A stretch of 64,000 bases of DNA from Caenorhabditis elegans (taxonomy: Eukaryota; Nematoda; Chromadorea; Rhabditida; Rhabditidae): positions 1,736,001 through 1,800,000 of the forward strand of contig NC_003283.11 of the NCBI RefSeq assembly GCF_000002985.6, read 5' to 3'. The position numbers and the translations under genes are program-made. The notes beneath the pieces are model-generated. The model saw only the letters and a list, made by a program, of their open reading frames with translations, searched no databases and was not told the origin of the DNA. Below, piece by piece: positions 1 to 64,000 of this stretch (its first letter is position 1; every line of letters begins with the position of its first letter).

Positions 1-116
1 AACAAAAAATGACAGATGATTTTTTACAATAGCTATTCGTTTTTGAGCTATGTATATTCGGTTATAAATTTTTTAAAGTTCAAAAACATAATGTCAACTG
101 ACATTAGCCGTTTCAG

Positions 117-353
117 ACTTTTATTCCTGTCGTCTTTTTATTTATTCCAACTGGATTTTTCCTTATCTGCCCACTGTTTGGTCTAAATATACAATGGTCT
201 AATAAACCCATAATAAGTATGTATTCACTCTACATTGCACTCGATTCGATTCCCGTGATTTTTCTAGTGGACGAATATAGAAACGCATTTTACAGTGAGT
301 TGGAAGCTATTAAAAAAATATTAGGAAAAATCTGTTTCAATAAATATATCTAG
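117..353 (+). CDS. 3' exon of a str-like seven-transmembrane chemoreceptor (partial)
   Basis: Terminal exon opening after a TTTCAG acceptor and running 78 codons to TAG at 351-353. It encodes the last two membrane segments of a nematode serpentine receptor. The first, starting TFIPVVFLFIPTGFF, is hydrophobic. The second carries YIALDSIPVIFLVDEYR, close to the Y-ALDP-P-IF---YR end of the str family (Pfam 7TM_GPCR_Str). A short basic tail follows. The family is expected to sense odorants in sensory cilia. Bases 1-116 look like intron, so the rest of the gene lies upstream of the window. Membership of str rather than the related srj or srd families is an inference from the last 60 residues. Confidence 0.75.
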   Translation, partial: TFIPVVFLFIPTGFFLICPLFGLNIQWSNKPIISMYSLYIALDSIPVIFLVDEYRNAFYSELEAIKKILGKICFNKYI

Positions 354-1196
354 TTATCATTGCTGACAATAAGAAGTACTCAATTTTTGACATATTTAAA
401 ACTTAAACTAATTGGAAAATTCTTTAAAGAATTTTCATTTGTCTGCTCAAATGTGAGCTCATCGAAAACAATATGTGTTCACAAAAATATAAGAAGAGTT
501 TAAAAATGATTACTTTTAGATACCGGTTTAAAAAATTTAAGAGAGACTCAACGGTTAACTTTAGTGTATTATTGTAAAGCCTAGGACAAATTCGTCTGGT
601 AAATACGGCCCATAACTATTGGTATTACATTTTTTTTTAATTGAGTTTTTTTTTTTAATATTCACATAGAAATCCCACAATCATTTTCAGATTTCTTCCG
701 ACGACTTTTTCTGAAAAATGAAGTGGCTTCTGTATCAGCATTTGACTCGAATTTGGCTATTTCGTGAACATTGTTCTTTCAAGCTCATATGTCTTTAAAT
801 GGCATCTCAGGACACGTAAATAAATAAAAAATATTATTTTAAGTTTAATTGGTTTCTTGAAGAGTACTAAAAAAAGATAATAAAAGTTCATTCTTAACAC
901 AAGTGTGAGCTTTCTTTTAATACACACGTTTCACAGTTTTCCTAATATATTCTACCAATATATGTGCCTCTTTGATCTACGAAATATTATCCCACGCAAT
1001 GTTATACTTCAAGCAAAGAAAATTTTTTATGTTTACATCAAATAGCACAGCCGATGATGAGAACCAAAAACGTCATCCACCAAAAATAATCGAAATTATC
1101 CAAAAAAATTGAACTCTTAAAAAAAATTGAATCGAGCAGGTGATTTTCCTTAGATATAAAACCTTGACATCTACATCAGTTCTGCCTGATGTACAT
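354..1196. other. Intergenic, no feature seen
   Basis: AT-rich spacer with homopolymer T and A runs. No exon, RNA gene or repeat family shared with the rest of the window was seen. The promoter of the following seven-pass gene should lie at its right end. Confidence 0.5.
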
Positions 1197-2915
1197 ATGT
1201 TTTGCAACTTTACCGAGTATCCACAACCGATTTCGATTTCTTTTAATTTTTCTGAAATCGATGCAAGTTTGCTGGATATTTTACCACTTGGATCGGAATG
1301 GATATTGCTAGGCTTCCTGTTTCCTGTATTTTCAGTAATTTTGTACTGTTACCAAGCTTGTAAAAAAGAAGTAGGTGTAAACTTCGAATAGATCTATTAT
1401 TGATGTTAACTCTTAAAATTGTGTTTTTTTAGAATTCGATATATTACTGCTTCTACCATTTTTGTTTAATCTACCCTATTGTTACTTTTTTCCAATTAGC
1501 GTTTTTGTTTCATGACATATTATTAATATCAACTTTCCACTTTTTTGATGGTAATCGAATTGAAATGTACAAATATGTGATATCCTTTCCCATACTGCTC
1601 TTTCCAAACTTCGTCACACCAACAATTCCTTACTCTATTACTATGACTTACGCATTATTTTTGAACTGGAAAATTGGAAGTGAAGTTTATGTTATGAGCT
1701 GTAAAGTTACAAGGTATACTGATAGTTAGAGAAATGAATTCAATAAATTTTTAGACTGAAGATATACATAATTGATGCGGTACTATTCATAGCTCTTTAT
1801 GCATTAAGATATTTACCCGACACAACTTGTAAGTCTACTGGTTTTTTTTCAAATTGCCGGTTTCCCGATTTGCCGGAAGTTTTCCTTTATGGCAATGTGT
1901 TTGTTTGCCGATTTGCCGAAAATTTTTATATTCGGCAAATTCCGATTTGCCGTTTGCCGTAATATAAATTTGCTAGGAGTGTTTAGAGGGATTTTTTATA
2001 AAACGGAAAAAAAATTTAAACTGTGCCTTTTTGAAATTTAATTCCTGTTTTCTTTAGAAATTTTTTTATAATTGGCTTATTTTTAAAAACAGACGTAGGA
2101 ACATTCATAGGTTGCGTGCAATTTTGCCGATTAAAATTGAAATTCTGAAGTTTCCAAAGAAATGTACATAACCAGAATTTGCCGAAAATTTTCGCCAATG
2201 GTCGTTTTTTGGAAACTTTGTCAAATGAGCAGGATGTCGGTTTGACGATTTGCCGAAAATTTTAAATTCCGTCATTTTGCCGATTTTCCGGAAAAAAATC
2301 GTTTGTCGCTCACTCCTGATTTAAACAGAATTTTACCACTTAATTGAAAATGAATATCCCTTGTGGGGATATTGCTTTGAAATGCTCATCTAGCAATAAA
2401 TCGGTAGTTTTTTGCAGTTTCATGTACAACCAATTTTTAAGACTTATTCAATAATAAAATTGCAGACATACCTACATTCAAATCAGTATCAATAATTGTT
2501 TTATCATTGCAAGTTTACAGCTTCAGTAATTAATGTTTAAAGTAAAATTTCAGAGATTGGACATTTTGAAATGGATTTTATTAGTTTCGATAACATATCT
2601 TCTGTTTTATAAGTTTTATTCCATCTATTATGCTAAAAACGCTAAGAAATTGAGTTTGAAAGAGCGCGCTCGTATCGTTCATATCCTGTTATTCTTATGT
2701 ATTTCAATTGTAAGAAAATGTTATTGATTATTTTTCAATCGTAGCTATATTTACAGTTCATCTCCCTAGCATCAGTCTCTACTGCGTACTCCGATCATCT
2801 CAAATCTCCTGATAATTTTCAAATTGTCACACTTGGATTTCAAGACACTTGCATTATGTGTTCCGTGTTCATTTTGGCAACTTTTGTAGCTCAGGATAAA
2901 GTGGAAACTATTTGA
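1197..2915 (+). CDS. Seven-pass membrane protein, probable chemoreceptor of unassigned family
   Basis: Six exons assemble into one 296-aa reading frame: 1197-1370, 1433-1713, 1755-1828, 2466-2512, 2554-2709 and 2757-2915. All have GT-AG introns and matching phases. The start chosen is ATG 1197 (MFCNFTEYPQPIS); an in-frame GTG at 1140 also exists. About seven hydrophobic stretches are visible: around residues 30-50, two in the large second exon (FFQLAFLFHDILLIS and VISFPILLFPNFV), then IYIIDAVLFIALYAL, ILKWILLVSITYLLF, IVHILLFLCISIFI and CIMCSVFILATFVA. That topology and the receptor-rich setting suggest a nematode chemoreceptor, but no family signature was recognised. Intron 3 (1829-2465) is filled with CGGCAAATTGCC repeats. 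The gene converges on the srab-like gene, with 11 bases between stop codons. Confidence 0.6.
1845..2310. repeat. CGGCAAATTGCC-type degenerate repeat array, copy 1
   Basis: Repeated short palindromic words built on TTTGCCG and CGGCAAA, separated by GAAATTTTC-like spacers. Lies inside intron 3 of the seven-pass gene. The same array type recurs at about 4.5, 8.1, 31.8 and 46.7 kb. Confidence 0.75.
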
Positions 2916-2926
2916 AATATTTAGTT

Positions 2927-5157
2927 CTATTTGTGACTTTTGTTCTTAGTGTCACGGGTCCATTGATTATTTATATAACTGAAATACGCGTCCTCCCTTA
3001 TTCGGATTTCTGCAACCAAATTTGACGTCTTCCGTTTTTGAATCTGAAATGATAGAGTTTGAGAAAAGCGACAGTTTTGTTAGTCCACTTTTTAAAAAGT
3101 GTATTAAAATGATAAATAAGAGCTAGGCCGAGGCGTATTCTTGAGGTTAGACTTAGGCTTAGGCTTAGGCACAGGCGTAGGCTTCGGCTTAGGCTTAATC
3201 TGGGCAGGGGAAAGAGGAGAGAAAATATAATTTTCAGAAATTTCGAAAATTCAGAAAAAAAAATTACACAAAATCGTTTTAAAAAAATCAAAGTTCTAAG
3301 AAAAAAGACAAAAATGGCACAATCCCAAAAAATCAGAAAAAATACTTTTTAAAGAATTGGGCAGATAGAGAAAAAATAAATCTCAGAAAATACACAAAAA
3401 ACAAAAAAAGAGACATTCCAAAGTCTGGCAGTGAAGTGGCCATGAAAAATTGCTCGAAAATAATTAAAAAGTATAATAGACTCACGTGTTTTATAACTCT
3501 TGCCATGGAATATGTGACGACAATTGCATAAACCGGCAGACAATGCACCACTAAAAAAAATTGAAACTTTCATAGGAACAATTGAAACTCACTTTCTATG
3601 AATCCGTGCAATTTCCCTTGGGATAAACTAAAGTCAATAAAATTTGTGGCCAAGTTTCCAAAACAATATACCATCATGAACACAAAATCTAAGCAAGTGA
3701 AACGCAATATAACTTTTATCAACATTTTGTTCTCCTCGATTTGATATTTTTGGCTTAACCGGCGCACTTTTGAATGGACTCTGAGTTTCTTGAAAAAAAA
3801 AATTTAACCAAAAAAATAGGTTTTTTACGTACCGTGTTCACTCTGTATAATTTCCAACATTGCAAAAAGGCTACAAAATTGGAGAAAATCGTAAAGATCT
3901 CTACAACCAAAAGCCAGTCGGAAGGATCATGAAATTCACAAAAATCCGGCCGAGTTGTGAACTTTGAATCAAGAAATAGGGGAACAGTTATTAATAGACT
4001 AATTATGATCTGTAATTTTTTGCTAAAAATTTTTCAAAAATTCTAGAAATTACCTGGAAACAAACCAATAAAATACCGACACATGAATTTTTATGTTCAT
4101 ATTTATGCGATAAATATGTCGCCAGAGTTCTTTCAATGGCCATAAATACAGTAGTAAAACTGGAACTGTAAATTCCGTAAAGGTACATGCTTCGGGATAT
4201 CACACATCTGAAATTACAAGTGGTTAAAAAATGGTAAAATTAAATTTCTTTTTACATTTCAAAATATTGCCGTTTTTCACAAACTGCTAACGGTGCCATC
4301 CAGAGGTACATATCGCTGGAATGTTGAAGGATTCTGGAATTAATGGAAATTTCATTCGGCGAAATTGTATACATTCAATGAATGTATTTACATCTATTTT
4401 GAAAAGTAAGCAAATTCTATGAAAATAACTAAAGAAAACGAGAAAAAATTTTCAAAAAGGCACAGTTTTAAGTGTTTCCGTCTTGTAAGTATCCCTCTAA
4501 ACATTTCCGGCAAATCTGATATCCGGCAAACGGCAAATCGGCAACTTGCAGAAAATAAAAATTATAAAACCGGCAAACTGTTTGAATTGAAATTTTCCGG
4601 CACATCGGCAAACCGGCAATTTGCCAATTTGGCTGAAAAAAAATTGCCGAAATTGCGCCCACCCTTAATACTTAGGCAAAGCTTGTGTGGTTTATCGTAG
4701 ACCTCGATACTTGTCGGCTGCTCATTTGGTATAGGAAGTTTGATAAATGCGCAGCCGACATTGATCGAGGCTGCGAGTGGTCATTCAATTTTAAAAAGAG
4801 AATTTTGCAAATGTGATAAATGTGCCGAGTACTGCTCTGCCAGGATACTTCAGGAGTACTCCAGGGTTACTGTAGATTTTATTATACATAGTGTCCCCCA
4901 AAAAATGGCAGGTCCAAACAATCAGCTCACCTGCCGAAACAATGAATAAGAATGAAGAAACAGTGAAACCCTGTTATCAATCTAATGTTCGTATGAAACA
5001 GTGAAGATTTGATGCATTTCACAATTGCCAAAATCAAAATTGGTAAAGCAATGAATGATAAAATCAGCATGATCAGCTCGGAATAATGCAAAAATTTGGA
5101 GTCTTGATATTTCAAAACTTCGCGTACATCACACACAGATGAATTTTCAGGTTGCAT
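2927..5157 (-). CDS. srab-like seven-transmembrane chemoreceptor
   Basis: Complete seven-exon gene read leftward: 5157-4931, 4333-4256, 4207-4054, 4009-3833, 3788-3593, 3550-3486 and 3043-2927. Phases match throughout and give roughly 338 aa. Family marks of nematode srab (Sra/Srab) receptors are visible: CDVREV near the N-terminus; SLFHTNIRLI then HCFGRILQHSSDMY around TM2; MAIERTLATYLSHKYE after TM3; LSQKYQIEENK before TM6; LPVYAIV in TM7; and a cytoplasmic tail ending AYFSYINNQW. Intron 1 is about 600 bases and holds a CGGCAAATTGCC array and a small TGTCGGCTGC inverted repeat. The last intron holds TTAGGC-like repeats. Start at ATG 5157 is the only plausible one. The product should be a sensory-neuron GPCR; the ligand is unknown. 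Confidence 0.82.
3125..3200 (-). repeat. Interstitial telomere-like (TTAGGC)n array, copy 1
   Basis: Degenerate tandem TTAGGC, the C. elegans telomere unit, with variants such as CTTAGGCAC. It lies in the last intron of the srab-like gene. Flanking sequence at 3200-3360 matches, in reverse orientation, the sequence beside the array at 7.1-7.4 kb. Confidence 0.85.
4495..4670. repeat. CGGCAAATTGCC-type repeat array, copy 2
   Basis: Same degenerate word set as at 1.8 kb, inside intron 1 of the srab-like gene. Confidence 0.7.
4702..4770. repeat. Short inverted repeat with TGTCGGCTGC arms
   Basis: Arms CTCGATACTTGTCGGCTGC and GCAGCCGACATTGATCGAGG are inverted copies about 30 bases apart. The core decamer TGTCGGCTGC recurs in other introns of the window. 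Confidence 0.65.
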
Positions 5158-7060
5158 AGGCAGATGTCTGAAAATTAGTATTTAAAAGTTATACACCTCT
5201 TTCAGAGCAAGCAGTAACTAGGAATATAGGTGATTTTTGGATTTTCTAGCAATTGTGTTTCCAGAAATGCACACCTTCAATTATTTATTTTCGATGAATT
5301 CTGGGTAAATTAGGTTGCAGATTAATATGTATACTGTATTTTCTAATGGTTAATGAACATTTAAACAAAAAAACAGATTCATAAGCAAAGGTTTGGGGCA
5401 AGTTATGTATATTCTGTAAATGTTTCAAAAATGTCAAAAATTTCTCATAAAAAGATCTTGCACAAAGTAATTATAATTCGGCTTGTTCTAAACGTTTGAG
5501 CTCTAGATTTGGGTCTTTGATTTTTCAAAGTTTATATACTACATTCAGATAAATTTTCTCGGTCTATAAAGAACGCAGGCAAATTAATGTAACAAATTCA
5601 AATTAGCAAAGAATTTTTTTAACAAAGAAGTGAATGGCTGTCTAGAAGGAAGAAAACAATGAAAGTTAATATTAGTCCACACGTAAAAATAAAATTACGG
5701 GAATGTAAGTGGGCGATTGTTTTCTGCTTATTATGTGTTCCAAGCAACTAATTGTATTCGCATATTTGTCAACTATAGCAAAAATTTTCCTGGAAAATAT
5801 GAAAGTTCAATAGTCCAGTAATCCAGGTAGTCCAGGAGTGAAAACCAAAAATCTTTTTACTGAGAACTAGCGAACAGGACATTGCTAGAAAATACGTTTG
5901 GATTTACTTTGAAAGTCTTTTATTTTTATCAGAGATCGTATGGAATTTTAAAACTCGAGAATCTTTAAGTAAATGCTAATGAAACTGATGTCCAGTACAG
6001 AATGCAGAATTTTGCAATTTTGTTCCAAAAATATGGTGCCTCGACACTACAACTTCTTATTGAATGCAAAAAGGTCAAGCCCTTAAACAGTACTCCATAA
6101 ATCTTCTGTGGTAATTTCATTAATTGGGTTCGATAAAATTTTGGGTTTTTACATGCTATAGTTTAAAAAAAATTAAACCTATGAACCATCAAGTAAATCA
6201 GACCAATATCAAGAAAGTTCAAGAATGTAGTATTTTTTAAGGGGCACATTTATTAAAATTTAGCAGAAATCGAAAAATTTTAGTTAATTAGAGAACATGC
6301 TTGTTCCCTAAAATTGCTCGACAGGATTTTTGTTAAATCTGAGAGCACAAAAATTGAAATTTTTAATGCACGAATTAGGTTCTAGTGATATCACTAAAGT
6401 TTTATACAAGGAAGTGAAAAATGGAACTGAACTACTTGCTTTCTTGGTTCAACCACCCCTATTCATGCTTAAATGATTTTTTATTATAGATGTGAGCTAA
6501 GCCTGGTCTCAGTGTTTTCCTTATTTTTCTGACTTTAATAAAAAAAAGGGCTAAACAGGCGGCTTGGTTGTTCATAAAATTATTTCTAAAAATTATTTTT
6601 TATTTTCTCCAAGGCGTGTTGAACAGAAAAATATTGAACCAAAAAAATTTTGAGGCGTTTATATTGATGTTTTCGTAGTCAATATCGAAGAATGTAGGAA
6701 GTAAGATTAATCACTTGTGACCTATCACTCGTGATATTTGCAAGTTAATCTTTATTATATATATTAGGATAACCATTCAAAAAATGAAAAAAAATCCGAT
6801 AAGTTTATACTAAAGTTGTGGGAGGAGTCTTTTTTGGTGGAATACCAATTTTCGATTGAATTTGAAGGGATTTTCAAAATACAAATACAAGAAAAATATC
6901 AGAATAAGTTATAACAAACAAAACTGAAAAAAATAATTTTGACGAAATTTAAGAAATGACGAGATAATTTTCCCAGACAGATTTACGCAAAAAGAGCATT
7001 ATGAAAAACCAAAATTTTGAGATTAATTCGAAAAATTTCAGAAATTGAAAATCATTGTGT
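5158..7060. other. Long intergenic stretch, no feature seen
   Basis: About 1.9 kb of AT-rich sequence. No splice-bounded coding segments, RNA gene or obvious inverted repeat was recognised. It should include the promoter of the minus-strand srab-like gene at its left end. Confidence 0.45.
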
Positions 7061-7423
7061 ACTCAAAAGACAATGGGGCCTTGTCCAATTCTTTAAAAAG
7101 CATTTTTTCTGCTTTTTTGGGATTTCGCCATTTTTGTCTTTTTTCTTAGAATTTTGATATTTTTCACGATTTTGTGTACTTTTTTCTTTTTTTCTGAATA
7201 TTCGAAATTTCTGGAATTTTTATTTTCTCTCTTCCTCCCCCTGCCCATTTAGATTTAAGACTAAGCCTAAACTTAATTGAAAAATGAAAATAAAACGCTG
7301 TAAACCCAAACCTAAATAGCTGACGCTCGATACTGACGCCAAGCCTAAGTCTAAGCCTAATCCTAAGCTTGAGCCTAAGTCTAAGCCTAAGCCTAAGCAT
7401 AAGCATAAGCCTAAGCCTAAGCC
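7060..7423 (+). repeat. Block with interstitial (GCCTAA)n telomere-like array, copy 2
   Basis: Array of GCCTAA (reverse of TTAGGC) at about 7340-7423 with a short outlier at 7256-7270. The preceding 7070-7250 is a diverged reverse-complement copy of 3200-3360; shared words include CCAATTCTTTAAAAAG and TGTCTTTTTTCTTAGAA. The array therefore travels as part of a larger repeated block. Confidence 0.8.
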
Positions 7424-7813
7424 CACGTGAGTATGATATTGCCAACCATAGAATTCAAAATTCGTACATTATATCATTTTACATAGCTATTATTGAGTTC
7501 CCTACCGCTTTTTGACAGACGACTACAAATAAAAGTATAAAAACTATATAGCGGTTTGTGTCTTGTAGTGTACTATAACCTTTGCCCCTTCCCGTCGTAC
7601 TCTCCACTCGTTCTTGAAACAAATGGACAACCTGGAGACAGAAAAGAAAGATAACATGCCGCGAATTGACTCTCAATGTCTCCTTCTCTTCAGCGTTTTA
7701 TTGCTCTCACCCACGTTTTGTGTCTGCGTCTCTCATTGATTTGTTTCATTTCTCCTTCTCACTTTTTTTCAAGTGTTTTTTTTTGTTTCTATAATTTTCT
7801 TTGATTATTCAAG

Positions 7814-10800
7814 ATGTCTCGTGGGAATTGCAAGGTTTGCGACTCGCCAAACGCGACAAATTTTCATTTTGGAGCACATTCCTGTAAGGTACGTTGTTTT
7901 TATTGTTGCTAAAATTAAGTTGATTAATTTATTTACCAAGCTTTTTTTGTTTTTCCTGTCTTATCAGTAGAACATTTTTATTTTCTCTTGTTTTTTCGGA
8001 AATATTTCACCCGCAAAAAAAACATTTAAAAATTCAAAAAACTTCAGTAGAGTGAACGGCAAACGATTATTTCCGGCAAATCGGCACACCGGTAACTTGC
8101 CAGAATCGAAATTTCCGGCAAATTGGCCAGTTGTTGGAATTTAAAATATCCGGCAAATAGGCAAATCGGCAAATTGCCGGAATTGAAATTTGCGGCAAAT
8201 CGGCATACAGGCAAATTGCCGATTTTCCGAATTTGCCGGAAATATGGCAATTACCGAAAATGTTCGGCAAATTGTGAACTTGCATTTTTTTTCCAATCGC
8301 AACCGGCAATTTGCCGATTTACCAAAATTTGCCAGGCCGCAGTTGCCGCACACCCTGCTGCAATAGATAACATATGTTTACTCAATGTTTCGTTATGTAA
8401 AAATTTGAAATTGTTTCCCTCCTGCGCCTAGCCATCATGTTGAACAGTTAGGTTTGGTCCCCATTTTTTGAATTTTTTATAATAGCCACGAAAAATCAAA
8501 ATCTACATAAATCTACGTAGTAGTTGCCTATTCAAGTGAACTTTTTCAGGCCTGTGCAGCTTTCTTCCGTCGAACTGTAAAAACTGGCCAAATTTACTCA
8601 TGTCCCGGTGAGAAAACCTGCGAAATCAACCACGTGTTCCGACAAAATTGTAGACAATGTAGGCTGGCAAAGTGCTTGAAAGCTGGGATGCAGGAAGAAT
8701 GTAAGTCTATTTTAATATGTTTGTAAAATCAAGTTTTTGAATTTCAGTAGTACAAGGGCACAAAATGAACGGAGAAAATAAGCGGTCCAGCCCAGTGGAT
8801 GTTATAGCTTCTACCTCTGATTGTAAGTTCATTTAAAGGTTGAGTAGCGTTAGTTTTGTCTGAATACACATATAATGATCCAAAAAACCGAATATCATAG
8901 TAAAACACTCCAATAAATTTTAAATTTTTCATAATTTCCGCCATAAGTTTTGCAAACTGCCAAAACTTTAAAAATTATGAGCTTTTGAGGAAATCCAAAG
9001 CATTTACCGACCACTACCATGTTTTAATACAAAAATATTAAAGTAAAATTAAAATATAAAAAATGAAGGAAAAACTATTTTTTACGGTCGACTTCAAAAA
9101 TTATGAGTGGCAAGAACTGACTAGGGAACCGTCAGAAGGTGCCCATCGGACTTGCATGTGACACCTATGACATTCGATAGCCCATGTCTTATAACGGTTA
9201 TTCGTGAATTTTTAGTGGCAAAACTCCAGAACCAAGCTCACGGTGGGCTCTCAAAGATCCTAAAATAGCACTGTAACGAAGCACTTCAACGATCTAAAGA
9301 AGCAATTTTCCAATTTCACTTTGGTAGCTCATATCTCGGCGGATAAATTTTTCACAGAAAAGTCATCAACTAAAAAGTTGTTGATGTTGTTGTAAAGAAC
9401 AAGTTCCTAGTTGAAAGTTTTTTACCAAAAATGTTTTGTTTGAGTTAAAAGCATTAGAATAGACATCACAGCATAAAAATAACATCAACAGTTGCCGCAC
9501 TTCACGCGCTTTATCTCAAACAAAACTTTTTTGTTAAAAACTTTCAACTGGAAACTTGTTCTTCACAACAATATCAACAACTTTTTGGTTGATGACTTTT
9601 ATGTAAAAAAATTATTCGCGGAGATATGAGCTACCAAAGTGAACTGGGAAAATTGACCCTTTAATGCTTCGTTAAAGTGCTATTTTAGGATCTTTGAGAG
9701 CCCACCGTGAGCTTGATTCTGGAGTTTTGCCGCTAAAAATTCACGAGTAACCGTTTTAAGACATGCACTATCGAATGGCATAGGTCTTATTTGCAAATCC
9801 GATGGTCACCTTCTGACGGTTCCCTAGTGAGAAATTTTCACTTTTTGACAGTAAATTTTTAAAAAAAATTAAAATGCTTTAAAAGTTTTATTGTGATATT
9901 TTAAATCGAAATTACTTTTAAAAATAATTCTAAAAATTTTTAAGACTACGATCCTCTCCAATTCCCAATTCAATCAACTTCACAGTCAAGCGAATCATAT
10001 TATCCTCCCGCAAAATCGATGAAAATTGATGATGATCTAATGGAAATCGAAGAGCTTCAGCATTTTATCAAAATTCCCAATGAGCCGTCACTAGCTGTAT
10101 CTCCACCTATAGATGTTATGGAGGAGGAAGATCGACTCTACAAGCTTGCTACACTTTATATAGAGCAATTCGTGAATCTGAATATGAGAAGAAGACTTAC
10201 ATATGCGAATGTATCGCTTTCTGCGATGTTTGATAATCCTTGTGTTTGCGTAAGTTTTTTTTGAAAGTGCGAGATCATATTCTGGCAATATTTTTTCGGC
10301 ATTTTTGTGTGATCTTCATTGTTTAGTACTAATTTTTTAAAGGTGGAGTAGCGTCTGAAGGTTTTTTGCCTTGAATGACAGAATAAAGTCTCATTATACC
10401 AAATTTAACTGTAAAAAATTTTTTAAAAAATTTCTAAATTTTTTATTATTTTTTAAATTTGAAAAAAATAGGGCTAAATTATTTTTGAATTCCCGCGCAA
10501 ATGAGTGACGTCATTCTTGACATTTTTTGCGTTTTCCGCCAAAACTGATTGGTTCTTCTTGACTTGTTTTGATTTTTTTAGTTTCAGAAATTTTTCAAGA
10601 AAAGTTAAAATTAATGTCGAATTATACAATTTTAGACCAATTTGAACGTTTTGGCAATTTTCATAATGAGTAGCCACTTTTCTTTACTGAAAAATGTCTG
10701 AAAATGTAAAAAATAAAGTTTCAAAATATATATCAAAGAAGAAATGAAGAAACTAATCAGTTTTCACAAAAATGTCAAAAATACTCATTTGCGCGGGAAT

Positions 10801-11880
10801 TCAAAAATAATTCGGCTCTTTTTATTTTTTGAAAAAAAAACGAAAAATTTAGAAAACTTTTTTATTAATTTTTTAACAGTTGTATTAGGCATATTGGGAC
10901 TGTATTCTAGCTTTTTTTTTTGAAAAATTAAGAACAAACTGGTCGAAAATATTTCTGAAACCAATTTTTTCCAGCCATTTGACCTCTCCGACATGAAACC
11001 GCTCAGCTACGATACCTATCGATACAAAAATCGCAATGATTATACCATGATTTTGGACTACGTGAATCGGTTCCCCGAGTTCCATCTGCTGAATAAATCC
11101 GAGAAAACTGTGCTATTCCAAACTACGGCTGCAGTTGACGCACTTGCGGATCCAGCTTATTATAGTCAGGTGTAAGTTGATCGGAATAAAAAAAAACAAA
11201 AAAAAAACATAAACTTTCAGAATCTACCCGGATGAGCCAGTTTTTGTGACGCGAGAAGCCAAATATCTGAAAATGGATCCTATGCCATCTACGGAACTTG
11301 AAGTGGTGCCCCAAGATTGTAATTTAGAAGATATTACTATTTATAAGTAAGTTTTAAATATTGAAATTTTTTAAATGTATTTCTGTTTCAGAAATGTCGT
11401 GCTAATGATTCGGCGGCAATGGAAGAATGTTAACGAGCCATTGAGAAAGCTGAAATTATCCCTCGCAGAGTTTTCATTGTTTAAAGCATTAGCGATTTGG
11501 CATTATAGTGAGTTGAAACGGGGAATCCTGCTAATGTTTAGACAAACCAGCAGCCGACAGATTTCAGGCTCTCGACATAGATTAGTGTCGGCTGCATACG
11601 TCTGACCAGAAAACATATTAATTTTTCAGATTACTACAAACTCCAAAACACGGGTCGTCAAATCTCGGCTCGCCAACGCGATGACATTTTCCGAACACTT
11701 CTCCTCATATGCGAAGATGAAGGATATGATGATCCGATTCTCAGAGTATCTGAAATCGTTCTGGCCGTAGGAATTGTGATGTCAGAGGTTCATGAGCTCG
11801 TGACTACGATGTTTGAGATTACGGTTTTCGCAAACGTGGATGATCCGATTTTGAAAGATATGCTCAAGTTTCAGTATTAA
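7814..11880 (+). CDS. Nuclear hormone receptor (nematode supplementary family)
   Basis: Exons: 7814-7888, 8550-8700, 8748 to 8800 or 8822, 9986-10249, 10975-11171, 11221-11346, 11392-11507 and 11630-11880. The N-terminus MSRGNCKVCDSPN through CKACAAFFRR and CRQCRLAKCLKAGM is a complete two-zinc-finger DNA-binding domain, with the P-box CKACAAFFRR typical of expanded nematode receptors. The later exons encode a helical ligand-binding-type domain (RYKNRNDYTMILDYVNRFPEF, LSLAEFSLFKALAIW, QRDDIFRTLLLICED). It should act as a DNA-binding transcription factor. The exon 3/4 hinge is unresolved: the strong donor at 8823 gives the wrong phase for exon 4, while a weak donor at 8801 restores it. Introns 3 and 4 are packed with palindromic repeats. 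Confidence 0.85.
8050..8350. repeat. CGGCAAATTGCC-type repeat array, copy 3
   Basis: Dense run of CGGCAAAT and ATTGCCGG words in intron 1 of the nuclear receptor gene. Confidence 0.75.
8830..9960. mobile_element. MITE-like element (AAAGGTGGAGTAGCGCCAG family), interrupted
   Basis: The left end AAAGGTTGAGTAGCG and body words such as GTTTTAATACAAA and AAAATTATGAGTGG match the complete copies at 41.9 and 49.2 kb. The element is split at 9121 by a palindromic insertion and resumes at 9828 with the expected TTTTCACTTTTTGACAG continuation. Confidence 0.7.
9121..9827. mobile_element. 707-bp palindromic element inserted in a MITE
   Basis: Terminal inverted repeats CTAGGGAACCGTCAGAAGG and its reverse complement extend into arms of more than 300 bases (9121-9447 and 9508-9827) around a 60-base centre. 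The insertion is flanked by TGA on both sides (9118-9120 and 9828-9830), consistent with a 3-base target duplication. No coding capacity, so non-autonomous. Confidence 0.85.
10340..10912. repeat. Palindromic repeat in nuclear receptor intron 4
   Basis: Left AAAGGTGGAGTAGCG end, then inverted arms including GAATTCCCGCGCAAATGAGT at about 10489 and its complement near 10780. Words from its outer part (TGAATGACAGAATA, CAATATACCTAATA) recur at 56.9 kb. Confidence 0.6.
11549..11595. repeat. Short inverted repeat with GCAGCCGACA arms
   Basis: CAGCAGCCGACA and TGTCGGCTGC arms with AGGCTCTCGACATAG between, in the last intron of the nuclear receptor gene. Same motif as at 4.7 kb. Confidence 0.55.
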
Positions 11881-12431
11881 ATTACGAGTTTTTTGTAATG
11901 ATGCACATATATGAAATTATTCAGTTTAGAAAAGTTTAATTTTAATTTTTACGAATCGTGGATTTCGGCTCCAGGATAATGTTGAACTACAAGAAAAAAG
12001 AGAAATGAAATCAGTCTTCATCTAGTCCAAATATTTTCAGAAGCAGATTATCCAGAATTTTTTAATATAGATTTGATTACTAGCTTTGAAAAAGTATAAT
12101 TTTCAGTCGAACAACTTTTTTTGTTAGAATTGTGTTCCCAAAAGACCTAAAGGTCTCCGTGGAGAAAATCAATGACTATTTTATAGATTGGTCAAAAATT
12201 AAATTCGAAACCAATTTTAGAATATTAATTTCAAATTGAAATCATATTGTGAACTTGTGGATTTTTCAAGTATAGTTCCAAATGCAGTTATTAATCTATG
12301 TAGGTATATAAATTTTTAAAAGCTTGATGGGATTATTAATCTCATTGGTAAATTTAGAATTTCAAGGTATCGGCTGGATTCAATTTATTTAATAACATAA
12401 CTTGCAAATTTATGGTTAATTGGGAAAATAG
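11881..12431. other. Convergent intergenic spacer, no feature seen
   Basis: AT-rich spacer between the nuclear receptor stop and the 3' end of the hydrolase. It should hold both 3' UTRs; nothing else was recognised. Confidence 0.5.
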
Positions 12432-13153
12432 TTATGATCCACGGTAGGTAGAGTATCCCCATGGACTCAGAGTCAATGGAACATGATAGTGTTGTGTAGC
12501 GTTGCGAATGTTGAATACAACCTCCACATAGGGATAGAAGCTCTCTACGTTTTTTGCTGTGTAGTATGGTTCTGTGATGTAGACCAATCGGTATGTTCCA
12601 GGAATAAGCGTGAAGTCAGGTGAGACCCAGTCAACACGCCCGTTGTCTTGGGTGAATCTGGAAAAAATTCAAAAGTTTAGAATAAGTACTTATGCGTTTT
12701 GTTTCGTAGACATAATATGGCATAACTAAACCTAAAATTACAAAAAAAATTGCATGTTTCAGTTTGAAAACATCGAAATATTTTAAGGGAAACGAACTCA
12801 ATAAGTACTGGTTTATAGTTTCTTTTGGAAGATTTAGAGAATAAAGGATGCTAACTTCACAAATCGAATAGATTTAAAACTCACTGTGATCCAATATTAG
12901 TCCATCCATTATTTAGCAGAATGAAAGCAAGGATTTGAATTCCTCCAGCTGGTGAGCCACCAGAAATGTCTAGGACGTGGGCCGAAATTGAAGCAGTTGG
13001 TACAGCCAATTCTGCATTTGATATGACAGTTGCTAAAAATCTTCTAATTTGTACGCTGGAATAAAATTATTTGACAAGCCATGTGAAGCATTGAATAGTA
13101 ATTTAAGATATCAAACCTGCTGCAATAGCTAAAAATAGCAAGAATTTGATCAT
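12432..13153 (-). CDS. ZK697.8: Secreted 5-hydroxyisourate hydrolase (transthyretin-related)
   Basis: Three exons (13153-13117, 13032-12885, 12657-12432) give exactly 136 aa. The enzyme hydrolyses 5-hydroxyisourate, the uricase product, in purine breakdown. Family hallmarks are present: the N-terminal AHVLDISGGSPAGG box (catalytic His), an Arg in NGRVDW, the YHVPLTLSPWGYSTYRGS C-terminus (second catalytic His) and the closing YRGS tetrapeptide that separates this enzyme from hormone-binding transthyretin. MIKFLLFLAIAA at the start looks like a signal peptide, which is unusual since most family members are peroxisomal or cytosolic. The symbol is from memory of the C. elegans chromosome V member and should be treated as tentative; the family assignment is firm. 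Confidence 0.92.
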
Positions 13154-14000
13154 TTCTGACAATGATCTGTAAATGGTTAGTTTTAATTATCGCATATTTA
13201 GTGGCATATACAAAAAAACAAAAAAAATTAAATTGAAAAAAAAAACAATATTGCACGAAACGATGTACTTCACAGCATATTTTTCATTGGTGTAAAAAAA
13301 TGCATATGATTTCCTAGTACTGGCCTAAAAGATAAAAAGTCTTGTTTAAAATTTTCCGAGTAAAACAGACATGTAGATCGCATTAACATTAATCGTTAGC
13401 CTCGCTAATCGCTCACTAATTTCTAACTGTGTCATTTTACTCCGAAAAAAACAAGATCCATGACACTTGTCTACAATGATGAAAATTGTAATAAGTTTGT
13501 TTTGAAACGTTTATTTTCTAATTGTGAAAATCGTCAAACCTTTCCAATGTTTGTTTTCAACTCCAAAAGAACAACTCATTGAAACAAAATCTGTCATGTC
13601 ATGATCAGTTTCAAAACATCATGTACAATTGGATGCGTGATGAACTGTCTTTGCGTTTTTCATGGGCGAGAGAGTGAGTTTTTTAAACCGAATTTGTACT
13701 CAAAACGTACTCAATATGGCCGAAGGGGACTCGTCATGCACAACAAAATGCGGCCTTACGCAAAAATAGCAAAGTGATTTTTTTTTTCCAATGGAAATTT
13801 TTATATGGCCGGGTGAAGGGTCTATGTCAAGCAGTTTTTTTTAAAATAAATTATTTCAATTTTCTAAAACCCTTTAAAACTCAGTTCTGAATATTCATGA
13901 AGAGGGAAAAAAATTCTACACACATGGAATGCTTAAATAGTGCAACTGAATATCATCAATTTTCTCGTTACTTTACGTATTTATTCACATCATTAACACA
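13154..14000. other. Intergenic, hydrolase promoter side; no other feature seen
   Basis: AT-rich spacer upstream of the hydrolase and downstream of the srh-type receptor. No repeat shared with the window was recognised. Confidence 0.45.
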
Positions 14001-15567
14001 TCAACCAGGTGAAATATGAGCTACACGAGCCGAGCACCTGTGCAACCGCTTATCATTTAAGTTTTGGATCTTGGACAAGGTTCTTGGTGTTTTTTGAAAC
14101 GTATTCAGAATTGTTTCCCGATAGGGTTGATGAAGTGAAAGCATTGCAGATGTCGAAACAAGTCCATGCATAGCGATAATTGTGAATGCAATATTAAGAT
14201 ATCCTTGATTATAATATTTCGTTAAAATTGTTATCACAACGTAGATTAGTGGAATAATAAAGAAAACTGATGGCACACAAACTTGAGAAATGAGTGCTAT
14301 AAAAAACTTTTTCTGCAACTGAAACGTTCTTTGAGACATTGTTTTTCCTTTCAGTTGCTGACGACCGCTCCGAATAAGATATCCGAAAAAGAAAATCACT
14401 TCGAAACAAATAAGCACATGCAATGAGAAAATAAATGAAAAATGGTAAGTGATGTCTTCAGCAACCACGTAAACCGGACCATCGTATATATATCTAGGTA
14501 GACATGGAAGGTTCTGAAAAGTGGAATTTAATATTTTTATAGGTGAATTAGCGCCAGTGGGGAAAATGTTAAAAACTACTCATATGGCGTCAAAATTACC
14601 GAATATCTCAATAAAACTTTTCAGAAAAATTTTGGAAATTTTTTATTTACTGTCAAAAAGTTACAATTATTTAGTTTTTGCCACTCATAATTTTGGAAGT
14701 CGAGCAAAAAAAACAAATTTTTTTCTATATTTTTTATACTGTAATTTTGTTTTAATTATTTGTATTAAAACATTGTAGGGGTCGGAACATGCGACATTGC
14801 TTTGGATTTCCTCAAAATCTCATATTTTTTCAAAATTTTGGCAATTTGCTAAAACTTTGCCCGGAAATTATGAAAAATCTACAATTTTTCGGAGTATTTT
14901 TTTAAAAGATATTTGGTTGTTTTGGATCATTTTAAACAAAATTCCCACTGGCGCTACTTCACCTCTAATGAATTTTTTTCACAACCTGAAACACGTATTG
15001 TAGTGCATGTGTCTGTTCTGGAACAAAACATTTTATAGGAAGGATCAGCAGGACCTCTATTACATAATGCCCAGCTAGCCATACAATCCTCCAAAATTTC
15101 CACGTATTTTTCGAGGTGAACGAGCAAATTTTATAAAACCTATTTTCGAAAATCGAAACTATTCCGTTTAACATAACTATAAATTTGTCTCTTTCTGGGT
15201 TTCAAGCAAAAGGTCACTTACAAAAGTAAATTATTATAAAATATATTGACTGTGCAACAACTGACATTCCTGTGAGACGAAGCAGACCAAGTGGAAAGCC
15301 CGCAGCAAAAGGTGATAGAACAAAAGGGACTGTCATAATTGTATAGGAGTAGTCAAATATCATAACATAAATATGCAAAATTAGCATGTACCATTTCACA
15401 CTCCTCATCTGCTTAGGAGTCTTAAAAATGATACAGTATAGTCCAAGAAAATGAATTGGTGTAGATATTCCTGTGATAATGTGCATATCTGTCAATAAGA
15501 AATCAGGAGTGTCTATATAGGTTAGATCCGGTATACATGTATAGTTCATTATTGTTGAATTGAACAA
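14001..15567 (-). CDS. srh-type seven-transmembrane chemoreceptor
   Basis: Three exons (15567-15222, 15176-14986, 14513-14001) close in frame at 349 aa, a normal srh length. Family marks: HIITGISTPIHFLGLYCIIF (TM1), KTPKQMRSVKWYMLILHIY, AGFPLGLLRLTGMS, the second-exon start FMLNGIVSIFENRF, GPVYVVAED before TM5, QKKFFIALISQVCVPSVFF before TM6, and the C-terminal AMLSLHQPYRETI. These match the nematode Srh family (Pfam 7TM_GPCR_Srh). Intron 2 carries a complete MITE-like palindrome. The expected role is chemosensory GPCR in ciliated neurons. No broken codon is visible. Confidence 0.88.
14541..14966. mobile_element. MITE-like palindrome (GGTGGAGTAGCGCCAGTGGG family)
   Basis: Ends AGGTGAATTAGCGCCAGTGGG and CCCACTGGCGCTACTTCACCT are inverted copies. 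Sits in intron 2 of the srh-type gene. Related to copies at 41.9, 49.2 and 51.5 kb. Confidence 0.8.
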
Positions 15568-16519
15568 TGTTTAACTTTTTGAGAGAAACGTTTATTAAGT
15601 TGATGGCCACGAATATTCTCAAAGAAAATATTTGAATAGTTAGTTGCTAAAAAATCGATCATGAATTGCTTGGCTGTCCTGACTAAAGACATTTCGTTTC
15701 GCGCAGCTGAAAACTATTTTTCGTCATAATGTCAGCAGATGAAAAGTAGGTGAAGTGACTAATGTTTGAAGATAAACTGTTTAAGAAAAATTTTTTTAAA
15801 AAATTTTTACAAATATTTGAAATTTTTTTATTTACTGTCGAAAGTTGGCAATTACTCAATTTTTGGCACTCATAAATTTGGAAATCGGCCAAAAAAATTG
15901 TTTCATACATTTTTTATACTGTAATTTTTATTTATTTATTTATTTATTTATTTATTTTAATACGATTCCATACGAATCGTGTCACAAGAAAAAAAACACA
16001 AAATAATACACATAATACACATAAAAAATCATAAAAAATATTTTTGTTTTAATTATTCGTATAAAAATATTGTAGGTGTCTGAACATGCGAAATTGCTTT
16101 AGATTTCCTCAGCCGCCTATATTTTTAAAATTTTTGGTAATTTGCCAAAACTTTGACCGGAAATTAATAAAAATCTAAAAAAATTTTGGAGTGTTTTATT
16201 ATGATACTTGATCGTTTTGGATGAAATTCCCACTGATTCCAGCTGTAAATAAAAATTAAAATTTTATCACAAAAATCTTGTGGAGTACCGAAATTTGAGA
16301 CTTTGCTTTTTTAGACGCAAATTGGTCCAAAACTACCAAATTTCGTAATGAGACGTTCTGAAAATTTTTCAAAAAACGTTATGGCGGTTCAAACTACTGC
16401 AAAAAAGATCCATTTTCAGCTAAAATCAAAATTTTTTCCAACTTCTCGGTGTCACAACGTCTGGAACCTAATTTTTATTCATTCATCATTTTTTAATAAA
16501 TAGTGTGGCTTTTGATTAA
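15568..16519. repeat. Intergenic region made of diverged MITE and retroposon-like tail
   Basis: About 15765-16245 matches the GCGCCAGTGGG MITE body (TTTACTGTCGAAAGTTGGCAA, TATTGTAGGTGTCTGAACATG) in degraded form. It is interrupted at about 15930-16030 by (TTTA)n followed by TTTTAATACGATTCCATACG and a CACAAAATAATACACATAA tail. About 16262-16480 resembles half of the GGTGGAGTACCGAAATTTGAG repeat. Confidence 0.6.
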
Positions 16520-16620
16520 GCGTTTATTCGTTGATTTAAGTACATTTATGGTCTTTGGGGCATAAATGAAAGTTTCATTTTGTGCCCCAAATGTATATCA
16601 ACGAATCAACGAATAAACGC
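16520..16620. repeat. Foldback (hairpin-forming) sequence upstream of a receptor gene
   Basis: GCGTTTATTCGTTGAT at 16520 pairs with ATCAACGAATAAACGC ending at 16620. Inner arms TTTGGGGCATAAATGAAA and TCATTTTGTGCCCCAAA also pair. It lies 176 bases before the next gene's start. Confidence 0.75.
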
Positions 16621-16795
16621 AAAAAAAAATCTCAAATTTCAATTTCAAAATCTCAATTTCTTTTAAGTTGCAGCAGTTTCTATGAAAGTTTGATTTTTTC
16701 CGAGGGTACTCTGAAAAACTATTCACCTGTCATGGTGTTTTATAGCCTCATGCTACACTTCAAAAAGCTTCAACTTGTAATTTCTGAGTTCTACC

Positions 16796-17856
16796 ATGGA
16801 GTTTTTAATTTTTGCTGCACGTTCATACAAGGAACATGAAAACAGTCTTGACACATTGTTTCTTGACGTTATGGATGTTGTAATGCTTTTCATCCACACT
16901 ACGAACTGCATATTCTTTTTATTATTACTGCTTTACAAACGAAGAAATAGGAAAGCAGAAAAACGAGTAAAATTCAAGGAATTTCATGCTCCGATTTTCC
17001 AGCAGCTCTTTTTCATTGCTGGTTGCACTCTTTTCATCAACAGTATAAATCTTTTTACTAGATTGATTGCTGATAGAGAGAGTAATTATTCTCTTGCAGC
17101 GATGCTTACTATCGCACTGTTCATTTATATTTCTATCGGTTTCGTTTTCGGATGCATCATATCGTTTACTTTTCTGGCTACTATGCAGCGTATTTTAATT
17201 CTTCACTTTGCGCAGTACAAATGGCTATTAATAAAGTGAGTTACATATAGAGTACCTTCAGTATTTTTGTAATAGTGCAAATCTCAGATCACAACTGAAC
17301 ATCGCAATATTTGTAGTTTATTGTTCAATGGCGTCTTACTCAGTTATTAATTGTATGTTTTATGAAAAAAACGTATATAACCCAATTAAATTTAGACAAC
17401 TTTTATCTTCAAAAAGAGTCATTATTGAAAACTGATCTCACAGTGGAGATGTGGCATAACTTGTTCAATGGAATGCTACTATTGATGACTTTCATCACAG
17501 GATGCTTTTATTACTATATACGTGGTCTTATGCAAAGATTAACGCCGGAAATGGGCATTTCGATTGGCTATCTTTTGCAACAATTTGGTCCAATTTACAG
17601 TGTGCAAGTTGTTAGTTTTTTATATATATTGACAGAACGCTAAAATGTACTATTTCAGATTTACATTTTGGCCTCAATTATTGAGACGATACTTTATAAA
17701 TTTGATATTTGTCAGCCTATTTCTTTAATTGTTTCATTAACTCTTGTGCATACAATACCCACAATTGTTTCTTTATCGTATTGTGCAACGAAAGAAAATA
17801 TTAGAGCAATTACAATTCGTGTGCTCCGCCTGGCTTTAAGGGAAACGACAGTATGA
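16796..17856 (+). CDS. Seven-pass membrane protein, probable chemoreceptor of unassigned family
   Basis: Four exons (16796-17235, 17288-17352, 17396-17607, 17659-17856) give one 304-aa frame; intron 2 is only 43 bases. Hydrophobic segments: VVMLFIHTTNCIFFLLLLLY (TM1), APIFQQLFFIAGCTLFINSI, AAMLTIALFIYISIGFVFGC running on to IISFTFLATMQRILIL (TM3 and its end), NIAIFVVYCSMASYSVI, LFNGMLLLMTFITGCFYYY, IYILASIIETIL, and LIVSLTLVHTIPTIVSL followed by a basic tail. The TM3-end pattern FLATMQRILILHF and the P-Y placement in TM7 are chemoreceptor-like, but no named nematode family was recognised with certainty. Start ATG 16796 is preceded by stop-rich sequence. Confidence 0.7.
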
Positions 17857-18237
17857 TTTATAAGGTACACGAGCAAAACTCATTGTCAGAGTTTTTTTTA
17901 TGGAATCAACGTTCCTTGTCTAACTTTAAGGTTTAGTTTGGCCTTTTGTATTTGAATAAAGATGATTTGTTTTACGAATAATAAAGTACTTATTTAATTA
18001 TTTATGATCTCACAGAAAAAATTGAATAAAGAAATTAATATAAGAACAGCTGGCACGCAAACTTGAAATACTAATGCATGCAAACTTTTTCTGTAACTGT
18101 CGTTGAAGACCGTTTCAAATAAGGAGAAGTGAGAAAATTAGAAACTCCTGGACTCACTACAATAAACGTTATACTTTATTATCCAACAAAAAAAGCAAAC
18201 TTCATATATGTGCTAAATGCAATCGATCCATTTCATG
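17857..18237. other. Convergent spacer, no feature seen
   Basis: Spacer between two convergent genes. AATAAA-like words near 17955 and 17978 could serve the plus-strand gene. The segment at about 18040-18110 has words reminiscent of an srh last exon (AGCTGGCACGCAAACTTG) and may be a fossil. Confidence 0.4.
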
Positions 18238-19689
18238 TCAATTTGGATACACTTCCAAGCTGGAGTTGATGAAAGCTCCGTGTTGAGCAGCGCCAAGTTT
18301 TAAAATGCTTTTCATAATCTTTTCGGTTGCATCGTCAACCTGCAGTAATGTTTTTGTTTTAAAGAAATATTCATTCAAACAAATACCTCTTCCCATCCAT
18401 TTTCTCCCCCCATATCAGTCTTGACCCAACCAGGACACATTGCCGTAACCAAGATGTGGTACTTGGCCAGCTCAACCGAACAAGACTTGGAGAATGAGTT
18501 CAATGCGGATTTGCTCATACGGTAAGCGATCTTCAAATTTCAAAACTCTTATAAAATCTATGAAATCTTACGTACATATATACCAGGTTGTTTGTCATCG
18601 ATATATCCAATGGATGCAGCTCCGGAAGAAATGTTGACGATTGCCGCGCGATCAGTCGAATATTCTTCACCGCCGTTCTTTGCCGACGCTTTCTTGAGCA
18701 ATGGTATAAAGTTCTGGGTCAGGATGGCGGTAGAGACTGAGTTTGTCTCAATTTGTTGACGCATATATGTTCTGCTAATCTGTCCTTCAATCTCGTAGAC
18801 TGAACAAATTGCAGCATTGTTGATAAGAACTGTAAGGCCGTCAGTGCCAACGAGGGTATCAACCTGAAATTGAAAATGTGCATTTTGCACAAGCTTGGAG
18901 TACTGAAATTTGAGACTTCACTTTTTAAACCCAAAATGGTTCAAAACTACCAAATTTCGTGCTGAAACTTTCTGAAAATTTCTTTTAAAAAATTATGGCC
19001 GCTCAAAGTTTTGGAAAAAATGGTCAATTTTTAGCTGAAATCTCAAATTTTTTTGTATTTGTATTTGTATTTATTTACGATTGAAATCGTGATCAAAAAT
19101 GAATAGTATAAGGACATAAATAAGTTATAAATAGTAATTTTAGCAACTTTTCAGTGTCGCAGCACTTAACTTTTTTGTTTTTCCAACCGCAGCAATGCTG
19201 AAAAGTTGCCAAAATTTGAAATTTCAGCTAAAAATTGACCTTTTTCAAAATCTTTCAGCCGCCATAACTTGTTTGAAAGAAATTTCCAGAAAGTCTCATT
19301 ACGAAGTTTGGCAGTTTTGAACCATTTTGGGTCTAAAAAAGCGAAATCTCACACTTCGGTCCTTTGAGTAATAGTTCTATCCACTATTTATCAAATTTTT
19401 CAAACTTGAAAAGCAAACAAAAATCCTCACGTTTTCATACAATTTCTTGATAGAGTCGTCGCAGTCTATCTCCAATGGAAAAATTTGTAGACGCGAATCA
19501 GCAATGCTGTTCAGTTCCTTAAATGTTAGATTTTTAAGCATTATCCTAATTAAGGCATACATCAGCTTTTGATGGATTTCTGCAAGTTGCAATTACAAGT
19601 TGAATGCCTTCATTTTTGAGAAACTGCTTCACAAGCCCAAGGCCGATACCACGATTTGCACCGGTAATTAGAATACTTCTTGGAGCCAT
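18238..19689 (-). CDS. C-factor/sniffer-like short-chain dehydrogenase
   Basis: Five exons (19689-19561, 19517-19431, 18863-18576, 18530-18387, 18339-18238) give 249 aa, the usual size for C-factor-type SDRs. The N-terminus MAPRSILITGANRGIGLGLV holds the TGxxxGIG dinucleotide loop. LINNAA follows beta-4, VNISSGAASI carries the catalytic serine strand, and YRMSKSALNSF carries the YxxxK pair. PGWVKTDMGG is the usual post-catalytic loop. All catalytic residues are present, so it should be an active NAD(P)H-dependent carbonyl reductase, probably cytosolic; the substrate is unknown. Intron 2 holds a palindromic repeat of about 500 bases. From memory a C. elegans homologue lies close to ZK697.8. 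Confidence 0.88.
18868..19375. mobile_element. Palindromic element of the GAGTACTGAAATTTGAGAC family
   Basis: Left arm (AGTACTGAAATTTGAGAC, CCAAAATGGTTCAAAACTACC) and right arm (GTTTTGAACCATTTTGGGTC, TCACACTTCGGTCC) are inverted. The centre contains TTTGTATTTGTATTTATTTAC simple sequence. Related copies at 16.3, 34.6-35.6 and 52.9 kb. Confidence 0.75.
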
Positions 19690-20224
19690 TGGTCGAATGG
19701 AAAATTTTAAAAACACTGTCTAATACAAACTAAATCTCTGTATAAATACTAGACCTCACGACGGAGTTTGTGCTATGTGTACTCTTGATTTTATGTCACA
19801 CTGTTGAAAAACTGGTTTCTCGGTAGAAAGCATGAAAAATCACAGTTTGTGGGAATAAATTTGCTTGAAGCTGAACTTTCAAACTTTTTCAAATTTTCTC
19901 TTTGGATAATAGGTATTAAAAAAATCCAATCCTATTCCATTTGACACTTCAAGTCACAAAAATGGGCATAGTATAGGGACGGAGTTTGTGACACTGAAAG
20001 TGTAAACCAGGGCTGTGCGGAACTGTATTTTACATGATTACCCAACTATTTTCATCCAAAGTTAACATAAACATGTAGAAAAAGGTTTGTTCTATCTGAA
20101 AATCATATAGAGAAGATTAGTGAACATGTACTTGAACTTCAAATGTCACCATATTATTAATGTTCCTAATGGTTATAATTCACAAAACCATATTTCATCA
20201 CTAAACTTTAATTGCATGCAATTC

Positions 20225-20440
20225 CCTTCTAACGAATGAGGTCATAAACTTTTTACGACTACCGATCGTGCTCCATACTTCAGGCTCCATTATGAATGAA
20301 GGCACTCGACGACACAGAAGCCGCACAATTTTTCAATAAAATGGAATGCAAAGTGATAAGAAATTGAGAAAGGGACAGTTCTAGTCGAACATTCAAGATC
20401 ATAGACTGAAAAGGTATAGGAAGTAGAAATGGGTGGGGTG
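20225..20440 (+). repeat. Upstream part of the lectin duplication unit, copy 1
   Basis: CTCCATACTTCAGGCT, GAATGAAGGCACTC and ACACAGAAGCCGCACAATTTT recur in order at 24400-24560. The tandem duplication that made the lectin pair therefore included about 1 kb of upstream DNA. Confidence 0.75.
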
Positions 20441-20609
20441 TTTGTTAAACGGAACTTAATTTTAGGGTCTTCCTCGTTTTGGAATATTTGGAGATAAGAC
20501 AGCTCTAGTAACGTGGCCGCCAGAAAAAAAAACTAGGCCATCAACTTTTGCGTTGTAATTTTTTAGTAATTTTTGAAAGCGCTGTGAACTTTTTAAAAAA
20601 GTATTCAAG

Positions 20610-20990
20610 TTACACACGTGCTCGCCGGCTGTTATTTCAAAATGAAACTATGCAAACACGCCCCAACGCAAACACTGATGGTGGACTCCTCTCGGACATT
20701 ACATTTTATTTATTTTTCTTTTCCAATCTGTTTTTTTTTTGCCTATTTTCAGAAAATTGACAAGGTTTTCTATTTGATGAAAAAAAAACAACAATAATAG
20801 GCAAAACCAAAAATATAATCGAAGTAAAAGCGGCAGAAAAATAATGAAATCGAAACGGAAAACTCCGAGATGAATACACGACCGAGGATTTTTCCTCGTC
20901 CGCGCTTTTGTTAGGCCATTTTTTGAATTGGAAAATTGAGGCTTCTAGTCCCCGGGAATTTAATTTAGACCAGCCAGTGAGTACGTGGTT
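20610..20990 (+). repeat. Dispersed repeat D, copy 1
   Basis: Shares ATGAAACTATGCAAACACGC, GGACTCCTCTCGGACATT, ACACGACCGAGGATTTTTC, GTCCGCGCTTTTGTTAG and GGGAATTTAATTTAG with 50485-50790, in the same order and orientation. No coding capacity. Confidence 0.75.
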
Positions 20991-21114
20991 TGCTTTAAAA
21001 ATTTCTAACTATGCTAGACGCACTTTTTATTGTAATGTTAATGTTTCTAATCCGATTTTCGACTTTTCGACACATTAACAAATTAATGCTTGACTTTTGC
21101 ATTTTTTTTTGTTG

Positions 21115-21172
21115 CTGATAAGCTCCTGGTTTCCTTTCCATTATCATTTGCACCCTTTTTGTCATGTTATCA
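21115..21172 (+). promoter_or_regulatory. Three TGATAA-type GATA sites upstream of lectin gene A
   Basis: CTGATAAG at 21115-21122 and TTATCA at 21141-21146 and 21167-21172, 46-103 bases before the start codon. All three, with their spacing, are conserved upstream of lectin gene B. C. elegans intestinal genes are driven through such sites by ELT-2. Confidence 0.55.
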
Positions 21173-21217
21173 TCAAAAATTATTGTTCACTGAAAACATA
21201 TTTCAGAAACAGAAGCT

Positions 21218-24200
21218 ATGAATTTATTACCTTGTTTATTGATTTTTCTATTATACAAACAAGTTGAGTCAGATGATTGTGCTAATTATATATTAAATTC
21301 AAATGCCGTTTCATTAAATAAAGTGAGTTTTTGAAAGTATTTATCTAATTGAAAAGCACCTAGATTTTTTGTTGATTTTTTTAAATGTAGTTTTAGAAAA
21401 ACTGAAAAATCTAAATACCCAGATTCATAAAATTTACTCAATTTTATTTTTAAAAAATTCATAGAAAAGTTTCTTTAATTATAAAATTTTGTTGATCATA
21501 GGCATACAAACTTTTGAGAAACTTAAATTAAATTGAGTTTTGAAATATCAATCCAAGATTTACACTAGATTAATGGAAAATGCATAGCAGTCCCCAACAC
21601 AGCATTCAGTGGGTCAGCAGCAGCTTCCTGTAGCGATACAGGAAATGGAGTTCAGTTCGTCAAGTTATCAATCGACAGTAAGGAGGAAAATGACTTTGTC
21701 GCAAGTGAGTATTTATTTAATTTTTAAGCTGAATATTGATTTTCAGATGGCTTGAAGGCCATTCCTTATAAGATGGCTTATATAGGTCTTGGTCATTCAG
21801 TTGCGGGATGGGAATGGATGAACGGGGACAGTTCAATTTATAGGAATTGGGGTAAGTTTTTGATACTTGAAAAATTTGTTTTTAAGGTGGAGTAATTATG
21901 AAATTGCTTTAAGACTTGCCTATGGTACCACAATGACCAAATATCATAGTAAAAAATTTGTTTTTAAATTTCTGAATTTGATATGATTTTTTGAAAATTG
22001 AAAATATCTCGAATTGCATCAAATTCCCATTTGAATTACCGCCAATAGTTCGATGTTCGATGGAGCGCGCTTGTCTTATTTTAAATTTTATTCATCATGG
22101 TTTCTAAATATTATATTCCCAATACCAAAAATTTCAGCCCATCCACCAGATGCTCCAACAGCTGAACCAACTACCGAACCATCCACACTTCCACCAGCTG
22201 AACAGAGAAGATCAACTGCCGTAGTTATCGGAATTGACGCTTCATTGTTTTCAACGAATTCGTTGACATTTGCGGTTAGTAAGTTTTGAACTCAGCTTTT
22301 GTTTCCTACCAAAAAAAGCAGCCGACATTTTCTGGGTCATCCATGGTGTCGCTTGCAAGCTTACTCACGTCGGTGGTTATTGCAACCGACATTTTCTGGA
22401 CTTTCAAACGAGTTGAAACTGAGGAATCCTATTTGTCGGCAGCGAAGCTCGTTGGAATCGTAGCAGCCGACGTTTTTTTTTGGGTTTTCAGCTACTTACA
22501 ACTTTAAGCAACTCCTGGCTCGTCGGCCGCTTACAAACAAACAATTTTGATCACCATCTGAAAATTGGACTTTCAGCAAGTCGAGTTCGCCAGATCACTT
22601 TCCGCCTATATTGGTGCTCGCGGGCCAGCAGAATTCGCATTTTTCGCGTATGGTTGTGCCCAGATGTCGCCTTATATGAACCAGTATCCAAACTTTGTGA
22701 GCACATTTGTGGATACTGATACAATGATTCGGAATCTTAATGAGACAATTAATCATGACTGTGTTCGCACCAATCCGCTGGATTTTCGCTCGTGAGTTAG
22801 TCAGTTTTCCTGAGACTTCGTGTGGTCAGAGCTTCCCTTTTTCCGTTCTCTTTTTGAATACGTGGAAACTTAATTTTTAGAAATTCTGACGAGTTACTGA
22901 AAACTTTTAACCGCAAATTTAAGTTTCTACGTATTCCAAACGGCTAACGAGATTAGGAAGCTCCGACTACGCATCTTTTCCAAAACCATACCTCTTTCCA
23001 GAATGTTTCGAGATCAGACCGTCTACTATAATCGATATACCACGTCATACCGGCCATTCAAATCACAATTCTTATCAATGATCTACTTCAGTTCTTCTAC
23101 GTAAGGGATAAGAACTCAAGGATCAAGTAATTCCTGATTTCACAATTTTAAGAGACTCTGATAACATAAAAGCGGCCAGCTCCCTCTACCCAATGGCAGA
23201 CTCGTCAGTTATCACAATTAACATTGGTGATAAGTCCATTGATATTTCGCCTTTATCGATTCCAGTTGGCAAGAATGGGATTCGAGTGAAAACTGCAGAC
23301 GATATTTTGGGTCTCGTCCCGAAAATAGATTCTATGATTTTTGGCACGACGGCTGCAGCGGCTGGTGGCGCGAGCAAGGAATTCAAAGGTTAGGATACAT
23401 CGTTGAAAACATCGTCTTGTGATATTTTAAGCGATTTTCCAGAACCCTCTATCGACGCAACTACCTACACGGATTGTGCGTACATGAACGTGACCGACAA
23501 GCTTTGGTACTCGGACGGGGAATGTACCACGGAACGACAAGTGCTCTGCCAATATGTGCTCCCAACACCACCGACACCGAATCCAACGATTTCATGGCAA
23601 GATCCGTTGGTTTTTTTTTTTTTTGAAATTTAAATTCATGTATTCGTTTTTAAAATGTATTTATATCCACGCAATTTCTACATTTTCCAGATGCTTCTAC
23701 GAAACGACAACTTTTAAATATTTCGAGTCATTACACAATGCCAAATGCTATAGGGTAAGTGGACTCAGTCTCAATGAAGCACATTTGCATAGTCGGCAAG
23801 TTTCAGGTGTCCTCAGAAAAAAAGCAGTTTGTTGATGCTGAAAATCTGTGCTTATCCAAACATCCATTATTCCTGCATACCCCTAAACTGACATCAATTG
23901 AGACAAAAATCGAAGAGGATCAGGTTAGAAGTAAGTCTCGCAAAAGTGCTCCATTGCAAACCTCAATTTTTAGCTTTAATACACACACAACCTCTTGTCA
24001 ATGAGGGAATGTTTTGGTTTGGGTTGAAACGGGACCCCTCAAATTCTTCAAACTGGTATTTCATCAACGGAGACACCTATGACTCCAGTTATCAAAACTG
24101 GCGATCCGGATATCCACGAGATGCTGATGGTTGTGATTGTGTGGCGCTGGTGATAAATGATAATTCATGGGTGAATACTGACTGCAATAAGCAGCTGTAT

Positions 24201-24245
24201 TCGATATGTGCTTTTCAGTTCAACTTTACGGATACAGCTTTTTAA
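21218..24245 (+). CDS. Secreted C-type lectin with nested vWA-like domain, gene A
   Basis: Eleven exons: 21218-21322, 21569-21704, 21747-21851, 22138-22274, 22577-22791, 23002-23100, 23153-23388, 23443-23605, 23691-23754, 23807-23930 and 23974-24245. They close in frame at 551 aa. Order: signal peptide (MNLLPCLLIFLLYKQVES); first half of a lectin domain (INGKCIAV to WEWMNGDSSIYRNW); a Pro/Thr linker; a vWA-like domain (STAVVIGIDASLF, QQVEFARSLSAYIG, FLSMIYFSSST, SSVITINIGD); the second half of the first lectin domain (EPSIDATTYTDCAYMN, YSDGEC, QVLCQY); then a complete second lectin domain ending in WVNTDCNKQLYSICAF. DASLFS does not fit the DxSxS metal site. Probably a secreted, possibly immune-related, lectin. 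Exons 4-7 form a phase 1-1 module. Confidence 0.85.
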
Positions 24246-24399
24246 CTTGGTTTTGTATATGTATTTTATTTTTTATTTTTTATGAAAAAATTGCTGAAAC
24301 AATGCTAGATTATACATTCAAAAAATATCGAAATAAGTGGAAATCAGAAAATTACCTGAAGTTCCTTTCTACAAGACAAGTTGCGAAACGAATTGGGTC

Positions 24400-24560
24400 A
24401 TAAATTTTTACAACTACTGATCTTGCTCCATACTTCAGGCTTTTAGTTGAATGAAGGCACTCACCGACACAGAAGCCGCACAATTTTTCAGTAAAATGCA
24501 AATTTACTGATAAGAAATAGAAAAACGACAGTTCGAGTTCGAGATCATAGACTGAAAATT
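24400..24560 (+). repeat. Upstream part of the lectin duplication unit, copy 2
   Basis: Matches 20260-20410 and lies just after the stop of lectin gene A. It marks the junction of the tandem duplication. Confidence 0.75.
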
Positions 24561-24829
24561 TATGGGAAGAAAAAAAAAAGTTAACAGAATTTTAAAAAAT
24601 TAATGGCCGAGTTTTCTCTATTCTATGTTTGAGGTTGCCCAAAATAGTTTGCATACCCGATTTTTGAGGCAATTTTCCAACTGATGAGTGGCCGAAGTTT
24701 GGCGCGGCCACCTGAAAATAATTGTGAAACAAAATTTGCTTGTTTAGTTGCAATGCTTATATTTTTAATCCGATTTTCAAATTTTTGACGCATTACATAA
24801 AAATTCCTTTTTTTTTCTTTTTCGTGCCG

Positions 24830-24893
24830 CTGATAAGACATTTTTCCTGGTTTCCTTTTCATTATCATTTGCACCCTTTTTGTCATGTTATCA
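24830..24893 (+). promoter_or_regulatory. Three TGATAA-type GATA sites upstream of lectin gene B
   Basis: CTGATAAG at 24830-24837 and TTATCA at 24862-24867 and 24888-24893. The block from here to the ATG is the best-conserved non-coding stretch between the two lectin genes. Confidence 0.55.
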
Positions 24894-24938
24894 TACAAAA
24901 TTATTGTTCAGGGAAAACATATTTCAGAAACAGAAGCT

Positions 24939-27900
24939 ATGAACATATTACTTGTTTACTTGTCTTACTTGTTTATATGTTTTATTTTATTGTTTAAACG
25001 AGTTGATTCAGTGATCTGTACTGATTATATACAAAGTTCGACTGCCGTTTCTTTGGAAGAGGTGAGTTTTTAAATATTTTCTCTGTTTCAGAACATTTTT
25101 TTTTCAATTTGATTTTAGAGAAACTGTAATCACGCGGTTCTGGCTTCCCTCATATTTTTTAAAATGTAAGAGTTTGCCGAACTGGGTCATTACGGCTCGG
25201 CCATATCTGAGGTAGATTTACGGCGCGTTGCGTGTTGCGTCGCGGCTCAGTTTTAGTTGTAAAACTAAATGTATTTGTCCGTGTGGAGTACACGACTTTC
25301 CCACGAGTTTTCCGCCAGGCGATTATCAGTGGAGCGCGAAAAATTCAATGAGAAAGGTCAGAACTCAGTGTGTAATATGTGCAAAAAAGATGTAACCTTG
25401 TATTTTGAATTCAGGTTATTGGTAGCATTACTTGTGTAATATTACATGAACACAATATTCTGAGAATGCGTATTGCACAACATTTTTGACGCGCAAAATA
25501 TCTTGTAGCGAAAACTACAGTAATTCTTTTAATTACTACTGTAGCGCTTGCGTCGATTTACGGGCTCAATTGATAGAATATTAAAATAATGCTAAAAATG
25601 GAATATCGCTGTAACTATTCAAACAGAAATTAATTTCAAAAGTCGAGCCCGTAAATCGACACAAGAGATACAGTAGTAATTAAAAGAACTACTGTAATTT
25701 TCGGTACGAGATATTTTGTGCGTCAAATATATTGTGTAATACGCATTCTCAGAATTTTGTGTTCCCGGAATATACCTTGCTCAAAAATAAACCCCAATGA
25801 GTAAAAACAATTTTTTTAACGGTTAAAATTGTACCAGATTCTTAATATTTATCCACATTAAAAATTAATATCAGATTAATGGAAAATGTCTAGCAGTTAC
25901 CAAGTCAGCGGTGAGTGGGTCAGCAACCTCTTCGTGCAACTCTGTAGGAAAAGGAGCCGGTCTAGGAAAGTTTGTGAAGCTATCAATAGATAATCAGTTG
26001 GAAAATGATTTTGTAGCTGGTGGGAAATTGTTCAGTTCCTTTCATGCCTCTAGACTGGAGAGCTTATTTTCAGATGGCTTAATGGATACGACTTATCAAA
26101 CAGCTTACATCGGTCTAGGCCAGTCAGAAGCTGGATGGGGATGGATGAACGGGGACAGTTCAACGTATAGTAATTGGGGTAAGATTTATTGAAGGATTTG
26201 TTTGAAAGCAGAAAAAATTCCAGCACAACCCCCAGTAACATATCCTCCAACAATCGGTCAAACTACCGTACCATTCAGATCAACACTGCCACCTGCTGAA
26301 CAGAGAAGATCAACTGCAGTGGTTATCGGAATTGATGCTTCAATATTCTCCACAAATGCATTGACATTTGCGGTTAGTGAGTCTTTTGTGTAGGCACAGA
26401 AGCGTTCAAGGCAATAATGTAGGCACACATCGACTGCCTACCAACAGCAGCCGACATTATCTAGGTCTTTTCAACGACGCATACTTTTAAGCTGAGCCAC
26501 GATATGTCGGCTGCGAACTATAGCAGTCGACGTTTTATGGGCTCCCTCGACAACAACCAAATGTGAGGACGCCTCCTTCTCTGGGTTCCCAGTTACTTAC
26601 AGCATAAAGCAACTCCTGACTTGTCGGCCGCTTACAAACGTTTTTTGTACAAACAAACAAATTCTATCTAAAAATGCATCTTGCAGCAAGTCGAGTTCGC
26701 CAGATCTCTATCCACCTATATTGGAGATCGTGGACCCGCCGAATTCGCACTGTTTGCGTATGGTTGCACCCAGGTGTCTCCGTATATATACCAGTATCCA
26801 AATTTTGTGAGCACATTTGTGGATACTGATACAATGATTCGGAATCTTAACGAGACAATTAATCATGACTGCGTTCGCAACAATCCGCTGGATTTTAAAT
26901 CGTAAGTTTTTCAAAATTTTTCATAACAAGTAATTAATTTTAATTTCAGAATGTTCCGTGATCAGTCAGTTTATTATAATCGATATCCCACGTCATACCG
27001 GCCATTTAAATCACAATTCTTATCGATGATCTACTTCAGTTCTTCTACGTAGGGGATAAAAACTCAAGGATCAAGCAATTCCTGATTTCAAATTTTTAAG
27101 GGACTCGGATAATATAAAAGCGGCCAGCTCCCTCTACCCAATAGCTGACTCGTCAGTTATCACAATCAACGTTGGTGATAATTCAATCGATATTTCGCCT
27201 TTATCGATTCCAGTTGGCAAGAATGGGATTCGTGTGAAAACTGCAGACGACATTTTGGGTCTCGTCCCGAAAGTGGATTCAATGATTTTCGGTGCGACAG
27301 TTGCCTCGCCTGGTGGTGCCGCGTGGAAAGCATTTGAAGGTTAGCATAGTGTACAGTGGTTTCTGTTGTAACATAACGATTAAATTGTGAATTCGGAATA
27401 AGCATTTTGCAAGGCTGCGGCGCGGTTTTATGTGTGTCAATTTACTAAAGTAAGTGAATCTGAAACAATAATTTGTGGTTTTTTCACAAAACTATGTAAA
27501 AATTCTTCAAAAACATGAATTTCAAACAAAACCTGTAAAACTGTGTCACGGAGTTCCTTCCTCATTGCATTATTCGCGCTCCATTGACAATCGCCCGCCG
27601 GACAACGCGTGGGAAAGTCGTGTACTCCACGCGGGCAAATGCATTTAGTTTTACAACTAAAATCGAACCGCGACGCGACCCGCAACGCGCCGTAAATCTA
27701 CCCCAGATATGGCCGAGCCAAAATGACCTAGTTCGGCGAACTCTTCCATTTCAATTTATGAGGGAAGCCAGAAATCTGTGTCGATTTACGAAGGACAATG
27801 AATCAACTTTTTGAATGTTAAATTTAAAAAAAGTTAAATAAAAATAAAAAAGGAATGTGAAAAATAGTTCAAAAACAATAATTTTAAACGAAACCTGTAA

Positions 27901-29271
27901 AACTGTGCAAATAGATTAATGCACACTTGTCCACGTGTAGTACAAAGCTCTTCGTAAATCGACAGACAAAAAACCGCGCCGTGGGCTTGCAAAACCTTTG
28001 CTCCGTCTTTCTTTTAATCCGAAACAAATTTGCTGGTTGATCGTTCCGTTTCAACAACGTGGCCGAAAAAAAACAATCGATGGCCGAGTTTTCCAAGAGT
28101 GAAAAATTCGGCCATCTATTTTAAATCTTTTACCGCCACGTAGCAAATACCATCTTGTGATATTTTAAGCGATTTTCCAGAACCCTCTATCGACGCAACT
28201 ACCTACACGGATTGTGCCTACATGAACGTGAGCGACAAGCTTTGGTACTCGGACGGGAATTGTACCAGTACCAAACGACAAGTACTCTGCCAATATGTGC
28301 TCCCGCTGCCTTCAACCCCTGAACCGACATCGAATCCATCAGACCCGTTAGTTTTCAAACTTAGAATTTTCAAGTTTAGAATTTTTTCCTCAAAATTCAA
28401 ATGTTAAAAATTTAACTTTTCTTGCAGATGCTTCTACGACACGACTAATTTCACATATTTCAGTGGTCTGGCCAATACGAAATGCTATCGGGTTTGTGAA
28501 ACACAAAATTCTGAGAATGCGTATTGTACAAAACATTTTACGTGCAAAATATGTTGCACAATACGCATTCTTCTAATATTGTTTTCCTGTAATACTACAC
28601 AAGTACAAATAATCTCAATACAAAGTTTTCTGAAGCTCGTAATTATACGTGTATTCAGCTCGACGAATTGGTGTATTTTGTGCAAACATCACATTTGAAA
28701 CATCACATTTTTTTCCCGCAGCGAAAACTACAGCAATTCTTTAAATGATTACTGTATCGGTAAAAGAATTACTGTAGTTTTCGCTACGAGATATTTTGCG
28801 CGTCAATTATGTTGTGAAGTACGCATTGTGGTCCCGTAGTAGTTCCAATATTCCAGGTCTCCTCAGACAAAAAACAATTCGCTGAAGCTGAAAATCTCTG
28901 CCTATCCGATCATCCATTATTCCTGCATACTCCTAAACTGACATCAATCGAGACAAAGGAAGAGGAGGAGAAAGTGCGGAGTGAGTCGGTGTGCCAACGC
29001 GCTCTATCGTCAATTCCCATTTTCAGCCATAGTACCGCCCGTCAGTGACGGGATGTTCTGGTTCGGGCTAAAACGGGACCCGACCAACTCGTCAAACTGG
29101 TATTTTATCAACGGAGACACCTATGATTCCAGTTATCAAAACTGGCGATCCGGATATCCACGAGATGCTGATGGTTGTGATTGTGTGGCGCTGGTGATTA
29201 ATGATAATTCATGGGTGAATACTGACTGCAATAAGCAGCTGTATTCGATATGTGCTTTTCGGTACAACTAG
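24939..29271 (+). CDS. Secreted C-type lectin with nested vWA-like domain, gene B
   Basis: Tandem paralogue of gene A with the same eleven exons and phases: 24939-25061, 25875-26019, 26074-26178, 26224-26372, 26687-26901, 26950-27048, 27101-27339, 28181-28346, 28428-28491, 28857-28980 and 29027-29271 (557 aa). Signal peptide MNILLVYLSYLFICFILL; lectin domain 1 split after YSNW; vWA-like domain from TAVVIGIDASIF; lectin 1 resumes at EPSIDATTYTDCAYMN; complete lectin domain 2. Intron 2 (26020-26073) is 54 bases without an in-frame stop, so it can be read through. Introns 1, 7 and 9 are enlarged by repeat insertions compared with gene A; intron 7 is 841 versus 54 bases. The last-exon stretch 29096-29256 is nearly identical to gene A. 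Confidence 0.85.
25160..25365 (-). repeat. Dispersed GC-rich repeat B, copy 1
   Basis: Inverted relative to the other copies. Carries GGCTCGGCCATATCTGAGG, TTACGGCGCGTTGCGTGT and TGTATTTGTCCGTGTGGAG. Lies in intron 1 of lectin gene B. Confidence 0.8.
25430..25770. mobile_element. Palindromic element E, copy 1
   Basis: Ends TTCTGAGAATGCGTATTGCA and ATACGCATTCTCAGAATTT are inverted. The arms continue with GCGCAAAATATCTTGTAGCG and GTCGATTTACGGGCTC. In intron 1 of lectin gene B. Confidence 0.85.
27560..27780 (+). repeat. Dispersed GC-rich repeat B, copy 2
   Basis: GCGCTCCATTGACAATCGCC, ACAACGCGTGGGAAAGTCG, CGCAACGCGCCGTAAATCT and ATGAGGGAAGCCAGAA. In intron 7 of lectin gene B. Confidence 0.85.
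27880..28135. repeat. Second insertion in intron 7 of lectin gene B
   Basis: This intron is 54 bases in gene A, so the sequence is foreign. It contains short words seen around repeat B (AAACCTGTAAAACTGTG at both 27531 and 27891) and CGGCCATC. Identity unknown. Confidence 0.5.
28497..28840. mobile_element. Palindromic element E, copy 2 (diverged)
   Basis: AATTCTGAGAATGCGTATTG at the left, and TTTTCGCTACGAGATATTTTG followed by TACGCATTGTGG at the right. In intron 9 of lectin gene B; absent from gene A. Confidence 0.75.
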
Positions 29272-29836
29272 TGATCTACTGCTCTACTGATAAAGCTTTG
29301 GAAACAAATTGTATTTTTTTGAGAATTTCATTCAGAAACTCTAAATTGATTAGAAATGAGAGGGAGAAATGAAACGTGGCTAATACATGGAAAATTCGAG
29401 GAAAAAAGCATGACAGAATACCAGTCATTTGTGTTCGAACAAAAAAAAAAGAGGAAATATGAATAAAAGAACCCTAAATTGCAAAGAGGTGGACGACAAC
29501 GCAAAACTCACAGGTTTGGCACATGATGATGATGATGAGGGGGACGTGGTGTCATCAGAGTGGCTCATTCTGGTTTGATCTACGTAGATTTACGAAAAAA
29601 TGCGGGAGAAGAGATGCAGAGTTGTCAACTTTTCGATAAAAAAATCCCCCGCATTTTTTGTAGATCAAACCGTAATGGGACAGCCTGACAACGTGAGGGG
29701 GACGGGATATCAAAAAAATTGAAATGAATCATAATTTAGTGTGTCGGGGAGGGAGTGGAGGGGAAAAATGAGATTCTTCATCAAGAAAAATTAAAAAAAA
29801 ACGTTTATCGGCACTATTTTCCACCGCCGGAGATCT
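29272..29836. other. Spacer holding a repeat C copy
   Basis: After the lectin stop, a (GATGAT)n tract at about 29525. Then repeat C at about 29550-29692 (TGATCTACGTAGATTTACG, TTTTTGTAGATCAAACCGTA). The last 30 bases before 29837 are the 3' UTR side of the minus-strand dehydrogenase. Confidence 0.65.
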
Positions 29837-32800
29837 CTAAATCCGCGCGTGCATGCCTCCGTTGATACCGATCGTCTCTCCAGATATGTAGCTAGCCTCG
29901 TCGGAAACCAGGAACGCCACCGCCTCGGCACACTCATCCGGATCACCGAATCGGCGTTGTGCAATTTGTGAGAGCCACTTCTGCTTTTCGGATTCGTCGG
30001 AGAAGAGGACTTGCGAGAAGTCGGTTTGAATGATTCCTGTAAAGAAATTTATGTTTTAGTGTGGTTCGAAAAAATCATTGTGATATTATTCAGACGCGAA
30101 AATTTTGCGATTTTTGAGTCGAAATCACGGTAGCCCGGTCTCGACACGATCTTTGAAGAGTACTGTAATTTCAAAAAATCCTGTTTTCGCGGGCTTGTCA
30201 TCGATTTTCACTAGTTTTCTCACGATTCGTTAAAAATTTAAGATTGAAATTTTCTCTTTAATAAATAAATAAATATTTTTTGTAGAAAATTTTTCTGTAA
30301 TTTTTTGCTAGACCAAAAATAAAAGAATCTCAAGTTTTCAACTAATCGTGAGAAAACTAGACAAATCTATGAAAATTCCGTAGTACACTTTAAAGGCGCA
30401 CGCCGTTTTGCATTTCACAAAAATATTTCAATATTACGGGAACACAAAATTCTGAGAATACGTACTGTGCAACATATTTTACGCGCAAAATATCTCGCAG
30501 CGAAAATTACAGTAACTCTTTAAATAAATACTGTAGCGCTTGTGTCGATTTACGGGCTCGATTTTTGAAATAAATTTATTTTCGAATAGTTACAGCTATA
30601 TTCCAGTTTCCTTCGTTTCTTTGTATTATTTTCTCTTTATTTTGCTTAAATGTAATATTCCATCGTAAATCGAGCCCGTAAATCGACACAAGCGCTACAG
30701 TAGTAGTCATTTAAAGGATTACTGTAGTTTTCGCTACGAGATTATTTGCACGTCAAATATTTTGTGCAATACGCATGCTAATAGTCTTGTATTTCCGTAA
30801 TATCTACGTCACCCATCAACGACAACACGTGGTGTCAGCCTGTTTCACTTTGATCTACGAAAAATGCGGGAATTTTTCCCAGAAAAATTGCGACGTCAGC
30901 ACGCGCTCTCTTCTCCCGCATTTTTCGAAGATCAAAGCAAAATGGAACTTTCTGAGTCCACGTGCGTTGGAAAAACAACAGTTTTCACGAAAATTCCGCA
31001 AAAATTCGGATAAATATTTATATTTACCTAGATCTCAGGATTTACGCCTTATGATTTCTGGGTCATTAAGTATGTTATTTATCAGATGGTTTTTTGGCAA
31101 GTCAACATGTTTCAAGTCACATGGCGTTTTTTCCCAAAGATCGCCAAATTTCAACATTTTGATTTTCGATCGCGCCAAATCTTCCGTTTCAAAGTTGAAA
31201 AACAAACGAAAAACATGCGTTTTTTTCAAATTTTTTGAAAATAACCCTCCTCTGGGTACCCGATGCACCGGGATCCCGTGAGTTGGCGTTTGGTTTTTCG
31301 AAGTCAATGTGGGAGAGAAGCAGCGAGAGGTAAATATTGAGAAAATATGTCAAATGTTTGCTAAAACTCAGACGTTAGCCTCGTGGCTTCTGTTTTTTTG
31401 TTGCTCCTGCTACTGCTCTTTCGCAGAGCAAATAGCTCGCACGAGGGGTAAAAATGGGGTCAATCGATCCGAAAATAAGTAGTGGGCAACGCACTTTTCG
31501 GAATGATTTTGGAAAAAAAAAATCGATTTTTCAGGAGCTCCAGCTAGCTTGGGAAATCCCTACACACTATGACAGAAGCAGGCAAAAATCGAAAACCAAT
31601 TAAAATCTGTTCTTTGTCGAATCGAATCAAGATAACAGAAAGAGAGAAAAGATTAAATGATAAAAGATACAGAATGTGATCAGTCAAGGACATTAAAGTT
31701 TGTGTTTTTGCACCCACTGACCCCTCTGGGAATTTGAAGGAATAGCGGCAAATCCGGCAAATTGCCGGTTTGCCGAAAATTTTGATTTTCGGCAAATTTG
31801 CAGTAATTTGCCGGAAATTTTTAGAGGGATTTTTTAAAAGACGGAAACGGAAACAACGAAAAACTGTGCCTTTTCGAAATTTTCATAGAATTTCCTCAAA
31901 ATATATTATTGACATTTGCCGTTTTCCGGCATATGGGCAATTTGCGGATTTGCCGGAAATTTTCAATTCCGGCAATTTGCCGATTTGTAGATTTGCCGGA
32001 AAATCATTTGCCGATTAAAATTAAAATTTTGAAATTTCAAAAAAAAAAGGTGCAAAATCACAATTTGCCGAAAATTTCGCCGTTTTTCCGGCAAATTAGC
32101 AATTTGCCGGAAAATTTCAATTTCGGCAATTCGCCGATTTGCTGGAAATTTTCAATTCCGAAAGTTTATAATTTCGGCAATTTGCCGGTTTGCCGAAGTT
32201 TTCAATTCCGGAAATTTGCCGATTTGCCGGAAATTTTCAATTCCGGCAATTTTTAATTTCCGGCACATTCGGCAATTTGCTGGAAGTTTTCAATACTGGC
32301 AATTTGCCGGAAGCTTTCAATTCCGGCAATTTGCTGATTTGCCAATTTGCCGGAATCGTCGTTTTCCAGGATGCGTACAATTTTGCCGATTAAAATTGAA
32401 ATTCTGGAATTTCCAAAAAAAAAAAGTGCAAATTTGCCGAAAATTAATTTTTTCGGCAGTTGCCATTTTTCAGGCAAATCGGCAGGTAGGCAATTTTCCA
32501 ATGAGCGGGAAATTTTGATTCCGGCAATTTGCTGATTTGTCGATTTGTCAGAAGCTTTCAATTCCGGCAATTTGCAGGTTTGCCCATTTGCCGAAAATTT
32601 AAATTCCGGCAATTTGCCGAGTTTCCGGAAAAAAAATCGTTTGCCGCGCACCCCTCAAACTTTTGTAGATCAACTGCATTTTTGTAAAATTTTTGAAAAA
32701 AAAATCAATTTTCCTAGAAAACCTAGGCTACCAAAATTAGCAACTTATTTTTTTGAATTTTTTGATTTTCAATGATTCAAAATTTAATTTTTTCACGAAA

Positions 32801-34080
32801 TATCCAAAAAACAAATATTTTTCCGCTTACCCGGAGCAATACTATTGACTCGAATATTCCGCCTGGCCAAATTCAAAGCCAACGATTTGCTCAATCCCGT
32901 GAGCGTCGTCTTCATCACCGAATACGCTCCAATCTCGTTCATCGGTGAGTATCCGGCGACAGACGACACAAAGACGACATTGCCCCGACCAGAAGCCTCC
33001 AAGTGCGGCACAGCCTCTTTTGTAAGTTCGAATGCGGATTTTACGTTCAAATCGAGAAGCTTATCCCATTGTGAGTCGGTGACTTTCATCAGATCACCGT
33101 AGTGCGGGTTGACGGCAGCGTTCGACACGAGGATGTCGAGTTTCGTGAATCTGTCAAGTGTGAAGTCGATCAGTTTTGTGCGGTCCGACTTGTTGCCGAC
33201 GTGTGCTGTTGTGCCGTGAGCGTCAATGTTTTCGAGGCGAAGTGCGGCGACGGCTTCCTGGAAAATGAATAATATTATTGAAAATTTAAAAAAAAAACCA
33301 TATTTATGTTTTCCTGCTTTTGCATAACCAAGGTGTCGAAAATCGAAAACCAAACATCTAATTTTTCCTGTTTTTTTAAATAAAAAACCGTCTCTATTTA
33401 CCAATTTTTCTATATTTTTAATGATTTTTGATCGAATCACGTGGTGTAAGAAAGTCTTATTTAGCTTTGATCTACAAAAAATGCGGGATATTTATGCCCA
33501 AAAAATGTGACGTCAGCACTCTCTTAACCATGCGAAATCAAATGAGATGTCTGCGTCTCTTCTCCCGCATTTTTCGTGGATCAATCTGAAATGGGACTTT
33601 CTGACTGCACGTGCCGAATTATTTTTGAATTCCCGCACAATGGAATAATTTAGTTTCGACATTTTTGCATTTTCCGACAATATTATTACGGTGACAAAAA
33701 ATTTTGACAATATTGATGCGCAAAATATCTCGAAGCGAAAACTACAGTAATTCTTTAAATGGCTACTGTAGCACTTGTGTCGATTTACGGGACTCTATTT
33801 TTGAAATTAATTTTTTTTTTTCGAAAAATGAAAATGACAACGACATTCTATTTTCCTTCGTTTTCTTTTCGTATTGTTTCGTCATTTTATACGAAAAAAA
33901 CGAAGCAAACAGAAATATCGCTGTCACTTTTCGAAAAAAAATTAATTTCAAAAATAGAGTCCCGTAAATCGACACAAGCGCTACAGTAGTAATTAAAAGA
34001 GTAACTGTAGTTTTCGCTACGAGATATTTTGCGCGTGAAATATGTTGTGAAATACGCATTCTCAGAATTTTTTAAACCGT

Positions 34081-34111
<31 letters not shown>

Positions 34112-35727
34112 GGCAATTTTTAATTTTTGCGATTTTTTTAATTTTTTTTTAATTTTTTGAACCCGTACAAATTATGTTCAAGTAAATTTTTTTGCGGAAA
34201 AACGACTGAGAATTTGAAAAAAAAACAATAATGTTTCAAACCACAATGATCAGAGAAAAACTAACTAAATCGCCGTAAAATGCCGAAACTTTCAATTTTT
34301 TGTTGCAAAATTTTTTAAAAAATCGGTAGAAAAAAAACTGTATCACCTTTAAAGGCGTACTACCCATATTTTTGGGCTAAAATCGTTAAATTTTTATGAT
34401 TTTTTCAGGGAAAAACTATGTTTTTTTCTAATTATTTCATCCACAACTCACATCGACATTCTCCTTCTTCCGACTGCAGACGACGACAGAGGCGCCGGCA
34501 GCGCCAAGTTGTTTGGCGATGGCAAACCCGATTCCCTAAAAAACAATAATACTAGTTGAGGAGGCGATGATGATGACTTTGTTTTTGAGGAGGCGATGGC
34601 TAACATGAACACAAGACAATTTAGAAATAGTATCAATTTAAAGGTGGAGTACCTTTAGTGCTTTATCAGACCCAAAATAGTCCAAAATTACCAAATTTAG
34701 TAATAAGACGTTCTGAATGAATTTTTCAAAAAAAGTTAAGGCCGCCCAAAGTTTAGGAAAAAGAATGGTATATTTTCCGCTAAAATCTCAAATTTTGGCC
34801 ACTTTTCAGTGTCGCAGCGATTGGAACTGAATTTTTATTTAATTAATATTATTTGATGCATGTCTACGAAACTTTGCGTATTAAACAACATATTTGACGC
34901 GCAGAATATCTTGTAGCGAAAACTACTGTAGCGCTGTGTCGATTTACGGACTCCATTCTCGAAAAAAAACATATTTTTCGAACTTTTACACATCGATATT
35001 CAATTTTTCTTCGTTGTTGTTCAATTCCTTTGTTATTTTTGGGATTTTTTTAAAAATATTTTATCCACTAATATATCAATTTAATTAAAAAACGTACAAT
35101 ACTCGCGTTTTTTACACTAATATTGCCGCCCGTAGGAGTTTACTCATCAAAATTACGCGAATATTGGACGTTTTTCAATTAAATTAATTTATTAATGGAT
35201 AAAACATTAAAAAATAAGCACAAAAATGACCACGGAATTCGAAAAAGCGAAGAAAAATTGAATATCGATGTGTAAAAATTCGAAAAATATGATTTTTTTT
35301 TTCAAGAATGGAGTCCGTAAATCGACACAAGCGCTACAGTAGTTTTCGCTACGAGATATTCTGCGCGTCAAATATGTTGTGAAATACGCATTTTCAGAAT
35401 TTTTTGTTCTCGTAATAATAAGTTGCGTAGGCATGCATCAAAGAATGTTAATTAAATACAAATTAAGTTTCAACCGCTGCAACACTGAAAAGTTGCCAAA
35501 ATTTGAGATTTTAGCTGAAAATTTACCATTTTTTTAAAATCTTCAACTTTTTTCGAAAAAATTTTCTCGTCTCACTACGAAATTTGGTATTTTGTACCAT
35601 TTTGGGTCTGATGAAGCAAATTTTCAGATTTTGAATAAGAAAACCACAAAAAAGGGCTAAATACCTTAGTAGAAGCAGTGACGAGAGCAACCCGATCGGT
35701 CAAGAATTTCGTTGCTGGTGAAGCCAT
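29837..35727 (-). CDS. DHRS4-like short-chain dehydrogenase/reductase
   Basis: Four exons (35727-35665, 34535-34452, 33257-32831, 30036-29837) give 257 aa. The protein runs MASPATKFLTDRVALVTAST, then KGIGFAIAKQLGAAGASVVV (nucleotide-binding loop), VSNAAVNPHYGDL (NAA motif), VVFVSSVAGYSP (catalytic Ser), YSVMKTTLTGLSKSLA (YxxxK), VNSIAPGGIIQTDF, and FLVSDEASYISGETIGINGG. This is the DHRS4/peroxisomal carbonyl-reductase branch of classical SDRs; nematode relatives include dhrs-4 and dhs-13, but I cannot say which member this is. The C-terminus GGMHARI weakly resembles, but is not, a canonical SKL/SRL peroxisomal signal. Introns total about 5 kb and are almost entirely repeats, an unusual load for a 0.8-kb coding sequence. 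Confidence 0.88.
30430..30965. mobile_element. Palindromic element E (copy 3) followed by repeat C
   Basis: Element E spans about 30430-30790 (TTCTGAGAATACGTACTGTG, GTCGATTTACGGGCTCG and inverted partners). Repeat C follows at 30815-30965 (ACACGTGGTGTCAGCCTG, TTTGATCTACGAAAAATGCG). Both lie in intron 3 of the dehydrogenase. Confidence 0.8.
31745..32655. repeat. CGGCAAATTGCC-type repeat array, copy 4 (largest)
   Basis: About 900 bases of GCCGGAAATTTTCAATTCCG units in imperfect tandem, interleaved with CGATTTGCCGG. In intron 3 of the DHRS4-like gene. No open frame here is coding; apparent ORFs rich in CRF, ICR and PEI are artefacts of the repeat. Confidence 0.85.
33437..34075. mobile_element. 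Repeat C and palindromic element E (copy 4) in dehydrogenase intron 2
   Basis: Repeat C at 33437-33612 (TTTGATCTACAAAAAATGCG, GTGACGTCAGCACTC). Element E at about 33700-34075 with inverted arms (CGCAAAATATCTCGAAGCG versus CGCTACGAGATATTTTGCG). Confidence 0.8.
34084..34111. repeat. (TA)n microsatellite
   Basis: About 14 TA units adjoining the right end of element E copy 4. Confidence 0.9.
34640..35625. mobile_element. Palindromic element with element E nested inside (dehydrogenase intron 1)
   Basis: Outer arms (AAAGGTGGAGTACC, CAGACCCAAAATAGTCCAAAA; right side ACCATTTTGGGTCTGATGAAG, CACTACGAAATTTGGTA) belong to the family at 18.9 kb. Between them, about 34868-35415, lie element E arms (GACGCGCAGAATATCTTGTAG and complement). 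Confidence 0.75.
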
Positions 35728-36129
35728 TGGTACCCTGTAGAAATGAAAAATGCTGATGTTATTCGAATTTTTATGCCGGCACACGTTTTATATTAACACG
35801 GAGGAGGAGATGGGCGGTCAGATAAATATTTTTTGTTGCAAAAATACATAATATGGAAAATGAAATATTTTGTGTGTGTGTCAAATGGTCAATCAACTGA
35901 CATTATTGTCTGCAGCGGGAATTCATGTGAACACGGGAGAGGAGGAGGAGATGATGATAAGATGGGCGGTCTCCGGCGGCGGGACAACTTTTGCAGAGAT
36001 CACTCGACGCAGAGATGCAGAACAAAGAGAGGAACGATCTAAAAAGAGCTGCAAGGAGATTTTCGAGTTCTTTTTTTTTGTTGCAGATGGAAAACTAAAA
36101 AAACACTTTTTTTTTGTGTTTAAATTTTG

Positions 36130-36700
36130 TTTGAAGGTGGTGTAGCACGCCCTTCTCAAAGCCGAATAATTATTAGAGCGCGCTCTAATAATTATTCGGC
36201 TTTGAGGGGAGCGTGTGTAGTCGAAATTGTCTGAAAACACCGAATGTCATCATGAAACTTCTTGAAGACTTCTCAAAAAAAAATGGTTATGTCGGCGCAA
36301 AATATGCCCTTAAATTAGTTAAAACTTGAAATTTGACCACGGCTAGAAACTAACTTTTTGGAAATCACCCTCTAATTTTTGGTATGCAAGTTAATTATCT
36401 TGAGTTTTCAACTCGATTTAGGTGCATTTAAGGTCGATTGATCATCAAATTTGGTAGAAATTACCATTTTCTGGTGATCCATCGACTTTAAATGTACCTA
36501 AATCGAGTTGAAAACTCAAGACAATTAACTTGAATACCCAAAATTAGAGGCGGATTTCAAAAAAGTTAGTTTCTAGCCGCGGTCAAATTTCAAGTTTTAA
36601 CTAATTTTAGATCACATTTTGCGCCGACATAACCATTTTTGAGAATTTTCAAGAAGTTTCATTAATAAATTCGGTTTTTCCAGACAATTTTGAGTCCAAT
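36130..36700. repeat. Two palindromes: perfect 50-base core then ~470-base arms
   Basis: Perfect palindrome 36156-36205 centred between 36180 and 36181 (each arm begins TCAAAGCCGAATAATTATTA). It is followed by a long inverted repeat whose arms share GGTTATGTCGGCGCAAAAT, AACTCGATTTAGGT and TTAGTTAAAACTTGAAATTT. The left end GAAGGTGGTGTAGCACGCC suggests an insertion into a GGTGGAGTAGCG MITE. Confidence 0.8.
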
Positions 36701-37920
36701 AAAGTATTAATAAAATGTAAAAGAGAATATCTAGGAACTAAAGAAACTAATAAAAACGTTTTTGTTTTGAGAACTGCAACGTCAAAGGTGGGAAAATTGA
36801 CAAGGAAAGTATATGGGCTAATGGTGATGGGGGAAGTCTATCTGACGGGGAAGACCGTACGGAGGTCGTCAGACGAACGAATTATCTGTGACGTTTCTGC
36901 AAAAAATCGGGCGCATTTAAATGTTTTGGGACTGCACTTTCGAGATGAAATGCTGTTTGCAGAGTTTTTGATGGAAAATAATATTTTTAAAAACATTTTT
37001 TCAACTATTTGCCCGAAGAAAACGTTACTACAGAACTATTTGAATGAAAATAATGCCGGATTTATGCAAAAAAATCGTGTGACTCCGTGTAATTTATTTC
37101 AATGACATGAAAAATTGGCTGTTTCTACTGATTTCTGCTGATAAGAACACTTTCAAAGTGGAAAATATGGAAATATTGATAAGAAACTAGCAAATTTTAA
37201 ATTAAACACACATTAAAATCAAATCTATGATCGTTTTTAAAGAAAAATAGGAGAAAAATGGAAAAATTGCGCACAGAAAATAAAATCTGTTTTTCGCGAG
37301 TCCGCAAACACCGCGGTAAGTTTCGAAATGCGGACCGGGCATCTGGTTTTACGCGCAAAGTGTATTTAAAGGAATATTGCGAATTAAGCGGCAGAACTTG
37401 AAATTTTGGCATTAAAAAGTAAGCATAAAAATTTGTAGGCATTAAAAAACTTATTATCTGAAAAAAGTTTTTCGGAAAATTGCGACTGTCACAATCAAGA
37501 CTATTTCTCTTACCGTATTAAGGAGTACTGTAATGGGCAATAATTTAGTAAATTTTAAACTTATTTTTCCAATTTTCACATTTTCCCTTCAATATTTTAA
37601 GTATTTCTTTGGTTTTTTTTACGTTGTAAGTCTTTAAAAAACTTGTTTTGACATCAAAATTATTGATGGAAAATGGAAAAGTACAATAACCGTTTTACAA
37701 CTCGCGGATACGGTAGTTGAAAAGTTTCAATCGCTTCAATACCAATATCCTCAGCTCATAGTGATGTTTTGCTCTGCATTTAATATAATTTCTAGAAATT
37801 CAAATGTTTATTGTACAAAACTATGCTCAAAACGAGTCGAAATATGAGGTCAACCGTGAAAATTTCCTATACACCAAAAAATTATTATTTGGAGCTCCAT
37901 GGAGGGCTTCAAAAATAAAT
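36701..37920. other. Spacer, no supported feature
   Basis: Between the dehydrogenase promoter side and the Ly6-type gene. An open frame at 36767-37105 has no recognisable domain or splice context and is not called. Confidence 0.4.
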
Positions 37921-38918
37921 TCAAACAATTCTCCAAAACGCGTAGAGGAAGCCAAGCAGTCCTAATCCGAGGCAGGTGCGGAACGGCTGGCCGGGGCTCG
38001 AATTACAGAGATCCGTTTTGCACAAACATTGCTTGGCGGCGATGCTGCAACGTGGAATTAATTATAATAATTGGTGTTATTCTCAATAGAGCGCATTTTG
38101 AGACTTACCCTCTGATTCCGATATTAATGCATCCATCCGTTAAATCATCGGTTTTCTCAGCGCATCGTTTTTCTACATAATAGGTTCCGTCCTGAAATAA
38201 TTTTTTCTTGCCGACACGGGGTTCTGGACTTTCTCATTGATTTTTCGCGCTCCATTGACAATCGCCCGCCGGATAACGCGTGGGAAAGCCGTGTACTTTA
38301 CACGGACAAATACATTCAGTTTTACAACTAAAATCGAGCCGCGACGCGACAAGCAACGCGCCGTAAATCTACCCCAGCTATGGCCGAGCCAAAATGGCCT
38401 AGTTTGGCGAACTCTTCCATTTCAATTTATGAGGGAAGCCAGAAATCTGTGGGGTGCTCATATTTTCACAGCGCTCATATTTTACGCGCAAAAATTCGGC
38501 CATCGATATTTTTTTCGGTGCCACTCGTCACGTGGTGTCAGAGTATCTCATTTTGGCTTGATCTACGTAGATCTTCGAAAAATGCGGGAGAAGACACGCA
38601 GAGTTCTCAACTGATTTCGCATGGTCAAGAACGTGCTGACGTCACATTTCTTTTGGGCAAAAAATTCCCGCATTTTTTGTAGATCAAACCGTAATGGGAC
38701 AGCCTAGCACCATGTGACTCCTCTAATTTAAGCAAAAAACTCACTGCTTTATGGCCAATAATCGATAAGCATCCAAGATTTTCGGGAGCACACGAGTTAT
38801 TTCGGATTTCACCGCGACACATTGGCTCCGGAGCCGACAGGAAAACTCCACACGTGAAGCATTCCAGACCGAGCGTCGAAATTGGGAGTATTGTGAACAG
38901 GAGCAGCTGTGGGAGCAT
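37921..38918 (-). CDS. Ly6/three-finger GPI-anchored surface protein
   Basis: Three exons (38918-38745, 38191-38109, 38044-37921) give about 126 aa. Signal peptide MLPQLLLFTILPISTLG is followed by LECFTCG, the CxxC opening of a Ly6/uPAR fold. Further cysteines (PMCRG, NSCAP, LGCLS, KRCAEK, DGCINIG) precede the diagnostic QCLCKTDLCNSS ending (C-x-C....CN). The hydrophobic tail LGLGLLGFLYAFW fits a GPI-anchor signal. The protein should sit on the outer cell surface; the partner is unknown. AATTTCAG lies directly before the ATG, consistent with SL1 trans-splicing or a 5' UTR intron. Intron 1 carries repeats B and C. Confidence 0.82.
38236..38715. repeat. Repeat B then repeat C (Ly6 gene intron 1)
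   Basis: Repeat B 38236-38450 (GCGCTCCATTGACAATCGCC, GGCCTAGTTTGGCGAACTC). Repeat C 38527-38715 (CACGTGGTGTCAGAGTATC, TTGTAGATCAAACCGTAATG). Confidence 0.85.
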
Positions 38919-39660
38919 CTGAAATTGATTTTTGAAAAATTTTAAAACTATACTACGAAAGGAAAGAAGCCGGTAGAAAACTTTAACGGATCGTAGCTCG
39001 GCGAAATTTTGAAAATACAAAAAAAAGTTCATTTCAAAAAATTGTCAATTCTCTAAAATTTACACCTCAACCGAAGCGCAAAAAATCAAGATAAAAATTT
39101 CAGAAAAATGCAAAATAACTGAAAATATACCAATTCTCTGCCGACTGACATGATTTTGTTTTTATTTTCCATCGGCTTCACTGGCTCGGCACCCCATTGA
39201 GCCCACCAACAACAGAAAAAAAACAAGTTGGCTCAATGTGCAAAACAATTGGAACAACAAAGTTGCAAACACAAGTACTTCTCTTTTTTTTTGAATTTCA
39301 AATGAGCCTTGCACACAAGTTCAAAGTGGGCGGAGTGATGATGGAAATAGTGTGAACAGATGTGAGACGCAGGCACACCGGAAGTGTGCACTGATCTCAT
39401 TTGCATAACGGCGGCGGTGGTGGTCCAAATGCTTTTGGGAAAAGCTTATGAAGGAGTCTGAGCGGGTGTGGAGAATGAGGAAATTATTAAAAGTGATCGG
39501 TTATAGAGGGAAATTGGCCGGGGCGAAAAAAAACACATATTATTTGAGAAGGAAAGGAACGAAGCCAATTTAGGCGTGTTTATTTTTATTTTCATCAGTT
39601 TTCGGATATTCAGTTTTCAAAATTACCGAAAAAAAAAATGCCTCGCTGTCTGCCTACAAG
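38919..39660. other. Promoter side of the Ly6-type gene, no repeat recognised
   Basis: Contains a GGCGGCGGTGGTGGTCC tract at about 39410 and purine-rich stretches. No coding exon recognised. Confidence 0.4.
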
Positions 39661-39664
39661 GCGA

Positions 39665-40110
39665 ACCACATGGTGTCAGCGTGTCTCATTTCGGCTTGAT
39701 CTACCTGGATCTACAAAAAACGCGGGAGAAGGGACGCAGATTTTTCAACTGATTTCGCATGGTTAGGAACGTGCTGACGTTACCTATTTATGGACAAAAA
39801 ATTCCTGCATTTTTTGTACATCAAACCGTAATGGGACAGCCTGGCACCACGTGGCGACCTACTTCCATCACGGGGTTCTGGCCTTCCTCTTTGAATTTTT
39901 CGCGCTCCATTGACAATCGCCCGCCGGACAACGCGTGGGAAAGTCGTGTACTCCACATGGACAAATACATTTAATTTTACAACTAAAATCGAGCCGCGAC
40001 GGGACACGCAACGCGCCGTAAATCTACCCCAGATATGGCCGAGCCAAAATGGCCTAGTTCGGAAAACTCTTCCATTTCAATTTATGAGGGAAGCCAGAAA
40101 TCCGTGTTCC
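39665..40110. repeat. Repeat C then repeat B, again adjacent
   Basis: Repeat C 39665-39857 (ATGGTGTCAGCGTGTCTC, TACATCAAACCGTAATGGG). Repeat B 39880-40110 (CGCGCTCCATTGACAATCG, CGCCGTAAATCTACCCC). The same two families sit together in the Ly6 gene intron, in opposite order. Confidence 0.85.
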
Positions 40111-41867
40111 ATGAAACCTTGAAAAAGTTAATTGGCATTTCAAAATAAATCTACTCACATCAGTAAAAACTTCAAATAACAGAGAACACGCCGAAATTCA
40201 GAAAATAGGAGGTAGGCAGAAAGGCAGGTCCGTAGGCCTGCTTGCTAAAAAATCGAATGTTTATTTGGAAAGTTTTTTGAGCCCGATAGTTTGTCTTTTT
40301 TTTCATCGATTCTGTTAAAATCCTGCCACGTCTTCAGAGTAGGGCTTCCATGGTAGCCAGGCGAGGTTTTAGGCCTTGACGCCTGCCGGAAAGCTGCCTG
40401 CCTGCATTCGTCGCCTGCATCACTATTTGCAACTTTCTCATGTTCTCATGTCGCCCATTTCAATAAAAATTAAATTAAAAAAAGAAGAAAAAGTTTTGAA
40501 AAACCTACATAAATTGATAAATTGAATTGAAATATACGCAAATTTCCTATTGATAAATACATCACAAAGTTTTGGAAAAAAATTGTTAGAGTTTTCTCCA
40601 AATTATAACAATTCTCAACTTACGGTGAACTAAAATTTTTTAGCTTTAGCTTTTCATTCATAGAAGTCCAAAAAAATGCGAGAAAAAAAAATGACAAGCC
40701 CATTGTAAAAATCTCATGAATTGTTGAGCGATTTCTGAATTTTGGAGAGGGTAGAAGAACAAAGTTACCCATTTTGTGGACCAACAGAAAATAGTGCTCA
40801 TTTGGTGGGTGACGGGGTGGGCAAAAAGGAAAGAAATGGGGAGGAGAATCCTTTGTGGACCACTTCGTCTTCCGTCTTTTCTCCCTATTTTCATTCATCA
40901 TGTCTCCTCTCGTTTCGAAGAAGAAGAGCAAGTTCAAAGAAGGAAAGGCTTTTATATGCTTCATTGAACTTTTTTTGGAGCTTCTTATTAATTCGACATG
41001 GGCCTTGAATCAAAAATTATTAGTATTGTGCACTTGGTGTGCGGTCAACATGTACTTGAAAATTAGATTTTCAGTTTTTTTTTTCACAGTAATAAATTTT
41101 CAGAGAAATTTTTTTAATTTCTAACTATGGCTCAATTTTTCAAACGGACAAATATTTGGTTCTTCGAAAATATTAGAAAACAATTCTGAGAAAATTATCG
41201 ATTTTAGTTGAAGACTGCAAGAAATGTGTGATTTTAAAAATACAGCGGTTCACACTTGATTTTTCTACGAAAAAAATTAATTTCCATAAATGCATGATTT
41301 TTAAAGAATTAAAAAAAAACGATGACTAATTTAAAATTGGTCGCTAGCAAAATTAATTTTTTGACTGTCGTGAATGTGAGAAAAAAGCTTGAAGTCAAAA
41401 ATTCTAATAGTAAAACTCCACAAATTGAGCATTTAATGCTCAACTGCTCCAGAAAAAAACCTCAAGAAAACTACATTTTCTAGCGTAAAATAAGAAAAGA
41501 AAAAGTAAAGCCGAAAATAATTGGTTTCTAAAATGGAAAAAAAGAAGGGTGTTTGGAATGGAAGAACGAAAAAAAAGGAAAAAAAATGGGAAAAAAGACG
41601 GGGAGTACTGCGAAAAAAAGTTTATGCAGGAAATAAGAGGGGAGGTATAAGGACTTTTAAAGTGGGTATTTTATATGATTTATTCTGTATGTACTTGTAT
41701 ATAGTGTTTACCTAATTACCTGGCTTTGATGTGGAGCGACTTTGTAAGTGTTTCGGACAGCCGGTAAACTTTATTTGGGAGAAATGTATCTAGTGAAATT
41801 GTTAACAATATACTTTAGAAGAAATTTAGAAGGAAAAAATTCCAAAAAATTCCTACTATCAATATCT
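40111..41867. other. Long spacer, no supported feature
   Basis: AGGCAGGTAGGC-like short words near 40210-40400, then AT-rich DNA. Open frames on both strands at 40620-41010 overlap each other and show no family pattern. Confidence 0.4.
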
Positions 41868-42293
41868 TAAAGGTGGAGTAGCGCCAGTGGGGATTTTGTC
41901 TAAATGCGCTTATAATGATTCGAAACAGCCAAATATCTTAATAAATACTCCAAACAATTTTAGATTTTTCATAATTTCCGTTTTGGCACATTGCCAAATT
42001 TTGAAAAATATGAGCTTTTCAGCTAATTCAAAAAATGTCGCATGTTTCGACCCCTACAATGTTTTAATACAAATAATTTAAACAAAATTAAAACATTAAA
42101 AATGTCGAAAAAAATTTTTTTTCTGGTTGACTTCCAAAATTATGAGTGGAAAAAACTGAGTAGTTGCCACTTTTTGAAAGTAAATAAAAAAATTTAAAAA
42201 TTTTTTTGAAAAGTTTTACTATGATAATCGGTCATTTTGGGACCAAAGGAGTGGTTTTTAACAATTTCCCCACTGGCGCTACTCCACCTTTAA
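41868..42293. mobile_element. Complete MITE, GGTGGAGTAGCGCCAGTGGG family
   Basis: Cleanest copy: TTAAAGGTGGAGTAGCGCC at the left and GGCGCTACTCCACCTTTAA at the right, about 426 bases. The arms are imperfect inverted repeats throughout. The TTAA at each outer edge may be target site. Confidence 0.85.
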
Positions 42294-42406
42294 CAGTGCT
42301 AGTGCGTGGTCCTGTCCACGGCCAAATTAAAAAATGGTTTATTTGCAAGCTGAATTAAAATTGAATAGTTTGTGAAATTTATAAGGAACATATAATGAAA
42401 TTGAGC

Positions 42407-43132
42407 TTAGCATTTGTTGCGTGGAACACATTTCTTATCCTTGTTACGGAAGAAACCATCCTTGCACTGGCACACGTTTACAATGCATTGCATTGTGCAG
42501 AACATCTGAAAATAAAATTATAGCGTAGTCTGTAGTATACAATATTTCTGGGATATCAATGTGCAGCCGACATTCAACTAGTTTTGCGATAACACACTTG
42601 GTGTTTGAAAAATGTTCAACAATTTAATTAAAACGTATATGAGAGCTGCATAAAATAGGCAGGCAAGTAGGCGTGACAACTGCCACGTTTCAAAAATCTT
42701 ACCACGTGTCCTTCGGCGCAGTTGGCTTCACAAGCAGTTCCGCACTCTTTGAAATCCTCATTTGGTCCGCATTTTTCTGAAATCTTTCGGTTTTGAAGCC
42801 TTTCTTATTATTTAATGAAGATTCGAAAATATTAATTTTAATAATGTAAAATTTAGAATTTGTTGTCTTCAAAAAAATCAAGTTTTACAATAGTACTGCA
42901 TATTTTATGAGGAAAAACTTACTCGGTGCTGCCAAAACTGAAGCGAACAGGATGAAGATTGAGAGGCAGATCTGAATATTTTTACATTGTACTTTTTTCG
43001 CAATGAAAAGGAGTGCCACTGTGGATAAAATAAAACTATTAGAGACAACCGAAATAATTAATCACACCTTGTAGATCCATGAGCATGTGTCGTAAAATTG
43101 GCAAAAATATTACTTACCGTCCAAAAATTCAT
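42407..43132 (-). CDS. Secreted single-domain TIL (trypsin-inhibitor-like) protein
   Basis: Four small exons (43132-43118, 42971-42923, 42776-42703, 42505-42407) give about 78 aa. Exon 1 is only MNFWT. Exon 2 supplies the signal peptide core ICLSIFILFASVLAAP. The mature part has ten cysteines in TIL order: KKCGPNEDFKECGTACEANC, then AEGHV, MFCTMQCIVNVCQCKDGFF and KDKKCVPRNKC. TIL proteins of this size inhibit serine proteases; the reactive bond would lie in the loop after CEANC. Inhibitory activity is inferred, not shown. The gene lies about 740 bases downstream of the PGAP2-like gene on the same strand. Confidence 0.85.
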
Positions 43133-43872
43133 AGTAATTTGAAACCCCCTTTTATTGAAAGAAAATAAAAGAACAAAGTAGGGAAATAATAAAAATGAAA
43201 AATTGAAGACATTGGGCGCAGTAACCTGTTACACTTTTTGTCTCTTTGACGTTTTGAAAACAAAAAAAAATGATAAAAAAGTGATGTGGGAAATATCTTG
43301 ATATCTGTTTTCATTTTACTTTCGTCAGGGGTTTGGTAAACGTTTTCAACCGTCCCTGAAAATTGCCAGAAAAATTAGAAATTACAAAAAATCATATCGT
43401 TTACAGAAACTCTTCACGGAAGTTTAAAAAAATTACTGAAAAATATGAATACTGTTTGCTAAGAGCTTCCAGACAAGTATATAACTAGGTTTCATAAACT
43501 TTGGAAATTTTGGGTCTCGCCACGAAAACGGGGTTACTGTAGCTTGACATTTTCGTGGTGGGAGCCGATTTTTGCAATTTCATCAGCCAAAAAATCAGTT
43601 TTTAAATAAATTTGCAAAAAAATTGTTTCGTGTTTTAGAATTGAATTAGAGCAAAATATTCAGAAAATTAATTTATTACTACACAGTTTCAAGAAAAGTC
43701 ATTGGCAAACAAAATATCAATTCAAAAATTGACGATACTACGTTTTTTTCGGACAAATTTTCAAATTAATTTACAAGTGAAATGAGATGAGATGTGTGGT
43801 TATTTAGTTGGCGCAACCAGTGAGATACCATCAGTGAAAAGAAAAAGACATGAGTCTGTTCAAAACAGTCAA
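43133..43872. other. Spacer between TIL and PGAP2-like genes, no feature seen
   Basis: AT-rich and mostly T-tracts. The sequence near 43505-43575 has a CACGAAAACGGGG / TTTTCGTGGTGGGAG imperfect inverted pair. Confidence 0.4.
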
Positions 43873-46018
43873 TTATTTATAAGTGTTCTTGAGCCTCCAT
43901 TGGTTGTATTCGAATGCTCGGCAATGCTCATACTTTTCTCCCTTTTCAAAGTTGACTGGAGCCAGCGGCTCACATTCTCCACTACAAGAACGTGGATAGC
44001 AGATGAATTGAAGGTGGTGTAGATCCAAAAGCGAAAGGAGATGGAATGTGATATAGGCCAAGAACAGGCTGTACTCCATGATGGCAAAGTGGCGGGGAAC
44101 TGGAAATTATTACTATCTTGATATCCAAAATTTTGAATCCCCGGGCGAATCAGATAAGCACCGACCAATCAGCGATGCGCAGAAGGCGTGGTTAGCGTGG
44201 CTTATTGGTTGTACGCCGACCAATCAGTGATGTCGGAAAGGCCTGGCCAACGTGGCTGATTGGATATGTGCTAACCAATCAGCAAAGAGCAAAAATGGTT
44301 TAAGAAATTCCACTCACTGTAAGAATGGCACAACGACTCCTTGGTCCATCCAATATGGAACTGGAAATACTGTGGAGCACAGTAACCGAAGACAACTGCA
44401 CAAACTGCACGCACAAATACAATACTTGCTTCGGCTTTCTGCAAAATTTGATTTTTGAAAATTCAATCTAGTCAAAATGTGGTGAAAAATCATACCTTTG
44501 AACTGTTAATTGATAAAACAAAATGGAAAATTGTGGGGATACACATGTTGACAACTGATACAATTGCGAAGGTGGATTTGCAGAAATGGTTTATTTCTGA
44601 AAATTTTTAATTATTAGAATGTTAAAAGGAAAGGTTTTTCTCACCCCCGTCCAGCCTAACTTAAGGGTAAGCCTGAGCCTGAGCCTAATATTAAGTCTAT
44701 GCCTAAGCCTGAGCCTAAGCACAAAGCAAAGCCAAACCCAAAGCCTAAGCCTAAGCCTGAACCAAAGCCTAAACCTAAGCGTGAGTCTAAGCCTAAGCCT
44801 AAACCTAAATGAAATTGTGTAAAACTTCTTCACCTTTAAAATCACTGTGCATTGTGATAATGCTAAACATGGCTAACGCGGTGGTCTCAATTAAAGTCAA
44901 CATTGGCAGCAAGTCACAAAGCCACCGAAACATTGGATTTGGTACTTCCCGCCAAAAACCATTGATAAGAAGATTTCTGAAGGATATTTGCATTTTTCAG
45001 ATGCTTTCTATTACATACCTGAACACAATGCTCTGAAAAAATCGAACAGCAATTGTTAGGCATGTGGCAAGTCGGAATATCACATTGCCCCAAACATTTA
45101 ATTCCAAAAGATTCAGAATTGAAAGTAGGCCATCTTTTGGGTATGTGAAAAAGGTCTGAAATTTTCAGCTAACACAATATAATCTAGTTTTTGATACTTA
45201 CCCTACACCGATAAACTTTAGCGCCGTACCAAATAATGATTGAATTATCCACCAGTTCTTCATCTAGCAGAGGTGTGTAGTTTGTAGGTAGGGCTGCGAG
45301 CACCGCCGCTAAAAAAATAAAAAAAAATTTCAGCTTTATTCTCGAGAAATCGCGTCTAGCCGACATCTCGTGGGAGCCCAAGGCTTAAAAAAAAGAAATT
45401 ATCTCACCAACAAATGCTGTAACCGAAATAAAAGTGAATATAAGACTGGCACGAAGTAATGGAAAATCTAGATACGCTATGTCTACATTGTCATCTTCCA
45501 CGTGGCCATACTTTAGTTGCTGGTTTTCTCTGCTGGTTCGGGGCACCTGAAAAGTTACAATAAACTCTGACAATTTACAATAAACTCTGACCTTTTTATG
45601 TTTCTAATCCAATTTGCAGGTGATAATTATGAATTGTATTTATGCATAATATTTTTTACCATGTATTTACGGAATTGATTTATTTTAATGTGTTATGTGT
45701 ATTATGTGTATGTATTATGTGTATTGATTTATGTGTATTATGTGTATTACTTTGTGTTTTTTCTTGGGACACGATTCGTATGGAATCGTATTAAAATAAA
45801 TAAATAAATAAATAAAACTAGATATACAACGAGATATATAGATACAACTAGATAACTAGATAAACAACTAGATATTTCTGCAGTTCGGCCTACAAAATAC
45901 TGCAAATGTTTACTTTAAATTAAAAATAATTTACCTTTACACAGAAATCCTCTGAGTCTTCTCCCCACTCGGCTGGCCGGTATTCATCTGTATTTACTGT
46001 AAAGGTGTGTGATGGCAT
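43873..46018 (-). CDS. PGAP2/Frag1-type multi-pass membrane protein
   Basis: Eight exons (46018-45935, 45546-45408, 45308-45202, 45155-45019, 44976-44834, 44596-44496, 44438-44318, 44099-43873) close in frame at about 352 aa. A hydrophilic N-terminus (MPSHTFTVNTDEYRPAEWGE) precedes LLRASLIFTFISVTAFVGAA (TM1). Further segments are FRLATCLTIAVRFFQSIV, LCDLLPMLTLIETTALAMFS, FAIVSVVNMCIPTIFHFVLS and ASIVFVRAVCAVVFGYC. RHFAIMEYSLFLAYITFHLL matches the FA--EY----N--FH signature of the Frag1/DRAM/Sfk1 family (PGAP2, GPI-lipid remodelling in the Golgi). PGAP2-like is favoured over DRAM; the function is inferred. Intron 5 contains a telomere-like array and intron 7 contains CCAAT repeats. Confidence 0.75.
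44160..44285. repeat. ~57-base tandem repeat with CCAAT boxes
   Basis: CCGACCAATCAGCGATG at about 44160, CCGACCAATCAGTGATG at about 44217 and TAACCAATCAGCAAAG at about 44273, with ATTGG on the other strand between them. In intron 7 of the PGAP2-like gene. Confidence 0.8.
44654..44813 (+). repeat. Interstitial (GCCTAA)n telomere-like array, copy 3
   Basis: About 25 degenerate units (GCCTAA, GCCTGA, ACCTAA). In intron 5 of the PGAP2-like gene. Confidence 0.85.
45690..45825 (+). mobile_element. Retroposon-like 3' tail
   Basis: Repeated ATTATGTGTATTATGTGTAT, then TTGGGACACGATTCGTATGG and AATCGTATTAAAATAAATAA repeats. The inverse arrangement occurs at 15.93-16.03 kb. CGATTCgtatgGAATCG is a small hairpin. 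In intron 1 of the PGAP2-like gene. Confidence 0.6.
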
Positions 46019-46689
46019 GTCTGTAAAAGATATTTTCAATCGATGTCTGAAGAACGCTTACTTTAGAAAAAATCTAGAAAACAAAAAGGAAAGCTATACA
46101 AAGTGGAAAAAATTGGTGAATTTGCAAAATTGAATAAGATAACATTTGAACAATTTTTGGGAAAAAACATTCGTTGGAGAAAATCTAAACCGTATCGGAA
46201 ACGGTTTTTTAATGCAATTCTTTAGAATGCCGCAACCAAAGTGACAACAATAGGAGTATATAAATAAAATACCTAATGAAACAATTTCGTCATTGGCAGC
46301 TACATATCTAAACAAATTGCAAATTGCCGAAAATCAGGAATTTCTGGTGACTGATCTTTAGGAAGCGTGAGATGAAACAAAAATAAAGCAGAAGACAACA
46401 TCGAAACAAGGTCACTACAACATTTGCTTTTAATGTGAAGGAAATTCTCTAGACATGTTGACTGAAAAAAAGGTTGTTAGAAATATTGGCAAAAAGCTTT
46501 CATGTACTACAAGAAGTTCCAGCGAAATAAAATGTGATCTTTGGAAATCATAGATCATTGCAAAAAAAAAACTGATACGCCATGTCTAGCCATGAAATTT
46601 TTGATGTTTCAAATTGTAAGAAAATGGAAAAGCTGGTTTATTCTAGTGACTCATTGGATGGAACGTCATCTTAGGGTCAATAACTGATT
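46019..46689. other. Upstream side of PGAP2-like gene, no feature seen
   Basis: AT-rich. TTTTACAG lies two bases before the PGAP2-like ATG and may be a trans-splice acceptor. Confidence 0.4.
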
Positions 46690-47085
46690 CGGCGCCCGGC
46701 ATATTGGCAAATTGCCGGAATTGAAACTTTCCGGCGAATCGGCAAATTGGTAAATTGCCGGAATTAACGATTTCCGGCAGATTGGCAAATAGGTAAATTG
46801 CCGAGTTTTCCGGAACATTTTCGGCGAATTGTGGTTTTGCCCATTTTTTTGGAAATTTCAATTTTAATAATAGGCAAAATTGTAAGCTTACATTTATTCT
46901 GAAAAAGTAAGAAAATTCTATGAAAATATCTTTTGAAAAAACGGGAAAAAATTTCAAAACGGCACATTATTAAGTGTTATAAAAAATCCCTTTAAAAACT
47001 TCCGGCAAATTCATGTTCGGCAAACCGGCAAATAGGCAAATTTGCCGAATTTGTCGACAAAAAATTTGCCGAACTGCAATTGCCA
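46690..47085. repeat. CGGCAAATTGCC-type repeat array, copy 5
   Basis: GGCAAATTGCCGGAATTGAA and related words on both sides of a less repetitive centre, giving an overall inverted layout. Confidence 0.75.
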
Positions 47086-48837
47086 CAGTGCAATTTAAAA
47101 AATAATTTTTACTGACCAGAAATAATTTCTAACAAGCGTTTTATCGTTCCAGCGCTCTATAAAATCCACAACAGAACTACTTCAGGACACAGTTTTATTT
47201 TTTGAATCATAAAATTCTAGGTCAAGAGGATCAGGTATATCACAAAGAATTTTTTTCCTTTTGACAAAAGGCGTATAATGAACAGCATAAAACACAGCAT
47301 GCCATCCTCTCGGGATGATGGAAATTAGGTGTTGATCTCTCGATCATTTGCGACTAGACCTCTTGAGAAGTTTGTATTTTGGTTTTGAGTGAAAAGAAAA
47401 TTCGGGAGCATTTTTCATAACATCGGAAAATCGCAAAAATAAACGTTTTCCAACAAAATTTTAGCTGCATTTATTTTTGAGAATTTATATTCAAAAATAA
47501 GTTAAGTTCTCATAAATACATAGGGTCAAGTGATGGTAAACCTATAATTTTTCAAAAATAAAAAGCCGAAAGATGTCGGCTGCCGTAACCTTTATGATAA
47601 AGCCATAATAAAGCCAGTAAAAGCTTGTCGCTTTCGAAAATTCAGAAAATCAAAACAATAGTTTGTTTCAGAATGAGAATGTAAAAGACAAAATAAGCAT
47701 AACTTAAAAATGGCTTAAAATCGACCAAAATCTTCACAATGAGAACCTGCACCCAAAAAGCAAAAATAGAAGGCAGGCAGACAAGGAGGCAGGCATGGAA
47801 AATAGAAAAAAATATGTCGGAAATTCTAGGGAAATAGTTTGAGAAAAGGAACACCTGTGCCGCGTCACAAGAGATCCTTTACCCTTTGCAAAACTGATAA
47901 AACGGACGTCATCGTATGCAGAAAGAAAAAAGATCGCAAAAACACACATATATCCACTCAACACACGAATAGAGACAGGAAAAGCCAAAAACAAGCATTT
48001 TCTGGGCAGAGGAGGATGAGGAGAAGCGGCCACTAGAAAGTTGTTGTGGCTATGTGGTGGAGAAGGAGAAAAACCTTAACACACGAGAACTGACCAGAAT
48101 CCATCAATACGTCGTTCAGTGACAAGGAATTATCAAATGAGGTTGGTTGGATCGGGCAGTCTTTGTTCTTAAAGAGATGGGATTTTTTTCAGCAAATCAT
48201 TTTCACCGATTTCCCGATTTTACCCGGTTCATCTGAACTTAATCAGTTTTGGATTAAAATCATATTAGAGAAATAATCTAAAAGGTTACAGGTAAAAATA
48301 ACGGTGTTAATTTTTGCGAAAAAACTACCTATTTTCAAATTTTTCGTTAAAAAGTGTTGTGTAATTTCCAAAAAAATATCTTGTCGCAAAATGTAGGTGT
48401 GTTCAAAAATTGGTCATTTCTAACAGGAAAAAATATTGGGAATTTTTGACAATTTTTCTAAAAATTTTTTAACTTGGGAATATTTTTAAAAAAATTTCAA
48501 ACATAAAACATATGATTTTTTGATTTTTAATAATATATCAAATACGAAAAATGCGTATTTAAAGGAAACTAACAATAGATTTTGTTGGAACAGGAACATG
48601 TCAATGAGAAAAGTGAATATGCGTTATGAAGATAATAAGAATGCGAGGTAGATCACTTGTCAACTGATGAAATGTTCAGAGATCAAGGGAAGATGATTTG
48701 GGTGGTTTTGCAGAGCGCATGAGGTGAAGCTTATTTAAAAGTGAAAAGAGATCACGGATAAGGTGGTGATAAGAATTGTATCGTTGTCTTGGTGAACCTT
48801 AGGTTAATGATAAATTTGATTACCCACTCCTGGTACT
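47086..48837. other. Gene-free stretch, nothing recognised
   Basis: Contains purine-rich DNA (GGCAGGCAGACAAGGAGGCAGG at about 47770). Open frames near 47640-48036 overlap on both strands and lack family features. Confidence 0.4.
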
Positions 48838-48990
48838 TGTTCGATCTACAAAAAATGCGGGAAAAGAGACGCAGAGTTTTTAACTGAATTCGCATGGTTA
48901 AGGACGTGCTGACGTCACATATTTTTGGACAAAAAATTCCCGCATTTTTTATAGATCAAACCGTGATGGGACAGCTTGGCACCACGTGTA
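48838..48990. mobile_element. Repeat C copy
   Basis: TTCGATCTACAAAAAATGCG, GGACGTGCTGACGTCACAT and ATTTTTTATAGATCAAACCG, ending in CACCACGTG. Confidence 0.85.
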
Positions 48991-49231
48991 CTGAAAATGT
49001 CAGAGCATGTTACGCCTTTCTTTTTTTAAGCTCTATTTTTTTTATCACGAACATAATTCAAAATTCTTTATACAGAATATTTTGGGGGAAGATTTTACAA
49101 TTTAAAATAGTAATATTTAAAATTTTCTGAAATTTGCCGGAAAATTAAAACTATTTAAAAAACAAGTAGTCCAAGAAATTCAGCGCGAAATCCAAACTCA
49201 ATTTTTTTTAAGAATTGGCGTGAATTTATGT

Positions 49232-49660
49232 TTAAAGTTGGAGTAGCGCCAGTGAGAAAATTGTTAAAAACCACTCCTTTAATCCCAAAATGACCGAATA
49301 TCATAATAAAACTTTTCAAAAAAATTTTGAACATTTTTTATTTACTTTTAAAAAGTGACAATTACTCAGTTTTTGCCACTCATAATTTTGGAAGTAGACC
49401 AAAAAAATATTTTTTTCTATATTTAATTTTTGTTTTAATTATTCGTATTAAAACATTGTAGGGGTCGAAAAATGCGACATTGCTTTGGATTTCCTCAAAA
49501 GTTGATATTTTTCAAAAAGTTGGCAATTTGCCAAAACTTCGACCGAAAATTAGGAAAAATCTAAATTTTTTGGAGTGTTTTATAATGATATTCGGTTGTT
49601 TTGGATCATTATAAATGTATTTAGACAAAATTCCCACAGGCACTACTCCACCTTTAAAGA
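49232..49660. mobile_element. Complete MITE, GGTGGAGTAGCGCCAGTGGG family
   Basis: TTTAAAGTTGGAGTAGCGCC left end and CACTACTCCACCTTTAAA right end. Internal words are shared with the 41.9-kb copy in inverted order. Confidence 0.8.
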
Positions 49661-50264
49661 TGTTCATAATATTTTTGCACAAAACTCAATACTCAAAATT
49701 AATGTTTAATTGTTGAAAAATATCGGTGAGCAACATAGTTTACAAAAATAATTGAGCGTTTAGGATTTAATTGAAATTCAAAAGCAATCAATTCCATTCC
49801 ACCAAAAAAACCAACAAAAATGTGGAAGCAAACCGGCAAACGCGTTAGATCGGTGGATAGAGATAACAAGCTTACATGGGAAATAATGAGTGAAGATGGA
49901 AATTGAGTGGTTGTTGGCAGAATGTCATATTGCTTCTCTTCTTCTTTTTCCCTACTCCCTAGTTCTAACATTGGCAATAAACTGGCAAAACTTACTGTGG
50001 AAACTACTAGGCATACATAGCTAGACGTTTTTCGGATATGTCTGTAGTATGGTGCGGTTTTATGGAGATGATAATGAGATAAGTGGAGGGACAAACAAGA
50101 ATTGTGATGATTGGAAGATAAATTGTGATTTTTTTCAGTAATATTCTAGCTATGATTATATGGAAAAAACTTTAATACAAGAACAAGGATATTTTTGACT
50201 ATATCCATTTTTACGAAAAATCGGGGAAGTGTAAACCTGCATACTTGCCTGCACGCGGGTCTGG
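49661..50264. other. Gene-free stretch, nothing recognised
   Basis: A minus-strand open frame at 49699-50094 has no recognisable family pattern. Confidence 0.4.
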
Positions 50265-50790
50265 TCTTCTTCATTGAATTTTTCGCGCTCCACTGACAAT
50301 CGCCTGCAGGACAACACGTAGGACACTCGTGTAACCCATACGGATAAATACATCTTGTTTTACAATAACACTGAGCCGCGACGCGACACGCAACGCGCCG
50401 TAAATCTACCTCAGATATTGCCGAGCCAAAATGGCATAGTTCGGCGAACTCTTACATTTCAAAATACGAGGGAATCCAGAACCGCGTGTGCCTGGTTGCT
50501 TATGAAACTATGCAAACGCGCCCAAATGCAAACGGACTCCTCTCGGACATTGCATTTTATATATACTTTTCTGACACGATTTTCTATTTGAAAAAAAAAA
50601 CTACAAAAATAAGCAAAACCAAAAAGAAAACCGAAGAAAAACCCCAAAAAAATAATGAAATCGCAACGGAAATCTCCGAGAGGACTACACGGCCGAGGAT
50701 TTTTTTCTTGTCCGCGCTTTTGTTAGACCGTTTTTAAATCGGCAACTGGAGTTTTCTAGTCCGCGGGAATTTAATTTAGGCCAGCCAGCC
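50265..50790 (+). repeat. Repeat B then repeat D, adjacent
   Basis: Repeat B 50265-50470 (GCGCTCCACTGACAATCGCC, CGCAACGCGCCGTAAATCTA). Repeat D 50485-50790 (ATGAAACTATGCAAACGCGC, GACTCCTCTCGGACATTGC, TTGTCCGCGCTTTTGTTAG). Confidence 0.8.
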
Positions 50791-50955
50791 TAAACTTACC
50801 TCGTGCCTACAGATTTACCTTCTGTCAAACTAAAACTTAAACAGAAGTTCAAAAGTTGTAAAAGCCGTAACATAAGACAAACTAATGATGTAATCGTTAA
50901 AATGAGACTGAAAAGTGAAATTGGCGAGAAATTTCAAAGTTTACATAAGAAACTT

Positions 50956-51037
50956 TACGCACATATACACTGCATCAGATAAGCTTCAGCCTTTTTACAA
51001 AGGCTGAAGCTTATCTGATGCAGTGTATATGTGTGTA
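50956..51037. repeat. Near-perfect hairpin, 39-bp stem and 4-base loop
   Basis: Arms 50956-50994 and 50999-51037 flank TTAC. The only non-Watson-Crick position is one G.U pair (50959/51034). Arm words GCATCAGATAAGCTTCAGCC and GGCTGAAGCTTATCTGATGC. No matching copy noticed elsewhere in the window. Confidence 0.85.
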
Positions 51038-51516
51038 TATGTTTCTACAGGCAGCTATCCTCCTTCAGCTGTTCTTTTTTGAGATGATCAAAGGGGAAGG
51101 CATTTCCGTGTGTGGACAAGGTAAAAGGGGTAAAAGGGGTGGGGATGGTCAAAAAAACATACATAATTTAAGAAGCTTATCAATACAACACGGAAGCATG
51201 ATTGCAATATGAGGATATGGAATAAATATCAATTGAGATAATTACTTTTATTCTGGAATTGTCGACCTGAAAGGTTAAAGGAAAGCCTGAAAAGTTTTGC
51301 CTAAATACACTTACATACTTTGGGAAATTGTTGACAATTTTAGCTTTTCACAAGAATTCTTAAGCCATTATATTCCAAATTTGAACCACTCTAAATGCTT
51401 GCTGCGGTTTTTTAAAACATATTTCCGGCATTAATATTAGAAAAAAAATTCGGTCAAGTTCAAGTGATTTGAAGCTTTGCTACAAAAACTATTATTACAA
51501 AATTTGCTGGAAAATT

Positions 51517-52238
51517 TTAAATGTGGTGTAGCGCCAGTGGGGATTGTGTCTAAATGCACTTATATTGATCCAAAACAACCGAATATCATAATGAAACACT
51601 CCAGAAAATTTTAGATTTTTCATAATTTCCGAACAAAGGTTTGGCAAATTGCCAGAAATTTAAAATATATGAGCTTTTGACTGTACTGCAGGTACTGTAG
51701 TGGTACTGTAGGTGTACTGTAGATATACGGTAGGGTTACTGTAGTTTAGGAAAATGTGAATTTTTATCTTTTGGAGAGGTATTGGGTTGGGAGTTGGTGA
51801 TGGATAATGTCAAGGTACAATAGTGGTACTGTAGGAGTACGGTAGGATTACTGTAAGGTTACTATAGTTTTAGCAATTCAAATTTTCTCAAAGTACAGTA
51901 ACCCTACGGTAATCCTACAGTACAACTACAGTACCTTGACACTATCCATCACCAACTCCAACATAGCAATGTCGCATATTTCGACCCCTAAAATGTTTTA
52001 ATACAAATCATTTAAACAAAATTACAGTATAAAAAATGTAGAACAAACTTTTTCTTTTTTGGTGGACTTCCAAAATTATGAGTGGCAAAAACTGAGTAAT
52101 TGCCACTTTTTGAAAGTAAATAAAAATTTTTAAAATTTTTAATTTTTTTGAAATGTTTTATTATGATATTCGGTCATTTTCGGATAATGTGAGTAGTTTT
52201 TAAACATTTTCTCACTGGCGCAACTCCATTTTTAAACC
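51517..52238. mobile_element. MITE with nested TACTGTAG palindrome
   Basis: Outer ends GTGGTGTAGCGCCAGTGGG and CACTGGCGCAACTCCA belong to the main MITE family. At about 51680-51965 an insertion of TACTGTAGTGGTACTGTAGG direct repeats ends in the inverse order. GTTGGTGATGGATAATGTC and its complement bound the centre. Confidence 0.75.
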
Positions 52239-52510
52239 ATATTTCAGTCATTAGTGTTGAAAAAAATTTCGGTGACTTTTTGTTTTAAATTTATTAATTC
52301 AGACGTCATTCCTAACCAGGTGTTGCCCTAACCTTTACAATGCAAACCTTATCGAGAAAATTAATCAAACTAGGAAATAAGAGAATACATAATAAAAAAA
52401 GAAAATCCCATGGCAACCAACACGTTTTCAATTTACACCTTGCATTGGTGTCACTAAAGTGACTTTTTTGTTCGACTTGAACTTGGATTTCCTTGTGGAG
52501 AAAGTTAGGA

Positions 52511-55500
52511 ATGAAGACTTTTCTTATTCTTGCGATGCTTATTGAAGATATTGTTACCATTAAGTGTAATTGTTTGGGGAGTATGGGGTGAGTTTTTTTT
52601 TCGGATCAGGCTTTGTCTTAAAACTTTTGAGTATAATAGTTTCCAAAATGTCTTTATTTTAAATTTGAAAGACCTTTCCTGTCAAACTAATTTAATGTTT
52701 TCAGCGAATTTTGTGACAATGGATTTTGTGAAACAACTTCGTATTGCATGACTTCTTGGGTTTCTATCAACGGACAGATCACTGCTCAGGTAATTTTTTT
52801 AAAAGATTTTTGGAAGCAATGAATCAATTTTAAAAAGGCTCTACAGAGCTCAATTTAATAACAAGTATTCTAAATGAAAATTGGCATTGCAAAATTAAAG
52901 GTGGAGTTCCTGAAAAATAGACAATTTTTTTCAAAACTTTGAGCGGTCATTTTTGAAAAATTCTCAAAACGTCTCAATACGAAATTTGGTAGTTTTGGAC
53001 CATTTTGGGCCTAAAAAAGCAAAGTCGCAAATTTCGGTACTCCATTGAGGTGCACCTTTAATAATCTTGATAAAAATGAATCGACAAACGATTAATTTTC
53101 TCTTCAGAAATAATTTTTTGAAAACCAGAAAAAAAAGAAATTGAGCTATTGAAAAAGGAAAACTGTGCACACATGTAAAAAATCGGGGGGAGCCTGTGAA
53201 CTATAATTTTTGACAAAAAATATTGGCTATATTTAAACTTTGAAGATTAAACTGTAAAATTTTTTAAAAAGTGCTTTAATTTGAGCCGGGCCGTTTTTTG
53301 CAGCATGATGGCTTTTATAGGAAAGGTGTTTTATTTTCAACTCAACTTTCAAAGATCCAACAAAAACATTCAAAAACAAAATGCGGTAATTCAAGAAATC
53401 TTTTCCTGATTTGAACCACAATCTACATCGCCATATGATTTGTGATAAAACTATGATCAAACCGTCATCAAACAAATATTCGTTTGTTCTCTAATAAATC
53501 TACAAGCAGGTCATACCAGATCATTTTGCATATCTGTTCACTTCCTTTCCAAAACTTCTACACAAAAAACTTGATAAAACCTCTCGTCACCTATTTGCAG
53601 GACTGTTTGACAACCCGCACCGATCTATCGGATCGACAGTGTCAGACGAATCGGAAGGGACTCGTTTCGTGCGTCTGTACGTTTCATGAAGGCTACGGTA
53701 GATATGTTGACGCGCGCGCATGCGCAATTTTCAAAGTCTCCGTGCTTCGGTCACCTGTTTCTTTATTTGGCGAAAGGGAGATTAATGATCAAATTAGCTA
53801 ATCTGTCATTCTTTAGTGGCAGCTATTTTGGACTTTGGCCTTTTGAGGGAAAATAGTTGCAAAAGCTTTTATTTTTTGTAAAGTGAAAGTAAGAAAATCG
53901 CAATCTACTAGTTTAAATTTACTATTATTGTAAACCCTAAATAAGTAATAAACAACAAAAATATTCAATAAACGGCGATAATTAATTTTTTAAAACAATT
54001 TTCGCATGTTGCAATACTGAATAATGGCCAACTTGGAGATTTTAGCTGAAAATGAATTTTTCAATTAAAAATGATTTTTTGAAAAGTTTTCAATGCATCT
54101 CAATTTGATATTTTGATGAAATTTGGGCATTTAGATAATAATATACCTTTAAAGGTGGTGTACCGAAATCTGGGAAATATTTTTAAATGACTCCAAATTT
54201 TCCCCTGATTCCGAATATCTATGTGAAAAAATTCAAAAAAAATTCCCTGATTTTATATTTTTCATTTGCGTACCCATGAGATTTTTCAAATGCGAGGCTA
54301 AATAAATTCTCCTTGGAGCGCATTTGCTCCATTTTATTTTCTCCATCAATTTTTATTTCTTTCAGTGTTCAGCTATTTTCATACATTTTTGTTCTAATAA
54401 AATGCCTAATGTTTTCCGAAAAAAAACCCCATACAATACGACAAAAATGAATGAAAATAGCTGAAAACTGAAAGAAATAAAAATTGATGGAAAAAAAACG
54501 AATGGAGCAAATGCGCTCCAAGGAAAATTTATTTAGGCGCGCATTTGAAAAACCTCATGGGTACGCAAATGAAAATCGCGATTTCAAGCTTAAATATAAA
54601 ACCAGGGAAATTTTTTTTAATTTTTTCATTTAGATATTCGGAATCAGGGGAAAATTTGGAGTAATTTAAAAATATTTCCCAGATTTCGGTACCCCACCTT
54701 TAAGTAGTCTTCATAATTTTCAATGTTTAAAGTTCTCTCATTAGAGCTCGTTTTCTTACAGCAATTTCAGGGCAAGCAAGTGTATGAGAAACTTTCGCGC
54801 TCTTTTTTTATACTATCCATATAAATTCGTATGGAATCGTATTAAATAAATACAAATAATAATAAAAAAAATAAAGTTTTGAATTCAAGTTTCAGGTAGC
54901 ACTGATATGTGTAACGTCGACACGTTTTCTATTCCGACGGATATTGTTCTCACTGCCCCACCAACAATCAAATGCTATAATAAGTTTGTGGATGATGATA
55001 ATTTCTGTTTTGGGCAATTTTGCAGGTACTCAAGACAGTTGGTAAGTTGATTGGTCAGCCTATTATTTGGAAAGGTAGTTACTTGATCTGAAAAATAAAT
55101 TTAAGCTTAACAAAAATCTATAATTATGGTCTAAATCTTATAAAATAAATGATAGCATAATCATTCAAAAATTGATAGCTTCCAGGTACCAAATGACTTT
55201 GGCGATGTGCAAATTTCCTCATTTTTTCCTGAACGGGGATGTAGTGATTTGGAATGTAAGGAAAAAGTTTACAAACTATCCGCTACCCGAAATTTCAGAT
55301 AATCATGACCTCGCCTCAATGAATGTTTGCTACACGAACGATGAAATGATCGTATGTCAATGTAACACAGAATTTTGCAATAAAGATCAGCCATTCGATG
55401 TGCCGATGGGAAATTTACTGTGTTATTACAACTCTAACGGCAAGCCAGGAAACATTCCTGGAATGAAGTACTGTCGAGGTGAACGATTTTTTTTCCCAAA

Positions 55501-57242
55501 AAGGAATATTAAATTTGTTTAAAGCCCGGACGCTATATCTTTTACAAAACTTTTCTAACGGTAAAACTTTTCAAAAAAACTGAATTTTTTATTTTTACCC
55601 TTTTTTTTTACAATATTCAAAAAAAAACTCTGTTTTCACCTATCATAATTTTAAAAATCGACCAAAAAAAATTTTTCTGCGATTTTCACACTTTATTAAA
55701 AGTCTGTGCGTCTGTGGCACGTGTTGCCAGACTGTCCCATCACGGTTTGATCAACAAAAAATGCGGGAATTTTTCGTCCAAAAATGTGACGTCAGCACGT
55801 TCTTAACCATGCAAAATCAGTTGAGCACTCTGCGTCTCTTCTTCCGCATTTTTCGTAGATCTACGTAGCACAGCGAACTAGAGCGAGAATCGCGAACAAA
55901 AAAATTTTGAGAGTTCGCAATGGGGCGTACTTGCATAGTTCATTTTTTACTGTTGAAATTTTCAATCAGTTGTTTTCTATGCACTCTTTGGAAGAAAAGG
56001 AAATTTTACTTCGTTTTGCAGGCAATTTTGGAAAGATAAATATTTAAAATATCAATTAAAAAAATAATTTAAAAAATCCGGCCAGTATTGACGGAGCCTT
56101 AGGCATTTTCCCAAAAAAGGAATACAGTTTTGATGTAAATATTCACCAAAATCTTGAATTTTAGTTAAAAAACAAGCTGTGAGGAGTGTGCTGTTTCTGA
56201 TTATAACCTTTAAAGTTGTTTATTCACTATTCTGAGAAAATTTATTGATTACTTCAAGCATAATGGTCTAAAACAGGCACAAATTTGAAAAACTCTCATT
56301 TCTTTTTTATTTTCAATATTATCTCTCATTTTCAGTACTGATCAACCTAACAATTATTTTTTAAAAATTTTCATAGCAAAAGGGCACAAAATAACAGCAA
56401 TTGGAACCATTTTTAGAAAAAATAAATAGGATGCACATTGAAATAGAACAAATATGCAATATTTTTCTGTAAAAACTAAAAATTACTATACTTTGATAGT
56501 ACTAAGATGCATTTTACAAAATAGGAGATCCATAATGTTTGTTTTATTTCCGATAAACACCCTGCAATCAGTTATTTGTTGAAAATTCGGAAAAAAAGCG
56601 AAATACGCGTTTTTTGTATTTTCTGAACTAAAAATTGCAACTATATATTTAAAAAATCTACTAGAATGTGTTTTTCTGATAAATATTTCCTTATTCTCCC
56701 GAAATTATCGATGAAAAACAGCAAAAACACTTTCAAAGTTTCACTTTTGATACAGAATGCAAGCGCGCCCCACTGCCCACATCAGATTCTCATTGGCTGA
56801 AAATTCGTGCCCTAGGTCGCTGTGGCGTAGATCAAACCGAAATGAGACACCCTGACACCACGTGCTGCGGTTTTTTCCCCTGAATGACAGAATACAGTCC
56901 CAATATACCTAATATAACTGTAAAAAAATTTATAAAATTTATAAAATTTTTCTACATTTTTTCTGATTTTTTTAAACTTTTAAAAATATTGAAAAAAAAA
57001 TTTAAAGAGCAAAAGCACGTTCTTTTCGAATTTTACTCCATTTTTCAGGTCACCTATGTTACGTGCATACTAATTATGATATCATCAGTCGAGGCTGTAT
57101 TAACGTTAGTGATGGTGGTCCGGAAGAGCTGAAAAAGAAGGGCGGATATTTGTTATACAGATTTTGTGATGAAGACTTGTGCAATGGAGAAATAACTGCA
57201 GATCCAGTTGTGAATGTGGAAGGTTCTGGGAACCTCAGTTGA
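52511..57242 (+). CDS. Secreted ET-module protein, gene 1 of cluster
   Basis: Seven exons (52511-52587, 52705-52789, 53601-53676, 54896-55041, 55186-55255, 55299-55478, 57049-57242) give 275 aa. Signal peptide MKTFLILAMLIEDIVTIK is followed by three cysteine modules. Module 1: CNCLGSMGEFCDNGFCETTS to LVSCVCSTDMCN. Module 2: IKCYNKF, NFCFGQFC, RGCSDLE, IVCQCNTEFCN. Module 3: LLCYYN, GHLCYV, RGCINVSDG, RFCDEDLCNG. Repeated CxC....CN ends and ET after the fourth Cys fit the nematode ET-module family (Pfam PF01684), secreted and of unknown function. Introns 3 and 6 are enlarged by repeats. The two downstream paralogues have the same exon phases. Confidence 0.8.
52893..53055. repeat. GGTGGAGTTCC...ACCATTTTGGG repeat, short copy
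   Basis: AAAGGTGGAGTTCCTGAAA at the left and CGGTACTCCATTGAGGTGC at the right, with TTTTGGACCATTTTGGGCC inside. Family of the 18.9-kb palindrome. In intron 3 of ET gene 1. Confidence 0.65.
54149..54705. mobile_element. Palindromic element in ET gene 1 intron 3
   Basis: AAAGGTGGTGTACCGAAATC and GATTTCGGTACCCCACCTTT are inverted ends. Arms share GACTCCAAATTTTCCCCTGA and complement, and GCATTTGCTCCATT. Confidence 0.85.
54815..54880 (+). mobile_element. Retroposon-like 3' tail, short copy
   Basis: ATTCGTATGGAATCGTATTA followed by AAATAAATACAAATAATAAT. Same end sequence as at 45.8 kb. Confidence 0.55.
55719..56868. mobile_element. Repeat C split by a larger insertion
   Basis: Left part 55719-55868 (GACTGTCCCATCACGGTTTG, GACGTCAGCACGTTC, ATCTACGTAG). 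Right part 56826-56868 (CGTAGATCAAACCGAAATG, CACCACGTG). In intron 6 of ET gene 1. Confidence 0.8.
55869..56825. mobile_element. 957-bp non-autonomous inverted-repeat transposon
   Basis: Ends CACAGCGAACTAGAGCGAGA and, inverted, CACAGCGACCTAGGGCACGA. Similarity continues imperfectly for about 70 bases (GGGGCG then CTTGCAT in both). CGTAG flanks both sides (55864-55868 and 56826-56830), a probable 5-base target duplication. No coding frame. Confidence 0.75.
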
Positions 57243-58060
57243 TTTATGGGTTTTATTTGAATTTAATAAAGTTTTCATTCAATGCGTATCCCTACTCATT
57301 ATTTTTTATGTGAATTTATATAAGTAATTCAGTAGATACTTTGAATGTTATCTAATTTTAATGAGTTGCCTTAAAACTTGATAACACGACCATAATTCGC
57401 TGAAGCTTTAAATTTGACTTACAACTCGATAATTTAAAATTCACTTAATCTTTTTTCTGTGGAAAAAAATCTGAAAAATTGAAAAATTATGTTTAAAACA
57501 ATGATCAAAGAGAAAATGAAGCAAGATCAATTGATAGAGCAGGAAAGCGTAAAATTATAAACTTACAATTAGGGAATTAAAAAATAAATCAGCCATTTAA
57601 AATAATATTGCAACATTAAAAAAAATCGTTCAAAAAATAGAAAAATTCAATAAATTAAAAAAAAAATTAAAATCGGTATATTGGTACTGTTTTCTGTCAC
57701 TTACAATAAGCAATGCAATTTTTAAGTGCGCAACCAACATGGGTCGAGGCCCGTAATATATGTAACTTCATAAATAGTAACAATTAGTTATTGAAACAAG
57801 ATAAAAATTATAGCAGTTTTGGCATTTGATTTTTTGAAAATTTGGCAATTTGACATAATTTTAATGGAAGAATAGTGAAATATTTCTAAACCCGATTATA
57901 TAAAATTTTTAATGTATAAGTTTTGTCAACAACATAACCTTAAATGAATCGTTAAATTTTTCACTTTGACTACATCTTTAGAAATCAAGGATTTTGAAAG
58001 TTTCAGCTTAATAAAACGGAGTTCTGCGGACATTTTTCAGAGATTTAATGGTTTTTTCAG
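57243..58060. other. Spacer between ET gene 1 and relic, no other feature seen
   Basis: AT-rich. The position suggests the decayed body of the relic ET gene, but no module exon other than the last could be recognised. Confidence 0.4.
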
Positions 58061-58198
58061 GTCATCTATGCTATGTGCACAAAGATGATAACACAATTTC
58101 CAGAGGATGTTTGAGTGTGAGTGATGGTGCACCTGAAGAGTTGAAGAAAAAAGGACGATTTTATCTATAGATTTTGCGATCAAAATTTGTGCAATTGA
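58061..58198 (+). pseudogene. Relic last exon of an ET-module gene (frameshifted)
   Basis: After GTTTTTTCAG the frame reads GHLCYVHKDDNTISRGCLSV and SDGAPEELKKKGRFYL, then TAG. The expected continuation YRFCDQNLCN is present one base out of register, ending in TGA. It closely parallels the last exon of ET gene 1. No upstream exons were found. Confidence 0.75.
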
Positions 58199-58517
58199 GT
58201 GTATACCCCCTGAAAGTGGAGTAGCAGGTCCGGAAAATGGAGGATTTGTTTGATAAATTATTTTAAATTTGTACTGGTGAATAAATTTTAAAATTTATAT
58301 CTGCACATCTTCTTAAAAATTTAATGTATGTATACACATTTTTTCTCAAACACTACATATATTTTCATGATGTTAACTGGAGTTTTTGTTTGCAAATTAA
58401 TCAAAAAGCAGGTGATAGATCAAGTCTTGAAAAAACAAACTTTAATAAAATAGCCATGACAACGATTTAATTATTAATTCTGTTCTTGCTTTCGAATTAA
58501 ACTTTTTTTTTATTAAA

Positions 58518-61451
58518 ATGAACGTTTTTTCAATATTCGCTTTAGGTTTTTTATTTAAAAATTGTTCCTGTTTTCAGTGCTATTGTCAAGGACAAAATGG
58601 GTGAGAACAAATAAATTGCAAATTGCAAAAAGCAATATTTTTTTCGGTTTTCAGCGATAATTGTGTGAACGGATTTTGTGAAACGGAAAATTATTGTATA
58701 AAATCTTGGATTGTGGCAAATGGGGCAGTGAGCAATCAAGTTTTTTTTTTTTGAAATTCCAGGGTATACAAGGAAAATTTTAAGGACTGTTTAAACACTC
58801 GTACTGATCTATCCGACCGACAATGTCAAAAAAATCGGAGAGGACTGGTCTCGTGTATTTGTGAGTGGTTTTTTAAAAAGTATTTCAGCTCATATTTAGA
58901 ATTTCGAATGAAGCCTAATTGGCTAAAAAAAATTAGCATCAGGGGAGCCATTTGGACTTGAAAAAATTCGATCTTCAATTTTTTCAAGGAACTTTTACAG
59001 CTAAAAAATTATTAAATACTAGATTTGAAGAAGTTTTGCGAAGTAAGCTACTGGATTTTTGGATTAAAAAATGATGTATTCTTATAACAAGATGGGTGAA
59101 AAAATTAGCACGCGATAGAACTTTACTCTACTTAAAATTATTCAAAGTCTGTATAAATTGACTTTTTAAATTAATTGTACAAGCAAATAAAATAGTGAAA
59201 AAAATTCAAAATGCTCCTCCGGTGTTTTTTTTTTTGCTGTGACCCATTTCCAATATTACATTTGGAGTGTGATAACCTTCATTCAGATGTCTGAAATACT
59301 TAAACTGTTAAATTTCAATATTTAAAAAAAACTTGGCATTGGAATCATACTGATTGTTCAACCTTTGATTTAGCAAAATAAATATAAAAACAATTTTAAA
59401 TTTGGTGAATACTTTCTCAGCATGTAGTTCTCAAATAAAACTGGTAAATTATAGCCTTGTAAGGAAAGATTTTTAGTTTACTGTCAGACTTCAAAACGAG
59501 ACATGTGCCATTTGAAAGTTTTCCATAAGGATATGTCTATATATATCAACCCCTCTAGCATCGATCTGAAACTGCTTCAGTGCATTTTTTCTCTACTTTG
59601 GAGGCCTGTAGAATTGCTCCAAAAATTTTTTTGCAAACTTGCAATATTTTTCAAAACGTTAAAAAGTAGAAAAACAATCTGGGAGATTTTTGGAAATTTT
59701 AAATTTTTTGAAAAAAATCTGAAAATTTCATCACTCCACTAGGTCCAAGAATTTTCAGATTTTTTAAAAAAATTTTAAAATGTTCCAAAAATCTCCCATA
59801 TTGGTTTCCTATTTTTAAACGTTCTGAAAACATTGAAAGTTTGCAAAAAAAAAATTTTTGGAGCAATTCTACAGGCCTCCAAAGTAGTGAAAAAAAAGCA
59901 CAGAAGCAGTTTTAGATCGATGGTAGAGGGTTTGAGAGTGGAGCTTTGCCGCTTAAAATTTTTCTTTCAAATGACACATGTATCGTTTTGAAGTCTGACG
60001 GTAAACTAAAAACCTTAAAGTGTTCGCCAAAAAATTAAAGCTCTACAACAACAACTTCAGCGTCGCTAAAGAAGATATTTTAAAGTAACATGATTTTAGG
60101 TAACTCTGATAAATGCAACGATGACTCGTTTACAATACCATCGGATGTTGTTCTTACCATACCACCAGTCATCAAATGTTTCTCACAAGACTTGATTGAA
60201 GATAACTACTGTTTCGGGCACTATTGCACGTATGAACAGGAATACGTGAGTGATCTTATAATGAATAAAGGCACTTTTATTGTAATCTTCAACTAGGGTT
60301 TCCAAGTAGTTGCCAAAACCTGTCTCTCGGCAAACACCAAGCCTGCTTTCATTTCAGAACTCAGCATTGAAGGGGAGAACAGGTTTGAGGCAGGCCTTGA
60401 AACCGCGCCTGCCTCTTAAGAATGCACTATCTTCAACAATAGGCATTAGTGAAAGAGTCTGCGATAACCAATCGGGGTTTTCGAATTCTTGATTTTATAT
60501 TAGATTAGTAAATAATGATATTGTTAATTTTTTTATTTTTAAGAAGAATCAAATGGTAATGAAAAAAAAGTTCCAGATCAGAAATGACTTTGGAGATGCA
60601 TATACCAGCATTAATAGTCCGTCTCGTGGTTGCAGTGACTTGGAATGTAAGTATTCCGATCATACTTTGAAAGCCGTCAAATTCGTAAATGATTATTTCA
60701 ATATCTGAAAGTTTTCCAAATTGATATACCTATAGTACAAAGAAAAATCTTGAAAATCAAGTTCAAAATTTGTTTGTCAACTTTAAAAAACTCACCGAGA
60801 ATTAGGCGGAGAATTTTTTTTTTGCAAAATTTCTACATACATTCAAATATGAGAAGTGTTTTGAAGAACATTTTGCTACAGAATAATCAACGAAAAAAAA
60901 TCGTTAAAAAGCTTCCGTCCCCATAAACAAAACTCAGGAACAAGTAGCCGCTTTCCGATTGTCAGGTTTTTTTGTTGAAATAATCCTAAACTAGTTTTCT
61001 GAGTGACTGGCGCGTTTATTTCCAGATGCAGAAGACCTGAACTCCCCGAACATGTGCAGATTGCTCAACGGATTGCTAGAATGTCAGTGCTCCACGCCAT
61101 ACTGCAATCGAGATCAACCGTTTGAAGTACCCATGGGAAACACATTATGCTATTATAGAGAAGGTGAATATGATTCGAAAAATATTCCAGCACGGAAACA
61201 CTGTCGAGGCGGGTTTTTTGTTCAGGAATAGACAAAAAAATCCCAGATTTTCAGGTCACGTGTGTGTTGCACGCATCGACAAAAAAGTTAAAGAGCTGGG
61301 CTGCCTGAGTGTCAGTGATGGAGCCCCGGAGGAGTCAAAAACCAGTGGTGCAAACATGTATTTTAAGTTTTGTAACGAAGACGAGTGCAACGGAGATTAT
61401 ATTGTAGAAACGAGTACACCACAAATTGAGGCAAATTCTGTCATAGAATAA
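58518..61451 (+). CDS. Secreted ET-module protein, gene 2 of cluster (GC-AG intron)
   Basis: Seven exons (58518-58600, 58655-58739, 58785-58860, 60100-60245, 60577-60646, 61026-61208, 61255-61451) give 279 aa. Signal peptide MNVFSIFALGFLFKNCSC. Module 1: CYCQGQNGDNCVNGFCETEN to LVSCICNSDKCND. Module 2: IKCFSQDL, NYCFGHYC, RGCSDLE, LECQCSTPYCN. Module 3: TLCYYREG, GHVCVAR, LGCLSVSDG, KFCNEDECNGD. Intron 6 (61209-61254) begins GC instead of GT. No alternative donor keeps the frame, and the position matches the GT donors of the two paralogues, so a GC-AG intron is the best reading. Intron 3 holds a long palindrome. Confidence 0.8.
59480..60015. mobile_element. Palindromic element in ET gene 2 intron 3
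   Basis: GTCAGACTTCAAAACGAGAC and GTTTTGAAGTCTGACGGT are inverted ends. Inner arms share TTTGGAGGCCTGTAGAATTG and its complement, around ATTTTTTGAAAAAAATC. Confidence 0.85.
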
Positions 61452-61759
61452 TTTCTAATGGGATTTTTTTGTGAATAAAATGCTGTTTGCAATTTCATGA
61501 TTACAATTTTGATTTGCTCGATTGAAATAAGCATTTAGGTTCAAAATTTTATAATTTTCTTGAACCTTTTGAGTTAAAAAAAATACCCCCGCCAGGAAAA
61601 AAATAAATTTTGCATTTTTGTTGAACAAATAAAAAATTCAATCAAAAAAATTTTTAATCTCTTCCAAAAAACGAGGTATTTCGGTCTATAATAACTGCAA
61701 ACTTAAATTTGAATTTTCCGCCAAAAGTTTTTTTTTTCAGTTTTTTTCAATAAAAAGAT

Positions 61760-62015
61760 TAAAAGGATTAAAGGACGATCCGTTCTTCAAGTGCTATGCA
61801 CTGCGGATCTGGGATTCAGGTACAACTGCCTGGTGGTGATCCCTCTGGGCTGTAATTTAAGCCACGTCCTAGCCGGGGACTGTGGCCGATAATCCAGTCG
61901 TGGATTGCTCCACTTCCCAATAGAGGCTGGGTGAACCTAGGGGGTGAGGCCGGACTTGAACTCGTGACCTCCAGACTGCTAGCGGCCACCACTACCGACT
62001 GAGCTATCTGCCCCC
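61760..62015 (-). mobile_element. tRNA-derived SINE-like element
   Basis: Read leftward from 62014: GGGGCAGATAGCTCAGTCGG contains a pol III A box (TAGCTCAGTCGG). CACGAGTTCAAGTCC, about 35 bases further on, is a B box. A GC-rich body of about 170 bases follows, ending in TTTA and ATCC-type simple repeats. Acceptor and T stems pair poorly, so it is not a working tRNA gene. Confidence 0.75.
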
Positions 62016-62199
62016 TGAATTTTTAATTTGTCTTCGTAACGAAAAAACAGAAAAAAAATGACGGTGCGAAAAAGCAGGTGTTGCTTCAAAGTAGGGGCAC
62101 AAATAATCTAATTAAAAACTGAACAAATCAAAAAATCGCTATAGCAACCCATTTATTTCTAAATTTTTGCATTGTGATTAAAAATAATTTTTTTTCTAA

Positions 62200-63694
62200 A
62201 TGAAGCATACTTTATTAATTCTTACTTTCGTGACGGTTTTTCCACAAGAAATTGTCGGAATTCAGTGTTACTGTGAAGGGCATTTTGGGTAAAAAACGAT
62301 TTTCAGTTTCTGATATTTTGAGCAACTCAAATTAATTTTTACAGCGTTACTTGTATCGACGGATATTGTGAATCAACTTCTTATTGTATGAAAACGTGGA
62401 TTTTGGCAAACAGCCAGGTCAGAGATCGGGTAGGTAGAGGTATAGTTAATCCTTTAATAAATAAAGCAACGGAAATCAACCAGTGAATTATTTTCACTAA
62501 GATTCGTAGAATTATTTTGAGTGGTTTTACTGACTTCGATCATTTTGAGAGCAAACAATATTTTTCGAGCATTTTTTTTTTTTAATTCAAGAAGCTCATA
62601 GAATGAGTGTCATTTATGTAAATGTAAAAATATGTTTTATTCCTTAACCATACAAAAAAAACGCAACTTGATATTATACACCACATTTAACAACTTGCAA
62701 AATTTTGCAATTGTTCGACCCTAAAATTTCCATAAAACTGTTGTAGAATTTAATATTTTTGAGGGATGTCAAGAAACATTTGCCGACTTATCGGAACTAA
62801 CATGCCAGACAAATCGAAAAGGACTTGTTTCGTGTTTTTGTTAGTTTTTATTTGTTAGTCTTTTTTTAGAATTTTTATTTTCAGGCAACACTGACAAATG
62901 CAATGATGATTCGTTTGAAATTCCAACAGATGTTGTGCTTACCGTACCGCCAGTCATGAAATGCTTCGAAGATGACTTAAATGAAGATAATTATTGCTAT
63001 GGACACTACTGCATATACGAGCGTGATCTTGTGAGTGTATAAAACACATAATGTTTTTACAAATCAGCTGTGAGCACTGGGCGTGGCTAACGTCTTTTAT
63101 TGTTCGGCAAACTTCTCTTTCAAAATCATTTCACTTATAAGTGTATTTACGGGAGCTTGATTGTCCAGATGAAAATTTCCTTTCAGACTCGAAATGAATT
63201 TGGCGATGTATTCCCGAGAACCGCCAAACCTAGAAGAGGATGTAGTGACCCAAACTGTAAGAATTGCAAAAAAAACCCCAAACTAATCTTAAAAATCCAT
63301 TCCAGACACTCAAGATTTGTCTCGTAAAAATATGTGCAAAATTGAAAACGATTGGCTCCAATGCATTTGTGATACAGAGTTCTGCAATCGAGAACAGAAC
63401 ATTGAAGTGCCGTTGGGCAACGTGATATGCTATTTAAGTAAAAGAGATCAATCTGAAAGAACCAAGTACTGCATAGGTACATAGGTGAAGAACTTTTATA
63501 CAATATATTAATTTTATTTTAAAGGTCAAAAGTGCTATTTATTCTACGAAGACATTAATAATGTCAAAGAAAAGGGATGTTCAAGCGTTAATGACGAGGC
63601 TCCAGAAGAAGAAAAACGGCTGGGAAAATTAGGTTATTATACATATTGCGATGAGAATTTGTGCAATGGAGATTTGCTCCCAAGTATTGAATAA
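62200..63694 (+). CDS. Secreted ET-module protein, gene 3 of cluster
   Basis: Seven exons (62200-62288, 62345-62429, 62764-62839, 62885-63030, 63187-63256, 63306-63476, 63525-63694) give 268 aa with the same phases as its neighbours and compact introns. Signal peptide MKHTLLILTFVTVFPQEIVG. Module 1: CYCEGHFGVTCIDGYCESTS to LVSCFCNTDKCND (ES instead of ET). Module 2: MKCFEDD, NYCYGHYC, RGCSDPN, LQCICDTEFCN. Module 3: VICYLSKR, KYCIGQKCYLF, KGCSSVNDEAPEEEK, TYCDEN, LCNGDLLP. Intron 3's acceptor is the weak TTTTTGAG. Probable role as for gene 1: secreted protein of unknown function. Confidence 0.8.
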
Positions 63695-63725
63695 ATATTT
63701 TCACAAAGTGAAAAAAATAAATTAA

Positions 63726-64000
63726 CTAGTGTGCCGAAATTGATTGATGAGTTCCAGGTTTTCCAACGACGCTTACAGTAGCTGTGGTTCTGGAGTTGAC
63801 TCGGCCACCCTGAGTTTTATTTTATTTTTACTTTATTCTTCAAAACCTAGATGCTAATTTCTCACCTTGATCCTGAACAATTTAGAGACTCCACTGCGAA
63901 TTGTGGTGTTCATGAACAGATAAATGAATGCAGGGCATCCGTGACCAAGCTGCCATGAGATGTGTCCGATGACTATGACAAAATCGGCAACCGGGAAGAA
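63726..64000 (-). CDS. 3' end of a seven-transmembrane chemoreceptor (partial)
   Basis: Two exons read leftward: from the window edge to 63866, then 63809-63726. They encode FFPVADFVIVIGHISWQLGH, GCPAFIYLFMNTTIRSGVSK and LFRIK, then GGRVNSRTTATVSVVGKPGT and a stop. A membrane segment followed by P-x-IYL--N--IR is the end of TM7 in srx/srt-type nematode receptors, but the family cannot be fixed from 72 residues. The stop is 31 bases from that of ET gene 3 (convergent). Confidence 0.65.

Follow-up and report, generated by a model that had tools for sequence, protein, structure and literature searches.

A probable vWA-like domain nested inside a C-type lectin domain in two tandem genes of Caenorhabditis elegans

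The worm is credited with 283 clec genes in PMC8051790, which also allows that vWA domains may occur in worm lectin proteins, and PMC6054721 gives an example in clec-160, whose product combines a vWA domain with a lectin domain. vWA is likewise among the added domains listed in PMC9085898, and lectin genes of fish are treated in PMC514892. The two genes described here, which we call A and B, resemble clec-160 (PMC6054721) and two further loci of the same genome, L042 and L055, in bringing two domain types together in one protein. In L042 and L055, however, the vWA domain precedes the lectin domain and the two stand in series, as judged by eye, whereas in A and B a vWA-like part appears to lie inside the lectin domain itself. 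The accessible parts of the open-access literature that we searched hold no description of a vWA domain nested inside a lectin domain.

A parallel from outside the lectins is provided by those integrin alpha subunits that carry an alpha-I domain, in which, much as is proposed for A and B, a loop of another fold accommodates a vWA domain. In integrins that other fold is a beta-propeller, the metal site works and the arrangement serves allostery, whereas A and B have a lectin as host, a metal site that looks degenerate and leashes that look long. We think it likely that A and B encode two-lectin proteins, the first lectin domain of each carrying a shuffled-in vWA-like domain, and that the full nested protein is what is normally made. 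If a vWA domain does sit inside the ligand loop, the modelling and annotation of such immune-type lectins would have to change: Pfam misses the insert, and the lectin looks broken. The pair would further offer a clear example of exon shuffling in which the receiving intron lies within a domain and not between two, and would allow a direct test of whether a whole folded domain can be accommodated in a lectin loop.

The window, by which we mean the whole stretch of 64,000 nucleotides that was analysed, runs from position 1736001 to 1800000 of contig C5 and contains both genes on its forward strand. Their exon borders were set from GT/AG signals and reading frame, using the DNA sequence alone, and gene A, rebuilt exon by exon in this way, has 11 exons and encodes 551 amino acids, laid out as follows.

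21218 to 21322, plus strand: exon 1, a signal-peptide-like protein start with a hydrophobic N-terminus
21569 to 21704, plus strand: exon 2, first part of lectin domain 1, ending in phase 1
21747 to 21851, plus strand: exon 3, lectin domain 1 as far as NW, ending AAT TGG G|gtaagt in phase 1
22138 to 22274, plus strand: exon 4, a Pro/Thr linker and then strand 1 (IDASLF) of the vWA-like insert
22577 to 22791, plus strand: exon 5, vWA-like insert, starting at helix 1 after a phase-0 intron
23002 to 23100, plus strand: exon 6, vWA-like insert, ending in phase 2 just past strand 4
23153 to 23388, plus strand: exon 7, last third of the vWA-like insert and an Ala/Gly tail, ending in phase 1
23443 to 23605, plus strand: exon 8, starting AACCC, second half of lectin domain 1 (EPSIDATTYTDC...LCQY) and a Pro-rich linker
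23691 to 23754, 23807 to 23930 and 23974 to 24245 (including the stop), plus strand: exons 9 to 11, an uninterrupted lectin domain 2

The coordinates and frame that a preliminary description had given for gene A were reproduced, namely an end of exon 3 at 21851 in phase 1, an exon 8 that begins AACCC and a product of 551 amino acids, and so was its sum of 687 nucleotides for exons 4 to 7, which are entered and left in phase 1. Its further claim that exon 3 could be joined directly to exon 8 in frame also holds, the join reading NW-EPSIDATT, and the same join is in frame in the neighbouring gene, whose corresponding features are these.

24939 to 29271, plus strand: gene B, tandem paralogue directly downstream of gene A, with 11 exons in the nested layout of gene A and 557 amino acids
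26224 to 26372, 26687 to 26901, 26950 to 27048 and 27101 to 27339, plus strand: gene B exons 4 to 7, the insert, 702 nucleotides
28181 to 28346, plus strand: gene B exon 8

An insert length divisible by three is by itself only a one-in-three event; gene B repeats the layout with another length and the same phases, and indeed all intron phases are common to the two genes. The genes are 86% identical over the insert and 67% over the signal region together with the joined lectin domain 1; taken by segment, their proteins share 90% of amino acids in the vWA part, 92% in lectin half 2 and 65% in half 1. The dN/dS ratio of the vWA part (0.12) is the lowest of eight segments, other values being 0.15 for lectin domain 2, 0.25 for lectin half 1 and 0.33 for half 2, where dS is low (0.14); judged from such ratios, purifying selection is shown to act between A and B.

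That exons 2 and 3 on one side and exon 8 on the other are the two halves of a lectin domain had been proposed in the preliminary description, and searches of PDB sequences with phmmer bear this out. Half 1 alone attains a best E-value of 0.11 (2 distinct sequences at E<=1) and half 2 alone one of 1.7 (1 sequence at E<=10). When they are joined with exons 4 to 7 omitted, as residues 1-115 plus 345-399 of gene A, the best E-value becomes 4.1e-7, to the PLA2 receptor, with 36 distinct sequences at E<=1 and REG4 at 6.1e-5. This joined form matches C-type lectin-like domains over most of the domain, the alignments shown continue across the junction of exons 3 and 8, and a two-sequence profile gives 2.8e-12. 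Lectin domain 2 of gene A also aligns with joined domain 1 across the junction, 24 of the 94 columns being identical (pairwise E=4e-6). The PLA2 receptor and REG4, with which the joined halves of A align, have ordinary C-type lectin-like domains with no domain in the long loop, whereas A and B would carry one there, and the calcium motifs EPN and WND are kept only in part, as EPS and WYSD. Neither EPN/QPD nor WND as such is found in domain 1 of gene A; calcium-dependent sugar binding needs these motifs, and the C-type lectin fold does not. The conserved cysteines of two core disulfides are all present in the joined domain 1 of gene A, at residues 56, 356, 372 and 380, with the insert lying between 56 and 380, and we take it that Cys56 and Cys380 form the canonical long disulfide and that 356 pairs with 372. 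The reading of exons 2-3 and exon 8 as halves of one lectin domain, with a separate segment nested inside it, is thus well supported by sequence comparison.

The break in lectin domain 1 falls where the long loop begins, after the NW that follows the second strand and ahead of the EPS...DC segment, and introns at this place recur in the genome. Eight lectin loci were selected because their profile match stopped near the break site, and six of these eight (L066, L067, L068, L071, L072 and L073) have a phase-1 intron within a few codons of it; in L069 and L070 no such intron was seen there. Donor and acceptor could both be read in five of the six, L072 showing the donor only, and in those five the intron lies in the codon preceding an E/Q/Y-P motif. 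In A and B it is the split codon itself that is followed by P, so that, measured against the E/Q-P motif, their junction intron is displaced by one codon from where it usually lies. The intron that L066 has at the long-loop site, about 490 bases long, showed no insert, and neither the domain of L030 nor the second one of L024 is interrupted in the NW region. The best reading of these gene structures, and the most likely one, is that exon shuffling brought the insert into a phase-1 intron as a 1-1 module. Whenever such a module enters an intron of phase 1, the outer exons, here 3 and 8, can still be joined in frame, and the intact frame of that join, being predicted by exon shuffling, is therefore no evidence for alternative splicing. 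A bolder extension, to which we give very little chance, is that the phase-1 intron found where the long loop starts serves as a landing site for whole domains and that the worm still chooses by splicing whether to display the vWA domain; were the landing-site reading true, A and B would be lectins whose ligand loop is a second recognition domain.

What the insert itself is proves harder to say. The preliminary description had called it vWA-like, and in support of this we can add intron positions and phases and a weak collinear profile match, but standard searches do not recognise it: the insert has no match to Pfam VWA (PF00092) at E<=10, phmmer and profile searches of PDB gave no convincing match and none to a vWA domain, and the inserts of A and B are absent from the 58 matches listed in a Pfam VWA search of the whole genome. 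When the insert of A and B was compared by hhalign with 15 vWA pieces of the genome, 125 columns aligned collinearly with a score of 20.5, a probability of 2.2% and P=0.022; among 30 shuffles of the A insert, run as single sequences, the best six by probability reached at most 19.2. In a local hmmsearch the insert scored about 4.5 bits, over a short stretch close to strand 5. These profile matches are weak, and a vWA origin is better supported by gene structure. The introns of the insert lie at the start of helix 1 (phase 0), just past strand 4 (phase 2) and at its end (phase 1), as they do in vWA domains of this genome: a phase-0 acceptor at helix 1 is found in 9 of 10 other vWA loci (in L048 the border is elsewhere), a phase-2 donor after strand 4 in 10 of 11 (L037 has phase 0), and phase 1 at the vWA end in three of five (L042, L051 and L053, with phase 0 in L055 and phase 2 in L061). 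Since the comparison loci were chosen for a match meeting an exon border and the sites were placed by eye, these counts express the recurrence of positions and not their frequency. Some intron phases are thus shared with the vWA loci of the genome at corresponding sites, and the insert is probably a vWA-derived or vWA-like domain. Its metal-ion site would be incomplete in gene A; the usual vWA site is made up of DxSxS, T and D, and the insert has DASLF at 149 and, where TDG is usual, the SSS of FSSST at 262.

These observations have to be set against other ways of explaining the locus. It could be argued that there is no single lectin domain 1 at all, and that an N-terminal remnant is followed by a separate Cys-rich exon 8, or that the gene model joins parts of different genes; each half is indeed weak on its own, and Pfam Lectin_C gives no report for joined domain 1 by itself in either gene, its three stretches on the full-length protein having domain 2 as the best. 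We find this scarcely probable, given an E-value of 4e-7 for the joined form with alignments that run through the junction, phases that agree in two paralogues, and cysteines on either side of the insert that would be expected to pair. A more serious challenge, which we nonetheless regard as unlikely, concerns the insert, which might be a truly nested domain and yet only look like a vWA domain, being a new domain or an unrelated alpha/beta one. The silence of Pfam VWA and of PDB, the low profile score and the departures from the usual metal-site motifs (DASLF for DxSxS, SSS for TDG) are all what this would lead one to expect, and it is the fit of intron positions and phases to the other vWA loci, together with collinearity over 125 columns, that tells against it.

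The remaining alternative, which is that of the preliminary description, supposes that exons 4 to 7 are a regulated cassette, so that the worm would make a plain two-lectin protein, with exon 3 spliced to exon 8, alongside the nested one. In A as in B this join keeps the frame, and a recognisable lectin domain results; but an in-frame join is what any 1-1 module leaves possible in a phase-1 intron, and the skipping would have to take in four exons at once. Splice sites were scored with a small leave-one-out matrix built on the 20 introns that A and B have together, in which donors range from 4.2 to 11.3 and acceptors from -2.2 to 10.7. Within these ranges neither the exon 3 donor (10.8 in A, 7.6 in B) nor the exon 4 acceptor (9.7 and 9.8) is weak, and the exon 8 acceptor scores 10.7 in both genes. 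Lower scores, which would suit a cassette, come from the intron 6 donor (6.1 in A, 4.3 in B) and acceptor (6.4 and 5.1) and the intron 7 donor (7.7 and 5.4), so that by this matrix the sites entering the insert are good and some inside it or at its end weaker. The lengths of the flanking introns are not kept either, intron 3 having 286 nucleotides in A and just 45 in B, and intron 7 having 54 in A and 841 in B. It is suggestive, and only suggestive, that a part frequently omitted would not be expected to be as well kept as the vWA part (dN/dS 0.12). We therefore give the cassette little chance; a constitutive nested domain fits best, and a splice switch seems unlikely on present evidence.

If the nested and constitutive reading is right, A and B would encode proteins of secreted type with two C-type lectin-like domains each, and exons 4 to 7 would be a phase 1-1 module which entered a phase-1 intron by shuffling and was later duplicated along with the gene. 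The normal product would be the full nested protein, in which the lectin halves are predicted to fold together, clamped in A by the long disulfide Cys56-Cys380, with the vWA-like domain placed where the long loop of the first lectin domain begins. It would be held there on a Pro/Thr leash of about 26 residues and an Ala/Gly leash of about 11 (borders placed by eye), and so be displayed where sugar ligands normally bind, which would make for a two-surface recognition or effector protein. The product is probably made in the gut, to judge by a block upstream of the two genes.

21058 to 21217, plus strand: upstream block of gene A, alike in both genes
24779 to 24938, plus strand: upstream block of gene B, alike in both genes

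These blocks hold TGATAA/TTATCA at -102 (A) or -108 (B), -77 and -51, that is, three sites in about 110 bases, compared with a density of 1.17 per kb across the window, and we take them to be gut GATA-factor sites. TTTCAG stands 11 bases before the ATG in both genes and is presumably a possible trans-splice site, and CTGATAAG occurs at 21115 and 24830, with five copies in the window against 1.49 expected.

Across the genome (100,286,401 bases in 7 contigs), searches with DNA, with the insert protein and with the insert-free protein gave no close relatives beyond A and B. The DNA search returned two matches, A and B themselves; the insert protein, in a six-frame search, returned nine, eight of them within A and B; and the insert-free protein returned 23, the best outside the pair being L024 (1.1e-7), over lectin domain 2. 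No credible relative of the insert outside A and B emerged from single-sequence genome search, the ninth match, L011 on contig C2 (E=0.0031, 25% identity), being judged a chance one with four stops inside and no lectin part around it. L074, where the lectin match is split at profile positions 48/50, was considered as a second nested gene and set aside, as by eye it has lectin pieces and a Cys-rich continuation with no vWA-like part. Given that the search was a six-frame one, diverged nested genes may still remain among the clec genes.

A few smaller observations concern the pair and its surroundings. The lectin part of exon 8 (23443-23556 in A, 28181-28297 in B) has an A-B dS of 0.14, against 0.43-0.80 in half 1, the vWA part and lectin domain 2, and the intron bases directly 5' of exon 8 also look alike in the two genes; gene conversion of this part is possible. 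Introns 1 and 7 of gene B hold a 199-nucleotide inverted repeat (25159-25357 and 27556-27754, 88% complementary) that flanks exons 2 to 7. Intronic inverted-repeat pairs can favour circular RNA. As an aid to skipping exons 4 to 7 the repeat was rejected, because it encloses exons 2 to 7 and a join of exon 1 to exon 8 would shift the frame. Related palindromic repeats occur in introns 1 and 9 of gene B (25439-25773 and 28500-28827), and the lectin pair is flanked on either side by minus-strand ORFs at 19546-19719 and 29837-30055, which we take to be pieces of short-chain dehydrogenases.
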